DNA of 64,000 bases from positions 62,001-126,000 of the forward strand of contig NZ_JAFBIS010000004.1 of assembly GCF_021531435.1 (NCBI RefSeq), given 5' to 3'. Made by a program: the position numbers and the translations under genes. Positions 1 to 64,000 of the stretch are shown here, piece by piece. The number at the start of each line of letters is the position of its first letter. Position 1 is the stretch's first letter. This DNA is from Oscillibacter valericigenes (GTDB taxonomy: Bacteria > Bacillota > Clostridia > Oscillospirales > Oscillospiraceae). The notes under the pieces were generated by a model. That model ran no database searches and was not told the DNA's origin. It saw only the letters and a list, made by a program, of their open reading frames with translations.

Positions 1-1857
1 TTATATGAGACGCAGAAGACTGACCTGAGCCACATCAACGACCTGGATTACTACGAGCAGGGCCGGTTCATGGAGCTGGACCTGACGGCACGGCGGAACC
101 TGGAGCTGACGGAGACCCTCCGGGGCAAGGAGAAGAAGGGGAGCCTGCTGTGGGTGCTGGACAAGACCAAGACCCCCATGGGCGCCCGGTGCCTGCGCTC
201 CTGGCTGGAGCGGCCTCTGCTGTCCGTCACCGCCATCTGCAAGCGTAATTCCGCGGTGGCGGCGCTGGTGGACAACACCATCGTCCGGGAGGAGCTCATC
301 GCCGCCATGACGGGCCTGGGCGATATGGAGCGGCTCATCGGCCGCATCGTCTACGGCACGGCGGGCGGACGGGACATGGCGTCCCTCCGGGCGGCCATTG
401 AAAAACTGCCTGCCGTCAAGGAACAGCTGGCATCGCTGAATGACCGCCGCCTGTCGGAGCTGACGGCGGAGCTGGATACCCTGGAGGACATCGGGGCGCG
501 TATCGCGGATACCATCTGCGACGAGCCGCCGTTCTCCGTCCGGGAGGGCGGCTTCATCCGGGACGGCTTCAACGGGGAAGTGGACCGCCTGCGGCACATC
601 CTGAAAGGCGGCAAGAGCGTCATCGCGGAGATGGAGGCCAAGGAGAAGGAGGCCACCGGCATCCGCACGCTGAAAATCGGCTACAACAAGGTGTTCGGGT
701 ACTACATCGAGGTGTCAAACTCCTTTAAGGACCAGGTGCCGGAGACCTACATCCGCAAGCAGACATTGGTGAACGGCGAGCGGTACATCACCCAGGAGCT
801 GAAGGACCTGGAGCATGAGATCCTGACCGCCTCCGAGCGGGTAGTGGCCCTGGAATACGAGCTGTTCACGGCCCTGCGGGAGGAGATCTCCGCCGCCGCG
901 CCCCGTATCCAGAAGACCGCCGCAGCTGTGGCGGAGGCCGACGCCTTGGCGTCCTTTGCTGCTGTGGCGGTGCGGAACAACTACTGCCGCCCCGACGTGG
1001 ACGAGTCCGGGGTCATTGAGATCAACGAGGGGCGCCACCCGGTGGTGGAGCGGGTGCTGAAAGACAGCCTGTTCGTCCCCAACGACACGTTCATGGGGGA
1101 GAAGGAGGGCCGGGTGGCCATCATCACCGGCCCCAACATGGCGGGTAAATCCACCTACATGCGCCAGGTGGCGCTGATCGTGCTGATGGCCCAGATGGGG
1201 TCTTTTGTCCCGGCAAAATACGCCCACATCGGCGTGGTGGACCGCATCTTCACCCGCATCGGCGCGTCCGATGACCTCAGCGCCGGACAGTCTACTTTTA
1301 TGGTGGAGATGACGGAGGTCTCCGACATCCTGCACCACGCCACGAAGAACTCCCTGCTGATTTTGGACGAGATCGGCCGGGGCACGTCCACATTCGACGG
1401 TATGTCCATTGCCCGGGCGGTACTGGAATACTGCGCCGACAAAAAGACCTTGGGCGCCAAGACGCTGTTCGCTACCCATTACCATGAGCTGACGGAGCTG
1501 GAGAACACATTGCCCGGCACGGTGAATTACTCCATCGCGGTGAAGGCCCGGGGGGAGGACATCATCTTCCTGCGGAAGATCGTCCCCGGCGGGGCCGACC
1601 GGAGTTACGGCATCGAAGTCGCAAAGCTGGCGGGACTGCCGGACAAGGTGGTCCAGCGGGCCAAGGCGGTGCTGGCGGAGCTGGAGGCGGAGAACGGCGT
1701 CCAGTATGTGGCGGCACGGAAAGAAGCGGACCAGGTGTCGCTGGACGCTATCGGCGAGGGCGAGGTGCTGGACGCGCTGCGCCGCTGTCAGCCGGACACG
1801 CTGACGCCCATCGAGGCGATGAGCCTTTTGTATGAGCTGAAGCAGAAGTTAAAGTAG
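1..1857 (+). CDS. mutS: DNA mismatch repair protein MutS (3' part)
   Basis: The reading frame is open from the first base, so the 5' end lies outside the window; about 618 C-terminal residues are present. MutS recognises mismatches and uses ATP to recruit MutL. The visible part starts in the core/lever region (YETQKTDL) and includes the clamp. The ATPase follows, with Walker A GPNMAGKST near 1131-1157, the LSAGQSTFMVEMTE segment near 1282-1320 and Walker B LLILDEIGRGTSTFDG near 1347-1400. A C-terminal dimerisation helix ends at TAG 1855-1857. mutL follows after two membrane-protein genes on the same strand, a common mutS-mutL neighbourhood in Firmicutes. No terminator is seen after the stop, so co-transcription with the next gene is likely. 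Confidence 0.97.
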   Translation, partial: LYETQKTDLSHINDLDYYEQGRFMELDLTARRNLELTETLRGKEKKGSLLWVLDKTKTPMGARCLRSWLERPLLSVTAICKRNSAVAALVDNTIVREELIAAMTGLGDMERLIGRIVYGTAGGRDMASLRAAIEKLPAVKEQLASLNDRRLSELTAELDTLEDIGARIADTICDEPPFSVREGGFIRDGFNGEVDRLRHILKGGKSVIAEMEAKEKEATGIRTLKIGYNKVFGYYIEVSNSFKDQVPETYIRKQTLVNGERYITQELKDLEHEILTASERVVALEYELFTALREEISAAAPRIQKTAAAVAEADALASFAAVAVRNNYCRPDVDESGVIEINEGRHPVVERVLKDSLFVPNDTFMGEKEGRVAIITGPNMAGKSTYMRQVALIVLMAQMGSFVPAKYAHIGVVDRIFTRIGASDDLSAGQSTFMVEMTEVSDILHHATKNSLLILDEIGRGTSTFDGMSIARAVLEYCADKKTLGAKTLFATHYHELTELENTLPGTVNYSIAVKARGEDIIFLRKIVPGGADRSYGIEVAKLAGLPDKVVQRAKAVLAELEAENGVQYVAARKEADQVSLDAIGEGEVLDALRRCQPDTLTPIEAMSLLYELKQKLK

Positions 1858-1897
1858 GAGAACTGAGGCCGGAGTTCCGGCATACACAGGAGGTTCT

Positions 1898-2605
1898 ATG
1901 GCAAAACGCAAATCGACAACTTACATGACTTACGGGGAGCAGATCGCGGGCGTGGTGTTTTTCGTCATCTACCTGCTGGTGCTGCCCTTCGTCACCACGC
2001 CTCTGTTCAACCTGGCGGAGCGGCTGCTGGACACGACCATTTCCGGTGCCATGCGGAACATCCTGTACTACTACATCCTGTTCGCGGTGACCCTCATCAT
2101 TTTCCACGGCTTTCTCGCCCGGACCTCCCGGCGTCTGCTGGACAACCTGGGCCTTGCCTGCAAGTCGGCGGCGGTGGGACTGGTGGGGCTGTACGGCCTG
2201 AATGAGCTGGTGTACCGGCTCACCAACCTGATTTTTACCAACCGCACCAACCTCAACGATACCACGATTTCCGCCCAGATCGACGACGCGCCCCATATGA
2301 CGCTGCTGATCGTCATTTTTCTGGCGCCCTTCGTGGAGGAGGTACTGTTCCGGGGGCTGGTGTTCGGAAACTTAAAGAGCAAGAGCCGGGCTTTGGCCTA
2401 TGCGGTGAGCTGCCTGCTGTTCGCGCTGCTTCATGTATGGCAGTTTGCCGTGGTGAAGCAGGACGTCACCTACTTTTTGCTGATGATCCAATACCTGGTG
2501 CCTGGGCTGGTCCTGGCCTGGGCCTATGACCACAGCGGGACACTGTGGTCCTCCATTGCCCTGCATGCCGCGGCTAACGCCCTGAGCACGTGGGCGATGT
2601 TATAA
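1898..2605 (+). CDS. CPBP family intramembrane glutamic endopeptidase
   Basis: A 235-residue polytopic membrane protein with about six to eight hydrophobic segments. The CPBP (Abi/CAAX protease) signature is complete: EEVLFRG in the second half (motif 1, catalytic Glu pair plus Arg), FALLHVWQF (motif 2 His) and a late HAAANAL (motif 3). The family cleaves within membranes; bacterial members are tied to bacteriocin immunity or prenyl-protein processing, but the substrate here is unknown. The ATG at 1898 follows a strong AGGAGGT at about 1889-1895. It sits between mutS and an AEC transporter on the same strand, with no bacteriocin genes nearby, so an immunity role is not supported. Confidence 0.9.
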   Translation: MAKRKSTTYMTYGEQIAGVVFFVIYLLVLPFVTTPLFNLAERLLDTTISGAMRNILYYYILFAVTLIIFHGFLARTSRRLLDNLGLACKSAAVGLVGLYGLNELVYRLTNLIFTNRTNLNDTTISAQIDDAPHMTLLIVIFLAPFVEEVLFRGLVFGNLKSKSRALAYAVSCLLFALLHVWQFAVVKQDVTYFLLMIQYLVPGLVLAWAYDHSGTLWSSIALHAAANALSTWAML

Positions 2606-2636
2606 CATTCCAGAGAGATAAGAGAGCGGAAGTACA

Positions 2637-3551
2637 ATGGGTTTTTTTGATGTGTTTCAGGAGATGCTGATCCTGCTGTTCGCTATGGCCCTGGGGTATC
2701 TGGCCAACCGGCTTGGGTACCTGGGAGGGGAGATCGACCAGAAGATCTGCAAGATCATTTTGAATATCACCATGCCGTGCATGATCGTGGCGGCGGTGGC
2801 CGACGGCGACACCCTCCCCGGCACGGCGGAGATCTTGGCCGTTTTGAAGGTGGCGGCGGTATTTTACGGGATGGAGATCCTGATCACTGTGATCTTTCCC
2901 CGGTTTCTGGGCGGCACCGACAAGCAGAAGGGCGTCTGGCGCTATACCCTGATGTTCCCCAACATGGCGTTTATCGGCTATCCCGTGTCGGTGTCCCTGT
3001 TCGGGCCGGAGGCGCTGTTTTACGCCGTCATTCTGGTGCTGCCCTTCAACCTGCTGTCCTACTCCCTGGGGCCCCTGATGCTGGCCGGGAAGGGCCGGTT
3101 CCGCTGGCGGCAGCTGACCTCGCCCTGTATCATCGCCGCGGTCATTGCCCTGGTGGTGGCCCTGAGCCACATCGGACTGCCCGCCATCCTGGGGGAATGC
3201 CTGGGCTTTGTGGGGGATGTGACAGTGCCTCTGTCCCTGCTGGTGGTGGGCTCCCTGTTGGCGGGCCTGCCGGCCAGACAAGTGTTCGCATCGCCCCGGC
3301 TGTGGGTGCTCTCGGCGGTGCGCCTGCTGGGGATGCCCACCCTGCTGTGGGTGATTTTAACCTGGATGCATGTGGAGCCGCCCATGGTGGCGGGGGTTGC
3401 CGTTGTGCTGATGGCCATGCCCACGGCGGTGAACGGCACCATGCTGAGCCTGGAATACGGCGGCGATACGGATTGTATGGCCCAGATCACGTTTTTGACG
3501 ACCCTGGCGTCCATCATCACTATCCCGGTGGTGTCGGCGCTGCTGCTGTAA
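2637..3551 (+). CDS. AEC (auxin efflux carrier) family transporter
   Basis: A 304-residue protein made almost entirely of hydrophobic helices (about ten), arranged as two five-helix halves as in the AEC/BART superfamily. The N-terminal MGFFDVFQEMLILLFAMALG and the conserved LGYLANRLGYLGG, with ITMPCMIV in helix 2, are typical. Family members carry organic anions such as malate or related small acids; the substrate cannot be read from sequence. An RBS-like AGAGCGGAAG precedes the ATG at 2637. The stop is 28 nt before the mutL start, so it probably shares a transcript with mutL, although no functional link is obvious. Confidence 0.88.
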   Translation: MGFFDVFQEMLILLFAMALGYLANRLGYLGGEIDQKICKIILNITMPCMIVAAVADGDTLPGTAEILAVLKVAAVFYGMEILITVIFPRFLGGTDKQKGVWRYTLMFPNMAFIGYPVSVSLFGPEALFYAVILVLPFNLLSYSLGPLMLAGKGRFRWRQLTSPCIIAAVIALVVALSHIGLPAILGECLGFVGDVTVPLSLLVVGSLLAGLPARQVFASPRLWVLSAVRLLGMPTLLWVILTWMHVEPPMVAGVAVVLMAMPTAVNGTMLSLEYGGDTDCMAQITFLTTLASIITIPVVSALLL

Positions 3552-3579
3552 ACGATTTGAATGCCCGGAGGTGGATGAC

Positions 3580-5571
3580 ATGCCTCATATTGAACAACTG
3601 GCACCCCATGTGGCGGACCTGATCGCTGCCGGTGAGGTGGTGGAGCGGCCGGCCAGCGTGGTGAAGGAGCTGGTGGAGAACGCCATCGACGCGGGTTCCT
3701 CCGCCGTGGTGGTGGAGATCCGGCGGGGCGGCATGGGGATGATCCGGGTGACGGACAACGGCTGCGGCATCGCCCCCGGCGAGCTGCCCACGGCCTTCCT
3801 GCGCCATGCCACCAGCAAGATGCGCACGGCGGACGACCTGGGGAAGATCGGGACCCTGGGCTTCCGGGGCGAGGCTCTGGCGGCCATCTCCGCCGTCAGC
3901 CGGGTGGACATTCTGACCCGGCGGAAGGGCGCGGACTGCGGCGCATCACTGCACCTGGAGGGCGGCGTGCCCGGTCAGGTGGAGGAGGCGGGCGCCCCGG
4001 AGGGCACCGCCATCACCGTCCGGGACCTGTTCTACAACACTCCTGCGAGATTGAAATTCATGCGGAAGGACAGCGCCGAGACCGCTGCCGTGGCGGGACT
4101 GATGCAGCATCTGGCGCTGAGCCATCCTGATGTGTCCTTTAAGTTCATCAAGGACGGCGCGGAGAGCCTCCACACCCCCGGCGACGGGAAGCTGGAGTCC
4201 GCCGTCTACGCCGCCCTGGGCCGGGATTTCGCCCGGGGACTGGTGAGCGTGGAGGGTCGGGGCGGCTACATCGCCGTCAGCGGCTTCGTCACCGCGCCGC
4301 TGATGGGCCGGGGCTCCCGGTCCATGCAGGTGTTCTTCGTCAACGGGCGGTTCATCAAGTCCCAGCTCCTGACGGCGGCCCTGGAGGAGGGCTACCGCAA
4401 CCAGATCATGAAGGGGAAGTTCCCCGGCTGCGTGCTGAGCGTGACGCTGCCGGTGACGGCGGTGGACGTCAACGTCCATCCCGCCAAGACCCAGGTGAAA
4501 TTCGCCCGGGAGCGGGAGGTGTTTGACGCGGTGTACCACACCGTGCTGGACTGCCTGGACGCCAAGGGCGCGCCTGCGGCGGCCAGCAAGCCCGTGGAGC
4601 GGGTGGTGAATCCCCGGCAGGACTTTTTCCAGTCCATGGACGCCAAAACTTACCGGGAACAGGGGGCAAAGAATACGGAAAAGGCGGCGGAAAAGCCTCC
4701 GGTGCGGCCCGCTGCCCCGGCCCGGCCTGCCTGGGATACGGAGTGGAAGTCCTCCGCCCGGGTGGCGGACAGCCAGCCCCAAAGACCCCTGAGCTTCCGG
4801 CCCTTGGAGAAGCCGGCGGGGGCGGCCTTTGGAAAGCCCCCGGCGTCGGTGGCGGAGCGGCGGGAGGCCCCGCCTGTCCGGGAAGCGCCGGTTGAAAAAG
4901 AAGCGCCTGCGAAGCCGGAGGCGCCGAAGCGCCCCTTCGTGCCCGCTATCCCGGCGGACCAACAAAAGCTGGATCTGCCGGGGCAGACCACCATTGAGCC
5001 GCCCAAGGAGGCCCCCTGGCGCATTGCCGGCGAGGTGCTGCATACCTATATTATTTGTGAGAGCGCCGATGGCTGCGTGTGGCTCATCGACAAGCACGCC
5101 GCCCATGAGCGCGTCAACTTCGACCGCCTGAAGGCCGCCAAGGAGCCGCCCATGCGTCAAACGCTGCTGCAGCCCATCGCGGCGGAGCTCTCCCGGGAGG
5201 ATGGGGCGCTGCTGCTGGAGAATCTGGACCTGCTGGAGCAGTTCGGATTTGCCTGCGAGGATTTCGGCGACGGCGCCATTCTGGTGCGTGAGGTCCCGGC
5301 GGACATCGACGCCGGAGATGCCGTCTCCACCCTGGAGGAGTTCGCGGAAAACCTCCGCAGCGGCAAGAGTTTGGAGGAGAAGCGGGAAAACCTGCTGCAC
5401 ACCATGGCCTGCAAAGCCGCCATCAAGGGCGGCTGGACCAGCGACATTTCGGAGCTGAAAGTGCTGGTGGAAAAGGTCCAGAGCGGCGAGGTGCGCTACT
5501 GCCCCCACGGGCGGCCCGTGGCGGTGAAGCTCACCAAGTACGAATTGGAGAAAATGTTTAAGCGGGCATAA
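3580..5571 (+). CDS. mutL: DNA mismatch repair endonuclease MutL
   Basis: 663 residues from ATG 3580. This start is preferred over an in-frame GTG at 3571 because CGGAGG at 3566-3571 sits about 8 nt upstream of it. The N-terminal GHKL ATPase shows ELVENAIDAG, DNGCGI and GFRGEAL; a proline/alanine/glutamate-rich linker spans roughly residues 330-470; the C-terminal dimerisation/endonuclease domain follows. The metal motif reads DKHAAHERVNFD, related to the DQHA(X)2E(X)4E consensus but with Lys for Gln and a final Asp for Glu. ACKAAIKGG and CPHGRP are also present, matching nicking MutL proteins. MutL couples mismatch recognition by MutS to strand incision. Confidence 0.97.
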   Translation: MPHIEQLAPHVADLIAAGEVVERPASVVKELVENAIDAGSSAVVVEIRRGGMGMIRVTDNGCGIAPGELPTAFLRHATSKMRTADDLGKIGTLGFRGEALAAISAVSRVDILTRRKGADCGASLHLEGGVPGQVEEAGAPEGTAITVRDLFYNTPARLKFMRKDSAETAAVAGLMQHLALSHPDVSFKFIKDGAESLHTPGDGKLESAVYAALGRDFARGLVSVEGRGGYIAVSGFVTAPLMGRGSRSMQVFFVNGRFIKSQLLTAALEEGYRNQIMKGKFPGCVLSVTLPVTAVDVNVHPAKTQVKFAREREVFDAVYHTVLDCLDAKGAPAAASKPVERVVNPRQDFFQSMDAKTYREQGAKNTEKAAEKPPVRPAAPARPAWDTEWKSSARVADSQPQRPLSFRPLEKPAGAAFGKPPASVAERREAPPVREAPVEKEAPAKPEAPKRPFVPAIPADQQKLDLPGQTTIEPPKEAPWRIAGEVLHTYIICESADGCVWLIDKHAAHERVNFDRLKAAKEPPMRQTLLQPIAAELSREDGALLLENLDLLEQFGFACEDFGDGAILVREVPADIDAGDAVSTLEEFAENLRSGKSLEEKRENLLHTMACKAAIKGGWTSDISELKVLVEKVQSGEVRYCPHGRPVAVKLTKYELEKMFKRA

Positions 5572-5594
5572 TACCATGCAAGGGGGAACAGACT

Positions 5595-6188
5595 GTGAAG
5601 CTCTTGTTTGTGGACTGCTGTATCAGCCAGCGGGGAGAGAACTCCAGGACAAAAAAGCTGGCGGATACGTTTTTGGCGGCGTTCCGGGAAAAACACCCGG
5701 AGGCCGAAATTGAGACCGTCCTGCCGGAGACGCTGCTGGCGCTGAGGCCCTTTGACGCGGAAATGCTGAACGAGCGGGACGCCCTGGCCTCCGTGGGGGC
5801 CTGGGACGCGCCGGTGTTCAGCCTTGCCCGGCAGTTCCGGGGAGCGGACGGAATCGTGGTGGCGGCGCCCTTCTGGGATCTAAGCTTTCCGGCGGCGCTG
5901 CGGACGTATATTGAGTATATCTCCGCCAACGGCCTGACCTACCACTACGACGAAACCGGCTGCCACGGCGACTGTAAGGCCCGGCAGCTGGTGTACCTCA
6001 CCTCCGGCGGCGACTTCGAGCGGGAGGACAGCGTGGGTGTGACCTATTGGCGGCAGCTGGCCGCCATGTTCGGCATCCCCCGGTTCGACTACGTGTTTGC
6101 CGGAGGGCTGGACGCCTGCCCGGATACGGCGGAGGAGACGCTGACGGCGTCCTGCGCTCTGGCCCGCAGTCTGGCGGCGGAATCCTGA
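5595..6188 (+). CDS. Flavodoxin-fold NAD(P)H oxidoreductase, azoreductase-like
   Basis: 197 residues starting at GTG 5595, with an AGGGGGA-type RBS around 5580. The N-terminal beta strand and phosphate loop (CCISQRGENSRTKKL) and the later APFWDLSFPAALRTYIEYI match the FMN-binding pattern of the NQO/AzoR flavodoxin-like family, where Pro-Trp and Ser-Pro-Ala contact FMN. Such enzymes transfer two electrons from NAD(P)H to quinones, azo dyes or other electrophiles. The true substrate is unknown. It lies 23 nt after mutL and 28 nt before miaA on the same strand, so it is probably co-transcribed. Confidence 0.82.
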   Translation: MKLLFVDCCISQRGENSRTKKLADTFLAAFREKHPEAEIETVLPETLLALRPFDAEMLNERDALASVGAWDAPVFSLARQFRGADGIVVAAPFWDLSFPAALRTYIEYISANGLTYHYDETGCHGDCKARQLVYLTSGGDFEREDSVGVTYWRQLAAMFGIPRFDYVFAGGLDACPDTAEETLTASCALARSLAAES

Positions 6189-6216
6189 GACAGCAGATTG
6201 GGAGAGGAGGGAGACC

Positions 6217-7161
6217 ATGGCGCCGAAGATCGTCTGCGTCGTGGGGCCTACGGCCTGCGGCAAGACCACGCTGGGCGTGCTGCTCGCGAAAAAGTTCAAC
6301 GGGGAAGTGGTCTCCGCCGATTCCATGCAAATTTACCGGGGTATGACCATCGGCACCGCCGCCCCGACGGAAAAAGAGATGGACGGCGTGCCCCACCACA
6401 TGGTGGCGGTGGCCGACCCGTCGGAGCAGTGGTCCGCCGCCCGGTACGCCGAAACCGCCATCCCCATCATTGACGACATCCTGGCCCGGGGAAAGCTGCC
6501 CGTTCTGGTGGGCGGCACCGGGCTGTGGCTGGACGCGGTGGTGAAGGGCCACGGCTTTGCCGGGGGCCACGCCGGGGGCGAGGTGCGGAAAACGCTGCAG
6601 GAGCGGCTGGAGGCGGAGGGCATCGGGCCTCTGCTGGAGGAGCTGCGGCAGGTGGACCCGGAGGCGGCAAAACGGCTGCATCCGGCGGATGAAAAGCGCA
6701 TCCTCCGGGCACTGGAGGTTTATCTGGAGACGGGCAAGACCATCACCGCCCACAACGCGGAGACGTGCGACCTGCCGCCCCGGTACGACGCCGTGTGGAT
6801 CGGCCTGCGGTTCGCCGACCGGGAGGATATGAAGGCCCTCATCGACCGCCGGGTGGACAAGATGGCGGAGGAGGGCCTGGTGGAGGAGGTCCGGGCGCTG
6901 CTGGCAAGCGGCCTGCCCCGGGACGCCACATCCCTCCAGGCCATCGGCTACAAGGAGTTTTTGGGAGTGCTGGAGGGCGCCGCCACCGAGACGGAGGCCC
7001 TGGCGGAGGTGAAGCTCCGCTCCCGGCAGTACGCCAAGCGCCAGCTCACCTGGCTGCGGCGGAATCCGGCCATCCACTGGATCGAATGGGAAAAAGAACG
7101 GGATTTTGCGCGGGCCCTACAGGTTTCGACGGAAATCCTGACCGCCGAGGGCGTATCCTAG
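6217..7161 (+). CDS. miaA: tRNA dimethylallyltransferase
   Basis: 314 residues, the normal MiaA length. It adds a dimethylallyl group to N6 of A37 in tRNAs that read U-starting codons. The P-loop [16 protein letters not shown] is at the N-terminus, followed by [16 protein letters not shown] (residues about 36-51), PHHMV, and [10 protein letters not shown]. The C-terminal catalytic part carries [11 protein letters not shown] and [18 protein letters not shown] 6217 follows GGAGAGGAGGGAG. hfq follows 62 nt downstream, the classical miaA-hfq order. The mutL-miaA-hfq neighbourhood is found in many bacteria. Confidence 0.97.
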
Positions 7162-7223
7162 CCCTAAGGCGGACGAAACAGGAAACGATCGTCCGACCCA
7201 CAAAGAAAAAAGGAGCGGACGAT

Positions 7224-7454
7224 ATGCAGAACAAAGCGAATTTACAGGACATCTTTCTTCTTCGGGCCAAGCGGGACAAGCTGCCGGTGACCATGTTCCT
7301 GATGAACGGCTTCCAGATGCGGGGCGTCATCACCGGGTTCGATGCCTTTGTGGTCATTCTGGACAGCGAGGGCCGGCAGCAGGTCATTTACAAGCACGCC
7401 ATTTCCACCATCGCTCCGGTCCGGCCTGTGGATCTGAGGGAGGAAGAGACGTAA
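7224..7454 (+). CDS. hfq: RNA chaperone Hfq
   Basis: 76 residues; ATG 7224 is chosen because AGGAG at 7211-7215 lies 8 nt upstream and the Hfq homology starts here, although the frame is open much further upstream. Sm1 ([27 protein letters not shown]) and Sm2 ([14 protein letters not shown], containing the YKHA motif) are intact. Hfq forms a hexameric ring that binds small RNAs and mRNAs. The C-terminal tail is very short, as in Firmicutes. It follows miaA directly. The Lys/Arg content of the N-terminal helix (RAKRDKLP) is compatible with RNA binding on the proximal face. Confidence 0.96.
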
Positions 7455-7505
7455 TACGTGCGTCCGGAGCGCCGGGGGTACGTTACATAAGTGTGAGGCA
7501 ATTCC

Positions 7506-8795
7506 ATGAAAAACAACTCTCTCGGCATGAAAATACTGATGGCCGCCGTGACGCTGGGGCTTTTGGCCTACTTTGGACTCCAGGGCTACCTCTATTTCTC
7601 GGACCCGCTGACTACCACCCTGGCCTATACCTACCAGGTGGAGGAGAGCGTCAGCTTGTCCGGCTATGTGGTGCGGCAGGAGCAGGTGCTGGAGGATGAC
7701 GGCGGCGGGCTGCTGCGGCTCCGGCGGGAAGAGGGCGAGCGGGTCAGCCGCGGCGGTGCCGTGGCGTCCGTCTATGCCGACCAGTCGTCTCTGGACCGCC
7801 AGGCGGAGATCAGCACTCTGGAAAGCCGTGTCGAGCAGCTCCAATACGCCCAGGACGCGGCGGGCAGCTCCGAGGTATCTATGAAGCTGGACGCCCAGAT
7901 CCTGCAGAATATCCTGGAATACCGACGGTGCCTGACGGCGGACCGGATGGCCAAGGCCGAGACGTACGGCAGCCAGCTTCGGGCGCTGGTGCTGAAGCGG
8001 GACTACACCTATTCGGAAAACGAGGACCTCTCCGGCCAGATCGAAGCGCTTCAGGCCCAAATCAAGGAGCTGAAGACCCAGGCGGCGGGGTCCGTGCGCA
8101 CCGTCACCGCGCCGGTCTCGGGGCTGTACTCCGCCGTGGTGGACGGCTATGAGACCGTCCTGACGCCGGAGAGCCTGTCGGACATGACGCCCTCCCAGCT
8201 CAGTGCCGTCCGGGCGGACAGCACGGTTTCCTCCGGTGTGGGGAAGCTGATTTTGGGAGATTCCTGGTACTATGCCGCCTCTATGTCCGCCGCGGACGCG
8301 GAGGAGCTGCAGGAGGCGTCGGACGCCCTGAAAAAGGCCGGAAAGAGCCTGACCCTGCGCTTTGCAAAGAGCGTGGAGCGGGACCTCCCGGTGACGGTCT
8401 CCCGCATCGGGCCGGAGGAAAACGGCCGGTGTGTGGTGGTGTTTGAGGGAAAGACCTGCCTCTCCCGGCTGACGCTGCTGCGCCAGCAGAGCGCCCAGGT
8501 GGTCTGGGACAGCACGGAGGGGATCCGGGTGCCCAAGGAGGCGCTGCGGATGGAAAAGGTCACGGTCAATTCCGAGGGCGAGCGGGTCACGGAGGAGGCC
8601 ACCGGCGTGTACTGCGTGGTGGGCATGGAGGCCCGCTTCAAGCCGGTGGAGGTCGTGTACAACGGCAGCAGCTTTCTGCTGGTGCGCTCCGCTGCCCCGG
8701 AGGACCGGGAGAATCTGCGGCTGCGGCCGGGAGACGAAGTTATTATCACGGCAAACGGCCTGTACGACGGGAAAGTCGTCGGGCAGAAGGGCTAA
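7506..8795 (+). CDS. HlyD-like membrane-anchored adaptor protein
   Basis: 429 residues. An N-terminal membrane anchor covers about residues 8-27 (KILMAAVTLGLLAYFGLQGY). A barrel-sandwich lipoyl-like half (SLSGYVVRQEQVL), a coiled coil (about residues 95-195, Glu/Gln/Leu-rich with DQSSLDRQAEISTLESRVEQ) and a beta-rich C-terminal part follow. This is the HlyD/membrane-fusion-protein architecture. No ABC or MFS partner is adjacent. In clostridia, similar proteins are found beside yggS-sepF-divIVA, as here, so a role in envelope or division-site organisation is possible. Function is inferred only from fold and context. Confidence 0.8.
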   Translation: MKNNSLGMKILMAAVTLGLLAYFGLQGYLYFSDPLTTTLAYTYQVEESVSLSGYVVRQEQVLEDDGGGLLRLRREEGERVSRGGAVASVYADQSSLDRQAEISTLESRVEQLQYAQDAAGSSEVSMKLDAQILQNILEYRRCLTADRMAKAETYGSQLRALVLKRDYTYSENEDLSGQIEALQAQIKELKTQAAGSVRTVTAPVSGLYSAVVDGYETVLTPESLSDMTPSQLSAVRADSTVSSGVGKLILGDSWYYAASMSAADAEELQEASDALKKAGKSLTLRFAKSVERDLPVTVSRIGPEENGRCVVVFEGKTCLSRLTLLRQQSAQVVWDSTEGIRVPKEALRMEKVTVNSEGERVTEEATGVYCVVGMEARFKPVEVVYNGSSFLLVRSAAPEDRENLRLRPGDEVIITANGLYDGKVVGQKG

Positions 8796-8827
8796 CGCCA
8801 TATTATAGAAAAGGAAGGCAGAGAATC

Positions 8828-9520
8828 ATGTCGATCGCGGAAAATATCGCACGGGTGCGGGAAGAAATGGCGGCCGCCGCCAGGGAAGCGGGCCGGGCGC
8901 CGGAGGAGATCACGTTGGTGGGCGCCAGCAAGATGAATGACGCCGCCGCCTGCCGGGAGGCCATCGCCGCCGGCATCGACGCCCTGGGGGAGAACCGGGT
9001 CCAGGAGATGACCCAGAAGCTCAGTGAGAACGCCTACGACGGCGCGCCGCTGCACTTTATCGGCCACCTCCAGCGGAACAAGGTGAAACAGGTGGTGGGC
9101 CATGTGTCCCTCATCCAGTCCGTGGGCTCTCTGGAGCTGCTGGACGAGATTGAAAAAGTGGCCGCCAACCGCGGCCTGGTACAGGACATCCTGCTGGAGG
9201 TCAACGTGGGCGGTGAGGAGGCCAAGAGCGGCTTCGCCCCCGCCGACACCGAGGCCGCGGCGGAGGCCGCCTTGTCCCGGAGCCATGTCCGGGTGCTGGG
9301 ATTGATGACCATTCCGCCGGCGGACGCCGATCGGGATACCAATATGCGGTATTTTGAGGAAGTTCGGGCACTTTATGTTGACATCGATAGGAAATTGTTC
9401 CATAATGAACTCAAGTATCTCTCCATGGGCATGAGCGGCGATTTCGCGGACGCCATCCGCTGCGGCGCCAACATGGTCCGGGTGGGAACCGCGATTTTCG
9501 GAGCCCGCCACTACACTTGA
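8828..9520 (+). CDS. yggS: YggS/PLPBP family pyridoxal-phosphate homeostasis protein
   Basis: 230 residues, a single-domain PLP-binding TIM-barrel protein. The PLP lysine is in LVGASKMNDAA near residue 38. Other family signatures are ALGENRVQEM, HFIGHLQRNK, VNVGGEEAKSGF, LMTIPP and the C-terminal SMGMSGDFADAI with VRVGTAIFG. The family buffers PLP and affects amino-acid pools but has no established enzymatic activity. The B. subtilis counterpart is ylmE, which also precedes sepF (ylmF). The gene is 29 nt upstream of sepF and probably co-transcribed with it. Confidence 0.95.
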   Translation: MSIAENIARVREEMAAAAREAGRAPEEITLVGASKMNDAAACREAIAAGIDALGENRVQEMTQKLSENAYDGAPLHFIGHLQRNKVKQVVGHVSLIQSVGSLELLDEIEKVAANRGLVQDILLEVNVGGEEAKSGFAPADTEAAAEAALSRSHVRVLGLMTIPPADADRDTNMRYFEEVRALYVDIDRKLFHNELKYLSMGMSGDFADAIRCGANMVRVGTAIFGARHYT

Positions 9521-9549
9521 GAAATAACACCTCAAGGAGGTTTTGAAAC

Positions 9550-9990
9550 ATGAGCCTGATCGATGAACTGAAAAAGCTGACCCATCCTTACGAGGACGAG
9601 GATGAAGAGTTCGAGGATTTTGAGGAGCCCGCCCGCAGCAGCCGGGACGCCTTTGAGGACCAGCGGGTGAAGGTGGAGGACCGCCGGAACAAGGTGGTCA
9701 ACATCCACGCCACCACCCAGCTGAAAGTGGTGCTGGTGAAGCCCGAACGGTTTGAAAATGCCTCCGAGATCGCCGACCACCTGAAGGACAAGCGGACCGT
9801 GGTGCTGAACCTGGAGTCCACCAACAAGGACATCGCCCGCCGTCTGGTGGATTTCCTGTCCGGCGTGGCCTATGCCGGCGAGGGAAAGATCAAGAAGATC
9901 GCTGCCAACACCTATATCATCACGCCCTACCATGTGGACATCGAGGGCGACCTGATCGACGAGCTGGAAAACAACGGTCTCTACTTCTAA
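9550..9990 (+). CDS. sepF: Cell division protein SepF
   Basis: 146 residues. The N-terminus (MSLIDELKKLTHPYEDEDEE) is an amphipathic membrane-binding segment followed by an acidic linker. The C-terminal SepF domain begins around residue 48 (NKVVNIHATTQLKVVLVKPE) and contains RTVVLNLESTNKDIARRLVDFLSG and KIKKIAANTYIITPY. SepF binds FtsZ and tethers it to the membrane in Gram-positive bacteria that use it with or instead of FtsA. AAGGAGGT lies upstream of ATG 9550. It is sandwiched between yggS and a DivIVA-like gene, the conserved ylm order, but ylmG and ylmH are absent here. Confidence 0.96.
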   Translation: MSLIDELKKLTHPYEDEDEEFEDFEEPARSSRDAFEDQRVKVEDRRNKVVNIHATTQLKVVLVKPERFENASEIADHLKDKRTVVLNLESTNKDIARRLVDFLSGVAYAGEGKIKKIAANTYIITPYHVDIEGDLIDELENNGLYF

Positions 9991-10022
9991 TATAGAAAAT
10001 ACATACGGGGGGTAACAGTGCT

Positions 10023-10712
10023 ATGCTGACACCGCAGGAAGTTTCCACCCATGCCTTTGCCAAGGCGGTCATGGGCGGCTATAATATGGCCATGGTCGAT
10101 GAGTTTCTGGACGAGCTGACCGATGACTATACGGCCCTTTATAAAGAGAACGCGGCGCTGAAAGCCAAGCTGAAGGTGCTGGTGGAAAAGGTGGAGGAGT
10201 ACCGTTCCACCGAGGACGCCATGCGGGCGACCCTGCTGACCGCCCAGAAGATGGCGGATTCCATCGTCCACGAGGCGGAGGCCAAGCGGGACGAGATCCT
10301 GGCCCAGGCGGAATCCGGCGCCCGGGAGAAGATCGAGGCCTACCGCCTGGAACTGGGCGAGGCGGAGGAGCGCCTGCGGCAGGGACAGATCGAGCTGTCC
10401 AGATTCATCGCCGCCAGCCGGGACATCTGCAATAAGGAGCTGAGCTTCCTGGAGCAGCTGCCCGAGCTGCCTGTGGCGGAGCCTGCCCCGGCGGCGAAGG
10501 CCGCTCCGGTGGAGGAGATCGAGGAGAAGGTCATGGCCGCCTTCAAGGAGCAGCCTGTGGAGGAGCCCGCCGCGGAGCCCGTTCAGGAGCCCGCCGTGCC
10601 GGAGGACCCGTATCCCGAGGGCGACCCCTTCGCCCGGACGGAGGATCTGGACGCCACCCGCCGCATCAATCTGGACGATTTGAAGTTTGGCCGGAATTAT
10701 ACCGGAGAATAA
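10023..10712 (+). CDS. DivIVA-domain protein
   Basis: 229 residues. The first about 40 residues (LTPQEVSTHAFAKAVMGGYN, then MAMVDEFLDEL) match the DivIVA lipid-binding N-terminus. A long coiled coil follows (about residues 40-135, Ala/Glu/Lys-rich), then a Pro/Glu/Ala-rich low-complexity segment and a C-terminal motif ending in INLDDLKFGRNYTGE. DivIVA/GpsB proteins mark curved membrane at poles and septa and recruit partners. It lies 32 nt after sepF and is closed by a strong terminator, so it ends the division operon. The tail may hold partner-binding motifs; that is inference. Confidence 0.92.
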   Translation: MLTPQEVSTHAFAKAVMGGYNMAMVDEFLDELTDDYTALYKENAALKAKLKVLVEKVEEYRSTEDAMRATLLTAQKMADSIVHEAEAKRDEILAQAESGAREKIEAYRLELGEAEERLRQGQIELSRFIAASRDICNKELSFLEQLPELPVAEPAPAAKAAPVEEIEEKVMAAFKEQPVEEPAAEPVQEPAVPEDPYPEGDPFARTEDLDATRRINLDDLKFGRNYTGE

Positions 10713-10714
10713 CC

Positions 10715-10744
10715 AAAAAGCGGCTCTTTCGAGCCGCTTTTTTC
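10715..10744 (+). terminator. Rho-independent terminator after the DivIVA-like gene
   Basis: An 8-bp stem (10719-10726 with 10731-10738, AGCGGCTC/GAGCCGCT), loop TTTC, preceded by A's and followed by a run of T's. It closes the yggS-sepF-divIVA unit 2 nt after the stop codon. Confidence 0.93.
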
Positions 10745-10758
10745 CTGGGAGGAGCACT

Positions 10759-11634
10759 ATGGACAAGCCCATCATTGCGTTTCTGTACGACTTTGACAAG
10801 ACCCTCTGCACAACGGATATGGAGGACTACGCCTTTATCCCCAGCCTGGGCATGACGCCTAAGGAATTCTGGGCGCTGGCCAACGGCTTCGGCCACGCTA
10901 ACCGGATGGACGGCATTCTGGCCTATATGTATACCATGATCCAGGAGTCGGAAAAGCGGCACCTGCCCTTTACCCGGGAGAGCCTGCGGGAGATGGGACG
11001 GGACATTGTGCTGTTTCCCGGCGTGGAGGGCTGGTTCCGCCGCATCAACGCCTTTGGTGAGGAACAGGGCGTCCAGGTGGAGCACTACGTCATTTCCTCC
11101 GGCCTGCGGGAGATCATCGAGGGTTCCGCCATCAGCGGCGAATTCAAGGAGATCTACGCCAGCGAGTTTTACTATGACGGGGAAGGACGGCCCGTGTGGC
11201 CCAAGCTGACGGTCAACTTCACTGCCAAGACCCAGTTCGTCTACCGCATCAACAAGGGCGTGCTGGACGTGTCCGATGACAAGACGCTGAACGACTCCAT
11301 GCCCGACGACAGCAAGCGGGTGCCTTTCACCAACATGATCTACATTGGCGACGGTCTTTCCGATGTGCCCTGCATGAAAATGATGCGGGCCTACGGCGGC
11401 CAGGCCATCGCCGTGTATCAGGCGGCCAACCGCCTGGGCGTGGAGGACCTGCTGGCCAAGGGCCGGGTGGACTTCATCTTCCCGGCGGATTACAGCGAGG
11501 GCACCGCCCTGGACCTGACGGCCAGGAACATCATTCGCAAGATGGCCATTGTGGACCAATTGGGGGATGAAAACAGCCGCCAGCTGCGGAATATCGGCGG
11601 CGATGTGCTGCCGGATCAGGTGGGACTATTCTGA
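10759..11634 (+). CDS. HAD-superfamily hydrolase
   Basis: 291 residues from ATG 10759, which has GGGAGGAG at 10747-10754. The frame is open upstream, but through the preceding terminator, so that extension is rejected. HAD motif I is FLYDFDKTLCTTDM (nucleophile Asp at the N-terminus), motif II is ISSGLREII, and motif IV is YIGDGLSDVPCMKMM. The cap region (residues about 20-110) is helical. Family members are mostly phosphatases; the substrate is unknown. It stands alone between two terminators, so it is probably monocistronic. Confidence 0.85.
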   Translation: MDKPIIAFLYDFDKTLCTTDMEDYAFIPSLGMTPKEFWALANGFGHANRMDGILAYMYTMIQESEKRHLPFTRESLREMGRDIVLFPGVEGWFRRINAFGEEQGVQVEHYVISSGLREIIEGSAISGEFKEIYASEFYYDGEGRPVWPKLTVNFTAKTQFVYRINKGVLDVSDDKTLNDSMPDDSKRVPFTNMIYIGDGLSDVPCMKMMRAYGGQAIAVYQAANRLGVEDLLAKGRVDFIFPADYSEGTALDLTARNIIRKMAIVDQLGDENSRQLRNIGGDVLPDQVGLF

Positions 11635-11640
11635 ATGGAA

Positions 11641-11669
11641 CTGCCGGGCAGCTGCCCGGCAGTTTGATT
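11641..11669 (+). terminator. Terminator after the HAD hydrolase gene
   Basis: A perfect 10-bp stem, 11641-11650 with 11653-11662 (CTGCCGGGCA/TGCCCGGCAG), folds over a very short loop. A T-rich stretch (TTTGATTTT) follows. It starts 6 nt after the stop codon. Confidence 0.8.
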
Positions 11670-11686
11670 TTGATGACACAAGTTTC

Positions 11687-11715
11687 TTTACAATTCGTAG
11701 CATTTCTGCTAAACT
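11687..11715 (+). promoter_or_regulatory. SigA-type promoter for the XRE regulator
   Basis: TTTACA at 11687-11692, a 17-nt spacer and TAAACT at 11710-11715. It lies just after the upstream terminator and about 40 nt before the ATG at 11756. Confidence 0.6.
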
Positions 11716-11755
11716 ATACCCTGCGTATTTAAAAAGAGGGAAAGGAACGAGGAAA

Positions 11756-12439
11756 ATGGCTTCCACATCTGAATTTTCACGCACGCTGTCCCTGCTGCGG
11801 AAGGAGCGGGGCGTTTCCCAGCGGACCGCCGCCGGGGATCTGGGTATTTCCCAGGCGCTGCTGAGCCACTACGAAAACGGCGTCCGGGAGCCGGGCCTCG
11901 GCTTCGTGGTAAAGGCCTGCGACTATTACAACGTGTCCGCCGATTTTATTCTGGGCCGCACCCTGTCCCGGGAGGGCAGCATGCTGACCTCCGAGGAGGT
12001 ATTGAACGCCGCCGAGCCGGGGAACATTCTCCAGGGCAGCGTGCTGGCGACCCTCCAGAGCAAGCTGCTGTCCGGCGCCATGGGCGTGCTGTTCGGGCTG
12101 CTGGGCAAGCTGGGAGATAAGCGGGCCATCAACGCCGCCGCCGACTACCTGGGCGGCGCGGTGTACCAGCTGTACCGCCACCTGTACCGCTCCGCCGGGG
12201 CCAATGAGAACTATTTTGCCCTGGACAGCGATGACTGCGCCATGGATGTGTCCGAAGCGGACCGGAAGCTGGCGGAGCTGCGCTATGTCCATGCCCTGCG
12301 GGACCAGGCGGAGCAGAAGGCGGAGTTCCCCGACCTGTCGCACGACGCCCTTGCCGCCGCCTATCCCGGCCGCTGCCAGAGCATGACCCAGGTTTTGAGT
12401 ACCGCCGACGCCAGAATGAACGGTCTGGCGGAGCAGTGA
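11756..12439 (+). CDS. XRE-family transcriptional regulator
   Basis: 227 residues from ATG 11756, preceded by AAAGGAACGAGG. The frame is open further upstream but overlaps the hydrolase gene and its terminator. Residues about 8-62 form a Cro/C1-type helix-turn-helix (LRKERGVSQRTAAGDLGISQ and LLSHYENGVREPGLGFVVKA). The remaining about 160 residues contain hydrophobic helices and an acidic tail with no family I can name. It has its own promoter and may autoregulate. lepA starts 27 nt downstream without an intervening terminator, so the two may be co-transcribed. Confidence 0.87.
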   Translation: MASTSEFSRTLSLLRKERGVSQRTAAGDLGISQALLSHYENGVREPGLGFVVKACDYYNVSADFILGRTLSREGSMLTSEEVLNAAEPGNILQGSVLATLQSKLLSGAMGVLFGLLGKLGDKRAINAAADYLGGAVYQLYRHLYRSAGANENYFALDSDDCAMDVSEADRKLAELRYVHALRDQAEQKAEFPDLSHDALAAAYPGRCQSMTQVLSTADARMNGLAEQ

Positions 12440-12466
12440 GGACTTGTTTGCGGAGGTTATTGATCT

Positions 12467-14272
12467 ATGACAAAGCAAGCCAATATTCGTAATTTCAGTA
12501 TTATCGCCCATATTGACCACGGCAAATCCACGCTGGCGGACCGGCTGCTGGAGAAGTGCGAGGCGGTCTCCCAGCGGCAGATGGAGAGCCAGCTACTGGA
12601 CAACATGGACCTGGAGCGGGAGCGTGGTATCACCATCAAGGCCCGGGCGGTCCGGCTGAACTACAAGGCCCAGGATGGGCAGGTCTACGAGCTGAACCTC
12701 ATCGACACCCCGGGCCATGTGGACTTCAACTATGAGGTCTCCCGGTCTCTGGCGGCCTGCGAGGGCGCGGTGCTGGTGGTGGACGCCACCCAGGGCGTGG
12801 AGGCCCAGACATTGGCCAACACCTACCTCGCCATGGAGCACGACCTGGAGATTTTACCGGTGTTCAACAAGATCGACCTGCCCGCCGCCAACCCGGAGAA
12901 GGCCAAGCATGAGGTGGAGGACATCATCGGCCTGCCCGCCATGGACGCGCCGGAGATCTCCGCCAAAATGGGCATCAACATCGACGCCGTGCTGGAGGAC
13001 ATCGTACAGAACGTGCCCGCCCCCACCGGCGATGTGAACGCGCCCCTCAAGGCCCTGATCTTCGACAGCCAGTATGACAGCTACCGGGGCGTCATCGTCT
13101 ACATGCGGCTGATGGAGGGCTCCATCCGCACCGGACAGACGGTAAAGCTGATGGCTACCGGCGCCGCGTACCAGGTGGTGGAGTGCGGCCACCTGCTGCC
13201 TCTGGGCCTGGAGCCCTGCGATGCGCTGGAGGCCGGCGAGGTGGGCTATTTCACCGCCTCCATCAAGAACGTGCAGGACACCCGGGTGGGCGATACCGTC
13301 ACCGACGCCGCCAATCCCACCGCCGAGGCTCTGCCGGGTTACCGTCCCGTGCAGCCCATGGTCTACTGCGGCATCTACACCGAGGACGGCAGCAAGTATC
13401 CCGACCTGCGGGACGCTTTGGAGAAGCTGCGGCTGAACGACGCGTCTTTGAGCTTCGAGCCGGAGAGCTCCGTAGCCCTGGGCTTTGGCTTCCGCTGCGG
13501 CTTTTTGGGAATGCTCCACATGGAGGTCATCCAGGAGCGGCTGGAGCGGGAGTTTGACCTGGACCTTGTGACCACCCTGCCCTCCGTCATCTACAATGTC
13601 TACAAGACCGACGGCACCCTGGTCCGGGTGGACAACCCCCACAACTACCCCGACCCCGCGTCCATCGAGCACGCCGAGGAGCCCTACGTCAAGGTGTCCA
13701 TCATCACGCCCAACGAGTACGTGGGCAACATCATGCCCCTGTGCCAGACCCGCCGGGGCGAGTTCAAGGATATGCAGTATCTGGACACGAATCTTGTGGA
13801 GCTCCACTACCAGATGCCCCTGAACGAGATCATCTACGACTTCTTTGATACCCTGAAGGCCAATACCAAGGGCTACGCCTCCCTGGACTATGAGCTGTCC
13901 GACTACCGGCCCAGCGAGCTGGTAAAGGTGGACCTCCTCTTAAACGGCGACAAGGTGGACGCCCTGAGCTTTATCGCCCACAAGGACAAGGCCTATCCCC
14001 GGGCGCGGAAGCTATGTGAGAAGCTGAAGGAGAACGTGCCCCGCCAGCTGTTCGAGGTACCCATCCAGGCGGCCATCGGCGGCCGGATCATTGCCCGGGA
14101 GACCATCAAGGCCATGCGCAAGGATGTGCTGGCCAAGTGCTACGGCGGCGATGTCACCCGGAAGAAAAAGCTGCTGGAAAAGCAGAAAGAGGGCAAAAAG
14201 AAAATGCGGTCCCTGGGCACGGTACAGGTGCCGACAGAGGCGTTTTTGGCGGTCCTCAAGCTGGACGAGTGA
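12467..14272 (+). CDS. lepA: Elongation factor 4 (LepA) GTPase
   Basis: 601 residues, the usual LepA length. G1 is [16 protein letters not shown], switch II is [12 protein letters not shown], and G4 is [11 protein letters not shown]-like domains II, III and V follow, then the LepA-specific C-terminal domain with [32 protein letters not shown] and [20 protein letters not shown]. LepA acts on the ribosome during initiation and back-translocation. ATG 12467 has GGAGGT upstream. In many bacteria hemN follows; here the gene is closed by a terminator and met by a convergent gene. Confidence 0.97.
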
Positions 14273-14290
14273 GTTTCCCGGAAAATATGG

Positions 14291-14331
14291 AAAAAGCGCA
14301 GGTCCCCGATTTCGGGGGCCTGCGCTTTTGG
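14291..14331. terminator. Bidirectional terminator between lepA and the small membrane gene
   Basis: An inverted repeat of about 14 bp centred near 14311 (AAAAAGCGCAGGTCCCC pairing with GGGGGCCTGCGCTTTT). A's lie on the left arm and T's on the right, so it can serve lepA on the plus strand and the convergent gene at 14343-14555. Confidence 0.9.
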
Positions 14332-14342
14332 TGCGCGGGGAT

Positions 14343-14555
14343 TTAACCCAGCTTTTCCAGCTCGGTCAGCGTATGGGTGCAGTAGCCGGAAGCGCCGATG
14401 AAGGTCAGGACCGTCAGCGCGCCGCTGAGATAGTACAGCGTGGTGCCCTTGACGGCGCTGAGGCCCTCCAGCATGGCGCCCACCATGATGACCAGCAGCA
14501 GACCGACAACGGCCCAGGCGCGGTGAATGATCTTTTTCTCCTTTTTCGTATCCAT
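14343..14555 (-). CDS. Small two-helix membrane protein, unknown function
   Basis: 70 residues from the ATG at 14555, preceded on the minus strand by AAGGAGGT with ideal spacing; an upstream in-frame extension lacks an RBS. The N-terminus is charged (MDTKKEKKIIHRAW). Two hydrophobic segments of about 20 residues follow (AVVGLLLVIMVGAMLEGL and LYYLSGALTVLTFIGASGYC), then a short Glu/Leu tail. I do not recognise a family. It converges on lepA across a shared terminator, and its upstream region faces the Lrp gene. Confidence 0.65.
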   Translation of the reverse strand: MDTKKEKKIIHRAWAVVGLLLVIMVGAMLEGLSAVKGTTLYYLSGALTVLTFIGASGYCTHTLTELEKLG

Positions 14556-14650
14556 CGTGAATACCTCCTTGTTTTTTCTTAACATGATGCAGTATATCAT
14601 CGATATACACAAAATTACATGCCTTAAATAAGGAGTTTTGCCCAAATAAC

Positions 14651-14679
14651 TTGACGCTTTCAAGGAAATTCGCTAGAAT
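14651..14679 (+). promoter_or_regulatory. SigA-type promoter for the Lrp-family gene
   Basis: TTGACG at 14651-14656, a 17-nt spacer, and TAGAAT at 14674-14679, about 40 nt upstream of ATG 14719. It sits in the divergent interval shared with the small membrane gene. Confidence 0.7.
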
Positions 14680-14718
14680 ACATTCCGAATTTTAAGAACA
14701 CTTCAAGGGGGCATCCAT

Positions 14719-15156
14719 ATGGATACAACAGACCGCCGCATCCTGCGCGTGCTGCAGCAGGACGCACGGATCACCATGACGGCGCTGGCCGAGCAGATCT
14801 CCATGAGCGTACCGGCCGCGGCGGAACGGGTACACCGGCTGGAGGAGCAGCAGATCATCCGGGGCTACCACGCGGACATCAACGCCGCGGCTGCGGGGTA
14901 TGAGATCGAGGCCGTGGTGCTGGCGACCGCCCATGCCGGCGCGGAGGAAAGCCTCTACCGGCTGATCGAGGACAGGCCGGAAGTGATGGCCGCCTGGGAC
15001 CTGGCGGGGCGCACCGGCTTGCTGCTGCGGGTCATTTGTAAGGATATGGCATCCTTTGAAGCGCTGGTGGAGTCCTTTCAGCAGGCTGCCACGACAGAAT
15101 CCTACTTTTGCCTGCACCAGCGCAAGGACACGCAGTTTCCGGTGGAGGATCTTTGA
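14719..15156 (+). CDS. Lrp/AsnC-family transcriptional regulator
   Basis: 145 residues, typical Lrp size. The N-terminal winged helix-turn-helix starts at DTTDRRILRVLQQDARITMT and includes LAEQISMSVPAAAERVHRL. The C-terminal RAM (ligand-binding beta-alpha) domain covers about residues 65-140. Lrp proteins form octamers and sense amino acids, most often leucine, alanine or lysine; the effector here is unknown. It has its own promoter and terminator. The next genes make carbamoyl phosphate and a lysine/cell-wall precursor, and leu/ilv genes lie further on, but a regulatory link is speculation. Confidence 0.9.
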   Translation: MDTTDRRILRVLQQDARITMTALAEQISMSVPAAAERVHRLEEQQIIRGYHADINAAAAGYEIEAVVLATAHAGAEESLYRLIEDRPEVMAAWDLAGRTGLLLRVICKDMASFEALVESFQQAATTESYFCLHQRKDTQFPVEDL

Positions 15157-15194
15157 AAAAACAGGGCGGCGCACCGAGCCGCCCTGTTTTTTTG
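15155..15194 (+). terminator. Terminator after the Lrp-family gene
   Basis: A 10-bp stem (15161-15170 with 15178-15187, ACAGGGCGGC/GCCGCCCTGT) and 7-nt loop, flanked by A6 and T7. Confidence 0.93.
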
Positions 15195-15309
15195 CCCTGC
15201 TGCGGGTCAAATGGCCCATATGGGGGCGGATAGGTCCACCTTTGCGAAAATGCACAAAAAGTAATACCTTTCCCGCGAGAAAGTCTACTTCCCGGCAGGC
15301 GGAGAATCA

Positions 15310-15338
15310 TTGACGGCGGGCGGAAAAACTTGCATAAT
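15310..15338 (+). promoter_or_regulatory. SigA-type promoter for carA-carB/dapF
   Basis: TTGACG at 15310-15315, a 17-nt spacer and CATAAT at 15333-15338, 50 nt upstream of the carA ATG. The leader is too short for a PyrR attenuator, and none is seen. Confidence 0.7.
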
Positions 15339-15387
15339 GACATAGAAATAAAAAATGGGAAATTTCGGGCAAAAGCAGGAGGAAAGT

Positions 15388-16452
15388 ATGAAAAAGGGCT
15401 ATTTAGTGCTCCAGGACGGCCAGGTTTTTGAGGGCGTCCGCTTCGGCGCAGACACCGCCGCCGTGGGCGAGCTAGTGTTCACCACCGGCATGTGCGGCTA
15501 CATCGAGACCCTGACCGACCCCAGCTACGCGGGACAGATCGTCATGCAGACCTATCCCCTCATCGGCAACTACGGCATCATCCGGGAGGATTTCGAGGGC
15601 GCCTGCTGCGTGAAGGGCTATGTGGTCCGGGAGTGGTGCGAGGCGCCGTCCAACTTCCGCACCGACTGCGACCTGGACACCTATCTGAAAGAGCAGGGCG
15701 TGCCGGGGCTGTACGGCGTGGACACCCGCCAGCTCACCCGCATCATCCGGGAGCACGGCGTGATGAACGCGACGATTTGCGACGCAGTGCCCGCCGACCT
15801 GACGCCGGTGGAGACCTACGCCGTCACCGGCGTGGTGGAGGCCGTCACCTGCCGGGAGCCTGCTGTTTACCCGGCGGAGGGGGAGGAGAGATTCAAGGTC
15901 TCCCTTCTGGACTACGGCGCCAAGCGCAACATCGTCCGGGAGCTCCGGAAGCGGGGCTGCACCGTCACCGTCCTGCCTGCCACGACTTCCGCTGAGGAGA
16001 TTCTGGAGGGGCACCCCGACGGCGTGATGCTGTCCAACGGCCCCGGTGACCCGGCGGAGAACATCTACCAGATCGAACAGATCAAAAAGCTGCTGGGGAA
16101 GGTCCCCATGTTCGGCATCTGCCTGGGCCACCAGCTGACGGCCCTAGCGGTAGGCGGAAAGACCTACAAGCTGAAATACGGTCACCGGGGCGTCAACCAG
16201 CCTGTCCGGGATATGAACGGCGTCCGCACCTATATCACCAGCCAGAACCACGGCTACGCCGTGGATTCCGACACGGTGAAGGTGGGTAAAATCAGCTTTG
16301 CCAACGCCAACGACGGCACCTGCGAGGGCATCGATTACCCCGATTTGAAAGCCTTTACCGTGCAGTTCCACCCGGAAGCCTGCACCGGCCCGAAAGATAC
16401 GTCCTTCCTGTTTGACCGCTTTGTGGAACTGATGAAAGGTGGTGACCGGTAA
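15388..16452 (+). CDS. carA: Carbamoyl-phosphate synthase small (glutaminase) subunit
   Basis: 354 residues from ATG 15388, which has CAGGAGG at 15376-15382; a longer in-frame start at 15355 lacks an RBS. CarA hydrolyses glutamine and channels ammonia to CarB for carbamoyl phosphate, the precursor of pyrimidines and arginine. The N-terminal domain begins GYLVLQDGQVFEGVRFG. The class I glutamine amidotransferase domain contains the nucleophile Cys in MFGICLGHQ, GHRGVNQPV, and the His-Glu pair in QFHPEACTGP. Its TAA overlaps the carB ATG by one base, so translation is coupled. Confidence 0.97.
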   Translation: MKKGYLVLQDGQVFEGVRFGADTAAVGELVFTTGMCGYIETLTDPSYAGQIVMQTYPLIGNYGIIREDFEGACCVKGYVVREWCEAPSNFRTDCDLDTYLKEQGVPGLYGVDTRQLTRIIREHGVMNATICDAVPADLTPVETYAVTGVVEAVTCREPAVYPAEGEERFKVSLLDYGAKRNIVRELRKRGCTVTVLPATTSAEEILEGHPDGVMLSNGPGDPAENIYQIEQIKKLLGKVPMFGICLGHQLTALAVGGKTYKLKYGHRGVNQPVRDMNGVRTYITSQNHGYAVDSDTVKVGKISFANANDGTCEGIDYPDLKAFTVQFHPEACTGPKDTSFLFDRFVELMKGGDR

Positions 16453-19400
16453 TGCCCCTCGATACTTCCATCAAGAAAGTCCTGGTCATCGGCTCCGGCC
16501 CCATTGTCATCGGCCAGGCCGCCGAGTTCGACTACGCCGGCGCCCAGGCCTGCCGCATTCTGAAAGAGGCCGGGGTCAACGTGGTGCTGTGCAACTCCAA
16601 CCCCGCCACCATTATGACCGACCAGGCCATGGCGGACGAGATCTACCTGGAGCCCCTGACCACCGAGACCATCAAGCGCATCATTCTCAAGGAGCGGCCC
16701 GATTCCATCCTGGCGGGACTGGGCGGCCAGACCGGATTGACCCTGGCGATGCAGCTGGACAAGGAGGGCTTCCTCCAGGAACAGGGCGTCCGGCTGCTGG
16801 GCACCGACGCGAAGGTCATCTCCCGGGCCGAGGACCGGGAACTCTTTAAGGAAGCCATGGCGGAGATCGGCCAGCCGGTCATCGCCTCCGACATTGCCGA
16901 GACCGTGGAGGACGCCCTGGCGGTGGCCGACCGCATCGGCTACCCCGTCATCGTCCGGCCCGCCTTTACCCTGGGCGGCGCGGGCGGCGGCGCGGCAAAC
17001 AACGCGAAAGAGCTGCGCATCATCGCCCAGACGGGCCTGGATGCCTCTCCCATCACCCAGGTGCTCATCGAAAAGGCCATTTTCGGCTGGAAGGAAATTG
17101 AGTTTGAGACCATGCGGGACGGCGTGGGCAACGTCATCGCCGTTTGCTCCATGGAGAACCTGGACCCCGTGGGCGTCCACACCGGCGACTCCATCGTGGT
17201 AGCCCCCACCCAGACTCTGGCGGACAAGGAGTTCCAGATGCTCCGCAAGGCGTCTCTGGACATCATCACCCACCTTGGTATCGTGGGCGGCTGCAACGTG
17301 CAGCTGGCATTGAACCCCGACAGCTTTGAGTACGCGGTCATCGAGGTCAACCCCCGTGTCAGCCGCTCCTCCGCCCTGGCCTCCAAAGCCACCGGCTATC
17401 CCATCGCCAAAATCACCACCAAAATCGCCCTGGGCTACACCCTGGACGAGATCAAAAACGACATCACCGGCAAGACCTGCGCCTGCTTCGAGCCCACCCT
17501 GGACTACATCGTGGTGAAGATGCCCAAGTGGCCCTTCGACAAGTTTGCCGACGCTTCCCGCAAGCTGGGCACCCAGATGAAGGCCACCGGCGAGGTCATG
17601 TCCATCGCCCCCAGCTTCGAGATGGCGCTGATGAAGGCCGTCCGGGGCGCCGAGGTGGGCCTGGACACTCTGAACCGCAAGGTGGACCCCGAGGACACCG
17701 CTCCTATCTGGGAACGGCTCCGCCGGGTGGACGACCACCGCATTTTCACGGTGTTCGAGGCGCTGAAGTCCGGCATTTCCATCGAGGAAATTTTCAGCAT
17801 CACCAAAATCGACCGCTGGTTCCTGGCGAAGCTCAAGAAGATGGCGGAGTTCGAGCTGGCGCTGGAGAAGGACGGCCTCACCGCCGAGCACTACGAGACG
17901 GGAAAGAAGCTGGGCTATCCCGACAGCGCCCTGCTGCGGCTCTCCGGGGCGGAAGCGCTGCCCTGCGAGAGCAAGACCGCCGTCTACAAGATGGTGGATA
18001 CCTGCGGCGCCGAGTTTGACGCCGAGACCCCCTATTTCTACTCCTCCTTTGACCAGTTCTGCGAGTCCCGTACCTTCCCCCGCAGCGGCAAGCCCGTCAT
18101 CATGGTCCTCGGCTCCGGCCCCATCCGCATCGGCCAGGGCATTGAGTTCGACTACTCCTCCGTCCACTGCGTCTGGACGCTGAAAGAGCTGGGCTACGAG
18201 GTGGTCATTGTCAACAACAATCCGGAAACCGTCTCCACCGACTACGACACCGCCGACCGGCTGTATTTCGAGCCCCTGTACCCCGAGGACGTTATGCACA
18301 TCATCGAGGTGGAGAAGCCTGTGGGCGTGGTGGTGGCCTTCGGCGGCCAGACGGCCATCAAGCTGACGAAATTCCTGGACGACCACGGCATCCGCATCAT
18401 GGGCACCTCCGCCGAGTCTATCGACATGGCCGAGGACCGGGAGCGGTTCGACGAGCTGCTGGAGCGGTTCTCCATCAAGCGCCCCCGCGGCATGGGCATC
18501 ACCGGCATGCAGGGGGCGCTGGACGCCGCCCATGAGCTGGGCTATCCCGTGCTGCTGCGGCCCAGCTACGTCATCGGCGGACAGAACATGGTCATCGCCC
18601 ACAACGACGAGGACGTGCGGACCTATATGGAGGTCATCCTCTCCGGGAAAATCGAAAATCCCGTGCTGGTGGACCAGTACCTGATGGGCAAGGAGCTGGA
18701 GGTGGACGTCATCTCCGACGGCAAGGATGTCCTCATCCCCGGCGTCATGCAGCACATCGAGCGCACCGGCGTCCACTCCGGCGACTCTATCGCGGTCTAT
18801 CCGCCCTACTCTATCGGCGACAAGATGCTGCGGACCATTATTGACTGCTCCGAGAAGCTGGCCCTGAGCCTGGGTACCAAGGGACTTATCAATATCCAGT
18901 ATCTGATTTACCAGAACGACCTGTACGTCATCGAGGTCAATCCCCGGGCCAGCCGGACTGTGCCCTACATCTCCAAGGTGACGGGCGTGCCTATGGTGGA
19001 CCTGGCGACGAGGGTCATGGTGGGCCAGCCGCTGGCCTCCCTGGGCTACGGCACCGGGCTCTACAAGCAGCCGCCCTATGTGGCCGTCAAGGTGCCTGTG
19101 TTCTCCTTCGAGAAGATCACCGACGCCAACGCCGCCCTGTCCCCTGAGATGAAGTCCACCGGCGAGGTGCTGGGCCTGGGCAAGGATATGCAGGAGGCGC
19201 TGTTCAAGGGCCTGGTCTCCGCCGGGTACAAGGTGGAGAAGAGCGAGCACGCCGGCGTGCTCATCTCCGTCAACCGCCGGGACCAGCCGGAGATCGTCAA
19301 CATCGCCCGGAAGCTGGACGAGATGGGCTTTAAGCTGTACGCCACGGAGCGCACCGCCCAGGAAATTTCCCGCCTCGGCACCGATGTGGAGGTTGTGGGC

Positions 19401-20489
19401 AAGCTGGGCCAGGACAACCGGGTGTTCCAGCTATTGGAAGATGGAAAAATCGATTACGTCATCCTCACCGGCTCCACCGAGCCCAGCTATATCAAAGATT
19501 TCATCCATCTGAACCACCGCTGCGTCCAGTTGGGCATTCCGTGCCTCACTTCTCTGGACACTGCCAACGCTTTGACGGATATTCTAGCCTCCCGGTACAA
19601 CCAGCACAACACGGAGCTCATCGACATCTGCCACCTGCGGACGGAGCGCCAGAAGCTGAAATTCGCCAAGATGGAGACCTGCGGCAACGACTATATCTTC
19701 CTGGAAAACTGGGACGGGGCCATCACCTGCCCCGAATCCCTGTGCGTGACCTTCTGCGACCGGCATCACGGCATCGGCGCCGACGGCATCGTGCTCATGG
19801 AGCGGTCGGAAAAGGCCGACGCGAAGATGCGGATGTTCAACGCCGACGGCAGCGAGGGCATGATGGCGGGCAACGCCCTGCGGTGCATGGGCAAGTACCT
19901 CTATGACAATGGCATCGTGAAAAAAGAGAAGCTGACCATTGAGACCGGCAAGGGCACCAAGACCGTGAAGCTCTACACCACCAGCGGCAAGGTGACTTCC
20001 GCCTGCGTGGATATGGGCTACGCCACCCTGGACACGGCGGCGCTGAAATTTGCCATCGCGGAACAGACGGTGGTGGACTATCCCGTGGTCATCGGCGGGC
20101 GGCCCTTCCGCATCACCTGCGTGGATATGGGCAACCCCCATTGTGTGGTGTTCTGCCCCCGGGTGGATGCCGTGGACATTGATTTCATCGGCCCCCGGTT
20201 CGAGCACGCGCCCCATTTCCCGGAGCGTATCAACACGGAGTTCATCCGGGTGGTGAACCCCAGCACCATCAAGATGCGGGTCTGGGAGCGGGGCAGCGGC
20301 GAGACCATGGCCTGCGGCACCGGCGCCTGCGCAGCGGTGGTGGCGGCTGTCGCCAACGGCCTGTGCGAAAAGGGCAAGGACGTCACCGTCCGGGCCAAGG
20401 GCGGCGACCTCATCGTCAACTACACCGACGAGCGGGTGACCCTCACCGGAGACGCGAAGCTGGTCTATACCGGCGAGGCGGAATACTGA
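16452..20489 (+). CDS. Carbamoyl-phosphate synthase large subunit fused to diaminopimelate epimerase
   Basis: One uninterrupted frame of 1345 codons. Residues 1-1070 are a complete CarB: ATP-grasp 1 with FTLGGAGGGAAN, the oligomerisation region, ATP-grasp 2 with RPSYVIGGQNM, and an MGS-like allosteric domain ending near SLDTANALTDILASR. From about residue 1071 (KLKFAKMETCGNDYIF) a full DapF follows, with HHGIGADGIV, FNADGSEG, NPHCVVF, FPERINTEFI and ERGSGETMACGTGACAA. DapF interconverts LL- and meso-diaminopimelate for lysine and peptidoglycan. The second catalytic Cys is present (residue 1288), but the position of the first, normally CGN, reads AGN (Ala 1139). No stop or internal RBS separates the halves. 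CarB function is secure; epimerase activity is uncertain. Confidence 0.93.
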   Translation: MPLDTSIKKVLVIGSGPIVIGQAAEFDYAGAQACRILKEAGVNVVLCNSNPATIMTDQAMADEIYLEPLTTETIKRIILKERPDSILAGLGGQTGLTLAMQLDKEGFLQEQGVRLLGTDAKVISRAEDRELFKEAMAEIGQPVIASDIAETVEDALAVADRIGYPVIVRPAFTLGGAGGGAANNAKELRIIAQTGLDASPITQVLIEKAIFGWKEIEFETMRDGVGNVIAVCSMENLDPVGVHTGDSIVVAPTQTLADKEFQMLRKASLDIITHLGIVGGCNVQLALNPDSFEYAVIEVNPRVSRSSALASKATGYPIAKITTKIALGYTLDEIKNDITGKTCACFEPTLDYIVVKMPKWPFDKFADASRKLGTQMKATGEVMSIAPSFEMALMKAVRGAEVGLDTLNRKVDPEDTAPIWERLRRVDDHRIFTVFEALKSGISIEEIFSITKIDRWFLAKLKKMAEFELALEKDGLTAEHYETGKKLGYPDSALLRLSGAEALPCESKTAVYKMVDTCGAEFDAETPYFYSSFDQFCESRTFPRSGKPVIMVLGSGPIRIGQGIEFDYSSVHCVWTLKELGYEVVIVNNNPETVSTDYDTADRLYFEPLYPEDVMHIIEVEKPVGVVVAFGGQTAIKLTKFLDDHGIRIMGTSAESIDMAEDRERFDELLERFSIKRPRGMGITGMQGALDAAHELGYPVLLRPSYVIGGQNMVIAHNDEDVRTYMEVILSGKIENPVLVDQYLMGKELEVDVISDGKDVLIPGVMQHIERTGVHSGDSIAVYPPYSIGDKMLRTIIDCSEKLALSLGTKGLINIQYLIYQNDLYVIEVNPRASRTVPYISKVTGVPMVDLATRVMVGQPLASLGYGTGLYKQPPYVAVKVPVFSFEKITDANAALSPEMKSTGEVLGLGKDMQEALFKGLVSAGYKVEKSEHAGVLISVNRRDQPEIVNIARKLDEMGFKLYATERTAQEISRLGTDVEVVGKLGQDNRVFQLLEDGKIDYVILTGSTEPSYIKDFIHLNHRCVQLGIPCLTSLDTANALTDILASRYNQHNTELIDICHLRTERQKLKFAKMETCGNDYIFLENWDGAITCPESLCVTFCDRHHGIGADGIVLMERSEKADAKMRMFNADGSEGMMAGNALRCMGKYLYDNGIVKKEKLTIETGKGTKTVKLYTTSGKVTSACVDMGYATLDTAALKFAIAEQTVVDYPVVIGGRPFRITCVDMGNPHCVVFCPRVDAVDIDFIGPRFEHAPHFPERINTEFIRVVNPSTIKMRVWERGSGETMACGTGACAAVVAAVANGLCEKGKDVTVRAKGGDLIVNYTDERVTLTGDAKLVYTGEAEY

Positions 20490-20494
20490 GTCAA

Positions 20495-20528
20495 CAGGGC
20501 CGTGGGCGTTTTGCCGCACGGCCCTGCT
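20495..20528 (+). terminator. Hairpin after carB/dapF, probable weak terminator
   Basis: AGGGCCGTG pairs with CACGGCCCT around a GGCGTTTTGCCG loop that can itself pair. Only a short GCTTT follows, so termination may be partial. Confidence 0.55.
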
Positions 20529-20550
20529 TTGCGGAAAAGAGGGAAGGACA

Positions 20551-21231
20551 TTGCTTCAGGAAACGGAAAAACAGTTTCAAAAATCGGAGTCCTTTTTGGT
20601 GGGCGCTCTGCTGGCGGCGGCAGGCGGCCTGCTGGACGCCTACACCTATCTCAGCCGGGGCGGTGTGTTTGCCAACGCGGAGACGGGCAACATGGTGCTC
20701 TTCGGCATCTGCCTGATCCAGGGCCAGTGGCGGAGAGCCGCGGGGTATCTGCTTCCCATCCTGGCCTTCGCCCTGGGTGTTCTGGCGGCGGAGTTCATCC
20801 GGGAGCACCACCGCAGCGGCCCCAGGTATCACTGGCGGCACACCGTTCTGCTGGCCGAGATCGCCGTGCTGTGCGTCGTGGCGTTCCTGCCCCGGGGAGA
20901 GTGGGACCCGGCGGCAAATACCTTGGTGGCCTTTGTCTGCGCCCTGCAGGTGGAGACCTTCCGGAAGGTCCGGGGCAACCCCTTTGCCACCACCATGTGC
21001 ACCGGAAACCTCCGCAGCGGCACGGAGGCCATTTACCACGCTCTTACCGGCGGAAAGAGGACAAGCGTGGAAAAGGGCTTGTGCTATTACGCCGTCATTG
21101 CCTGTTTTATCGCGGGCGCGGCCCTGGGAGCATGGCTGACCGGGCTGGCGCCCCAGCGGGCGGTGCTGGGCGCGGCGGGATTTCAGCTGGCGGCCTTTGG
21201 GCTGATGTGTCAAAAGGGCAGGCAGGCGTAA
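20551..21231 (+). CDS. DUF1275/YoaK family membrane protein
   Basis: 226 residues, probable TTG start at 20551 with a GAGGGAAGG-type RBS. Six or so hydrophobic helices are visible, and the family pattern LLAAAGGLLDAYTYLSRGGVFANAETGNMV near the N-terminus is characteristic of DUF1275 (DAYTY, TGN). FATTMCTGNLRSG is a second conserved segment after the middle. The family is uncharacterised; a transport role is often assumed. It follows the carB/dapF hairpin by 23 nt and could be expressed by readthrough. Confidence 0.82.
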   Translation: MLQETEKQFQKSESFLVGALLAAAGGLLDAYTYLSRGGVFANAETGNMVLFGICLIQGQWRRAAGYLLPILAFALGVLAAEFIREHHRSGPRYHWRHTVLLAEIAVLCVVAFLPRGEWDPAANTLVAFVCALQVETFRKVRGNPFATTMCTGNLRSGTEAIYHALTGGKRTSVEKGLCYYAVIACFIAGAALGAWLTGLAPQRAVLGAAGFQLAAFGLMCQKGRQA

Positions 21232-21410
21232 ATTTGTTGGTTTCGGCTTGAAAATACGACGGCTTTTGTGCAATTTCCAAAACAAACTCCCTGCAAATTC
21301 TACGCAAAATTTGCAAAGAATTTGTGCAGCAGACTTCTCATCCTCCTTCAACTATGATAGAATTTTAACGGAATCTGAACTTGCATGGAAGAAACGGGGA
21401 GAGAAATCCC

Positions 21411-22022
21411 ATGGGGACGAGCAAAGAGACAGAGCATAAAAAGTTCCAATGGCCGAGGATCGGGATGCGGAATATCAAGACCGCCACCGCTGCCGCCCTC
21501 TGTGCATTGGTCTATTATTTTTTTGACCGCAGCCCCGCTTTTGCCTGCATCGGCGCCATTTTCGGCATGGGCAGCGACTACGATATGAGCAAGCTCCACG
21601 GCGGCAACCGCTTTTTCGGCACGCTGGTGGGCGGCTTCATTGGCATGGCCCTGTTCGCCGTTTACGCGGAGCTGTTCCCTGACGGCAGCAACCGCTGGGT
21701 CCTGATCCCGCTGACCTTTGTGGGCGTGGTGATCCTGATCGTGGCCTGCCAGTATATCTGGGTGGGCGGCATCCAGCCCGGCGGCGTGGTGCTGTGCATC
21801 ATCCTCTTTAACACACCCACGGACACGTATATCTCCTATGCTCTGAACCGCATTCTGGACACCGGCGTCGGTGTGATAGCCGCGCTGTTCGTCAACGCCA
21901 TGCTGCCCGGCGGCTTTACGTTCCGGTTTATGCGCCGTTTCTATGCGTGGCTGGGCATTCAGAGTGATATTAGCCACACGGGACCGGAGGTTCCGCTCAT
22001 CCACAGAAAGAACAAAAAATAA
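21411..22022 (+). CDS. FUSC/aromatic acid exporter-like membrane protein
   Basis: 203 residues from ATG 21411 with GGGGAG about 10 nt upstream; a TTG at 21381 is a weaker alternative. The N-terminus IGMRNIKTATAAALCALVYYFF and the following hydrophobic segments (about five or six) resemble the membrane half of FUSC/ArAE exporters (YhhN- or YgaE-like, Pfam ArAE groups). The large cytoplasmic domain of full-length family members is missing, as in short Firmicutes versions. A possible promoter (TTCTCA, 17 nt, TAGAAT at 21358-21363) lies upstream. Substrate unknown. Confidence 0.75.
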   Translation: MGTSKETEHKKFQWPRIGMRNIKTATAAALCALVYYFFDRSPAFACIGAIFGMGSDYDMSKLHGGNRFFGTLVGGFIGMALFAVYAELFPDGSNRWVLIPLTFVGVVILIVACQYIWVGGIQPGGVVLCIILFNTPTDTYISYALNRILDTGVGVIAALFVNAMLPGGFTFRFMRRFYAWLGIQSDISHTGPEVPLIHRKNKK

Positions 22023-22074
22023 AACAGGCGGCAGAAAAGTTTTGTTGATTTTTCAAAAACTTGAAAATGCCGCC

Positions 22075-22104
22075 TTGACAAAAGGTGTGGGGGGCGAGTA
22101 TAGT
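22075..22104 (+). promoter_or_regulatory. SigA promoter of the leu operon
   Basis: A consensus TTGACA at 22075-22080, an 18-nt spacer and TATAGT at 22099-22104, immediately before the T-box leader. A long imperfect hairpin (22028-22073) lies just upstream of it and may insulate the preceding gene. Confidence 0.8.
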
Positions 22105-22109
22105 AGCCC

Positions 22110-22404
22110 CAACACCAATCATCCGAAATACGATGACGGGGAAAAAGTCTTGCCACAGACGCTTCAGAGAGTTGCCGGCCGCTGCGAGGCAATGCAGAGT
22201 GGAAAGATGTCACTGGCCCCTGAGTAGTTCCGCTGAGACGCATGTTTAGGCGGGAACGGGTTTCCTCACCGTTACCAAAGAGGCGGGATTCGTCCGGACG
22301 TGAGCCGGGCCGATGCCGAAAGCGGGCATTTTTTATGCCAATGAGAGTGGTACCGCGGAAGTTCAGCTTTCGTCTCTTCTTTGAAGAGACGAAAGCTTTT
22401 TTGT
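22110..22404 (+). promoter_or_regulatory. T-box leader of leuACDB, leucine (CUG) specifier
   Basis: Stem I shows a K-turn-like ATGACGG (about 22131-22138), the AG-bulge region CAGAGAG, and a distal loop. The likely specifier is CTG at 22213-22215, a leucine codon, six nt before GAGTAG. The T-box motif GAGAGTGGTACCGCGG is at 22343-22358, with TGGT matching tRNA ending A-CCA. A terminator follows (stem 22365-22378 with 22384-22397, then T6). Uncharged tRNA-Leu should stabilise the antiterminator and allow leu transcription. Family knowledge plus direct reading of motifs. Confidence 0.93.
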
Positions 22405-22450
22405 TTGTTTGGGATAATTTTTGCAGATAGAAAGCAGGAGGAATCAGACC

Positions 22451-23962
22451 ATGAAGCATATCAAGATTTTTGACACCACCCTGAGAGACGGCGAGCAGTC
22501 CCCGGGCTGCAGCATGAACCTCTCTGAGAAGATCGAGATGGCGAAGCAGCTGGAAAAGCTGGGTGTGGACATCATTGAGGCCGGCTTTGCCATCGCCTCC
22601 CCCATGGACCACAAGAGCGTCCAGGCCATCGCCGGAGCGGTGACTGACTGCACCGTGGCGTCTCTGGCCCGCTGCACGAAGGGCGACATCGACGCCGCCT
22701 GGGACGCGGTGAAGGGCGCGAAGCACCCCCGCATCCATGTGTTCCTGGCCACCAGCGACATCCACATGAAATACAAGCTGCAGATGTCCCCGGAGGAGGT
22801 GCTCCGGCGCATCACCGATATGGTGGGCTACGCCAAGAGCTTCTGCGAGGACATCGAGTTCTCCGCCGAGGACGCCTCCCGCTCCGACTGGGCGTTCCTG
22901 GCCCAGTGCTACACCAATGCCGTAACCGCCGGCGCCACCACCCTGAACGTGCCTGACACCGTGGGCTATTCCACCCCCCAGGAGATGGCGGAGCTCATCA
23001 CCTACCTGCGCCAGAACGTGGCCGGCATCGAGAACGTGGACATCTCCGTCCACTGCCATGACGATCTGGGCATGGCGGTGGCCAACTCCCTGGCCTGCAT
23101 CAAGGCGGGCGCTACCCAGGTGGAGTGCACCGTCAACGGTATCGGCGAGCGGGCGGGCAACGCCAGCCTGGAGGAGATCGTGATGGCCCTCCACACCCGC
23201 CGGGATTTCTACGACGCCGAGACGGGCATCAATACGAAGCAGATCTACCGTTCCAGCAAGCTCCTCAGCAACATCACCGGCGTGCCCATCCCGCCCAGCA
23301 AGGCCGTCGTGGGCGCCAATGCCTTCGCCCATGAGTCCGGCATCCACCAGCACGGCGTCATCGCCAACGCCCAGACCTACGAGATCATGAACTCTACCGA
23401 TGTGGGCATCCCCCAGAACACCATGGTGCTTGGCAAGCACTCCGGCAAGCACGCTCTGCGGGATAAGCTGGCCTCCATGGGCTATGAGCTCAGCGACCAG
23501 GAGCTGGAGAAGGTCTTTGCCCGGTTCAAGATCCTGGCGGACAAAAAGAAAAACATCACCACCGCCGACCTGGAGGCCCTGGTGCTCCACCGCCACAACG
23601 CCAGCTATGAGACCTGCCAGCTGGTGAGTCATGTGGTCAACGCCGGCGACGGCGTGCCCAACACCTCCTGCGTGAAGCTCAAGCGCGCCGGAGAGGAGAT
23701 GGAGGAAGTGGCCATCGGCTCCGGCCCCCTGGACGCCTCCTTCAAGGCCATCAACCGGATGCTGGGACTGGACATCAAGCTGGACAGCTTCAGCCTGAAC
23801 GCCGTCACCGACGGCGAGGACGCCATCGGCGAGGCCGTGGTGAAGATCGAAGCCCCCAACGGCCGCCGCTACACCGGCACCGGCCTTTCCACCGACATCA
23901 TCGAGTCCTCCATCCGGGCCTACGTCAACGGCATCAACAAGATGATGGAAGCGACCGCTTAA
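22451..23962 (+). CDS. leuA: 2-isopropylmalate synthase
   Basis: 503 residues from ATG 22451, with GCAGGAGG at 22434-22441; an in-frame TTG at 22421 is less likely. It condenses 2-oxoisovalerate with acetyl-CoA, the first committed step of leucine synthesis. The catalytic barrel has [16 protein letters not shown], the metal-binding [14 protein letters not shown], and [14 protein letters not shown]. The C-terminal LeuA regulatory domain (about residues 370-503, with [19 protein letters not shown]) binds leucine for feedback. First gene of the T-box-controlled leuACDB operon; leuC starts 15 nt after its stop. Confidence 0.96.
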
Positions 23963-23977
23963 AAGGAGAACAAAACA

Positions 23978-25246
23978 ATGGGAATGACCATGACGCAGAA
24001 AATTCTGGCAAAGCACGCGGGCCTGGACAGCGTGCGGGCCGGACAGCTCATCCAGGCCAGACTGGACCTGGTGCTGGGCAACGACATCACCACTCCGGTT
24101 GCCATCAATGAGTTTGAAGCGGCGGGCTTCGACAAGGTGTTCGACAAGAGCCGCATCGCCCTGGTGATGGACCACTTCGCCCCCAACAAGGACATCAAGG
24201 CCGCCACCCAGTGCAGGCAGTGCCGCACCTTTGCACGGAAATTCGACATCGACCACTACTACGATGTGGGCACCATGGGCATCGAGCACGCCCTTCTGCC
24301 GGAGCAGGGATTGGTGGCTCCCGGCGAGGCCGTCATCGGCGCCGACTCCCACACCTGCACCTACGGCGCCCTGGGCGCCTTCTCCACCGGCGTAGGCTCT
24401 ACGGACATGGGCGCTGCTATGGCGGCGGGGGAGACCTGGTTCAAGGTGCCCTCCGCCATCAAAGTGAACCTCACCGGGAAGCTCCGCCCCTATGTCTCCG
24501 GCAAGGACGTCATCCTGACCCTCATCGGCATGATCGGCGTGGACGGCGCCCGGTACCAGTCTTTGGAGTTCACCGGCCCCGGCGTGGCGGAATTGAGCAT
24601 CTACGACCGGCTGACCATCTCCAACATGGCTATCGAGGCCGGCGCGAAAAACGGCATCTTCCCCGTGGACGATGTGACCCGGGCTTATGTGGCGGAGCGC
24701 GTTGACCGCCCCTGGACCGCTTATGAGGCGGACGAGGACGCGGAGTACGAGCGCACGGTGGAGATCGACCTTTCCCGGGTGGACTGCACCGTGGCTTACC
24801 CCCATCTGCCGGAAAACGCCCATCCCGCCCGGGAGGGCAAGGACATCGCCATCGACCAGATCGTCATCGGCTCCTGCACCAACGGCCAGCTGCCCGACAT
24901 GGCCGCCGCCGCTGAAATTCTGAAGGGCCGCCGTCTGGCTCCCGGCGTCCGGGGCATCATCATCCCCGCTACCCAAAACGTTTACCGGGAGTGCATGCAC
25001 CGGGGCTACACCGACATCTTCCTGGACGCGGGCTGCATCGTCTCCACCCCCACCTGCGGGCCGTGTCTCGGCGGCTACATGGGCATTCTGGCCGCCGGAG
25101 AGCGGTGCGTCTCTACCACCAACCGCAACTTCGTGGGACGGATGGGGCATGTGGACAGCGAGGTCTATCTGGCCTCTCCCGCTGTGGCGGCGGCATCCGG
25201 CATTATGGGCCATATCGCACATCCCGAGGAGGTCGTGAACAAATGA
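23978..25246 (+). CDS. leuC: 3-isopropylmalate dehydratase large subunit
   Basis: 422 residues, the short LeuC/HacA-type large subunit. With LeuD it isomerises 2- to 3-isopropylmalate using a [4Fe-4S] cluster. Cluster cysteines are visible in IGSCTNGQ and [10 protein letters not shown]. The substrate-loop region has [23 protein letters not shown] 23978 is preceded by AAAAGGAG. The stop TGA overlaps the leuD ATG (ATGA), which couples translation of the two subunits. Confidence 0.95.
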
Positions 25247-25734
25247 ACGCACACGGAATCGTACATAAATACGGGGACCACGTCGATACCGACGTCATCA
25301 TCCCCGCCCGGTATCTGGCTACCCAGGACGCCAGGGAGCTGGCCTCCCACTGCATGGAGGACATCGATAAGACCTTCATCACCAAGGTGAAGGACGGCGA
25401 CATCATGGCGGCCGGGGCTAACTTCGGCTGCGGCTCCTCCCGGGAGCATGCCCCCATCGCCATCAAAGCCAGCGGCATCTCCTGCGTCATCGCCGCCAGC
25501 TTTGCCCGCATTTTCTACCGCAACGCCATCAACATCGGCCTGCCCATTCTGGAGTGTCCCGCCGCCAGCCGGGGCATCGAAAACGGCGACGAGGTGGAGG
25601 TCAACTTTGACACCGGCGTCATCACCAACGTGACCAAAAACGAGACCTACCAGGCGGAGCCCTTCCCGCCGTTTATCAAGGACATGATCGCCAAGGGCGG
25701 CCTGATGGCCTCCCTGAAGGCAAAGGAGGGCTGA
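25243..25734 (+). CDS. leuD: 3-isopropylmalate dehydratase small subunit
   Basis: 163 residues from ATG 25243, overlapping the leuC stop by four bases, with GAGGAGG inside leuC as RBS. The swivelling domain shows [11 protein letters not shown], then [20 protein letters not shown] and [16 protein letters not shown], all LeuD signatures. It forms the heterodimer with LeuC. leuB starts 2 nt after the stop. The frame stays open upstream inside leuC, but family length supports this start. Confidence 0.95.
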
Positions 25735-25736
25735 GC

Positions 25737-26807
25737 GTGGAAAAGACCATTGCCATCATCAAGGGCGACGGCATCGGCCCGGAGATCGTGACCGAGGCCA
25801 TGGGCGTGCTGGACGCCGTAGCTGCCAAGTTCGGCCACACCTTCACCTATGTAGACGCTCCCATGGGCGGCTGCGCCATCGACGCTTTCGGCGTGCCCCT
25901 GCCGGACTCCAGCCTGGAGACTTGCCTGAACGCCGACAGCGTGCTGCTGGGCGCCGTGGGCGGCCCCAAGTGGGACAGCCAGCCTTCCGCCAACCGCCCG
26001 GAGCGGGGCTTGCTGAAGCTCCGGGGCGCTATGAAACTGTACTCCAACGTCCGGCCCGCCCGGATGTTCTCCGACCTCTCCGCGTCCTGCCCCCTGCGGG
26101 CGGACATCGCGGCAAAAGGCATTGACTTCGTGGTGGTCCGGGAGCTGATCGGCGGCGTATACTTCGGCGAGCACTCCACCGCCGAGGTGGACGGCGAGCA
26201 GAAGGCCACCGACATCATGGCCTACGCCGAGCATGAGATCCGCCGGGTGGCACATGTGGCATTCCAGATGGCCCAAAAACGCCGCAGACGGGTGACCTCC
26301 ATCGACAAGGCGAACGTACTGGACACCTCCCGGCTGTGGCGCAGGGTGGTCAGCGAGGTGGCGGAGGAGTACCCGGATGTGGAGCTGCTCCACATGTATG
26401 TGGACAACGCCGCCATGCAGATCGTCCGGGACCCCAGCCAGTTCGACGTCATCGTGACGGAAAACCTGTTCGGCGACATCCTCTCCGACGAGGCCAGCCA
26501 GATCACCGGCTCCATCGGCATGATCCCCTCCTCCAGCATGGGCGAGGGCACCCGGGGCCTTTACGAGCCCATCCACGGCTCCGCCCCGGACATCGCGGGC
26601 CAGAACAAGGCCAACCCCATCGGCACTATTTTGGCGGCGGCCATGATGCTGCGGTACAGCTTCGACATGGCGGCGGAGGCCGACACCATCGAGGCCGCCG
26701 TGGACCAGACGCTGAAGGCGGGCATCCGCTGTGGCGACATCATGCAGGCGGGCTGTACGCTGGTCGGCTGCCGGGAGATGGGCGCGGAGATCCGCAGTCG
26801 TATCTGA
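25737..26807 (+). CDS. leuB: 3-isopropylmalate dehydrogenase
   Basis: 356 residues starting at GTG 25737, directly after the leuD stop. It oxidatively decarboxylates 3-isopropylmalate with NAD+ to the leucine precursor. Seen: KGDGIGPEIV near the N-terminus, RPAR and RELIGGVYFGEH, the catalytic Lys/Asp segments VTSIDKANVL and DNAAMQIVR, VTENLFGDILSDEASQ and the cofactor loop EPIHGSAPDIAGQNKANP. It is the last gene of leuACDB. A small 8-bp inverted repeat (26811-26827) just past the stop could act as a weak terminator before the ilv promoter. Confidence 0.96.
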   Translation: MEKTIAIIKGDGIGPEIVTEAMGVLDAVAAKFGHTFTYVDAPMGGCAIDAFGVPLPDSSLETCLNADSVLLGAVGGPKWDSQPSANRPERGLLKLRGAMKLYSNVRPARMFSDLSASCPLRADIAAKGIDFVVVRELIGGVYFGEHSTAEVDGEQKATDIMAYAEHEIRRVAHVAFQMAQKRRRRVTSIDKANVLDTSRLWRRVVSEVAEEYPDVELLHMYVDNAAMQIVRDPSQFDVIVTENLFGDILSDEASQITGSIGMIPSSSMGEGTRGLYEPIHGSAPDIAGQNKANPIGTILAAAMMLRYSFDMAAEADTIEAAVDQTLKAGIRCGDIMQAGCTLVGCREMGAEIRSRI

Positions 26808-26838
26808 CTGCTGATGTCTGACATCAGAAAAATTAAGC

Positions 26839-26867
26839 TTGACATTTGCAAACTTCTATGGCAGAAT
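26839..26867 (+). promoter_or_regulatory. SigA promoter of ilvC-ilvD
   Basis: TTGACA at 26839-26844, a 17-nt spacer and CAGAAT at 26862-26867, placed directly before the second T-box leader, so ilvC has its own start separate from leu. Confidence 0.78.
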
Positions 26868-26873
26868 CACCCA

Positions 26874-28265
<1,392 letters not shown>

Positions 28266-28281
28266 ACACAAAATCCGCGGT

Positions 28282-28312
28282 GCAGGCCGGGGCCCAAGGG
28301 CCTCCGGCCTGC
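28282..28312 (+). other. Stable intercistronic hairpin between ilvC and ilvD
   Basis: GCAGGCCGG at 28282-28290 pairs with CCGGCCTGC at 28304-28312, and an inner GGCCC/GGGCC extends the stem. No T-tract follows, so it is more likely an mRNA stability or processing element than a terminator. Confidence 0.6.
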
Positions 28313-28338
28313 CAGCGAATCGGAAAGAGGAGAACGCC

Positions 28339-29997
28339 ATGCGCAGTGACAATGTGACAAAGGGCGCCGAGCGGGCGCCCAACCGCAGCCTGTTTTACGC
28401 CCTGGGCTACACGCCCGAGGATCTGGAAAAGCCCCTGATCGCCGTGGTCAGCGCCCACAGCGACATTGTTCCCGGCCACATGAACCTGGACAAGCTGACT
28501 CAGGCCGTGAAGAGCGGCATCGAGGCCGCCGGCGGCACGCCTTTCATGGTGCCCGCCATCGGCGTGTGCGACGGCATCGCCATGGGCCATGTGGGTATGA
28601 AATACTCCCTGGCCAGCCGGGAGCTGATCTGCGACAGCGTGGAGACCATGTTCCTGGCCCATCAGTTCGACGGTTGTGTGCTGGTGCCCAACTGCGATAA
28701 GATCGTGCCCGGCATGGTCATGGCCGCCGTCCGTATGAACGTGCCCGCCGTGGTCTGCTCCGGCGGACCCATGCTGGCGGGCAGCTACGATGGCCAGGAG
28801 GTGAGCCTCTCCAAGATGTTCGAGGCCGTGGGCTCCTACAAGGCGGGCATGATCTCCGAGGAAAAGCTGGAGGAGTGCACCCAGAACTGCTGCCCCTCCT
28901 GCGGCAGCTGCTCCGGCATGTACACCGCCAACAGCATGAACTGCCTGTGCGAGGCCATCGGCATCGGACTGCCCGGAAACGGCACCATCCCCGCCGCTTA
29001 CAGCAAGCGCCTCCAGCTGGGCCGTCAGGCGGGCGCCGCTATCATGGAGATGGTCCGCCGGAATATCTGTGCCCGGGACATCATCAACGAGCGCAGCATC
29101 CGCAACGCCCTGACCTGCGACATGGCCCTGGGCTGCTCCACCAACACGGTGCTGCACCTGCTGGCTATCGCCCATGAGGCGGGTGTGCCCGTAGATTTGG
29201 CGCTGTTCAACGAAATTTCCGCCAAGACCCCCAACCTGTGCCATCTGGCTCCCGCCGGTCCCACCCACATGCCGGACCTGTACGCCGCCGGCGGCATCCC
29301 CGCCGTCCAGGCGGAGCTGGCGAAGCAGGGTTTGCTGGACCTGGACTGTATGACCGTCACCGGCAAGACCGTGGGCGAGAACATCCAGGGCGCCAAGAAC
29401 CTCAACCACAACGCCATCCGGCCCATTGAGGACCCGTACAGCACCACCGGCGGCCTGCAGATCCTGTGGGGCAACCTGGCCCCCAACGGCTGCGTGGTCA
29501 AGCGCAGCGCCGTGGCCCCGGAGATGCAGACCCACACCGGCCCCGCCCGGGTGTTCAACAGCGAGGAGGAGGCCATCGCCGCCATCTACGCGGGGAAGAT
29601 CGTCCCCGGCGACGTGGTGGTCATCCGCTACGAGGGCCCCAAGGGCGGCCCCGGCATGCGGGAGATGCTGAATCCCACCTCCGCCCTGGCGGGCATGGGC
29701 CTGGACAAGACCGTGGCCCTCATCACCGACGGCCGCTTCTCCGGCGCCAGCCGGGGCGCCTCCATCGGCCACGTCAGCCCCGAGGCGGCCTCCGGCGGGC
29801 CTATCGGTTTGGTGAAAGAGGGCGACCAGATCGCCATCGACATCCCCAACGCCTCCGTGACCCTGCTGGTCTCCGACGAGGAGCTGGCCGCCCGCCGGGC
29901 CGTTTATGTCCAGCCCGCGCCCAACATCACCACCGGCTGGCTCAGCCGCTACGCCCGCATGGTCACCAGCGCCGATGAAGGAGCTGTTCTGAAGTAA
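28339..29997 (+). CDS. ilvD: Dihydroxy-acid dehydratase
   Basis: 552 residues, full IlvD length. It dehydrates dihydroxy-isovalerate/methylvalerate to the 2-oxoacids for Val, Ile and Leu, using an Fe-S cluster and Mg2+. Cluster cysteines are in [12 protein letters not shown] and [18 protein letters not shown]. Other signatures are [17 protein letters not shown] and the C-terminal [30 protein letters not shown] precedes ATG 28339. Its stop overlaps the next ATG by one base (TAATG), so the DUF815 ATPase is translationally coupled to it. Confidence 0.97.
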
Positions 29998-31202
29998 TGA
30001 AGAGCCTGAATACCATTCGCCGCCGGCTGATCAGCCTGGTCATTTTCCGGGGCCTGCTGGACGATCCCGCTGTGCAGGCGCTCCGCCGCATGCTGGAAGC
30101 CCGCTGCAGCGGCACCGAGGATGACTTTGTGGAAGCTTGCGCCGCTTTTGAGTACGTGCTGTTCAGCAGAGGCTGTGACAACTGGACGGACTACCTGTAT
30201 GAGATCGTCATGGAGAACGAGAACGTCTGCGTTCGCCAGCACGATCCGGAGACCCTGAACCCCCTGCTGAAGGCGCATATGGAGCATGAGCTGGAGTTTC
30301 TCAACGAGTTGTCCCGGCTGACACTGGAGGATTTTATCCACGGCGCCGAGTATCTGGACCCCGACGTGTACCACGAGAGCTGGAATATCTCCGCCCGGGA
30401 CATCGCGGCGGACTATGCCGTCCGGCTCCGGGAGGTGGGCTCCAAGGGCTACGGCATCTTTGCCCGCTACCATATGTTCACCGTGGAGAACGGAGCGCTG
30501 GTGCCGGTGAAGCACCCGGACCCCCAGCAGCTGGAGGAGCTCCCCGGCTACGAGAAGGAGCGGGAGAAGGTCATCGCCAATACCCGCGCGCTGCTGGAGG
30601 GGAAGCCCGCCAACAACGTCCTGCTGTACGGCGACGCCGGCACCGGCAAGTCCAGCGCCATCAAAGCCATCGCCAACAACTTCGCGGACCAGGGCCTGCG
30701 GCTGGTGGAGGTCAAGAAGAACCAGCTCTACCAGATCCCCGACCTGATGGACGCCCTGGCCGCCAACCCCCTGAAGTTCATCCTGTTTATCGACGATCTG
30801 AGCTTCACCGCCAACGACGACAACTTCGCCGCCCTGAAGGCCATTCTGGAGGGCAGCGTGGGCGGCCGGGCCCACAACATCGCGGTGTACGCCACCAGCA
30901 ACCGCCGCCACCTCATCAAGGAGACCCTGACGGACCGCTCCGGCGACGACATCCACGAGAGCGACACCCGCCAGGAGCTGATGAGCCTGTCCGCCCGCTT
31001 CGGCCTGACCATTACGTTTGCCAGCCCCGACCGGGACCGCTACCTGTATATCGTGCAGGAGCTTGCTAAGCAGTACGGCCTGGATATGGATGAACGGGAG
31101 CTGAACGTCCGCAGCGAGGCGTTTGCCATCCGCATGGGCGGCCGCAGCGCCCGGGTCGCCAAGCAGTTCATCGAGCTGTGCAAGGCCGGGGTGCAGGACT
31201 GA
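29997..31202 (+). CDS. DUF815 family AAA ATPase
   Basis: 401 residues. An N-terminal helical region of about 190 residues precedes an AAA core with Walker A NVLLYGDAGTGKSSAIKAI, Walker B LKFILFIDDLSF, sensor YATSNRRHLIKETL and a C-terminal lid. The pattern (YG.AGTGKSS, IDDLSF, SNRRHL) matches the DUF815 family, whose function is not established. The ATG overlaps the ilvD stop, so it sits at the end of the ilv transcript. Whether it serves amino-acid metabolism or only shares the promoter is unknown. Confidence 0.9.
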   Translation: MKSLNTIRRRLISLVIFRGLLDDPAVQALRRMLEARCSGTEDDFVEACAAFEYVLFSRGCDNWTDYLYEIVMENENVCVRQHDPETLNPLLKAHMEHELEFLNELSRLTLEDFIHGAEYLDPDVYHESWNISARDIAADYAVRLREVGSKGYGIFARYHMFTVENGALVPVKHPDPQQLEELPGYEKEREKVIANTRALLEGKPANNVLLYGDAGTGKSSAIKAIANNFADQGLRLVEVKKNQLYQIPDLMDALAANPLKFILFIDDLSFTANDDNFAALKAILEGSVGGRAHNIAVYATSNRRHLIKETLTDRSGDDIHESDTRQELMSLSARFGLTITFASPDRDRYLYIVQELAKQYGLDMDERELNVRSEAFAIRMGGRSARVAKQFIELCKAGVQD

Positions 31203-31227
31203 CACATAGAAAGAGAAGGGACGCTTT

Positions 31228-31821
31228 ATGACCGCAGCCGTTTTCTGGGAGCTGGCGCTCTCTGCCTGTGCCACGACTTTTACGCCGGGGCCGAACAACA
31301 TCCTGCTGCTCAGCAGCACCAGTACCTTCGGCTTCCGCAAGTGCCGTCCGCTGATCCTCGGCATCTGGACGGGCTTGCTGACCGTCATGCTGATCTGCGG
31401 CTTCGGCTGCGCCGTTCTGGGCGAGCTGATCCCCCAGATCGTCCCGGTGGCAAAATACGTGGGTGCCGCCTATGTGCTCTATCTGGCGTACAAGACCCTC
31501 ACCCGCAAGACCGGGGACGGGACGGCGGATACCTCCAGGCCCCTGACCTATGTGAACGGGTTTCTGCTCCAGTTTCTGAACATCAAAATTATGATGCTGG
31601 GCATTGCCTTCTATTCCAGCTTTATTCTGCCCTACGGCTTCCACGTGGGCTGCGTCCTGGCCTTTGCCGCCATTATGACGGCCTGCGCCGGAACGGGCAA
31701 CCTCATCTGGGCCACCCTGGGCACGATCTTATTCCCGCTTTACAAGAAGTACGCGAAGGTCATCAACACCGTCATGGCGCTGCTGCTGGTGTGGTGCGCG
31801 TGGAAGATCGTCTCCGTGTAA
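31228..31821 (+). CDS. LysE/RhtB family amino-acid exporter
   Basis: 197 residues with about six hydrophobic helices. The family signature ATTFTPGPNNILLL is at the N-terminus, and GAAYVLYLAYKTL and FLNIKIMMLGIAFYSSF are later conserved segments. Members export amino acids such as lysine, homoserine, threonine or leucine. It starts 25 nt after the DUF815 gene and ends at a strong terminator. Placement after leu/ilv genes makes branched-chain amino acids a candidate substrate, which is inference. Confidence 0.88.
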   Translation: MTAAVFWELALSACATTFTPGPNNILLLSSTSTFGFRKCRPLILGIWTGLLTVMLICGFGCAVLGELIPQIVPVAKYVGAAYVLYLAYKTLTRKTGDGTADTSRPLTYVNGFLLQFLNIKIMMLGIAFYSSFILPYGFHVGCVLAFAAIMTACAGTGNLIWATLGTILFPLYKKYAKVINTVMALLLVWCAWKIVSV

Positions 31822-31830
31822 AAAGACATC

Positions 31831-31867
31831 AAAAAACTCCCCGGTCCAAACGGACCGGGGAGTTTTT
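31831..31867. terminator. Bidirectional terminator between the LysE gene and the ior unit
   Basis: A perfect 12-bp stem (31836-31847 with 31852-31863, ACTCCCCGGTCC/GGACCGGGGAGT) with A6 on one side and T5 on the other. It serves both converging transcripts. Confidence 0.95.
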
Positions 31868-31884
31868 GCAGATAAATGGGATGC

Positions 31885-33003
31885 TTACAGCTCCTGGAAC
31901 AGCTCCTTGCTGGGATTCAGATAGCCCAGGTCGTCCTCGTTTCCGGTCAGCCCACGCAGGTTCTTGAGACCCGTGCGCTTTTTGCCGAGAGAGGCGCCCT
32001 TCAGCTTGTCCAGGCCGGTTTCCGGGGGGTCCTTGAACTCCAGGATGCCCTTTTCCCGGGCCAGCTCCAGCAGCTTCATGCCCTTTTCGGAGCGGACGAT
32101 GACCTGGTTCCAGCCCTTGTCCACGTCCCAGCCGTCGGCGCTGCGGGCGCCGCCCACGGAGAGGTCGGCGAACTCGGCGGTCATGTCGGTGCAGTAGCGG
32201 CAGCCGGACCGCACCAGCGGCGTCACCTCGTCCAGGTTGACGGATACGGTCTCGCCGTTCTCCCGCAGCTCCAGGGAGTGGTATTTGCTGGGGGGAATGT
32301 CCATGTGGGACACCTTCGCGGGGTCGGCGTGTTTGGCCGTCAGGTCCCGGATGCCCTCCCAGTCCAGGCCCCAGCCGCAGAAGAGGCCGAATACCATGCC
32401 GATGTTGTCGGCGTGGTTGTCGTTCTCCGTCAGGGGCTTGGACTTCATCTTATAGACCGCCAGGGTCTTGCAGGGCGTGCCCACCACGCCGATGCTGTGG
32501 TAGCGGTCTTCCCGCAGCGCTTTGTTCAGCACCGCCAGGGTGGGGGGCACCTGGAAGCTGCTGCCGGAGCAGGCGCGGACCTCCTCCGCGGTGGTGGCCA
32601 GGACGCCCTCGGGCTCCAGACCGCCCTGGGAGCGGGTCATGACCGCCGCGTCGATGAAGCCCTCTTTGATGGCCAGCTCCACCAGGGCGGTCATGGTTCC
32701 GCCGTGCTGGGCGCCGGCCCGGATGGCAGGGTCCGCGGCCCGGGTCAGGTACAGGCCCAGGAAGGGGCCGATCTCCGGCAGGATGGTATCCGCCGGGAAG
32801 AACTGCCTGCGCAGCGCGTCAAGGTCGGTGGGCATCCGGGGGCAAAAGCCCTGGCAGCGGCCGTCCTTCCGCTCGCAGTCAAAGTAGCAGAGGGTCCGGC
32901 CCTCCACGGAATCCCAATAGGGGCACATACCCTGGCAGGCACCGCAGCCGGTGCAGAGGCCCGGCTTGATGACCTGGGTATCCAATGCGATCGTACTTAA
33001 CAT
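31885..33003 (-). CDS. FrhB-like iron-sulfur flavoprotein (F420 hydrogenase/dehydrogenase beta-subunit family)
   Basis: 372 residues. The N-terminal ferredoxin-like part has CTGCGACQGMCPYW, then more cysteines in CYFDCERKDGRCQGFCPR. The FrhB/FdhB N and C domains follow, with GGTMTALVELAIKEGFIDAA, SQGGLEPEG and VGTPCKTLAVYK. The family oxidises or reduces F420, ferredoxin or other carriers through FAD and Fe-S. The cofactor here is not known; most clostridia lack F420. It is the last gene of the iorA-iorB-83aa-frhB-like unit, 12 nt after its neighbour, so it probably passes electrons for the oxoacid oxidoreductase. Confidence 0.85.
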   Translation of the reverse strand: MLSTIALDTQVIKPGLCTGCGACQGMCPYWDSVEGRTLCYFDCERKDGRCQGFCPRMPTDLDALRRQFFPADTILPEIGPFLGLYLTRAADPAIRAGAQHGGTMTALVELAIKEGFIDAAVMTRSQGGLEPEGVLATTAEEVRACSGSSFQVPPTLAVLNKALREDRYHSIGVVGTPCKTLAVYKMKSKPLTENDNHADNIGMVFGLFCGWGLDWEGIRDLTAKHADPAKVSHMDIPPSKYHSLELRENGETVSVNLDEVTPLVRSGCRYCTDMTAEFADLSVGGARSADGWDVDKGWNQVIVRSEKGMKLLELAREKGILEFKDPPETGLDKLKGASLGKKRTGLKNLRGLTGNEDDLGYLNPSKELFQEL

Positions 33004-33015
33004 CGTTCTACCTCC

Positions 33016-33267
33016 TCACACCATGATGACCGGAATGTCAAAGACCTTCAGCTCGATCTCGGACGCGGATTCCGGAATGTAGTCGCCCAGCTCATGGGCC
33101 ATGCCGCACAGATGCTCCTGGTAGATGAAGCGGTAGCCTGGCTTCTGGGGCTTCACAAAGTCCTTTTCATACATCATGGGAGTCAGGTCGGAGAATTTCG
33201 TCTCCCGGGGCAGCTCCAGAGTCATCTGCCGGTCCATGGTGGGATGAAGGAGTTTTACAGTAATCAT
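33016..33267 (-). CDS. Small protein of unknown function, possible beta-grasp fold
   Basis: 83 residues with a minus-strand AGGAGGGC RBS before ATG 33267. It starts 4 nt after iorB and ends 12 nt before the FrhB-like gene. The pattern (MITVKLLHPTMDRQMTLELP, a helix, then GYRFIYQEHLCGMAHEL, and a final strand pair IELKVFDIPVIMV) resembles ubiquitin-like/YukD or ThiS-type beta-grasp proteins. It has no C-terminal Gly-Gly and only one cysteine. I do not recognise a specific family. Its position inside the operon suggests an accessory or electron-transfer partner role. Confidence 0.75.
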   Translation of the reverse strand: MITVKLLHPTMDRQMTLELPRETKFSDLTPMMYEKDFVKPQKPGYRFIYQEHLCGMAHELGDYIPESASEIELKVFDIPVIMV

Positions 33268-33271
33268 CGCT

Positions 33272-33895
33272 TTAGCCCTCCTTTTTGCTGACAGCCGCGC
33301 AGCCCTTGGCGAAGGCCTTCTGGTTCAGTTCCAGCACGGCGCCCTTGAAGCGCTGCTGCAGGATCTTCTCCAGGTCTTCCCGGCTCAGGGGAGCGTCGGG
33401 CAGCTGGGTGAAGGCGCCCAGCAGCGCGATATTGGCGGCACGGGAATCGCCTACTTCCATGGCGATGTCGGCCGCGGGAACGGGATAGGCCGCCGCGGAC
33501 AGCTCTGCGATCTCCGCCTCCAGGGCCTCCTGGTCGGGATACTGCTGGATGCCCTGCAGCACGCCCAGGGGATACACCGGGCGGGGATCGTAGACGATCA
33601 TGGTATTGGGGCCCGCATACTTCCGGGTCATGCGGAGGGTCTCCAGAGGCTCAAAGCCGATGATGATGTGGGCCTCGCCGGAGGGGATCAGCACGCTGAG
33701 CTCCTGATCCTCGGAGACGCGGACGTGGCTCATGACGGAGCCGCCCCGCTGGGAGGCACCGTAGGTCTCGCCGATGGCGACCCGGTAGCCCCGGTCGGTC
33801 ATGGCGCTGCCCACGACCTCGGAAGCCAGCACGTTGCCCTGGCCGCCGATGCCGCAGATGACGATATTCAGGGGGTCGAATTTCAGCTTTTTCAT
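33272..33895 (-). CDS. iorB: Indolepyruvate:ferredoxin oxidoreductase beta subunit
   Basis: 207 residues, matching the gamma-type domain of 2-oxoacid:ferredoxin oxidoreductases. The N-terminal IVICGIGGQGNVLASEVVG is the typical signature; SQRGGSVMSHVRVS and IIGFEPLETLR follow. With IorA it converts arylpyruvates (indole-, phenyl- and hydroxyphenylpyruvate) plus CoA to aryl-acetyl-CoA, CO2 and reduced ferredoxin. Its ATG overlaps the iorA stop by four bases, which gives coupled translation. Confidence 0.94.
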   Translation of the reverse strand: MKKLKFDPLNIVICGIGGQGNVLASEVVGSAMTDRGYRVAIGETYGASQRGGSVMSHVRVSEDQELSVLIPSGEAHIIIGFEPLETLRMTRKYAGPNTMIVYDPRPVYPLGVLQGIQQYPDQEALEAEIAELSAAAYPVPAADIAMEVGDSRAANIALLGAFTQLPDAPLSREDLEKILQQRFKGAVLELNQKAFAKGCAAVSKKEG

Positions 33896-35775
33896 GCTTC
33901 CTCACCGCCTTCTACCTTGATGGCGCCGCTGGGGCACAGCTTGGCGCAGACGCCGCAGCCCACGCAGGTCACGGGGTCGATGTAAGCCTTGTTGTTCTTG
34001 AAGTCCCAGGTGTTGCCGGGGCAGCCCCAGACACGGCTGCAGTACTTGTCGCAGCCGCAGCCCTCGCCCCAGCACACGTTCTGGTCCACGTACACGCGGA
34101 CGGGACGTTTTTCCTTCTTGCTCATCAGCGTGGCGCAGGGCTGGCGCATGATCAGCACGTTCATGCCCGGCGCGTTCAGCAGGCGGCGGATGGTCTTCTC
34201 CGTCTCGACAACGTCAAAGGGATCGGCGACCTCGGCCTTGCAGCCGATGCCCTCCACGACCTTCTGGATGTCCATGGCGGGCACCTGGTCGCCCATGGCG
34301 GTGATGCCGGTGGCGGGGTGGGGCTGGAAGCCGGTCATAGCGGTGGCGGAGTTGTCCAGCACCATCAGCAGCATGTTGGCGTTGTGATAAGTGGCGTCCA
34401 CAAGGCCGGGCATGATGGTGTGGAAGAAGGTGGAGTCGCCGCAGACGGTGACCACCTTCTGGTCCAGGCCGTAGTGGGTCAGCTGGCCCAGGGCCTCCGC
34501 CAGGTTGATGCCGGAGCCCATGCAGTTGCAGGCTTGGAAGGCATACTGGCCGGCGGCCTGGCCGGACATGATGTAGCAGCCGATGTCGCCGATGACGACG
34601 CCGGGGTGCTTCTCCTGCCGCAGCACCTTCTTCAGAATGTGGAAAGTGGCGCGGTGGGGGCAGCCGGCGCAGAAGGTCAGCTCCCGCTCGATCAGCGGCT
34701 CCTGAGAGGCGATCTTCTTCTCCGGCAGCTTGGCGCCAGTCAGGAGGGAGATGGCCTGGGCCACATTGTCGGGGTCCAGCTCGCCGATCTTCGGCAGCGC
34801 GCCGTCGCCGCGGCCGGAGAACACAATGCTCATCTGATGGCGGCCGGCGATGGCCTGCAGGTTGTGCTCCAGAACAGGGTCCACTTCCTCCAGGGTCAGT
34901 ACCTTCTCCACACCCTGCAGATGGCGCACGATGGTCTCCTCCGGCAGGGGCCAGATGGTGGCCAGGCTCAGCATGCCGACGCGGTCGCCCACACCCAGAC
35001 GGCGGATGGCCTCCTGACCGTACAGGCGGCCGGTGCCGCTGGCGACGATCAGCTCCTTGGGATGCTCGGGGCCGACATAGTGGTTGAAGGGGCAGTTTTC
35101 AGCTTCCTGCCGCAGCATATCCAGCTTTTCCAGCATGGCGCTGCGCAGATAGGACACGCACACCATGCGGTCCCACTCGCCCACCTGCTGCAGCTGGTGG
35201 GGCTTTTCCGGCAGCTCGCCCAGCACCACGTTGCCGCGGCCATGGCAGACACGGGTGGTCAGCCGCACGATGACGATCTGGTGCGTGCGCTCGGAGAGCT
35301 CGAAGGCGTAGGGAATGATGTCCTTGGTCTCCTGCATGCTGGTGGGCTCCAGCATGGGGACGTTGGCGGACATGGCCTGATAACGGGAGTCAAATTCATT
35401 GGTGCTGGAGTGCGCGCTGGGGTCGTCCGAGGTCACGACCACCATGCCGCCCTTCACGCCGTGCTGTGCGCCGCAATGAATGGCGTCCGACGCGAAGAGA
35501 AGGCCGTTCTGCTTCACGATGCAGATGGACCGCGCGTTGGCCAGAGAGGCGCCGATGCAGGCTTCCATGGCGCAGGTCTCGTTTGTGGACCACTCCGCGT
35601 AAAAGTTTCGTTCCTTCGCGACTTTACCCAGCATTCCCAGGACCTGGGAAGACGGAGAACCGGGATAGGAGGCCGCAAAATTGATGCCTGCTTCCAATGC
35701 GCCGCGTACGATGGCCTCGTTGCCCTGCATCAGGCAGACCTGGCCCGGGGCGTTGGCGGTCATTGTCCATTCCAT
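33892..35775 (-). CDS. iorA: Indolepyruvate:ferredoxin oxidoreductase alpha subunit
   Basis: 627 residues from ATG 35775, preceded by AGAGGGTGA on the minus strand; a GTG at 35787 would overlap that RBS. The pyrimidine-binding domain has MQGNEAIVRGALEAGINFAA and YPGSPSSQV. The TPP-binding domain has CAGCPHRATF, IGDIGCYIM and GDSTFFHTIMPGL. The C-terminus carries two clusters: an unusual CWGEGCGCDKYCSRVWGCP and a normal CVGCGVCAKLCP. It initiates the aromatic 2-oxoacid oxidation and reduces ferredoxin. A minus-strand promoter lies at 35854-35881. Confidence 0.95.
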   Translation of the reverse strand: MEWTMTANAPGQVCLMQGNEAIVRGALEAGINFAASYPGSPSSQVLGMLGKVAKERNFYAEWSTNETCAMEACIGASLANARSICIVKQNGLLFASDAIHCGAQHGVKGGMVVVTSDDPSAHSSTNEFDSRYQAMSANVPMLEPTSMQETKDIIPYAFELSERTHQIVIVRLTTRVCHGRGNVVLGELPEKPHQLQQVGEWDRMVCVSYLRSAMLEKLDMLRQEAENCPFNHYVGPEHPKELIVASGTGRLYGQEAIRRLGVGDRVGMLSLATIWPLPEETIVRHLQGVEKVLTLEEVDPVLEHNLQAIAGRHQMSIVFSGRGDGALPKIGELDPDNVAQAISLLTGAKLPEKKIASQEPLIERELTFCAGCPHRATFHILKKVLRQEKHPGVVIGDIGCYIMSGQAAGQYAFQACNCMGSGINLAEALGQLTHYGLDQKVVTVCGDSTFFHTIMPGLVDATYHNANMLLMVLDNSATAMTGFQPHPATGITAMGDQVPAMDIQKVVEGIGCKAEVADPFDVVETEKTIRRLLNAPGMNVLIMRQPCATLMSKKEKRPVRVYVDQNVCWGEGCGCDKYCSRVWGCPGNTWDFKNNKAYIDPVTCVGCGVCAKLCPSGAIKVEGGEEA

Positions 35776-35853
35776 TTCTTGAGTCACCCTCTTTTGTAAA
35801 ATCCCGCTGAGTTTCCAACAGATCCGCTGATTGCGGCGGCGGGTATTGTTATC

Positions 35854-35881
35854 ATTTTAGCACTTGCGGCGGGAATTACAA
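35854..35881 (-). promoter_or_regulatory. Promoter of the ior unit
   Basis: On the minus strand TTGTAA at 35881-35876, a 16-nt spacer and TAAAAT at 35859-35854, about 80 nt upstream of the iorA ATG. Confidence 0.55.
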
Positions 35882-35961
35882 GATAAAAGCGGGACTTTAG
35901 AGGGACTTTAGAGGGAAAAGCGTCGAAAAATTGCAGATCCGGCGGAATTTCGCCGGCAGAG

Positions 35962-36004
35962 AAAAGGATCCCGGCCCCGCCGAAGCGGGGCCGGGATCCT
36001 TTTG
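35962..36004 (-). terminator. Terminator of the Spo0A-like gene
   Basis: A very long perfect stem (35962-35980 with 35985-36003, around CGAA) carrying A4 and T4 at its ends. It lies 240 nt past the stop of the minus-strand regulator and could also block readthrough toward iorA. Confidence 0.85.
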
Positions 36005-36180
36005 CCGTGGATAGGTATCTGCTTTTTTGTGCCTGTATCGGCAATTTTTTCTTCTGAATGGCCGTTTTTTGCGGGAAAATGTAAGCGGTGCTGTCCTTGA
36101 GGTGGCGTCTTCTGTACTCCCCGGACGCATTTGAAATGACTGCCGGCTGCAGGTTCTCCAAGACAATATTTCGTTTTTTA

Positions 36181-36209
36181 TTGACAATACGAAGATTTTT
36201 CGATAAATT
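36181..36209 (+). promoter_or_regulatory. Promoter-like sequence pointing into the 3' end of the Spo0A-like gene
   Basis: TTGACA at 36181-36186, a 17-nt spacer and TAAATT at 36204-36209 on the plus strand. Any transcript would be antisense to the regulator at 36247-36993. No plus-strand gene is there to be served. Confidence 0.35.
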
Positions 36210-36246
36210 TTTATTAGGAACTGGAATTAAATGGTTTTTTTGACCG

Positions 36247-36993
36247 TTATACACAATCCAAAAGCTCGGGGCGATCCTGCTGCAAATACAAAATATCAGC
36301 AACCGTTGCGATAAACTCGGAATTGGTCGGCTTGTCCATCTGAGGTTTGATGGTGTATCCGAAGTAATGCTGCAAAAAATCAATATTTCCCCGGTTCCAG
36401 GCAACTTCGATGGCGTTTCGCATCGCGCGCTCCACGCAGCTGGCCGTCGTGCCGTAAGATTTCGCAATATCCGGATACAGGATCTTTGTGACCCCGTCCA
36501 TGACCGCCGGGTCTTTCGCAGCCATGATGATAGCTTTTCGGAGATATTGGTATCCCTTGAGGTGGGCAGGGACGCCCAGCTGACGCATCAGACCGGATAT
36601 CCGCATCTCCAGCTCCGCGTCATGTCCGGCGGCTGAAGCCGGCTCCGGGAGGCTCCTGATATATGCGGAGAGGTTTGCGGTCTGCGCGGACATTTCGCCC
36701 CGGTTGGTCCATTCGGACAGGATCGGCACAATGAAGTACTCCTTCGCCTGAGAAAACGACAAAGCCGCAAGACCGCCCGCATTCTTCTGAATATAAGACA
36801 GCAGCGCCATGCTGTTTTTGACCGTCGGATTTATGACCAGCATATTCGGCTTTTTCTCCTGGATCAACCACACTGCTTTCTCGCCATCGCCGCTGGTTCC
36901 GAGAATCACAAAATCTCTGTTGAAACGAATGTACCCTGCCAGCGATTCGAAATTATTATTTGTATCGGCGATGACGATTTTTAGTGTACTCAT
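36247..36993 (-). CDS. Spo0A-family regulator with degenerate receiver domain
   Basis: 248 residues from ATG 36993, with AAAGGAG about 10 nt upstream. The C-terminal half (from about residue 135) is a clear Spo0A effector domain: LGVPAHLKGYQYLRKAI, ILYPDIAKSYGTTASCVERA, IEVAWNRGNID and KPTNSEFIATVAD. The N-terminal receiver keeps the fold but not the chemistry. The phosphoacceptor Asp is Asn 55 (MLVINP), the acidic pair is ADTN (one Asp lost), and the conserved Lys is absent (YFIVPIL). It probably binds 0A-box-like DNA without phosphorelay control. Whether it replaces or accompanies a normal Spo0A elsewhere is unknown. Divergent from the duplicated HTH gene. Confidence 0.9.
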   Translation of the reverse strand: MSTLKIVIADTNNNFESLAGYIRFNRDFVILGTSGDGEKAVWLIQEKKPNMLVINPTVKNSMALLSYIQKNAGGLAALSFSQAKEYFIVPILSEWTNRGEMSAQTANLSAYIRSLPEPASAAGHDAELEMRISGLMRQLGVPAHLKGYQYLRKAIIMAAKDPAVMDGVTKILYPDIAKSYGTTASCVERAMRNAIEVAWNRGNIDFLQHYFGYTIKPQMDKPTNSEFIATVADILYLQQDRPELLDCV

Positions 36994-37248
36994 GTCTGTG
37001 AGTCTCCTTTCCGTCTTGTTAAGTATACTGTAACAGAACTTCATTCTACGCGCATTACCTAAAAAAAGACAGATTCAGACAATGTTTTCCAACTAAAAGC
37101 GCCCCCGTGATATGCCAAAAATATTTTGCGGAGTCTGCGGAAAGGAAGGTGAAAATTATTCTACCACTGATTCGGTGGGATTTCTGCAAAATTTTTACAT
37201 GTCCCGTCAAACAGCAATACCGTGAATCTTCAGAAAGGAGCAGCTTAC

Positions 37249-38406
37249 TTGCTTTTTAACCACATCATTGAAGACGCAGACCGTTGCGGCAATTTACTCT
37301 CCAGCAGCAGAACCCGTGCTGAACTGAGCCGAAAGACGATGAGCATGGCTCTGGGCGTTTCGGAAAGTACGATCAAAGCATGGGAAAACGGCCAAGGCTC
37401 TCCAACCCTGTACGGGATCCTTGAGTGGTTCCGAACGGTGGGCGAAAGCCCATTTCGTCCGATGCTGGATTTTTTCTGGCCGGATGTATTTGCAGGGCTT
37501 ACCGCAAAAAATACGGATGATGAGATTCGGGAAGCAGGCAGGTTTTATTTCGCAAAAGTAGCCGGGCCCAAAGAGATCCAGAAGCTCCATTACCTGATAT
37601 TCGGAAAACATGGCTCAGAGTGGTCCGGATTATTGGATATGGCCTGTGCGCACATCCACACAAGCCTGAACAGCCGTTACCGGGTGGCGGAGATCATCCA
37701 GGTATCCTATGAGATGAGCGCGGCCAATGGGCTGGCGCTGAAGCCCCCTGAGATCGAGGCGAACCGCCCGCTGCTTTTGTCGGCGATCGCCGCCGCGAAG
37801 GAGGCGTCCGTTTTTTCCGCGAAAAACGGATATGCGATCTGCTTCAGCAATACGGACACCTCCGCGATGCTGGCAAGGGCCAGAATGGATTCCGGCGCCA
37901 CACAGGAGGAACTGGCAAAGGCGCTTGGCAAGACCCAGCAGACCATTCAAAAATGGGAGACCAATTACAATCCGTCTTTTCTGGACGTGTGTACCTGGTT
38001 CCGTGTCTTGAACATGCCGGCATGGACTTATATCCACTGTATGCTGTATCCCGCGGAGCGGCTGACCTTTTTGGAGGGAGATGAGAAGCGCCGCCGGGAA
38101 GTGGTCGATCATCTCGCCTCGGCCGGCAGCGCCGAGCTGCGGAAACTGTTTTATCTGGTCGCCGGAACGCACGGTTCTAACTGGCTGGCTGTGCTGGAAA
38201 TGATGTTTGAGCATATCTGCTCGCCGCTGGCACAGCGGGTCATCTCCGCGCGCTCCGTGCTCATCGGCTATCAGCTGGAAAAGGGAAACCGGCAGTTATT
38301 GGAAACCGACCATATCATGCCGGATATTGAGAACCTGAACCGCTGTATCGCGCTGGGAACGGAAGCGGCGAAAAAAGGCCTGCCGGCCTATAAAATGACA
38401 GTTTGA
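37249..38406 (+). CDS. Tandem-duplicated helix-turn-helix protein
   Basis: 385 residues from TTG 37249, chosen for AAAGGAG at 37234-37240; a GTG at 37222 has no RBS. Two similar halves are visible. Half 1 has an XRE-type HTH (LSRKTMSMALGVSESTIKAW) and, later, KLHYLIFGKHGSEWSGLLDM. Half 2 has TQEELAKALGKTQQTIQKW and KLFYLVAGTHGSNWLAVLEM. Each half pairs an HTH with about 100 helical residues. The protein could bind DNA as a monomer with two HTHs. Divergent from the degenerate Spo0A gene with about 255 nt between starts, and lower in G+C than most neighbours. I do not recognise a named family. Confidence 0.8.
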   Translation: MLFNHIIEDADRCGNLLSSSRTRAELSRKTMSMALGVSESTIKAWENGQGSPTLYGILEWFRTVGESPFRPMLDFFWPDVFAGLTAKNTDDEIREAGRFYFAKVAGPKEIQKLHYLIFGKHGSEWSGLLDMACAHIHTSLNSRYRVAEIIQVSYEMSAANGLALKPPEIEANRPLLLSAIAAAKEASVFSAKNGYAICFSNTDTSAMLARARMDSGATQEELAKALGKTQQTIQKWETNYNPSFLDVCTWFRVLNMPAWTYIHCMLYPAERLTFLEGDEKRRREVVDHLASAGSAELRKLFYLVAGTHGSNWLAVLEMMFEHICSPLAQRVISARSVLIGYQLEKGNRQLLETDHIMPDIENLNRCIALGTEAAKKGLPAYKMTV

Positions 38407-38460
38407 GGCCGGCTTGTGGGAATATCAATGAAAAAATGCAGCTGTTTTACCCAGGCAGCA

Positions 38461-38501
38461 AAAAAGGACGCTCTGCGGATAACCGCAGAGCGTCCTCTTT
38501 T
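38461..38501. terminator. Bidirectional terminator between the HTH gene and ppdK
   Basis: A 14-bp perfect stem (AGGACGCTCTGCGG/CCGCAGAGCGTCCT) with A5 before and a T-rich run after. It ends both converging transcripts. Confidence 0.92.
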
Positions 38502-38518
38502 CTGTGAACAGCGGGAAA

Positions 38519-41146
<2,628 letters not shown>

Positions 41147-41236
41147 TTCGATTCCTCCGTATTTTTTGTCGCTGCCAAACGGCAGAAAAGCTATCAGAAA
41201 TTTTGCGCAAACGATTGCTAAAAAAGAACCGTTAAT

Positions 41237-41265
41237 ATTATAATAGGCAGATTCTTGAAAAACAA
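41237..41265 (-). promoter_or_regulatory. Promoter of ppdK
   Basis: On the minus strand TTGTTT at 41265-41260, a 17-nt spacer and a perfect TATAAT at 41242-41237, about 90 nt upstream of the ATG. Confidence 0.75.
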
Positions 41266-41352
41266 TGCATAAATACCATAATAAAGTCCTCAAAAAATGG
41301 AGCATTTTCACGAAACTATTGCGATTTTAACCAAAAAAATCAGAACTTTTTA

Positions 41353-41366
41353 CGCAAACGTTTTCA
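41353..41366. promoter_or_regulatory. cre-like operator upstream of ppdK
   Basis: CGCAAACGTTTTCA fits the CcpA/LacI-family cre pattern TGWAANCGNTNWCA at 12 of 14 positions. It is about 90 nt upstream of the ppdK -35. A related but poorer site lies at about 54220. Confidence 0.4.
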
Positions 41367-41384
41367 AGGGACCCGTGAGGGTAA

Positions 41385-41425
41385 AAAGGGGGGAGGGACC
41401 GGCTCGATGACCGGTCTCTCCCCTG
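41385..41425 (-). terminator. Terminator of the NSS transporter gene
   Basis: On the minus strand GGGGAG-A-GACCGG pairs with CCGGTC-C-CTCCCC around TCATCGAG, followed by CCTTTTT. It starts about 55 nt past the stop at 41482. Confidence 0.8.
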
Positions 41426-41481
41426 AAATGCGCGGTGTCCGCGCCATAGAGAAGGAGCCAAATACAGCATCCGAAGGGCGG

Positions 41482-42825
41482 TCAGCCGATGCCGCCGTTG
41501 ACGGCGCCCAGGATGAACACGGCGGCGGTGAGCACGCAGAAGAGGTACTTGTACAGGGGATAATACCACTTGCCGATGCGGTGCTTCCGGCCCACGGAGA
41601 CGGCGTCCTCCACCGCCTGCCTGCCCCAGACCCAGGCGAACATGATACCCGCCAGGGCAGCGCCCAGGGGACAGACGTAGATGGAGACGAAGTCCATCCA
41701 GGGAGAGACGATGCCCTGGATGCAGACGGAGACCACCACACCGATGAGGCCCACGATGGCAACTGATTTCAGGCGGCTGAGGTGCATGTGGTCCTGGAGG
41801 GCGGCGATGGGAGCCTCAAACAGGTTCACCAGGGAGGTGAGGCCCGCGAACAGCACCGCCACGAAGAACACGATCATCACGATCTGTCCGCCGGGCATGG
41901 ATTTGAACAGGTAGGGCAGGGAGATGAACATGAGGCCCGGGCCGCTCTCGGAGAGGATGGCGCCGGTGGTGGCCATGGCGGGGATGATGACCAGGGCGGC
42001 CAGCATGGCGGCGCAGGTATCGAACACTGCCACGGTGACGGCGGAGCTGACGGTGTCCTCCTTGTCGGAGAGATAGGAGCCGTAGATGATAGTGCCGTTG
42101 CCCGCCAGCGACAGGGAGAAGAAGGACTGGCCCAGGGCGTAGACGTACATCATGGGGTCTTTAAAAGCCTCGGGACGGATGGTGAACATCCACTGGTAGC
42201 CCGCTCCCGCGCCGGGCTGGAAGGCTACATAAATGGCAAGGCCGATGAACATGATGTAAAACAGGGGGATCATCACCTTGTTGGCCTTTTCAATGCCGGC
42301 GGCGATGCCCAGGTTCATAATGGCGAAGTTCACCGCCAGGGCGATGATGAGCCACAGGTTGTTGCCGAAGGCGGAGGCCATCTGCCCGAAGGCCGCGCCG
42401 AACTCGCCGGGCTCCACGGGCGCCAGCACGGAGCCGGTGAAGCTGCCGAAGGTGTACTTGAAGATCCAGCCCACCACCACGGAGTAGCCGATGGCCAGCA
42501 TCAGGGCGCCCAGCATGGGAATCGCGCCGATGACCTCCCCGGCGTGGCGCCTGCGCTCTCCCCGGGAGGCCATGGCCGTGCCGAAGGCGCCGATGGGACC
42601 GGAGCGGGCCGCCCGGCCGAAGCTCATCTCTCCGATGACCCCGGACAGGCCGATGAGAAGGTCGAAGACCAGGTAGACCAGCAGGAAGGAACCGCCGTAG
42701 GTCGCCATACGGTAGGGGAAGAGCCAGATATTGCCCATGCCCACGGCGGAGCCGATACAGGCAAGGACAAAGCCCAGTTTGCTGTTGAAACCGTCGCGTG
42801 TTTCCAGAGTCTCGTTTTTACCCAT
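41482..42825 (-). CDS. Neurotransmitter:sodium symporter (NSS/SNF) family transporter
   Basis: 447 residues with about eleven hydrophobic helices. The N-terminus has the NSS signature FVLACIGSAVGMGNIWLFPY (unwound helix 1, sodium and substrate site), then GGSFLLVYLVF. Bacterial members import amino acids such as tryptophan, tyrosine, leucine or alanine with Na+. Length is that of short bacterial homologues. ATG 42825 follows AAAGGAG. It stands alone with its own terminator. Tryptophan or other aromatic amino acids would fit the ior pathway, but substrate cannot be read. Confidence 0.9.
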   Translation of the reverse strand: MGKNETLETRDGFNSKLGFVLACIGSAVGMGNIWLFPYRMATYGGSFLLVYLVFDLLIGLSGVIGEMSFGRAARSGPIGAFGTAMASRGERRRHAGEVIGAIPMLGALMLAIGYSVVVGWIFKYTFGSFTGSVLAPVEPGEFGAAFGQMASAFGNNLWLIIALAVNFAIMNLGIAAGIEKANKVMIPLFYIMFIGLAIYVAFQPGAGAGYQWMFTIRPEAFKDPMMYVYALGQSFFSLSLAGNGTIIYGSYLSDKEDTVSSAVTVAVFDTCAAMLAALVIIPAMATTGAILSESGPGLMFISLPYLFKSMPGGQIVMIVFFVAVLFAGLTSLVNLFEAPIAALQDHMHLSRLKSVAIVGLIGVVVSVCIQGIVSPWMDFVSIYVCPLGAALAGIMFAWVWGRQAVEDAVSVGRKHRIGKWYYPLYKYLFCVLTAAVFILGAVNGGIG

Positions 42826-43036
42826 GGACCATGCACTCCTTTTTCAGATGGATTCAGCGGGGGCGGAAAAGCGGGCGTACCGCGTCCTGGCAGTATCAGA
42901 ATACCTTTTGCGGCGCAAAATATTGCCTGAAAAAAGGCGAGAAACCGGCGGCTTCCCGTCAAGAAACCGTTAGAAAAATGGGAAGGCGCGTCCGGGAGGG
43001 GACTGTATTTTTCGTATTCCTTTTTGAAAAAAACTG

Positions 43037-43045
43037 TGGTAAAAT
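43037..43045 (+). promoter_or_regulatory. Extended -10 promoter for holB
   Basis: TGGTAAAAT (TG-N-TAAAAT) at 43037-43045, about 30 nt before ATG 43075, with a T-rich but non-consensus -35. Divergent from the NSS gene. Confidence 0.5.
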
Positions 43046-43074
43046 CAAAAGAACTGCTGGAAGGGAGGCATACC

Positions 43075-43929
43075 ATGGCTGTGCTGGAAGAGCTGAAAAA
43101 GGACCCGGCGGCGGCCCGCATCCGGGAGGCGGCCGGACGGGGGACCCTGTCCCACGCGCTGCTGTTCACCGGCGGCGGCGACAAAACGGGGCTTGCCCGC
43201 TACGCGGCGGCGGCCATGGAATGCATGGCGGCGCAGGGACAGCCCTGCGGCGTGTGCCCCGCCTGCCGGAAGGTGCTGGAGGACATCCACCCCGATGTCA
43301 TCACCGTCCGGGACCCGGAGCACAAGAACATCGCCGTGGATGTGGTGCGCGCCATCCGGTCTGACGCCTACATCCGTCCCAACGAGGGACAGCGGAAGGT
43401 GTACATCTTCCCGGACTGCGCCCTGCTGACGGAGCAGGACCAGAATGTCCTTTTAAAGATCGTGGAGGAGGGTCCGCCCTACGCGGCGTTCCTGTTCTGC
43501 GCGGAAAACCCCAGCCAGGTGCTCCGGACGCTGCGCTCCCGCTGCGTGGAGATCAAGCTCCGGCCCGGCAGCGAAGAGGACGGGGAGCCGTCCGAGGCGG
43601 CGGAGGCGCTGTGCCGGGCCATCGGCAGCCGCCGGCGGGGCGCCGTGGCGGAGCTGGCGGTGCGGCTGGAGAAGAAAAAGCTGGACCGGGAGGCGCTCTC
43701 CGCCATGCTGGAGCGGAGCCGGGCGGCGTTCGCGGCGGCCCTCCTGCTGCTTTACGGTCAGGAGCCGGGGGAAATGGAAATCGCGCCATTTCTTGCGAAA
43801 AACTTGACAAAATCCCAAATCATGTCCACAATAGAACTATTACAGAAGTATCATGGGGAGTGCGCCTACAACGTCGGCCCCGGCCATGTGCTGGGCGCCC
43901 TCGCCGCTGAATTGGAGGGTATCCTTTGA
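43075..43929 (+). CDS. holB: DNA polymerase III delta' subunit
   Basis: 284 residues from ATG 43075 with AAGGGAGG at 43061-43068. Clamp-loader AAA fold: ALLFTGGGDKTGLARYAAAA is a Walker-A-like but degenerate loop, as expected for delta'. The zinc module is CGVCPACRKVLEDIHPD. Later, KIVEEGPPYAAFLFCAENP and LRSRCVEIKLRPG match the family. It helps load the sliding clamp onto DNA. The TGA overlaps the TTG start of ricT, the usual holB-yaaT order in Firmicutes; tmk is not adjacent here. Confidence 0.92.
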   Translation: MAVLEELKKDPAAARIREAAGRGTLSHALLFTGGGDKTGLARYAAAAMECMAAQGQPCGVCPACRKVLEDIHPDVITVRDPEHKNIAVDVVRAIRSDAYIRPNEGQRKVYIFPDCALLTEQDQNVLLKIVEEGPPYAAFLFCAENPSQVLRTLRSRCVEIKLRPGSEEDGEPSEAAEALCRAIGSRRRGAVAELAVRLEKKKLDREALSAMLERSRAAFAAALLLLYGQEPGEMEIAPFLAKNLTKSQIMSTIELLQKYHGECAYNVGPGHVLGALAAELEGIL

Positions 43930-45182
43930 CGGAAGTGATCAGCGTCCGCTTTCGGGGCGGATGTAAAAACTATTATTTTGACCCCAAGGGCCTGCGGGTG
44001 AAAATGGGGGACCAGGTGGTGGTGGAGACCGCCCAGGGCCCCGAGTTCGCCACCTGCACCGAAGGGAACCACGATGTGGAGGACTCCGCCATCGTGAGCC
44101 CGCTGTGCGCCGTGCTGCGCATGGCCACCGAGAATGACCGCCGGGTGGTGGAGTACAACAAGAAAAAAGAGAGCGAGGCCTTTGACATCTGCGAGAAGAA
44201 GATCGCGGACCACGGCCTGGAGATGAAGCTGGTGAACGTCTCCGCCAGCTTCGACGGCAACAAGATCATCTTTTACTTTACCGCCGACGGGCGGGTGGAC
44301 TTCCGGGAGCTGGTCCGGGACCTGGCCTCCGTGTTCCGGGCCCGCATCGAGCTGCGGCAGATCGGCGTCCGGGACGAGGCCAAAATGGTAGGCGGCCTGG
44401 GCATCTGCGGCCGGCCCTTCTGCTGTTCCCAGTTCCTGGACAGCTTCCTGCCGGTGTCTATCAAGATGGCAAAGACCCAGAACCTGAGCCTGAACCCCAC
44501 CAAAATTTCCGGCACCTGCGGGCGGCTGATGTGCTGCCTGAAATACGAGCAGAACGCCTATGAGGACGCCGCCAAGCGGATGCCCAAGGTGGAGAGCTTC
44601 GTCCAGACTCCCGACGGCCCCGGCAATGTCAAGAGCGTGGATCTGCTGCGGGAGACCGTCAAGGTCAGCCTGGACAGCGCCCCGGAGCCGCTCAAGACGT
44701 ACCGCGGCTGTGAGATCTGCATTCTCCGCAACGGCAAGGGCAGCCGGGAGGGCATCGAGATCCCCGAACGTCCCGCCCGGTATGTGGACGAGCATGAGGA
44801 TGAAGCCTTTGAGATGACGCCGGTCCTCTCCACCCCGTTCTATATGGACCCCAAACTGGAGGAAGCGCCTGTCCGGGAGAAGATGAGCGAGGAGAGCGGC
44901 GACGGCAAGCCCCGCCGCCGGCACCGGGGCGGACGCCGGGGCCGCGGCAAGAGCGGCGCCGCCAAGAGCGGCGAGCAGCAGCCTGCCGAGCAGGAGAAGC
45001 AGGAGAAGCCCCGGCCGCCCAAGCAGCAGCCCAGGCAGCCCCAGCAGCCCAAGACGGAGAAAAAGGAGCCCGCCGAGGGCGGCGACGGCGGAGAGGCAAA
45101 ACGCCGCCGCAGGCCCCATCACCGGGGCGGACGCCGCCGGAACAAGAGCGGCGAGGGCGGCAGCGCCCCCAAGACTGAATAA
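43926..45182 (+). CDS. ricT: RicT (YaaT/PSP1) protein with long basic tail
   Basis: 418 residues starting at TTG 43926, overlapping the holB stop, with GGAGGG upstream. The PSP1 core (residues about 1-270) contains the Fe-S cysteines CGRPFCCSQF and GTCGRLMCCLKYEQNAYED. RicT, with RicA and RicF in B. subtilis, aids mRNA maturation by RNase Y and affects sporulation and competence. Residues about 320-418 form an added low-complexity tail with RGG-type clusters (RRRHRGGRRGRGKSG, HHRGGRRRNKSG) and Pro/Gln/Glu-rich stretches, likely RNA-binding; typical family members are near 275 residues. Confidence 0.92.
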   Translation: MTEVISVRFRGGCKNYYFDPKGLRVKMGDQVVVETAQGPEFATCTEGNHDVEDSAIVSPLCAVLRMATENDRRVVEYNKKKESEAFDICEKKIADHGLEMKLVNVSASFDGNKIIFYFTADGRVDFRELVRDLASVFRARIELRQIGVRDEAKMVGGLGICGRPFCCSQFLDSFLPVSIKMAKTQNLSLNPTKISGTCGRLMCCLKYEQNAYEDAAKRMPKVESFVQTPDGPGNVKSVDLLRETVKVSLDSAPEPLKTYRGCEICILRNGKGSREGIEIPERPARYVDEHEDEAFEMTPVLSTPFYMDPKLEEAPVREKMSEESGDGKPRRRHRGGRRGRGKSGAAKSGEQQPAEQEKQEKPRPPKQQPRQPQQPKTEKKEPAEGGDGGEAKRRRRPHHRGGRRRNKSGEGGSAPKTE

Positions 45183-45188
45183 AGGAGA

Positions 45189-45227
45189 AAAGACCCGCCG
45201 TCCGCATTGCGGGCGGCGGGCGTTCTT
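45189..45227 (+). terminator. Terminator after ricT
   Basis: CCCGCCGTCCGC pairs with GCGGGCGGCGGG (45194-45220, one mismatch and wobble), followed by CGTTCTTT. It starts about 10 nt after the stop. Confidence 0.65.
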
Positions 45228-45244
45228 TCGGAAAGGACGATACC

Positions 45245-46093
45245 ATGGGAAGATTCGACGGTGTTTTGCTGGCAAGCGATTTTGATAATACTTTAATTTA
45301 TACGGAAGATGCCCTGCGTTCCGACGAACCTGTGCCGCCGCTGTCCCGGGAGAACCGGGAGGCCCTGGAGTGGTTCATGGCGGAGGGCGGCCGGTTCGCC
45401 ATCGCCACCGGGCGGGCGCTGGCGGCGCTTGTCAAGTATGTGGACCAGGTGCCCATGAATGCCCCCGGCGTGGTTTGCAACGGCGCGGCGCTGTACGATT
45501 TCGCCAGGGGCGAATACCTGGAGATGGCGATGCTGGACGGAGACGTCCGGGAGCGGGGCCAGGCGGTGCTGGAGAAATTTCCCTCGGCGGCGGTGGAGGC
45601 GTACCATATCGACAATGTCATCCACGCCGTCCACCCCAACGCCATCACCCGCCAGCATGAGCATCTGACGAAAGTGGCGGTGGAGGAAAGACCGTCTCTG
45701 CCGGAGGTGCCCCTGCCCCTGGGCAAGCTGCTGTTTGAGGACGACCATGCCGTTTTGGAGGAGATCAAGCGCTTTTTGACGGAACAGGGCTGGAGTGGGG
45801 ACTATGAGCTGATCTTCTCCGGCCAGACCCTCCTGGAACTGACGGCCAGGGGCGCCAACAAGGGCGGTATGGTGCGCCGTCTGGCGGCCCGGCTGGGAAT
45901 TCCCATGAAGCACGTCTACTGCGTGGGCGACGAGGCCAACGACATTCCCATGCTCACCGCGGCGGCGGAGGGCTTCGCCCCCGCCAACTGCGTCTCCCTC
46001 GTCCGGGACTGCGGGGCCACCATCGTGGCTGACGCCCGGGAGAGCGCGCTGGCGGATGTGGTCCGGCGGCTGGCGGAGAAATACCCCGGATGA
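45245..46093 (+). CDS. Cof-type HAD phosphatase
   Basis: 282 residues. HAD motif I LLASDFDNTLIYTED, motif II FAIATGRALAALVKYV, then a C2-type cap, a GANKGGMVRRLAARLG Lys loop and motif IV VYCVGDEANDIPMLTAA. This is the Cof/SupH-like subfamily of sugar-phosphate or nucleotide-related phosphatases. Substrate unknown. GAAAGGACG precedes ATG 45245. It lies between two terminators and is probably monocistronic or partly read from ricT. Confidence 0.88.
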   Translation: MGRFDGVLLASDFDNTLIYTEDALRSDEPVPPLSRENREALEWFMAEGGRFAIATGRALAALVKYVDQVPMNAPGVVCNGAALYDFARGEYLEMAMLDGDVRERGQAVLEKFPSAAVEAYHIDNVIHAVHPNAITRQHEHLTKVAVEERPSLPEVPLPLGKLLFEDDHAVLEEIKRFLTEQGWSGDYELIFSGQTLLELTARGANKGGMVRRLAARLGIPMKHVYCVGDEANDIPMLTAAAEGFAPANCVSLVRDCGATIVADARESALADVVRRLAEKYPG

Positions 46094-46123
46094 AGCGCGG
46101 GCGCATGGCGGAAAACATTCGGC

Positions 46124-46160
46124 GAAAAACCGGCACAGGACCTGTGCCGGTTTTACTTTT
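46124..46160 (+). terminator. Terminator after the Cof-type gene
   Basis: AAAACCGGCACAGG pairs with CCTGTGCCGGTTTT (46127-46154), followed by a T-rich run. Confidence 0.9.
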
Positions 46161-46216
46161 GCGCGGCAGCCGGAGGAAACGGCGCCCCGGTTTGAAAGAA
46201 AATTTTGAAGATCCTC

Positions 46217-46261
46217 TTGACAAATGCGGAAGATGTGATATTGTATTACTTGCATAATACA
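46217..46261 (+). promoter_or_regulatory. Promoter and operator of the GntR/ABC unit
   Basis: TTGACA at 46217-46222, a 16-nt spacer, and TATTGT at 46239-46244. A perfect inverted repeat TGTATTA-N6-TAATACA covers 46242-46261, overlapping the -10 and likely start site. This is where an autoregulating YtrA-type repressor would bind. Confidence 0.7.
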
Positions 46262-46284
46262 ACAACACACAACGGAGGCGTGAC

Positions 46285-46677
46285 ATGAAGTGGCAGTTTT
46301 CCAATGATGCTCCCATCTACACCCAGCTGATCGAGCAGATCAAGGTGGGCATTGTGGTGGGCGCGTTTCCGCCGGGAGAGCGGCTGCCATCGGTGCGGGA
46401 CCTGGCGACGGAGGCCGGGGTCAATCCCAACACCATGCAGCGGGCTTTGGCGGAGCTGGAGCGGGACGGACTGGTGTTCAGCCAGCGGACCGCCGGCAGA
46501 TTTGTGACGGAGGACAAGACGATGATCGAACAGGCAAAACGCGGGCTGGCCGAACGTCATATCAAAACGTTCCTGGAGGCCATGATCCGGCTGGGCTACC
46601 GGCCGGAGGAGATCGTGTCCCTGCTGCGGCAGGAGACTGGTGAGGAGGGAAGCGCAAATGGCGGTTCTGGAATGTAA
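46285..46677 (+). CDS. GntR-family regulator, YtrA subfamily
   Basis: 130 residues. A GntR winged helix (APIYTQLIEQIKVGIVVGAF, then LPSVRDLATEAGVNPNTMQRA and GLVFSQRTAGRFV) is followed by only about 45 helical residues, the short dimerisation tail of the YtrA group. Such repressors control an adjacent ABC transporter. It overlaps the next gene by 20 nt. The palindrome over its promoter supports autoregulation. Confidence 0.92.
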   Translation: MKWQFSNDAPIYTQLIEQIKVGIVVGAFPPGERLPSVRDLATEAGVNPNTMQRALAELERDGLVFSQRTAGRFVTEDKTMIEQAKRGLAERHIKTFLEAMIRLGYRPEEIVSLLRQETGEEGSANGGSGM

Positions 46678-47353
46678 GGCACTGACGAAAAATTACGGGC
46701 ATCTGGCGGCCCTGGACGGCGTGGACTTCGCCATTGAGCCGGGCCGCATTGTCGGCCTGCTGGGGCCCAACGGCAGCGGCAAGACCACCCTTATCAAATT
46801 GGCAAATGGCCTGCTGACGCCCACCAGCGGCGACATCCTGGTGTGTGGCATGGCGCCGGGAAAGGAGACCCACGCCCTCGTCAGCTACCTGCCGGAGCGG
46901 ACCTCTATCCCCACCTGGATGACTACCACCCAGCTTCTGGACTTCTATCAGGATTTCTACGCCGATTTTCGCCGGGACGCGGCGGAGGAGATGCTGCAGC
47001 ATCTGAATATCCAGCCCAGGCAGCACATCAAGCAGATGAGCAAGGGCACCCGGGAGAAGGTGCAGCTCATTATGGTCATGAGCCGGGCGGCGAAGCTGTA
47101 CCTGCTGGATGAGCCCATCGGCGGCGTGGACCCCGCCACCCGGGACTACATCCTGTCCACCATCATCGGCAACTACAACCCCGAGGCGGCGGTGGTCATC
47201 TCCACCCACCTCATTTCCGATGTGGAAAAGGTGTTGGACGACGTCATCTTTATCAATCAGGGCCGCGTCATGCTCCAGTCCTCCGTGGACCAGATCCGGG
47301 AGGAGAAGGGCATGAGCGTTGACGAGCTGTTCCGGGAGGTGTTCAAATGCTGA
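46658..47353 (+). CDS. ABC transporter ATP-binding protein (YtrB-like)
   Basis: 231 residues from ATG 46658 with GAGGAGGG upstream. Walker A GLLGPNGSGKTTLIKL, a Q-loop in TTTQLLDFYQDFY, a non-canonical signature MSKGTREKVQLIM in place of LSGGQ (usual in this subfamily), Walker B KLYLLDEPIGGVDP and the switch His in ISTHLISDV. It powers the membrane protein encoded next, whose ATG overlaps this stop. Members of YtrA-controlled clusters respond to cell-wall antibiotics in B. subtilis; the inducer here is unknown. Confidence 0.92.
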   Translation: MAVLECKALTKNYGHLAALDGVDFAIEPGRIVGLLGPNGSGKTTLIKLANGLLTPTSGDILVCGMAPGKETHALVSYLPERTSIPTWMTTTQLLDFYQDFYADFRRDAAEEMLQHLNIQPRQHIKQMSKGTREKVQLIMVMSRAAKLYLLDEPIGGVDPATRDYILSTIIGNYNPEAAVVISTHLISDVEKVLDDVIFINQGRVMLQSSVDQIREEKGMSVDELFREVFKC

Positions 47354-48159
47354 GAAAGCTCTTAAAGCACGAATTTCGTGCCACGGGCCGCATCATGCTG
47401 CCGCTGTATCTGATTTTGCTGGCTACCGCCATCGGCGCCAATTTCTCCACCCGGGGCCTGCTGGAGACGGACCTGAAGGTGCTGGACCTTCTGGGCGGCC
47501 TGCTGGTCATGGCCTTTGCCGTCGCCATTATCGCTGTCTGCGTCATGAGCATGGTGGTGATGGTCCAGCGGTTCTATAAAAATCTGCTCCAGGATGAGGG
47601 CTATGTGATGATGACTCTGCCTGTCTCCGTCCACCAGCAGGTGTGGAGCAAGCTCATCGTCTCCGCCGTCTGGTTCGCCCTGACCATCGTCATGGTGTGC
47701 CTGGCCGGATTGATCATGGCCTTTGACATCGACATTCTGGAGGGCATCGGTGAGGTTTTCCACGAGATTTTCCAGCATGTCACCGCCTACTACGCTCTGA
47801 ACGGCACCGCCATCGCGGCGGAGTTCCTGGTGGTGTGCTTCCTGGGCTGCTGCGCCATGTGCCTGCATTTCTACACCGCCCTGGCCATCGGCCACAGCTT
47901 TTCCGGCCACAAGATGGCCTGGTCCGTGGCCTGGTACTTCATTATCCAGTTCGCGGTGCAGTTCGTGGGCGGTATGCTGGTCACCCTGCTGGATGAATCC
48001 TGGCTCCACCACCTGCTGCTGGGCTGGACGGACAACATCTCCGGCATGGCTGCTGTACATTTCGGGATGTGCGTACTCATCGTGGGTGAGCTGGTCTACG
48101 CCGCAATTTTCTATTTCTTAACAACTTATTTCTTGAAGCGCCGCCTGAACCTGGAGTAA
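47347..48159 (+). CDS. ABC transporter membrane protein
   Basis: 270 residues with six hydrophobic segments and a short basic N-terminus (MLRKLLKHEFRATGRIMLP). It resembles ABC-2-type permease subunits of the YtrC/YtrD type. FYKNLLQDEGYVMMTLPVS is a conserved feature in this group. ATG 47347 overlaps the stop of the ATPase, so both are co-translated. A single permease gene suggests a homodimer. Substrate unknown. Confidence 0.82.
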   Translation: MLRKLLKHEFRATGRIMLPLYLILLATAIGANFSTRGLLETDLKVLDLLGGLLVMAFAVAIIAVCVMSMVVMVQRFYKNLLQDEGYVMMTLPVSVHQQVWSKLIVSAVWFALTIVMVCLAGLIMAFDIDILEGIGEVFHEIFQHVTAYYALNGTAIAAEFLVVCFLGCCAMCLHFYTALAIGHSFSGHKMAWSVAWYFIIQFAVQFVGGMLVTLLDESWLHHLLLGWTDNISGMAAVHFGMCVLIVGELVYAAIFYFLTTYFLKRRLNLE

Positions 48160-48225
48160 ACTGTCCATAACGCCGCTGCGGTCTCCGGGGCTGCCGGAGG
48201 CCGTGGCCCACGTTTGGAGGAACGT

Positions 48226-48696
48226 ATGCCTTTTCTGGAAACTGTATTTGGAAAACTGCTGATGACCTTCGGCACCGCCATGGTGCCGGTCATCGAGCTG
48301 CGGGGCGCCATCCCCGTGGGCATCGCCGCCGGGCTGCCGCCCGCAGTGGCCTGCGTGACGGCCATTCTGGGGAATCTGCTCCCCGTGCCGTTTATCATGC
48401 TGCTGGTGCGCCGGGTCTTCAACTGGCTGCGGGATACCCGCTTTTTCGGGCCGAAGATCGTCTGGCTGGAGCGGCGGGCCCACCTGAAGGGCCGCATCGT
48501 GCGGAAGTACCGTCTGGCGGGGCTGTTCGTCCTGGTGGCCATCCCCCTGCCGGGCACCGGGGCCTGGACCGGGGCGCTGGTGGCGTCGCTGCTGGACATC
48601 CGCCTGCGGAACGCCCTGCCCGCCATTTTGCTGGGGCTGCTGGCCGCCGGAGCCATCACCACGGCGGTGACGCTGGGGGTCATCCGGTTGTTTTGA
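48226..48696 (+). CDS. Putative small multidrug export protein (Sm_multidrug_ex family)
   Basis: 156 residues from ATG 48226 with GGAGG at 48216-48220. Hydrophobic helices and the family pattern PVIELRGAIPVGIAAGLPP and VAIPLPGTGAWTGALVAS (proline/glycine-rich re-entrant loops) identify this DedA-superfamily-like group. The name is historical; transport has not been established as far as I know. The terminator at 48703-48735 closes it. Confidence 0.85.
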   Translation: MPFLETVFGKLLMTFGTAMVPVIELRGAIPVGIAAGLPPAVACVTAILGNLLPVPFIMLLVRRVFNWLRDTRFFGPKIVWLERRAHLKGRIVRKYRLAGLFVLVAIPLPGTGAWTGALVASLLDIRLRNALPAILLGLLAAGAITTAVTLGVIRLF

Positions 48697-48702
48697 AATG
48701 AG

Positions 48703-48735
48703 AGATCCGCCGAAATTCGGCGGATTTTCTTTTTA
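48703..48735. terminator. Terminator after the small exporter gene
   Basis: ATCCGCCGAA pairs with TTCGGCGGAT (48705-48725) followed by TTTCTTTTT. The stem may also act on the convergent gene that ends at 48733. Confidence 0.85.
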
Positions 48736-48948
48736 TCCAAAGTCATGCCTGCCGCCGCAGGAGAGGCCCATGTCCTCCAGCAGAGACACGATGGCCTCGA
48801 TGCGGTGAAAGCATTCCGGGTCGTCCAGCGTATCGTCGGCGAGAATTTTCTGGATATTCCGCAGAGCGCGGCTGGCGGCGTCGGAGCTTAAACAGCGGTA
48901 AAAATCCTGTTCGTCCTGTATAAAATCACCTCGCCCCAAGCGTACCAT
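48733..48948 (-). CDS. Conserved-looking small protein of unknown function
   Basis: 71 residues, Asp/Glu-rich with two predicted helices, ending in GGRHDFG. The RBS before ATG 48948 is weak (AGGGAA); a GAGGTGA lies inside the first ten codons but has no usable start after it, so the exact start is doubtful. It is divergent from the small XRE gene across a palindrome-rich interval. I know of no function; the terminal HDFG looks like a conserved feature but I cannot confirm this. Confidence 0.55.
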   Translation of the reverse strand: MVRLGRGDFIQDEQDFYRCLSSDAASRALRNIQKILADDTLDDPECFHRIEAIVSLLEDMGLSCGGRHDFG

Positions 48949-48959
48949 ATTTCCCTAAA

Positions 48960-49000
48960 ATACGCAAGCGCGTATACGCGGTATCGTAAAAACAGATACC
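48960..49000. promoter_or_regulatory. Overlapping palindromes in the divergent interval before the small XRE gene
   Basis: Three nested symmetries: ATACGC-N4-GCGTAT (48960-48975), the perfect 12-bp CGCGTATACGCG (48969-48980), and GGTATC-N9-GATACC (48980-49000). Such density suits an operator for the XRE protein encoded next. Confidence 0.55.
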
Positions 49001-49020
49001 ATAACCGTGAGGTGATGGGA

Positions 49021-49263
49021 ATGGGCGTTAAGGATGCTGTTGCGGCGCGCTTTGCGTCGATTTGCCGTCAGCGCGGGATGAAATATAACGAACTGGCAGT
49101 CAGGGCCGGTGTGACGCCCTCCACGGTGTACAGCATGATGGACGCCCGCCGCCGGGACGTTTCTATTACTACCATCAAAATGCTCTGTGACGGATTGGAG
49201 ATCTCTCTGGCGGAATTTTTCTCCGGCGGGGAATTTACAGAGCTGGAGCAGGAGATCAAATAA
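49021..49263 (+). CDS. Small XRE-family DNA-binding protein
   Basis: 80 residues from ATG 49021, with GAGGTGA at 49009-49015. The whole protein is a single helix-turn-helix (RQRGMKYNELAVRAGVTPST and VYSMMDARRRDVSITTIKML), with an acidic tail. It resembles small Cro/C1-like repressors. It probably binds the palindromes directly upstream and controls itself and the divergent 71-residue gene. A terminator follows immediately. Confidence 0.85.
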   Translation: MGVKDAVAARFASICRQRGMKYNELAVRAGVTPSTVYSMMDARRRDVSITTIKMLCDGLEISLAEFFSGGEFTELEQEIK

Positions 49264-49291
49264 AAAGAGAGCCTTTCGGCTCTCTTTTTTG
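49262..49291. terminator. Bidirectional terminator, small XRE gene and guanine deaminase
   Basis: AGAGAGCC pairs with GGCTCTCT around TTTC, with A5 before and T6 after. It touches the stop of the XRE gene and lies 4 nt from the stop of the convergent deaminase. Confidence 0.93.
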
Positions 49292-49294
49292 CGC

Positions 49295-50566
49295 TTATTC
49301 GGCGGTATAGACCTTTCTCCCCGCGCTCCAGACCGCCCGGACGGCGCCGCTCTGCCGCAGGTACACGCACCGCTCCAGCCGCTCCGCCGGGGTCAGGGGA
49401 TGGGGCTGAGGCAGGGTGTCGTCCGCCAGAACAATGGCGTGGAGAGGGTTACCGGGGGCAAAGCCGGGCTGTTCTCCGAAATACGCCGCGCCCGCGGAGG
49501 TGCCTAAGTACCAGCCCTCGGGCACGGTGAGGAAATCGGTTTCCCAGTTGTCCAGCACCCGGCGGGCCTTGGACGCCCGGATGGCGGAGGCCACCACGTC
49601 GAACATGTCCAGATGGTCGCCGCCGGCGATGTCGCTGCCCAGGGCCACTTTCAACCCCTCGTTCAGCATCACCCGCACCGGCGCCACGCCGGAGCAGATG
49701 TTTTGGTTGGAGTCGGCGCAGTGGACCACGGTGACGCCCGCGTCTTTCATTGCTTTCCGCTCCCGTGCGTCGGACCAGACGCAGTGGGCCATGACGGTGC
49801 GTTCGTTCCAAAGGCCGTATTTGGCATAAGTCTCCCAATACTGCCGGCAGTCGGGGTGGAGCTGGCGCACCCACTCCATCTCCGCGCCGTTTTCCGACAG
49901 GTGGGACTGGACGGGGAGGTCCCGCTCCGCCGCCAGCTTCCCCAGGAACGCCATCAGCTCATCGGTGCAGGAGGGGGTGAACCGGGGGGTCAGCATGGGC
50001 TTGATGTGGGCAAAATCCCCGCACTCGTCCAGCCAGCGCAGGGTCTCCCGCATGGATTCCTCGGTGGTCTCCTCCAGCACGCCGGGGGCGGCGTTGCGGT
50101 CCATGTTCACCTTGCCCACATAGCCTGTGACGCCCGCCTTTTCCAGCTCGTCCATCAAAATCAACGTGGCGTCGGTGTGGAGGGAGGAGAACATGCATAC
50201 CCGGGTGGTGCCGCGGGACACCAGCTCATGGGCCAGCTTATGGTAGATTTCCCGGGCATAGTCCGGGTCCGCGAACCGGGCCTCCGTGGGGAAGGCGTAG
50301 GCGTTCAGCCAGTCCAGCAGGGGCAGGTCCATGCCCATGCCCAGCATGGGATACTGGGGGGCGTGAAGGTGCAGGTCCGCGAAGGACTGCAAAATCAGGG
50401 CGCCGCCGAAGTCCTCCACGTCCGCCCCCGCGTACTGCTCCGGCAGGGTGGGGAACATCCCCGTGATGACGCCGTTTTCCGCCACCAGATACCCGTTTTC
50501 CGTGGCGTCCAGCTTGCCCGGAGACGGGGCGGAAATGATCGTGCCTTTCAGAATTGTGACAGCCAT
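49295..50566 (-). CDS. guaD: Guanine deaminase (amidohydrolase)
   Basis: 423 residues, the family length. It converts guanine to xanthine and ammonia with one Zn2+. The metal motif HxH is DLHLHAPQYP, and LDWLNAYAFPTEARF is typical of guanine deaminase rather than other amidohydrolases. KVNMDRNAAPGVLEE, TPRFTPSCTDELM, the zinc His in SHLSENGAE and AHCVWSD, and the catalytic Asp in LGSDIAGGD are all present. A minus-strand GTGAGGTG precedes the ATG at 50566. Expression is governed by a purine-riboswitch leader. It supplies purine salvage or catabolism. Confidence 0.93.
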   Translation of the reverse strand: MAVTILKGTIISAPSPGKLDATENGYLVAENGVITGMFPTLPEQYAGADVEDFGGALILQSFADLHLHAPQYPMLGMGMDLPLLDWLNAYAFPTEARFADPDYAREIYHKLAHELVSRGTTRVCMFSSLHTDATLILMDELEKAGVTGYVGKVNMDRNAAPGVLEETTEESMRETLRWLDECGDFAHIKPMLTPRFTPSCTDELMAFLGKLAAERDLPVQSHLSENGAEMEWVRQLHPDCRQYWETYAKYGLWNERTVMAHCVWSDARERKAMKDAGVTVVHCADSNQNICSGVAPVRVMLNEGLKVALGSDIAGGDHLDMFDVVASAIRASKARRVLDNWETDFLTVPEGWYLGTSAGAAYFGEQPGFAPGNPLHAIVLADDTLPQPHPLTPAERLERCVYLRQSGAVRAVWSAGRKVYTAE

Positions 50567-50601
50567 ACAAACACCTCACTTGTGAAATTTCGGCACAAAA
50601 A

Positions 50602-50706
50602 AGGAGCGCCTGACCGGATAGCCCTACCCGACAGACACTCATAGCAGAGCCTTTCGGCGGCCCCGTAGAAACTTTCGCGCCATTGCACAGCGAAATTATA
50701 TGAGTC
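50602..50706 (-). promoter_or_regulatory. Variant guanine-class purine riboswitch with overlapping terminator
   Basis: Read on the minus strand. P1 is ACTCATA (50705-50699) paired with TATGAGT (50643-50637). TATAAT follows the 5' strand, then P2, GTTTCTAC (50672-50665) as J2/3, and P3 CGGGGCC/GGCTCTG with a 7-nt loop GCCGAAA. C at 50644 sits at the position of C74, which reads guanine. J3/2 lacks the usual A before this C. A terminator stem pairs 50640-50632 with 50612-50604, then CT6; its 5' arm shares four bases with P1, so ligand binding should prevent termination (ON). Confidence 0.88.
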
Positions 50707-50732
50707 CTTTTGCATTGTATGCCGTTATCTAT

Positions 50733-50761
50733 AAAATAGCACGGAATGGGAGAAAAAGCAA
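50733..50761 (-). promoter_or_regulatory. Promoter of the guanine-deaminase transcript
   Basis: Minus strand TTGCTT at 50761-50756, a 17-nt spacer and TATTTT at 50738-50733, about 27 nt before the start of riboswitch P1. Confidence 0.6.
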
Positions 50762-50879
50762 GACGGGTTTCCTGTTGCCGCGGCGCCGCTTTGCGTTCCG
50801 GCATATTGGTATCAGTGTACCAAAAAATGTTCCGTTCACCGGCCATTTCTGCTTAAATATCCGAATTTTTTAACTTTTA

Positions 50880-50908
50880 TTGCAAAGACGTCCAAATATT
50901 GTTATGAT
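50880..50908 (+). promoter_or_regulatory. Promoter of the HD-GYP gene
   Basis: TTGCAA at 50880-50885, a 17-nt spacer and TATGAT at 50903-50908, about 70 nt before the ATG. Confidence 0.65.
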
Positions 50909-50977
50909 GAAATCGGAATTTGGAAGGTTTACGGCGGAGGCGAAAAGCCGGAACGCTTTTGGCAAAGGGGGCACACC

Positions 50978-52156
50978 ATGGATTTTACCGACGTCCTGAT
51001 CCGGGATTTCAATGCGGACGCAGACCGCCGCATGGCGTTTATCTGCCGGGTGATGATGGCGCTGATGGCGGTCGTGATCGTGCTGAATCTGGTGGGAGTC
51101 TTCAAGATCGGCGCCATACTGTATCCGGCGGTCCTCTTCGGGATGGCGGTGATGTTCATCCCCACGATCCTGTATGACATCCTGCATATCAACAGCAAGC
51201 CGGCCCGGTACTGCACGCTGACCATGATGGTGCTGATGTCAGGCGTTTTGTATGCCATCCTGTCCTACCATGTCATCATCATGCTGGCCTTTCCGGTGAC
51301 GGTGTCCTGCCTGTACTGCGACCGCTCCAGCGTCCTTTATACCACGGTGCTCTCCCTGCCGGTCATGGTCGTCAGCCATCTCATCGCCTTTGCGCTCAAG
51401 GTCGTGCCGGATGAGCCGCTGGTCACGCTCCGGGGCGTGCTGCTATACGGCGTGCTGCCCCGCGCCATCGAGCTGATCGCCATCTCCGTGATCTGCCTCA
51501 GCGTCACCAATAAGCTGCAGCGGCTGATCCGCAATCTGATCCGCAACAACAACGAGCTCTACGACGAGCAGCAGACCCTGGTCAACGCGTTGGCCGAGAT
51601 GGTGGAGTCCCGGAGCCGCGAGACGGGCCACCATGTCAAGCGGGTAGCCGCGTATACCCGGGTCCTGTGCGAGGCGCTGGGCCTCTCGCGGGAGGAGAGC
51701 TGGAAGGTCAGCGTCGCCAGTATGCTCCACGATGTGGGAAAGCTGGAGGTGCCCAAGGACATCCTGCAGAAGCCCGCGCGCCTGACTGCCGGGGAATTCG
51801 AGCAGATCAAGCTTCATGCGGGCTATGGCTACGAGCTGCTGAAAAACTCTCCCGGAGAGATCATGCAGATTGCCTCCGTCATCGCCCAGCAGCACCACGA
51901 ATGGTATGACGGAAGCGGCTATCCGCTGGGACTGAAGGGCGATCAGATCGACCGCTTTGCCGCCTGCGTATCCATCGCGGATGTGTTCGACGCTTTGGTC
52001 AGCAGCCGGTGCTACAAGGAGCCGTGGCCGCCGGAGAAGGCCAGAAGTGAAATTTTGTCCCTGGCCGGCCGCCAGTTTGATCCCGCGCTCACCGCGCTGT
52101 TCGACCGGCACTTTGATGACTTCCTCGCTGTTTTGCGGCGCTATCCGGACGAGTGA
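50978..52156 (+). CDS. Membrane-bound HD-GYP domain protein
   Basis: 392 residues. Residues about 20-175 hold five or six hydrophobic helices forming a sensor-like membrane module. After a short coiled linker, an HD-GYP domain contains ETGHHVKRVAAYTRVL, the metal pair MLHDVGK, KLHAGYGYELL, QQHHEWYDGSGYP (HD plus GYP motif intact) and SIADVFDALVSSR. HD-GYP proteins are mostly c-di-GMP phosphodiesterases. No diguanylate cyclase is in the window, so the ligand sensed is unknown. GGCAAAGGGG lies upstream of ATG 50978. Confidence 0.88.
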   Translation: MDFTDVLIRDFNADADRRMAFICRVMMALMAVVIVLNLVGVFKIGAILYPAVLFGMAVMFIPTILYDILHINSKPARYCTLTMMVLMSGVLYAILSYHVIIMLAFPVTVSCLYCDRSSVLYTTVLSLPVMVVSHLIAFALKVVPDEPLVTLRGVLLYGVLPRAIELIAISVICLSVTNKLQRLIRNLIRNNNELYDEQQTLVNALAEMVESRSRETGHHVKRVAAYTRVLCEALGLSREESWKVSVASMLHDVGKLEVPKDILQKPARLTAGEFEQIKLHAGYGYELLKNSPGEIMQIASVIAQQHHEWYDGSGYPLGLKGDQIDRFAACVSIADVFDALVSSRCYKEPWPPEKARSEILSLAGRQFDPALTALFDRHFDDFLAVLRRYPDE

Positions 52157-52187
52157 CCGGGCATTTGCGGGAAAGAAGGACGGAGAG

Positions 52188-52589
52188 ATGAAGATTTACA
52201 ATAAGAGCCAGTTTGTGCGGGGGCTGATGGGCATTGGATTGGGTGTGGCGTATCTGATTCGCGGCATCACGGACCGGGATGGGTTCCAAATTATGATGTT
52301 TGTGCTGTGGGGGGTCTTGGGAATCATTACCATCTGCTTCTCCACAGACGAGGACCTGGCCGCGCAAGCCCGGGAAAACGATGAAAAGATTCGCCGTGCC
52401 GCTCAAAAGCGGTTCGGGAAGTGGGCATGGCCTGTGCGGTTGTTCGGCGCGGGTCTGGCGGCTGCCGGGATCGTACTGATCCTGTTCCGCGTCTCGCCCC
52501 CGGTCTGCCTGCTGCTGATTTTTGGGGGAATGGGTTATACGCTGGCGGTGGAACACTGGCTGAAAGGACGGGCTGAAAACGTTATTTGA
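52188..52589 (+). CDS. Four-helix membrane protein, unknown function
   Basis: 133 residues from ATG 52188 (RBS AGAAGGACGGAGAG); the frame is open upstream inside the HD-GYP gene. Two hydrophobic hairpins are separated by a charged loop (about residues 53-75, DEDLAAQARENDEKIRRAAQ). I do not recognise a family. It starts 31 nt after the HD-GYP gene, so it is likely co-transcribed, and it is closed by a terminator. Confidence 0.75.
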   Translation: MKIYNKSQFVRGLMGIGLGVAYLIRGITDRDGFQIMMFVLWGVLGIITICFSTDEDLAAQARENDEKIRRAAQKRFGKWAWPVRLFGAGLAAAGIVLILFRVSPPVCLLLIFGGMGYTLAVEHWLKGRAENVI

Positions 52590-52618
52590 CCGGGCGGCGG
52601 GAGCCGCCCGGTTTTTCC
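52590..52618 (+). terminator. Terminator after the four-helix membrane protein gene
   Basis: CCGGGCGGC pairs with GCCGCCCGG around GGGA, followed by T5. It begins directly after the stop. Confidence 0.88.
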
Positions 52619-52696
52619 ATGCCTGCACCCCCGGCGCGAGCGGCGCTTATACTGGCATACGGGCGGGCTTCCGCCTGAATCCAGATAAAGGCGTTG

Positions 52697-53461
52697 ATGC
52701 GTATGCTGCAATCTCTCGGCTGGGCCGCCCTGGGCACCGGGTTCACCTTCCTGATGACCACTCTGGGCGCCGCCATGGTATTTTTCTTCTCGGGAGAGCC
52801 CCGGCCCCGGTTCCAGAAGGCCATGCTGGGCTTTGCCGCCGGGGTGATGACGGCGGCGTCGGTGTGGAGCTTACTCCTGCCCGCCATCGACCAGGCGGTG
52901 GAGGAGGGGCGCTTCCCCGGCTGGCTGCCCGCCGCGGCGGGGATGCTGCTGGGGGTGGTGTTCCTGGCGGCGCTGGACAGCGTCCTGCCCCGGCTCCGCC
53001 GGAAGCCCCTGGAGGGCGCCTGGCGGCAGAATGCCCTGCTGATGACCGCCATCACCTTACATAACGTGCCGGAGGGCATGGCCGTGGGCCTGGCCTTCGC
53101 TCTGGCGGCAAGCGGCGAAAACCTGGCGGGGGCGGCGGCTCTGGCCATGGGTATCGGCATCCAGAATTTCCCCGAGGGCGCGGCCATCGCCCTCCCCCTG
53201 CGGCAGGAGGGGAAGTCCCGGAGCCGGGCGTTTTTGGGCGGGATGCTCTCCGGCGTGGTGGAGCCGCTGTTCGGCGTGCTGGTGGTGCTGATGGCCGCCT
53301 GGGCGCGGCCCCTGATGCCCTGGCTTCTCAGCTTCGCGGCGGGGGCCATGCTGTACGTGGTGGTGGAGGAGCTGGTGCCCCAGGCCCACAGCCGGGCGGG
53401 GACCTGCGGCTTCGTGGGGGGCTTTCTCATTATGATGGTGCTGGACGTGGCGCTGGGCTGA
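52697..53461 (+). CDS. ZIP family metal transporter (GufA-like)
   Basis: 254 residues, likely ATG 52697 with AAAGG at 52687-52691; TTG 52694 and ATG 52703 are alternatives. About eight hydrophobic helices. The metal-binding helices are clear: TLHNVPEGMAVGLAFAL (helix IV) and GIGIQNFPEGAAIALPL (helix V), with the paired His/Asn-x-Pro-Glu-Gly motif. ZIP proteins import Zn2+, Fe2+ or related ions. The gene is alone between terminators. Confidence 0.92.
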   Translation: MRMLQSLGWAALGTGFTFLMTTLGAAMVFFFSGEPRPRFQKAMLGFAAGVMTAASVWSLLLPAIDQAVEEGRFPGWLPAAAGMLLGVVFLAALDSVLPRLRRKPLEGAWRQNALLMTAITLHNVPEGMAVGLAFALAASGENLAGAAALAMGIGIQNFPEGAAIALPLRQEGKSRSRAFLGGMLSGVVEPLFGVLVVLMAAWARPLMPWLLSFAAGAMLYVVVEELVPQAHSRAGTCGFVGGFLIMMVLDVALG

Positions 53462-53465
53462 AAAA

Positions 53466-53494
53466 ATTTCCCGCCGGAGGTATCCGGCGGGAAA
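53466..53494. terminator. Bidirectional terminator between the ZIP and PHP genes
   Basis: TTCCCGCCGGA pairs with TCCGGCGGGAA around GGTA, with A6 on the left and AAAA on the right. It gives T6 on the minus strand for the PHP gene. Confidence 0.9.
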
Positions 53495-53501
53495 AGGGTC
53501 G

Positions 53502-54185
53502 TTATTCTGCGGCGGGAGGCTCAATGAGGGTGTAGTTCCCAGAGCGGATGAGAGCCGCCAGCTCAAAGGTGTCGGCGGGCAGGGTGTCGGACAGGATGCC
53601 GCTGCGGGCGATGTCCGGCGTCTGGTGGCAGTCGGAGCCGGCCAGCTGGATGAGGCCGAACTGCTCGGCATACTCCTTGGCCCGGTCATTGTGGCTGTCG
53701 TGCCGGGGATGGGCGTTGATGACCTCCACGCCGTCCAGATAGCAGGCGATGGCGGGGGTACACTTCTTCCGGTAGGGATGGGCCTGGATCAGCAGGGCGC
53801 CGTCCTCCCGGGCCAGCTTGGAGAACTCCACCACGCTCATTTTCAGGTTCCGGGGCATGTCCCGCAGCAGCTCGTCGTGCCAGCCGAAGAGCAGGTAGTC
53901 GTTTTCGCACTCGTCAAAGCGCAGCTCCGCACCCTTGTAGACCCGGATGCCCAGCTCGCCGCAGGCATCCTCCATCCGGTGGAAGCCGTCCAGGAACTTC
54001 TCCAGCAGGCCGTCGGAGGAGCTCAGGTCCAGGTTCAGGTATTTCACCGTGTCCCGGTTGTAGTGGTCGGTGACGGCAATGGCGTCGTAGCCGGCCTCCT
54101 TGTAGGCCTTCGCCAGGACGGGGGCGGTCAGGTGGCCGCACTTGCTGACGTGGGTGGTGTGGAGATGGGTCTCGATCTTGTACAT
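53502..54185 (-). CDS. PHP domain phosphoesterase
   Basis: 227 residues from ATG 54185; a GTG nine bases upstream is an alternative, and the RBS is weak (AGAAAGAAG). PHP metal residues are visible: ETHLHTTHVSKCGHL, AIAVTDHYNRDT, the Glu in YKGAELRF, LIQAHPYRKK, INAHPRHDSHND and LAGSDCHQTPD. The family hydrolyses phosphoesters, for example histidinol-phosphate or oligonucleotide ends; the substrate here is not readable. It lies downstream of the hairpin cluster on the same strand as cinA. Confidence 0.9.
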   Translation of the reverse strand: MYKIETHLHTTHVSKCGHLTAPVLAKAYKEAGYDAIAVTDHYNRDTVKYLNLDLSSSDGLLEKFLDGFHRMEDACGELGIRVYKGAELRFDECENDYLLFGWHDELLRDMPRNLKMSVVEFSKLAREDGALLIQAHPYRKKCTPAIACYLDGVEVINAHPRHDSHNDRAKEYAEQFGLIQLAGSDCHQTPDIARSGILSDTLPADTFELAALIRSGNYTLIEPPAAE

Positions 54186-54243
54186 GACAAACACACTTCT
54201 TTCTATATCCAAGTAAAAGCGCAAACGTTTTCGATATAGGAAT

Positions 54244-54500
54244 ACACGAAAAAATCCCGCCTGTCAAGAGGACAGACGGGATTTTTTCCATCAGGCTGTC
54301 GGTTACAGCGGAAACTTTGCGCGACGGGAAGGAAGATAGTTACGAAAGAAACCCAGGAGGGGTGTCTTTCGTTTTCAATCATAAGTTTATCTGAACTTTT
54401 CAAGTTCAGATAAACTTGCAGCAGCTTGTCGAAAAGACTTTTTCGACAAGCTGACACGAAAAAATCCCGCCTGTCAAGAGGAAAGGCGGGATTTTTTCGC
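54244..54500. repeat. Cluster of five hairpins with a flanking direct repeat
   Basis: Five stem-loops sit in 257 nt: 54252-54284 (imperfect), 54342-54372 (8 plus 4 bp), 54383-54417 (perfect 16-bp stem, 3-nt loop), 54422-54453 (perfect 14-bp stem, 4-nt loop) and 54462-54496. Hairpins 1 and 5 lie in direct repeats of about 29 nt at 54244-54272 and 54454-54482. The last, nearest cinA, works as its terminator. The other copies suggest a repetitive, possibly dispersed element. Apparent frames across it have no RBS. Confidence 0.8.
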
Positions 54501-55766
54501 TTATCGTGAGAGTTCAATGGGCAGGCCCGACAGATACCGCCGCACCACGTCCAGCGCGTGGTTGCTGGCCAGGTCCTGGATGCGGTCCCGGCGGCGCTTG
54601 CCCAGGTCCAGGGGGCGGCAGAAGGTGCCGTCCGGAGTGGCAAGGCCGATGTACACGATGCCTACGGCCACGCCCCGCTCATCGGGGTCGGGGCCTGCCA
54701 CGCCGGTGACGGACACGGCGATGTCGGCCCCCGTGACGCGGCGGGCGCCCTCCGCCATGGCCCGGGCGGTCTCCTCGGACACGGCGCCGTGGGCTTCCAG
54801 GATGTCCGCGGGCACGCCCAGCACGTCCGCTTTGACGGAGGTCCAGTAGCTGACCACGCCGCCCCGGTATACGGCGGAGACGCCGGGCAGGGCGGTCATC
54901 CGCTCCGCCACCCGGCCGCCGGTGCAGCTCTCGGCGGTGGCGAAGGTCAGGCCCTTCTCCTTCAAAAGCCGGAAGCAGACGTCCTCCAGGCTGGCGACAT
55001 CCACGCCGTAGACGTAATCCCCCAGAAAATCGGTGACGTCTTTGACCACCGGGGACAGCATGGCTTCCGCGGCCTCCACGCTCTCCGCCTTGGCGGTGGC
55101 CCGGAGCCGGACCTCGCTGGGCTTGGCGTAGGTGGCCAGGGAGGGGTTCTCCATGCGGCTCATTTTCTCCCGCATCAGCTCTTCCATGGGGCTCTCGCCC
55201 AGGCCGAAGGTCATAATGTCGTGGGAGACGATGACCTCGCTGGAAAGGCCCCGGAGATAGGGGATCACGTGACCTTTCAGCATGGTCAGCATCTCGAAGG
55301 GCGGGCCGGGGAGCATCAGAACGTGGACACCGTCCGCCTCGAACGCGCAGCCGGGGGCGGTGCCCACGGGATTGTCGAACACGGTGCAGCCCTCCGGCAG
55401 CTCCGCCTGCTGGAGGTTGTTGGAGGGCATCTTCATGTGGACGTTTTTCTCGAAAAAGACTTTCAGGCCGTCGAGGATGTCCTGGTGCAGCACCAGGGGC
55501 TTACCGAAGGATTCGCAGATGGTCTGCTTGGTCAGATCGTCGTAGGTGGGGCCCAGGCCGCCGGTGGTGATGATGATGTCGGCCCGGCGGCGGGCAACGT
55601 CCAGGGCCTCCTTCAGGCGCTGGGGGTTGTCGCCCACGACGGTGTGCCAGAAGACGTTGACGCCCACGGCGGAGAGGGCCTGGGAGATGTCCTGGGCGTT
55701 GGTGTTGACGATGTTGCCGAGGAGCAGCTCGGTGCCCACGGCGATGATTTCGGCGGTATGTGACAT
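54501..55766 (-). CDS. cinA: CinA: NMN deamidase/competence-damage protein
   Basis: 421 residues. The N-terminal molybdopterin-binding-like (MoCF) domain begins EIIAVGTELLLGNIVNTNAQ and has TTGGLGPTYDDLTKQ. The C-terminal deamidase domain carries TFATAESCTGGRVAERMTAL, YRGGVVSYW and SVTGVAGPDPDERGVAVG. CinA recycles NMN to NaMN; the N-terminal part may hydrolyse ADP-ribose. ATG 55766 has AAGGAATTC-type spacing from an AGAAGGAAT RBS. It follows thiI by 33 nt and is probably co-transcribed. Confidence 0.94.
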   Translation of the reverse strand: MSHTAEIIAVGTELLLGNIVNTNAQDISQALSAVGVNVFWHTVVGDNPQRLKEALDVARRRADIIITTGGLGPTYDDLTKQTICESFGKPLVLHQDILDGLKVFFEKNVHMKMPSNNLQQAELPEGCTVFDNPVGTAPGCAFEADGVHVLMLPGPPFEMLTMLKGHVIPYLRGLSSEVIVSHDIMTFGLGESPMEELMREKMSRMENPSLATYAKPSEVRLRATAKAESVEAAEAMLSPVVKDVTDFLGDYVYGVDVASLEDVCFRLLKEKGLTFATAESCTGGRVAERMTALPGVSAVYRGGVVSYWTSVKADVLGVPADILEAHGAVSEETARAMAEGARRVTGADIAVSVTGVAGPDPDERGVAVGIVYIGLATPDGTFCRPLDLGKRRRDRIQDLASNHALDVVRRYLSGLPIELSR

Positions 55767-55799
55767 CAGAATTCCTTCTTTGCTCAGAAATCAGAGGGG

Positions 55800-56981
55800 T
55801 CAGGGCTTGACCCGCACCCAGCTCTCGCCTGCCAGGGCCTTGGCCACCAGACCGTCCACATCCAGGGCGGCCTCCGCCTTCCGCACATCCTCCAGATTGG
55901 GACGGGTGCAGGGGTGGCGGGGGGTGAACACGGTGCAGCAGTCCTCGTAGGGGAGGATGGAGGTCTCGTAGGTGCCGATCTCCCGGGCGATGCGGATGAT
56001 CTCCACCTTATCCATGCCGATGAGGGGCCGCAGGACGGGCATGGTGGTCACGTCCTCGGTGACGCCCAGGGCCATCATGGTCTGGCTGGCCACCTGGCCC
56101 AGGGATTCGCCGGTGATGAGGGCCTTGGCCCCGGCCTTTTTCGCCACGGCCTCGGCCAGCCGCATCATAAAGCGGCGCATGATGAGGGTGAAGTACTCCT
56201 CCGGGCAGTTCTTCCGAATTTCCTCCTGGATCTCCGTGAAGGGCACGATGTGGACGATCATCCGGCCGCAGTAGGCTGTCAGCAGATGGGCCAGCTCCAG
56301 CACCTTATCCTGGGCCTGCTGGGAGGTGTAGGGGGGAGAGACGAAGTGGACCATCTCCAGCTCCACGCCCCGGCGGGCCATCATCCAGGAGGACACGGGG
56401 GAGTCCAGGCCGCCGGACAGCAGGGAGACGGCATGGCCGCCCATGCCCACCGGCAGGCCGCCGGCACCGGGCAGGGCGGGAGCGTGGACGTAGGCGTATT
56501 TCTCCCGAATCTCCACATAGACCGTCAGGTCGGGGTTGTGGACATCCACCGCCACATCGGGGAAGAGCTCCGCCAGATCGCCGCCCACGGCCTGGCTGAT
56601 CTGGATGGAGTTCATGGGATAGCTCTTGTCTGCCCGCTTGCTCTCCACCTTGAAGCTTTTCGCGGCGGCGAACTCGTCCGCCAGGTAGGTTTTGGCTGTC
56701 TCCACGATGGCCTCCATGGTCTTTGCGCAGGGGACGGCCCGGGCCACGGAGACGATGCCGAACACCTGGCGGCAGGCGGCGTAGGCCGCCTCCATGTCGC
56801 AGTTGTCGGTGGTGGGCTCTACGTAGATGGTGCTCTGCCGGATATAGACCTGGAAGCTGCCGCAGCTCTTCAGCCGCCGCCGGACGTTGTTGACCAGCTT
56901 ATCCTCAAAGGCGTGCCGGTTCAGGCCCTTCAGGACCACCTCGCCCAGCTTCAGCAGGAACATTTCGTTGTTGTTGATCAT
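55800..56981 (-). CDS. thiI: tRNA 4-thiouridine synthase ThiI
   Basis: 393 residues from ATG 56981, preceded by GCGGAGGAA; an upstream in-frame start lacks an RBS. NFLD and THUMP domains (MFLLKLGEVVLKGLNRHAFE onward) precede the PP-loop ATPase SLLSGGLDSPVSSWMMARRG (SGGxDS). FLD-type VTGESLGQVASQT follows. The rhodanese domain of E. coli ThiI is absent, as in Firmicutes, where a dedicated NifS-type desulfurase supplies sulfur; none is adjacent. Promoter TATAAT lies at 57015-57020. cinA follows on the same transcript. Confidence 0.95.
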   Translation of the reverse strand: MINNNEMFLLKLGEVVLKGLNRHAFEDKLVNNVRRRLKSCGSFQVYIRQSTIYVEPTTDNCDMEAAYAACRQVFGIVSVARAVPCAKTMEAIVETAKTYLADEFAAAKSFKVESKRADKSYPMNSIQISQAVGGDLAELFPDVAVDVHNPDLTVYVEIREKYAYVHAPALPGAGGLPVGMGGHAVSLLSGGLDSPVSSWMMARRGVELEMVHFVSPPYTSQQAQDKVLELAHLLTAYCGRMIVHIVPFTEIQEEIRKNCPEEYFTLIMRRFMMRLAEAVAKKAGAKALITGESLGQVASQTMMALGVTEDVTTMPVLRPLIGMDKVEIIRIAREIGTYETSILPYEDCCTVFTPRHPCTRPNLEDVRKAEAALDVDGLVAKALAGESWVRVKP

Positions 56982-57014
56982 GGATATTTCCTCCGCTTGC
57001 TCATACTGTTCCAC

Positions 57015-57043
57015 ATTATATCCCATTTTTCCCCGGAGGAAAA
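57015..57043 (-). promoter_or_regulatory. Promoter of thiI-cinA
   Basis: Minus strand TTTTCC at 57043-57038, a 17-nt spacer and a perfect TATAAT at 57020-57015, about 35 nt upstream of the thiI ATG. Confidence 0.6.
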
Positions 57044-57076
57044 GCCTGATTTTGCGGCTTTCACGGATAAAAACGA

Positions 57077-57109
57077 TCACGGCTCCCGTTTCGGGAGCCG
57101 TGAGGCCTT
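57077..57109 (-). terminator. Terminator of the flavoprotein gene
   Basis: TCACGGCTCCC pairs with GGGAGCCGTGA (57077-57103), with TTTTT following on the minus strand. It separates the flavoprotein gene from thiI. Confidence 0.85.
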
Positions 57110-57742
57110 TCAGCGGATGAAGTTGGTCATGGGCCGCTGTCCGATGGCGGGAGGCGGCAGGGTCTCCCTGGTGGCGTTCAGCACCTTTACCATCCAGGCC
57201 ATGTCCCGGCCCAGGCGCTTAGCGACTTCCATGCCCTCCTCGTCGGAGAGGACCTCGCCGGGCTCGGCGCCGTGGGCGATGCCCCAGTAGTCGGAGGTCA
57301 CCAGCACCATCTCCATGCAGTCCATGGCGGCCATGAGCTGGTGGTACGTCTCACTGCCGCCGGAGCGCCGCAGGGTGCACAGGGCGCCGCCCACCTTGTG
57401 GTGGAGCTGGTTCACGCCGCAGCCGGCGGAGAGCATCAGCCGGTCAACGACGCACTTCATGCTGCCGGACATGCCGCTGTGGTATACCGGGGAGGCCAGC
57501 AGGATGCCGTCGGCCTCGATACAGGCGGCGATGATGTCGTTGACGCCGTCGTCGTTCCGCACGCAGCGGAGGCTGCCGGTATCCAGACAGTTGTAGCAGG
57601 CCATGCAGGGATGGACGTTGGCGCCGGGCTGGAATACCTGGAATTCCACGCCGGCGGCCTCCACCTCCTGGCGGACGGCGTCCAGCAGCAGGGCGGTGTT
57701 GCCGTTTTTACGGGGGCTGCCGTTGATGGCGACGATTTTCAT
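57110..57742 (-). CDS. Iron-sulfur flavoprotein-like NAD(P)H-FMN reductase
   Basis: 210 residues from ATG 57742, preceded by AAGGAGG. The flavodoxin-fold phosphate loop is INGSPRKNGNTALLLDAV. A compact cluster CMACYNCLDTGSLRC (C-x2-C-x2-C-x7-C) follows, the spacing of the Isf family that holds a [4Fe-4S] cluster, then ASPVYHSGMSGSMK. Many NADPH-dependent FMN reductases of anaerobes share this pattern. Role: electron transfer or detoxification of oxidants, inferred. Separate transcription unit from thiI. Confidence 0.85.
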   Translation of the reverse strand: MKIVAINGSPRKNGNTALLLDAVRQEVEAAGVEFQVFQPGANVHPCMACYNCLDTGSLRCVRNDDGVNDIIAACIEADGILLASPVYHSGMSGSMKCVVDRLMLSAGCGVNQLHHKVGGALCTLRRSGGSETYHQLMAAMDCMEMVLVTSDYWGIAHGAEPGEVLSDEEGMEVAKRLGRDMAWMVKVLNATRETLPPPAIGQRPMTNFIR

Positions 57743-57795
57743 AAGGGGAGACCTCCTTTTCTGTATTGAAGATATTATACAGGAATGGGGAAACG

Positions 57796-57824
57796 TTGAC
57801 AATACATCCCCGCCCGTATATCAT
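57796..57824 (+). promoter_or_regulatory. SigA-like promoter upstream of the ECF sigma gene
   Basis: TTGACA at 57796-57801, a 17-nt spacer and TATCAT at 57819-57824. I looked for an ECF-type GAAAC/CGTC pair and found no convincing one. Confidence 0.5.
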
Positions 57825-57965
57825 GCTGTTTTCGGATAGAAAAAAGATTTTCCCCGCTACCTGTCACCTTTTCCCCGGGAAACACATCTTACTATATGAC
57901 CGGTCATTCGGGAGCGGCGCCGCCGCTGCCCGATTTTATCACCAGAAAGGAGCTGCTCCGAACAT

Positions 57966-58451
57966 ATGACGCAAGCTGTTTTGGACAAAGAATCGTTCTG
58001 TGCGCAGGTCATCGGCTGCCAGGAGACGATGTTCCGCACCGCCAGGGCTATTCTGCGGAATGACCAGGACGCCGAGGACGCGGTGCAGGAGGCCATCTGC
58101 GCCGCCTTTGCCCGCCGGGATTCCCTGCGGGACGCCGAAAAATTCAAGCCCTGGATGCTGCGCATCCTGGCCAACAAGTGCTACGACGCCTGCCGCAGGC
58201 GGCGGAATACATCGGACCTGGACGCGGCCGGGGAAGTCCCGGCGCCGGAGACCGACCAGGCGGAACGGCTGTCCCTATGGCAGGCGGTGCTTTCCCTGAA
58301 CGATGATCTGCGGGCGCCTGTGACGCTGTTTTACTACGATGGGCTGTCCATCCGGGAGATCAGCCGCGTGCTGGGTATCAGCGAGGCGGCGGTCAAGACC
58401 CGCCTGTCCCGGGGTCGGGCGCGGCTGCGTCAGCTACTGGACGAGAAATGA
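57966..58451 (+). CDS. ECF RNA polymerase sigma factor
   Basis: 161 residues. Region 2 is QETMFRTARAILRNDQDAED and AVQEAICAAFARRDSL; region 4 is LNDDLRAPVTLFYYDGLSIR and VLGISEAAVKTRLSRGRARL. ATG 57966 follows AGAAAGGAG. The adjacent gene encodes an RsiV-like anti-sigma factor, so this is a SigV-type candidate. In B. subtilis SigV is released by lysozyme; the same signal is possible here but not shown. Confidence 0.93.
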   Translation: MTQAVLDKESFCAQVIGCQETMFRTARAILRNDQDAEDAVQEAICAAFARRDSLRDAEKFKPWMLRILANKCYDACRRRRNTSDLDAAGEVPAPETDQAERLSLWQAVLSLNDDLRAPVTLFYYDGLSIREISRVLGISEAAVKTRLSRGRARLRQLLDEK

Positions 58452-58470
58452 CGAGAAATGAGGTGCGACA

Positions 58471-59304
58471 ATGGATCGATTTGACGAAATGCTGAGAGAG
58501 CGGGCCAAAAGTGAGCCCTTCCCTCTGCCGGAGGGTTACGCCGGACGGGTGTTTGCCGCCTGCGCCGCTCTGGAGGAGACAAAAAAGCATTCTTACCGCT
58601 GGACGGCCTGGGCCGCGGCGGTCCTGGCATTGTTTATCGCGGTGCCCAACGTGTCCCCCGCGGCGGCGGCAGCCATGGCGGATATTCCGGTGCTGGGCGC
58701 CGTCGTGCGGGTGGTGACCTTCCGGAACTACACGTACGACGACGGCTGGCACAGCGCCGACGTCTCCGTGCCGGAGCTGGCGGGCAGCGACGCCGCCCAG
58801 GAGGTCAGCGACCAGGTACGGGCGTACACGGACCGGCTCATCGCACGGTTCGAGGAGACCTGCGAAAAGGAGCTGGGGAAAGAGGGCTATCTCGGCCTGG
58901 ATGTGAGCAGTACGGTGGTGACGGACAGCGATACCTGGTTCACCCTCCGGGTGGACGCGGTGGAGACCCAGGCCAGCGGGTATCAGTTCAGCCGCTTCTA
59001 CCACATCGACAAGACCACCGACCGGGTGGTGACGCTGGAGGACCTGTTCCGGGAGGATGCGGACTATGTGGGCGTCTTGTCGGATGAGGTGCGTCGGCAG
59101 ATGGAGGAGCGGATGGCGGAGAACACGGAAGCTTCTTACTTCCCGGAGGAGTTCACCGCCATCGGTCCGGAGCAGAATTTCTATTTCAACACGGACGGAG
59201 ACCTGGTGCTGGTGTTTGACGAGTACACCATCGCTCCCGGTTCTATGGGGATGCCGGAGTTCACCATCCCGTCGGATGTGTATGAGACATTATTAAAAAA
59301 GTAA
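58471..59304 (+). CDS. RsiV-like anti-sigma factor with DUF3298 domain
   Basis: 277 residues. A cytoplasmic part of about 43 residues (FDEMLRERAKSEPFPLPEGY) contacts the sigma factor. One membrane helix follows (about residues 44-61, WTAWAAAVLALFIAVPNV). The extracellular domain, with YTDRLIARFEE, YHIDKTTDRVVTLEDLF and the C-terminal EYTIAPGSMGMPEFTIPSD, matches the DUF3298/RsiV fold, which in B. subtilis binds lysozyme. Length equals B. subtilis RsiV within ten residues. It starts 19 nt after the sigma gene. Confidence 0.85.
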   Translation: MDRFDEMLRERAKSEPFPLPEGYAGRVFAACAALEETKKHSYRWTAWAAAVLALFIAVPNVSPAAAAAMADIPVLGAVVRVVTFRNYTYDDGWHSADVSVPELAGSDAAQEVSDQVRAYTDRLIARFEETCEKELGKEGYLGLDVSSTVVTDSDTWFTLRVDAVETQASGYQFSRFYHIDKTTDRVVTLEDLFREDADYVGVLSDEVRRQMEERMAENTEASYFPEEFTAIGPEQNFYFNTDGDLVLVFDEYTIAPGSMGMPEFTIPSDVYETLLKK

Positions 59305-59318
59305 GAAAGAGAGAACAG

Positions 59319-59627
59319 ATGAAACGAATCTTTGCGTGTCTGCTGGCGGCTGCGCTGCTGCTGGCCTGCGCCGGGTGCGGCGCGAAAAAGTCCGGGGAGA
59401 GCGGGGAGGAAAAAACGCTGACCGGCACCCTGGATGAGGTGAAGGACTTCATGTTCGTAGTCACCGACGACAACGGCGACAGCTATGCCCTGACCTTTGA
59501 GGGCGGCGCGCCGGAGGGACTGGCGGAGCAGGAGGTGGGCGACCGGGTGACGGTGACGTACACCGGGGAACTGTCCGTGGTGGACGCCTTCACCGGACAG
59601 GTACTTTCTGTGAAAGCGGCGGAATAA
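59319..59627 (+). CDS. Small lipoprotein of the ECF sigma unit
   Basis: 102 residues. A lipobox LLACAGC places the lipidated cysteine at residue 20, after a hydrophobic signal peptide. The mature part (from GAKKSGESGEEK) is a compact all-beta domain resembling small OB-type or NEAT-free bacterial lipoproteins; I do not recognise a family. It lies 14 nt after the anti-sigma gene, so it is probably a target or helper of the same stress response, and it is closed by a terminator. Confidence 0.82.
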   Translation: MKRIFACLLAAALLLACAGCGAKKSGESGEEKTLTGTLDEVKDFMFVVTDDNGDSYALTFEGGAPEGLAEQEVGDRVTVTYTGELSVVDAFTGQVLSVKAAE

Positions 59628-59631
59628 AACC

Positions 59632-59664
59632 GAAGGCCCGGGGCAAAGCCCCGGGCCTCGTTTT
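59632..59664. terminator. Bidirectional terminator between the lipoprotein and comM-like genes
   Basis: AGGCCCGGGGC pairs with GCCCCGGGCCT around AAA (59634-59658), followed by CGTTTT. It lies between two convergent genes. Confidence 0.88.
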
Positions 59665-61180
59665 ATCCTTTTAAAATGTCGGTGTTGCGGTACTGGATGG
59701 CCTCCGCCAGATGCTGGGGGCCGATGCCCGCGTCGCCGTCCAGGTCCGCGATGGTCCGGGCCACCCGGAGGATGCGGTCGTGGGACCGGGCCGTCAGGCC
59801 CATGTGTTCAAAGGCGGTCTTCATCAGGGCGTCACAGGCCGCGTCCAGCGGACAGAAGGCGGCGATCTGCGCGGGGGTCATGTGGGCGTTGCAGACGGTG
59901 TCCGACCCGGCGAAGCGGGCGGACTGGATGACCCGGGCACCGTCCACCCGCTTTTTCACGTCGGCGGAGGACTCCGGCGTTTCCCTGCGGCGCATGGCCT
60001 CGTATTCCACCGAGGGGACGTTCACATGGAGGTCGATGCGGTCCAGCAGGGGGCCGGAAATTTTCTCCACATACTTCTCAACTTCCCTGTCGGAGCAGGT
60101 ACATTTCCCGGAGGGGTGGCCCCGCCATCCGCAGCGGCAGGGGTTCATGGCGCACACCAGCTGGAACCGGGCGGGCAGGTGCAGCGTGCCCCCGGCCCGG
60201 GCCACGGTGACTTCGCCGTCCTCCAGGGGCTGGCGCATGGCCTCCAGCACATCCCGGCGGAACTCCGGCAGCTCGTCCAGAAACAGCACGCCGTTGTGAG
60301 CCAGGGACATCTCCCCCGGCCGCATGGCGGGGCCGCCGCCCGCCAGGGCTGCTGCGGAGGCGGTGTGGTGGGGGCTGCGGAAGGGACGGCGGGTCAGCAG
60401 TGGGTGCCTGGGGTCCGCCAGCCCCGCCACGGACCAGATGCCGGAGACGGCCAGCGCCTCGCTCCGGGTCATGTCGGGGAGAATGGAGGGCAGCCGCTTT
60501 GCCAGCATGGACTTGCCCGCGCCGGGAGAGCCGATGAGCAGCAGGTTGTGGCCCCCCGCGGCGGCAATCTCCAGCGCCCGCTTCACGTTTTCCTGCCCCA
60601 TGACATCCCGCAGGTCCGGGAGGGGACCGTCTTCCTCTCCCGGTTCCCAGGCCGGGGCGGGGGAGAGGGGCCGTTCCCCCTTCAGGTGGGCCACCAGGGC
60701 GTTGACGTCCGGGACGCCGTAGACCGTCAGGCCGCCCGACAGGGTGGCCTCGGCGGCGTTTTCGGCGGGGACGAACAGCTGGCGGATGCCCGCCTCCTTC
60801 GCGGCCATGGCCATGGGTAGCACGCCGGTGACGCCCCGCAGGGCGCCGGTCAGGGACAGCTCGCCGAGAAAGGCGGCGTCAGGCGGCAGCTTCGGCAGGT
60901 CACCGTTTGCCGCCAGGATGCCGACGAAGATGGGCAGGTCGTAGACCGTGCCCGCTTTTTTCTGCCCGGCGGGGGCCAGGTTCACCGTGATGCGGCTGAC
61001 GGGGAACTTGGCGCCGCAGTTTTTCACCGCCGCCCGGACCCGCTCCCGGGCCTCCCGCACGGCGGCGTCCGGCAGGCCCACCACGTCGAAGGCGGGGAGG
61101 CCGCCGGAGAGAAAGCACTCCGCGCTGACCTCGTAGCCGGAGATACCGCTGAGGCCCAGAGAACGCACCGTCACTACCAT
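59663..61180 (-). CDS. YifB/ComM-family Mg chelatase-like AAA ATPase
   Basis: 505 residues from ATG 61180 with GGGAGG about 10 nt upstream; the frame stays open for 59 more codons without an RBS. The N-terminal Lon-protease-like domain begins VTVRSLGLSGISGYEVSAEC, with ITVNLAPAGQKKAG. The AAA core has HNLLLIGSPGAGKSMLAKRL (Walker A), FLDELPEF (Walker B) and FQLVCAMNPCRCGW with cysteines. The C-terminal region has LTARSHDRILRVARTIADL. ComM is a helicase-type factor in natural transformation; some clostridia keep it without other competence genes, and cinA is nearby. Confidence 0.94.
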   Translation of the reverse strand: MVVTVRSLGLSGISGYEVSAECFLSGGLPAFDVVGLPDAAVREARERVRAAVKNCGAKFPVSRITVNLAPAGQKKAGTVYDLPIFVGILAANGDLPKLPPDAAFLGELSLTGALRGVTGVLPMAMAAKEAGIRQLFVPAENAAEATLSGGLTVYGVPDVNALVAHLKGERPLSPAPAWEPGEEDGPLPDLRDVMGQENVKRALEIAAAGGHNLLLIGSPGAGKSMLAKRLPSILPDMTRSEALAVSGIWSVAGLADPRHPLLTRRPFRSPHHTASAAALAGGGPAMRPGEMSLAHNGVLFLDELPEFRRDVLEAMRQPLEDGEVTVARAGGTLHLPARFQLVCAMNPCRCGWRGHPSGKCTCSDREVEKYVEKISGPLLDRIDLHVNVPSVEYEAMRRRETPESSADVKKRVDGARVIQSARFAGSDTVCNAHMTPAQIAAFCPLDAACDALMKTAFEHMGLTARSHDRILRVARTIADLDGDAGIGPQHLAEAIQYRNTDILKG

Positions 61181-61488
61181 TTTTTCATGCCTCCCGCATA
61201 TCGTGATACCGGCGGACAGGCCGCCGGATGTTGAACTCCAGGGAAAATATACCACATACAGGGGCAAAAAGAAAGCATTACCGGGAAAATGCCGAAAATC
61301 AAGAAACACTTTTGTCCCTTCCGCAGAAAAGAGGAAATTTTGTGCAAAAAATAACAAAGTACCCGTTTACAGCCGGAAAGGGAAGTGATATAATATCACC
61401 GCATGAAAATTTGGGGGAGAGAGCCCGAGTTTCGTGTTTTGGTAAGCTTGCTGCCGCGGGGCAGCGAATTTATAGGAGGTAAGAGTTT
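61181..61488. other. Divergent intergenic region between the comM-like gene and nifJ
   Basis: A 7-bp perfect inverted repeat (CCGGCGG-N5-CCGCCGG, 61210-61228) lies in the leader of the comM-like gene, whose extended -10 (TGGTATATT, minus) is near 61246-61254. The nifJ promoter is at 61366-61394. The 94-nt nifJ leader holds a small hairpin (GCTGCC/GGCAGC, about 61450-61464). No other feature seen. Confidence 0.55.
61366..61394 (+). promoter_or_regulatory. Strong SigA promoter of nifJ
   Basis: TTTACA at 61366-61371, a 17-nt spacer and a perfect TATAAT at 61389-61394. It fits the expected high expression of PFOR. Confidence 0.85.
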
Positions 61489-64000
61489 ATGGCAAGAAAG
61501 TTCAAGTCCATGGACGGTAACAACGCAGCCGCATATGTCAGCTACGCGTTTACCGAAGTGGCGGGTATCTATCCGATCACCCCGTCCTCTCCCATGGCAG
61601 ACTTGGTCGACCAGTGGTCTGCCGCTGGTCAGAAGAACATCTTCGGCACCACCGTCAAGGTGTGCGAAATGCAGTCTGAGGCAGGTGCTTCCGGTACCGT
61701 TCACGGCTCCCTGGCCGCCGGCGCGCTGACCACCACCTACACCGCCTCTCAGGGCCTGCTGCTGATGATCCCCAACATGTACAAGATCGCCGGCGAGCTG
61801 CTGCCCTGCGTGTTCCATGTTTCCGCCCGTACCGTTTCCACCCACGCCCTGAACATCTTCGGCGATCACTCCGACGTCATGGCCTGCCGTCAGACCGGCT
61901 TCGCCATGCTGTGCGAGAACGATCCCCAGGAGATCATGGACCTGGCTCCCGTGGCTCATCTGGCCGCTATCGAGGGCCGCGTTCCCTTCATCAACTTCTT
62001 CGATGGTTTCCGTACCTCTCACGAGATCCAGAAGGTCGCCGTGTGGGATTACGAGGACCTGAAGGAGATGTGCGACATGGACGCTGTCGAGGCGTTCCGC
62101 AAGCACGCCCTGAATCCTGAGCGCCCCAACATGCGCGGCTCTCACGAGAACGGCGATATCTTCTTCCAGCACCGCGAGGCCTGCAACCCCTACTACGAGG
62201 CTCTGCCCGCCGTGGTCGAGAAGTACATGGACAAGATCAATGCCAAGCTGGGCACTGATTACAAGCTGTTCAACTACTATGGCGCTCCCGACGCCGAGCG
62301 CGTCATCATCGCCATGGGCTCCATCTGCAACGTCGCTGAGGAGGTCATCGACTACATGACCGCTCAGGGCGAGAAGGTCGGCCTGGTGAAGGTCCACCTG
62401 TATCGTCCCTTCAAGGCGGACAAGCTGATCGAGGCCATCCCCGCCACCTGCAAGTCCATCGCCGTGCTGGACCGCACCAAGGAGCCCGGCTCCCTGGGCG
62501 AGCCCCTGTACATGGATGTTGTCACCGCTCTGGCCAACGCCGGCAAGCACGACATCAAGGTCATCGGCGGCCGTTACGGTCTGGGCTCCAAGGATACGCC
62601 TCCCCGCAGCGTGTTCGCTGTCTTTGAGGAGCTCACCAAGGCCGAGCCCAAGCGTCAGTTCACCATCGGCATCGTGGACGACGTCACCAACCTCTCCCTG
62701 GAAGAGAAGCCCGCTCCCCTGGTCGCTCCTGCCGGCACCATCGCCTGCAAGTTCTGGGGTCTGGGCGGCGACGGCACCGTCGGCGCCAACAAGAACTCCA
62801 TCAAGATCATCGGCGACCATACCGACAAGTATGTTCAGGCTTACTTCCAGTATGACTCCAAGAAGACCGGCGGCGTGACCATCAGCCACCTGCGCTTCGG
62901 TGACAAGCCCATCAAGTCTTCTTACTACATCAATAAGGCCGACTTCGTGGCCTGCCACGTGCCCGCCTACATCACCAAGGGCTTCCCCATCGTCCGCGAC
63001 GTGAAGCCCGGCGGCGTGTTCCTGATCAACTGCCAGTGGGATGACGCTGAACTGGCTGAGAAGCTGGACGCCGCTTCCAAGCGCTACATCGCCCAGAACA
63101 ACATCCAGGTCTACACCATCAACGCCATCGACCTGGCCAAGGAGATCGGCATGGGCAAGCGCACCAACACCATCCTGCAGTCCGCCTTCTTCTCCCTGGC
63201 GAAGGTCATGCCCGAGTCTGAGGCCATCCAGTACATGAAGGACGCCGCCACCCATTCTTACCTGAAGAAGGGCCAGGACGTCGTCGACATGAACCACAAG
63301 GCCATCGACGCCGGCGCCACCGCCTACAAGAAGTTCGAGGTTCCCGCCGACTGGGCTGACGCGAAGGATGTGGCCGAGGATGTGAAGCTGGCTGGCAAGC
63401 CCGAGCTGGTGGAGCAGGTCAAGACCATCCTGAACCCCGTTGGCAAGATGGACGGCGACAGCCTGCCCGTCTCCGCTTTCGTCAAGCACGTGGACGGCCA
63501 GTTCGAGCTGGGCGCCGCCGCTTACGAGAAGCGCGGCGTGGCCGTGTCTGTTCCCACCTGGGATTCCACCAAGTGCATCCAGTGCAACAACTGCGCTTAT
63601 GTCTGCCCCCACGCCACCATCCGTCCCTACGCTCTGACTGAGGCCGAGGCCGCTGCTGCCCCCGCCGCCGCTAAGATCGTGGACGTCAAGGCCGGCAAGG
63701 GCAAGGGTGTTTACAAGTACACCATGGCCGTGTCTCCTCTGGACTGCATGGGCTGCGGCGTCTGCGTGGGTGTCTGCCCCGTGAACGCGCTGACCATGGT
63801 CGCCCAGGAGCAGGAGGCCGCCCAGCAAGATGTGTTCAACTACTGCGTGGCCGAGGTCGCCGAGAAGAAGGATATGCAGGATGACACCGTCAAGGGCAGC
63901 CAGTTCAAGCAGCCCATGCTGGAGTTCTCCGGCTCCTGCGCCGGCTGCGCCGAGACCAGCTATGCCCGCCTGATCACCCAGCTGTTCGGCGATCATATGT
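61489..64000 (+). CDS. nifJ: Pyruvate:ferredoxin oxidoreductase (5' part)
   Basis: 837 codons are visible; the gene runs off the end of the window (full-length PFOR is near 1170). ATG 61489 follows TAGGAGGTAAGA. Domain I starts MDGNNAAAYVSYAFTEVAGI with YPITPSSPMADLVDQW. The gamma-like domain has GLGGDGTVGANKNSIKIIG. Two ferredoxin clusters are at CIQCNNCAYVCPH and CMGCGVCVGVCPVNA. Domain VI begins with GSCAGCAETSYARL. It oxidises pyruvate with CoA to acetyl-CoA, CO2 and reduced ferredoxin. Codon use is strongly biased, as expected of a highly expressed gene. Confidence 0.97.
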   Translation, partial: MARKFKSMDGNNAAAYVSYAFTEVAGIYPITPSSPMADLVDQWSAAGQKNIFGTTVKVCEMQSEAGASGTVHGSLAAGALTTTYTASQGLLLMIPNMYKIAGELLPCVFHVSARTVSTHALNIFGDHSDVMACRQTGFAMLCENDPQEIMDLAPVAHLAAIEGRVPFINFFDGFRTSHEIQKVAVWDYEDLKEMCDMDAVEAFRKHALNPERPNMRGSHENGDIFFQHREACNPYYEALPAVVEKYMDKINAKLGTDYKLFNYYGAPDAERVIIAMGSICNVAEEVIDYMTAQGEKVGLVKVHLYRPFKADKLIEAIPATCKSIAVLDRTKEPGSLGEPLYMDVVTALANAGKHDIKVIGGRYGLGSKDTPPRSVFAVFEELTKAEPKRQFTIGIVDDVTNLSLEEKPAPLVAPAGTIACKFWGLGGDGTVGANKNSIKIIGDHTDKYVQAYFQYDSKKTGGVTISHLRFGDKPIKSSYYINKADFVACHVPAYITKGFPIVRDVKPGGVFLINCQWDDAELAEKLDAASKRYIAQNNIQVYTINAIDLAKEIGMGKRTNTILQSAFFSLAKVMPESEAIQYMKDAATHSYLKKGQDVVDMNHKAIDAGATAYKKFEVPADWADAKDVAEDVKLAGKPELVEQVKTILNPVGKMDGDSLPVSAFVKHVDGQFELGAAAYEKRGVAVSVPTWDSTKCIQCNNCAYVCPHATIRPYALTEAEAAAAPAAAKIVDVKAGKGKGVYKYTMAVSPLDCMGCGVCVGVCPVNALTMVAQEQEAAQQDVFNYCVAEVAEKKDMQDDTVKGSQFKQPMLEFSGSCAGCAETSYARLITQLFGDHM

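Follow-up and report, generated by a model that had tools for sequence, protein, structure and literature searches.

A predicted guanine ON riboswitch upstream of a guanine deaminase gene in Oscillibacter valericigenes and related Clostridia

The window, meaning the whole stretch of 64,000 nucleotides analysed here from Oscillibacter valericigenes, carries on its minus strand the gene guaD (49295–50566), which appears monocistronic and encodes a guanine deaminase-like amidohydrolase of 423 amino acids. This agrees with the gene identity given in the original prediction: TIGR02967 is still the best-scoring family, at 305 bits, despite falling below its equivalog cut-off of 375; the closest PDB relative is 2i9u (327 bits), and human guanine deaminase 2uz9 (243 bits) aligns with the protein across the HxH, TPRF, SHxSEN, MAHC/MAHG and SD/TD motifs, including the metal site. 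Upstream on the same strand lie a ribosome-binding site, GAGGTG (50572–50577), and a putative promoter (50733–50761), a consensus match only, with TTGCTT at 50761–50756, a 17-nt spacer and an extended −10 element, TGC-TATTTT, at 50738–50733. Most of about 30 related leaders repeat the pattern TTGC ... TGNTATNNT 5′ of their aptamer. The genome also encodes a selenium-dependent xanthine dehydrogenase (XDH; 1329 bits), and an xpt gene that showed no purine riboswitch in a genome-wide RF00167 scan. Elsewhere in the window, two ordinary T-box leaders on the plus strand (22124–22380 and 26876–27123) precede apparent leuA- and ilvC-type genes.

Between the putative promoter and guaD, the minus strand matches the Rfam covariance model of the purine aptamer (RF00167) over its full length at 50723–50622, with 41.8 bits against a gathering cut-off of 37 and a genome-wide E-value of 1.9e-5. 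The scan that had been proposed as a check was thus significant. This is the sole purine aptamer that Rfam models detect in the window, and the RF00167 scan found no second one elsewhere in the genome, even at E ≤ 10. The predicted parts were located where they had been placed: a P1 of seven Watson-Crick pairs (50699–50705 with 50637–50643), TATAAT at 50700–50695 and the core GTTTCTAC at 50672–50665. The remaining helices are P2 (50690–50695 with 50673–50678) and P3 (50659–50664 with 50646–50651). L2 contains GG at 50680–50681, expected to form a kissing interaction with CC at 50657–50656 in L3; we infer this loop-loop pairing from known purine riboswitch structures. The ligand pocket comprises U22 (50698), U47 (50671) and U51 (50667), the latter two within the J2/3 core GUUUCUAC (50665–50672), and C74 (50644). 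C74, the mark of the guanine class, lies in J3/1 (50644–50645) next to a G at position 73 (50645). The RF00167 match and C74 together point, as predicted, to a guanine-class aptamer upstream of guaD. Its folding energy is not unusual relative to shuffled sequences (z = −1.56), and support for the aptamer therefore comes from the covariance-model match and from covariation, not from energy.

The aptamer is followed by an intrinsic terminator. Its lower stem has the predicted nine base pairs (5′ arm 50640–50632 with 3′ arm 50612–50604), to which we add an upper hairpin at 50615–50630 with a 6-bp stem (50630–50625 with 50620–50615). By comparison with the P4 hairpin of pbuE (PMC7707468), this upper hairpin is likely to be the toehold that forms first. 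The stem is separated by C50603 from a T6 tract at 50597–50602; the tract is present as claimed, but lies almost entirely outside the interval first assigned to the element (50602–50706), with only 50602 inside. The terminator folds at −22.4 kcal/mol, compared with −10.9 ± 2.2 for shuffles (z = −5.2), and a general terminator scan did not pick it up. As the original prediction held, bases 50637–50640 belong both to the 3′ strand of P1 and to the 5′ arm of the terminator. AAAAGGA at 50705–50711, just 5′ of P1, is complementary to TCCTTTT at 50599–50605 at the terminator end, a complementarity seen in the window and its close relatives only, and it might assist antitermination.

With these bases in common, P1 and the terminator exclude each other, as in a pbuE-like ON switch. 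We explored this with ViennaRNA, which takes no account of ligand, tertiary contacts or polymerase kinetics, by forcing P1 or by disfavouring it through energy terms that left its bases free to pair elsewhere. The probability of the terminator base was about 0 (0.00) with P1 forced and 0.98 with P1 disfavoured (leader L020), so that folding with and without P1, another of the proposed checks, showed P1 and the terminator base to be mutually exclusive. In the window leader, the free fold has −42.0 kcal/mol and the fold with the aptamer forced −41.7 kcal/mol, so that the two states are near balance. During simulated elongation, the probability of P1 stays at about 0.9 or above up to 50607 and drops to 0.05 once the hairpin is complete at 50604. 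In these models the predicted ON direction survives, with the terminator lost when P1 is forced and formed when it is disfavoured. Against the ON reading we count that the shared part of P1 is limited to four of its seven pairs.

The textbook role of guanine-I riboswitches is to switch off guanine synthesis or import. The guaD leader could conceivably behave in the same way, with guanine promoting termination as in xpt by means of an overlooked antiterminator, and the OFF direction of the guanine-I riboswitches described so far, such as the four of Clostridioides difficile (PMC11477304), speaks for this. Yet the terminator includes the 3′ strand of P1, which makes the two structures alternatives, and no helix was found through which P1 would favour the terminator. 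When P1 was forced, the probability of the terminator base fell by over 0.5 in 54 of 58 guaD leaders, and the forced/disfavoured test identified no OFF-like leader among the 58, whereas control leaders were OFF-like or neutral with one exception. Constrained folding thus pointed the other way, and an OFF direction through a hidden antiterminator is very unlikely.

A GuaD search of named genomes yielded 80 related guaD loci, mainly from Oscillibacter, Dysosmobacter and other Oscillospiraceae or Clostridia, with a large share of gut or rumen MAGs. An aptamer is present upstream of guaD in 54 of these 80 loci, about 90–280 bases from the start codon (in L090 recognized via Rfam); in L054 it is visible but runs into Ns. 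The Rfam cut-off was passed by 18 of 20 distant guaD loci. Loci lacking the aptamer belong mainly to Chloroflexota, Pseudomonadota and one clade of Clostridia that has guaD immediately after another reading frame. Mapped onto the GuaD tree, the aptamer label requires 6 changes compared with 22 in shuffles, and the association of aptamer and gene has therefore been mostly inherited and is probably old. These leaders are related by descent, and counts among them are not independent events.

Both helices are conserved and covary. In an alignment of 51 distinct guaD leaders (A1), 97.6% of aptamer cells are paired and 12 of 19 pairs show two-sided changes; for the terminator stem the figures are 97.8% and 5 of 9; the two-sided changes in both helices exceed those in all 500 shuffles, and slid and shuffled controls fall far below the observed pairing of both. 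P1 is paired in 96% of cells, P2 in 99% (6 of 6 pairs with two-sided changes in some leader) and P3 in 97% (5 of 6), and the second G of L2 and both C residues of L3 are invariant. The inner four pairs of P1 never vary and are thus uninformative either way. Two of the four shared bases can pair with both their P1 and their terminator partner in all 51 leaders, a third in 47 and the outermost in 40; where this fails, the mismatch is mostly with the P1 partner. The feature is real and well conserved. It could be supposed that the aptamer is degenerate, without ligand response, and that the hairpin acts as a constitutive attenuator, as the modest Rfam score and the fold z of only −1.56 might suggest; invariant pocket bases, covariation of P2 and P3 across the 51 leaders and retention over much of the GuaD tree make this exceedingly improbable.

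Among 58 distinct guaD leaders, the terminator takes 2–7 bases of P1 in 57. An overlap of at least three P1 bases occurs in 93% of guaD leaders, compared with 38% when the spacer is shuffled; given the latter figure, overlap in a single leader is only moderate evidence, and it is conservation that carries the case. Sharing of at least two P1 bases was found in 57/58 guaD leaders and in 8/8 leaders of 8-oxoguanine deaminase genes, compared with 2/27 other purine-riboswitch leaders (Fisher p 3e-19, a statistic that ignores kinship among leaders). These 27 precede salvage, synthesis and transport genes (pbuG, xpt, purE, guaB, guaA and others), named by eye from their translations.

The 8-oxoguanine deaminase leaders came from a genus search in which 36 of 61 genomes contained a relative of this enzyme; nine relatives form a subgroup at 86–100% identity, and 8 of these 9 loci carry an aptamer with A73. 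The enzyme of one of them, L012, scores 579 bits against PRK08203. Their terminators take 6–8 bases of P1 and by sequence can extend into J3/1, giving ON-type leaders in L002, L003, L008, L009, L012, L139, L140 and L142. Since two deaminases have the same logic, the arrangement points to regulation of purine breakdown and not to coincidence. An apparent adenine deaminase gene in L190 also has an upstream purine aptamer with C74, without overlap of P1 and terminator.

When a model trained on the guaD aptamers was applied to about 680 genomes of the class and order, it recovered one further guaD leader, from another family (L207), again of ON type. Leaders of other genes in these genomes showed mostly OFF-type or neutral anatomy, with a few overlaps of 2–5 bases (L181, L193, L212 and L229). 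The guaD leader of L056 (2370–2490) has no Rfam match but contains stems and a terminator (GGCGTCCGGTG / CACCAGGCGCC TTTTTTT), and is possibly a different regulatory RNA. In two Bacilli/Acholeplasmatales MAGs, purine aptamers precede guaD without a nearby terminator (L066, 2404–2510; L080, 332–445). Translational control is a weak possibility there; in L066, the hairpin that would sequester the Shine-Dalgarno sequence is a weak one that does not outperform shuffles.

The pocket residues U22, U47, U51 and C74 are invariant across the 58 distinct guaD aptamers, and C74 is present in all 99 aptamers compared. As these are the ligand contacts, guanine is the likely ligand. J2/3 is GUUUCUAC or GUCUCUAC in 58/58. 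The window aptamer therefore has the guanine-I pocket, C74 with U22, U47 and U51, and resembles guanine-I (RF00167; Bacillus subtilis xpt-pbuX) in its three-way junction, its GUUUCUAC core, L2 GG, L3 CC and 7-bp P1. It differs in that the 3′ strand of P1 forms part of the terminator 5′ arm, predicting an ON and not an OFF switch, in serving a catabolic gene, in a shorter L3 and in position 73. A73 is a common guanine-I consensus base that does not pair with the ligand. The window aptamer has G at this position, and the 58 guaD aptamers have G in 36, U in 10 and A in 12; A is found in 31 of 33 control aptamers, the remaining 2 having G, and all 8 8-oxoguanine deaminase aptamers lack G or U there. 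We did not treat the missing A73 as excluding membership in guanine-I, because accepted guanine-I leaders also vary there. Together with the short L3, the departure at position 73 may mean an affinity or selectivity differing from those of textbook guanine riboswitches, and our guess is that G or U at this site lowers affinity to a level suited to sensing guanine excess.

The same departure raises the question of whether an ON switch responds mainly to another compound, such as xanthine, hypoxanthine, 2′-deoxyguanosine, guanosine or 8-oxoguanine. G or U occupies position 73 in 46/58 guaD aptamers, variant cores of the purine scaffold do switch ligand, and guanine-I discriminates against hypoxanthine and xanthine only about 10-fold (PMC9295807). 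However, all four contact residues are kept, alignment A1 shows neither in J2/3 nor in J3/1 an insertion like those of xanthine-II and guanine-II, and the gene consumes guanine, so that induction by the product xanthine would be less sensible; we give such a ligand a small chance. Guanine-I has been described as OFF, while guanine-II, which has insertions, and xanthine-II are predicted to be ON (PMC9295807). Guanine-II of Paenibacillus, found mostly with phosphoribosyltransferase genes (PMC9295807), shares the guanine-type pocket and the ON direction; it has a one-base insertion in J2/3 and a changed J3/1 and controls salvage, whereas the guaD leader has an 8-base J2/3, GUUUCUAC, and a two-base J3/1, and would control breakdown. 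Xanthine-II (PMC9295807) has its scaffold and ON architecture in common with the guaD leader but differs in G51 and in insertions in J2/3 and J3/1, and xanthine-I/NMT1 (PMC7373994) has an unrelated fold.

The closest mechanistic parallel is the pbuE adenine riboswitch of B. subtilis, which is ON by strand displacement (PMC7707468). In both, the aptamer itself would be the antiterminator, and a downstream hairpin would nucleate, invade P1 and become the terminator; the guaD aptamer has C74 instead of U74, indicating guanine and not adenine, and its target is a deaminase instead of an efflux pump. Under this mechanism, RNA polymerase would make the aptamer first, and it would fold with P1. At low guanine, the downstream hairpin would start from its upper stem, invade P1, capture 50640–50637 and extend to the U-tract, and transcription would stop. 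With guanine bound, P1 would be held and the hairpin would lack its four base-proximal pairs, ending about five bases short of the U-tract and allowing readthrough into guaD. The xanthine produced by GuaD could then feed the selenium-dependent xanthine dehydrogenase encoded in the same genome. What the sequences show directly is the aptamer, the bases common to both helices, how far these helices are conserved and covary, and the link with guaD; ligand, kinetics and direction in cells we infer, and a guanine ON switch at guaD is a strong prediction from sequence. Very probably the element is a transcriptional guanine ON riboswitch that mediates substrate induction of guanine deaminase by pbuE-like strand displacement.

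In the literature searched, with partial coverage, we found no description of a canonical guanine aptamer acting as an ON switch for guaD, although an earlier mention is possible; none of PMC7373994, PMC9430930 and PMC3519856 reports a guanine riboswitch at guaD. Going further, the guaD aptamers could be a distinct guanine-sensing subclass (G or U at position 73, short L3) with affinity tuned to guanine excess, and could make up, jointly with the leaders of 8-oxoguanine deaminase genes, an ON regulon by which gut bacteria control purine breakdown in lineages whose salvage genes lack purine riboswitches; we consider this idea less likely than not. The guaD arrangement recurs throughout a broad group of Clostridia from gut and rumen, in more than 50 leaders of related species. 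These offer a clean natural collection in which to study the conversion of an OFF aptamer into an ON device, a possible role of position 73 in setting affinity, and the induction of purine breakdown by gut bacteria. In these bacteria a guanine-I aptamer, by sharing its P1 with a terminator, appears to work in reverse, in the service of a degradative enzyme and contrary to nearly every known switch built on this guanine-sensing core.
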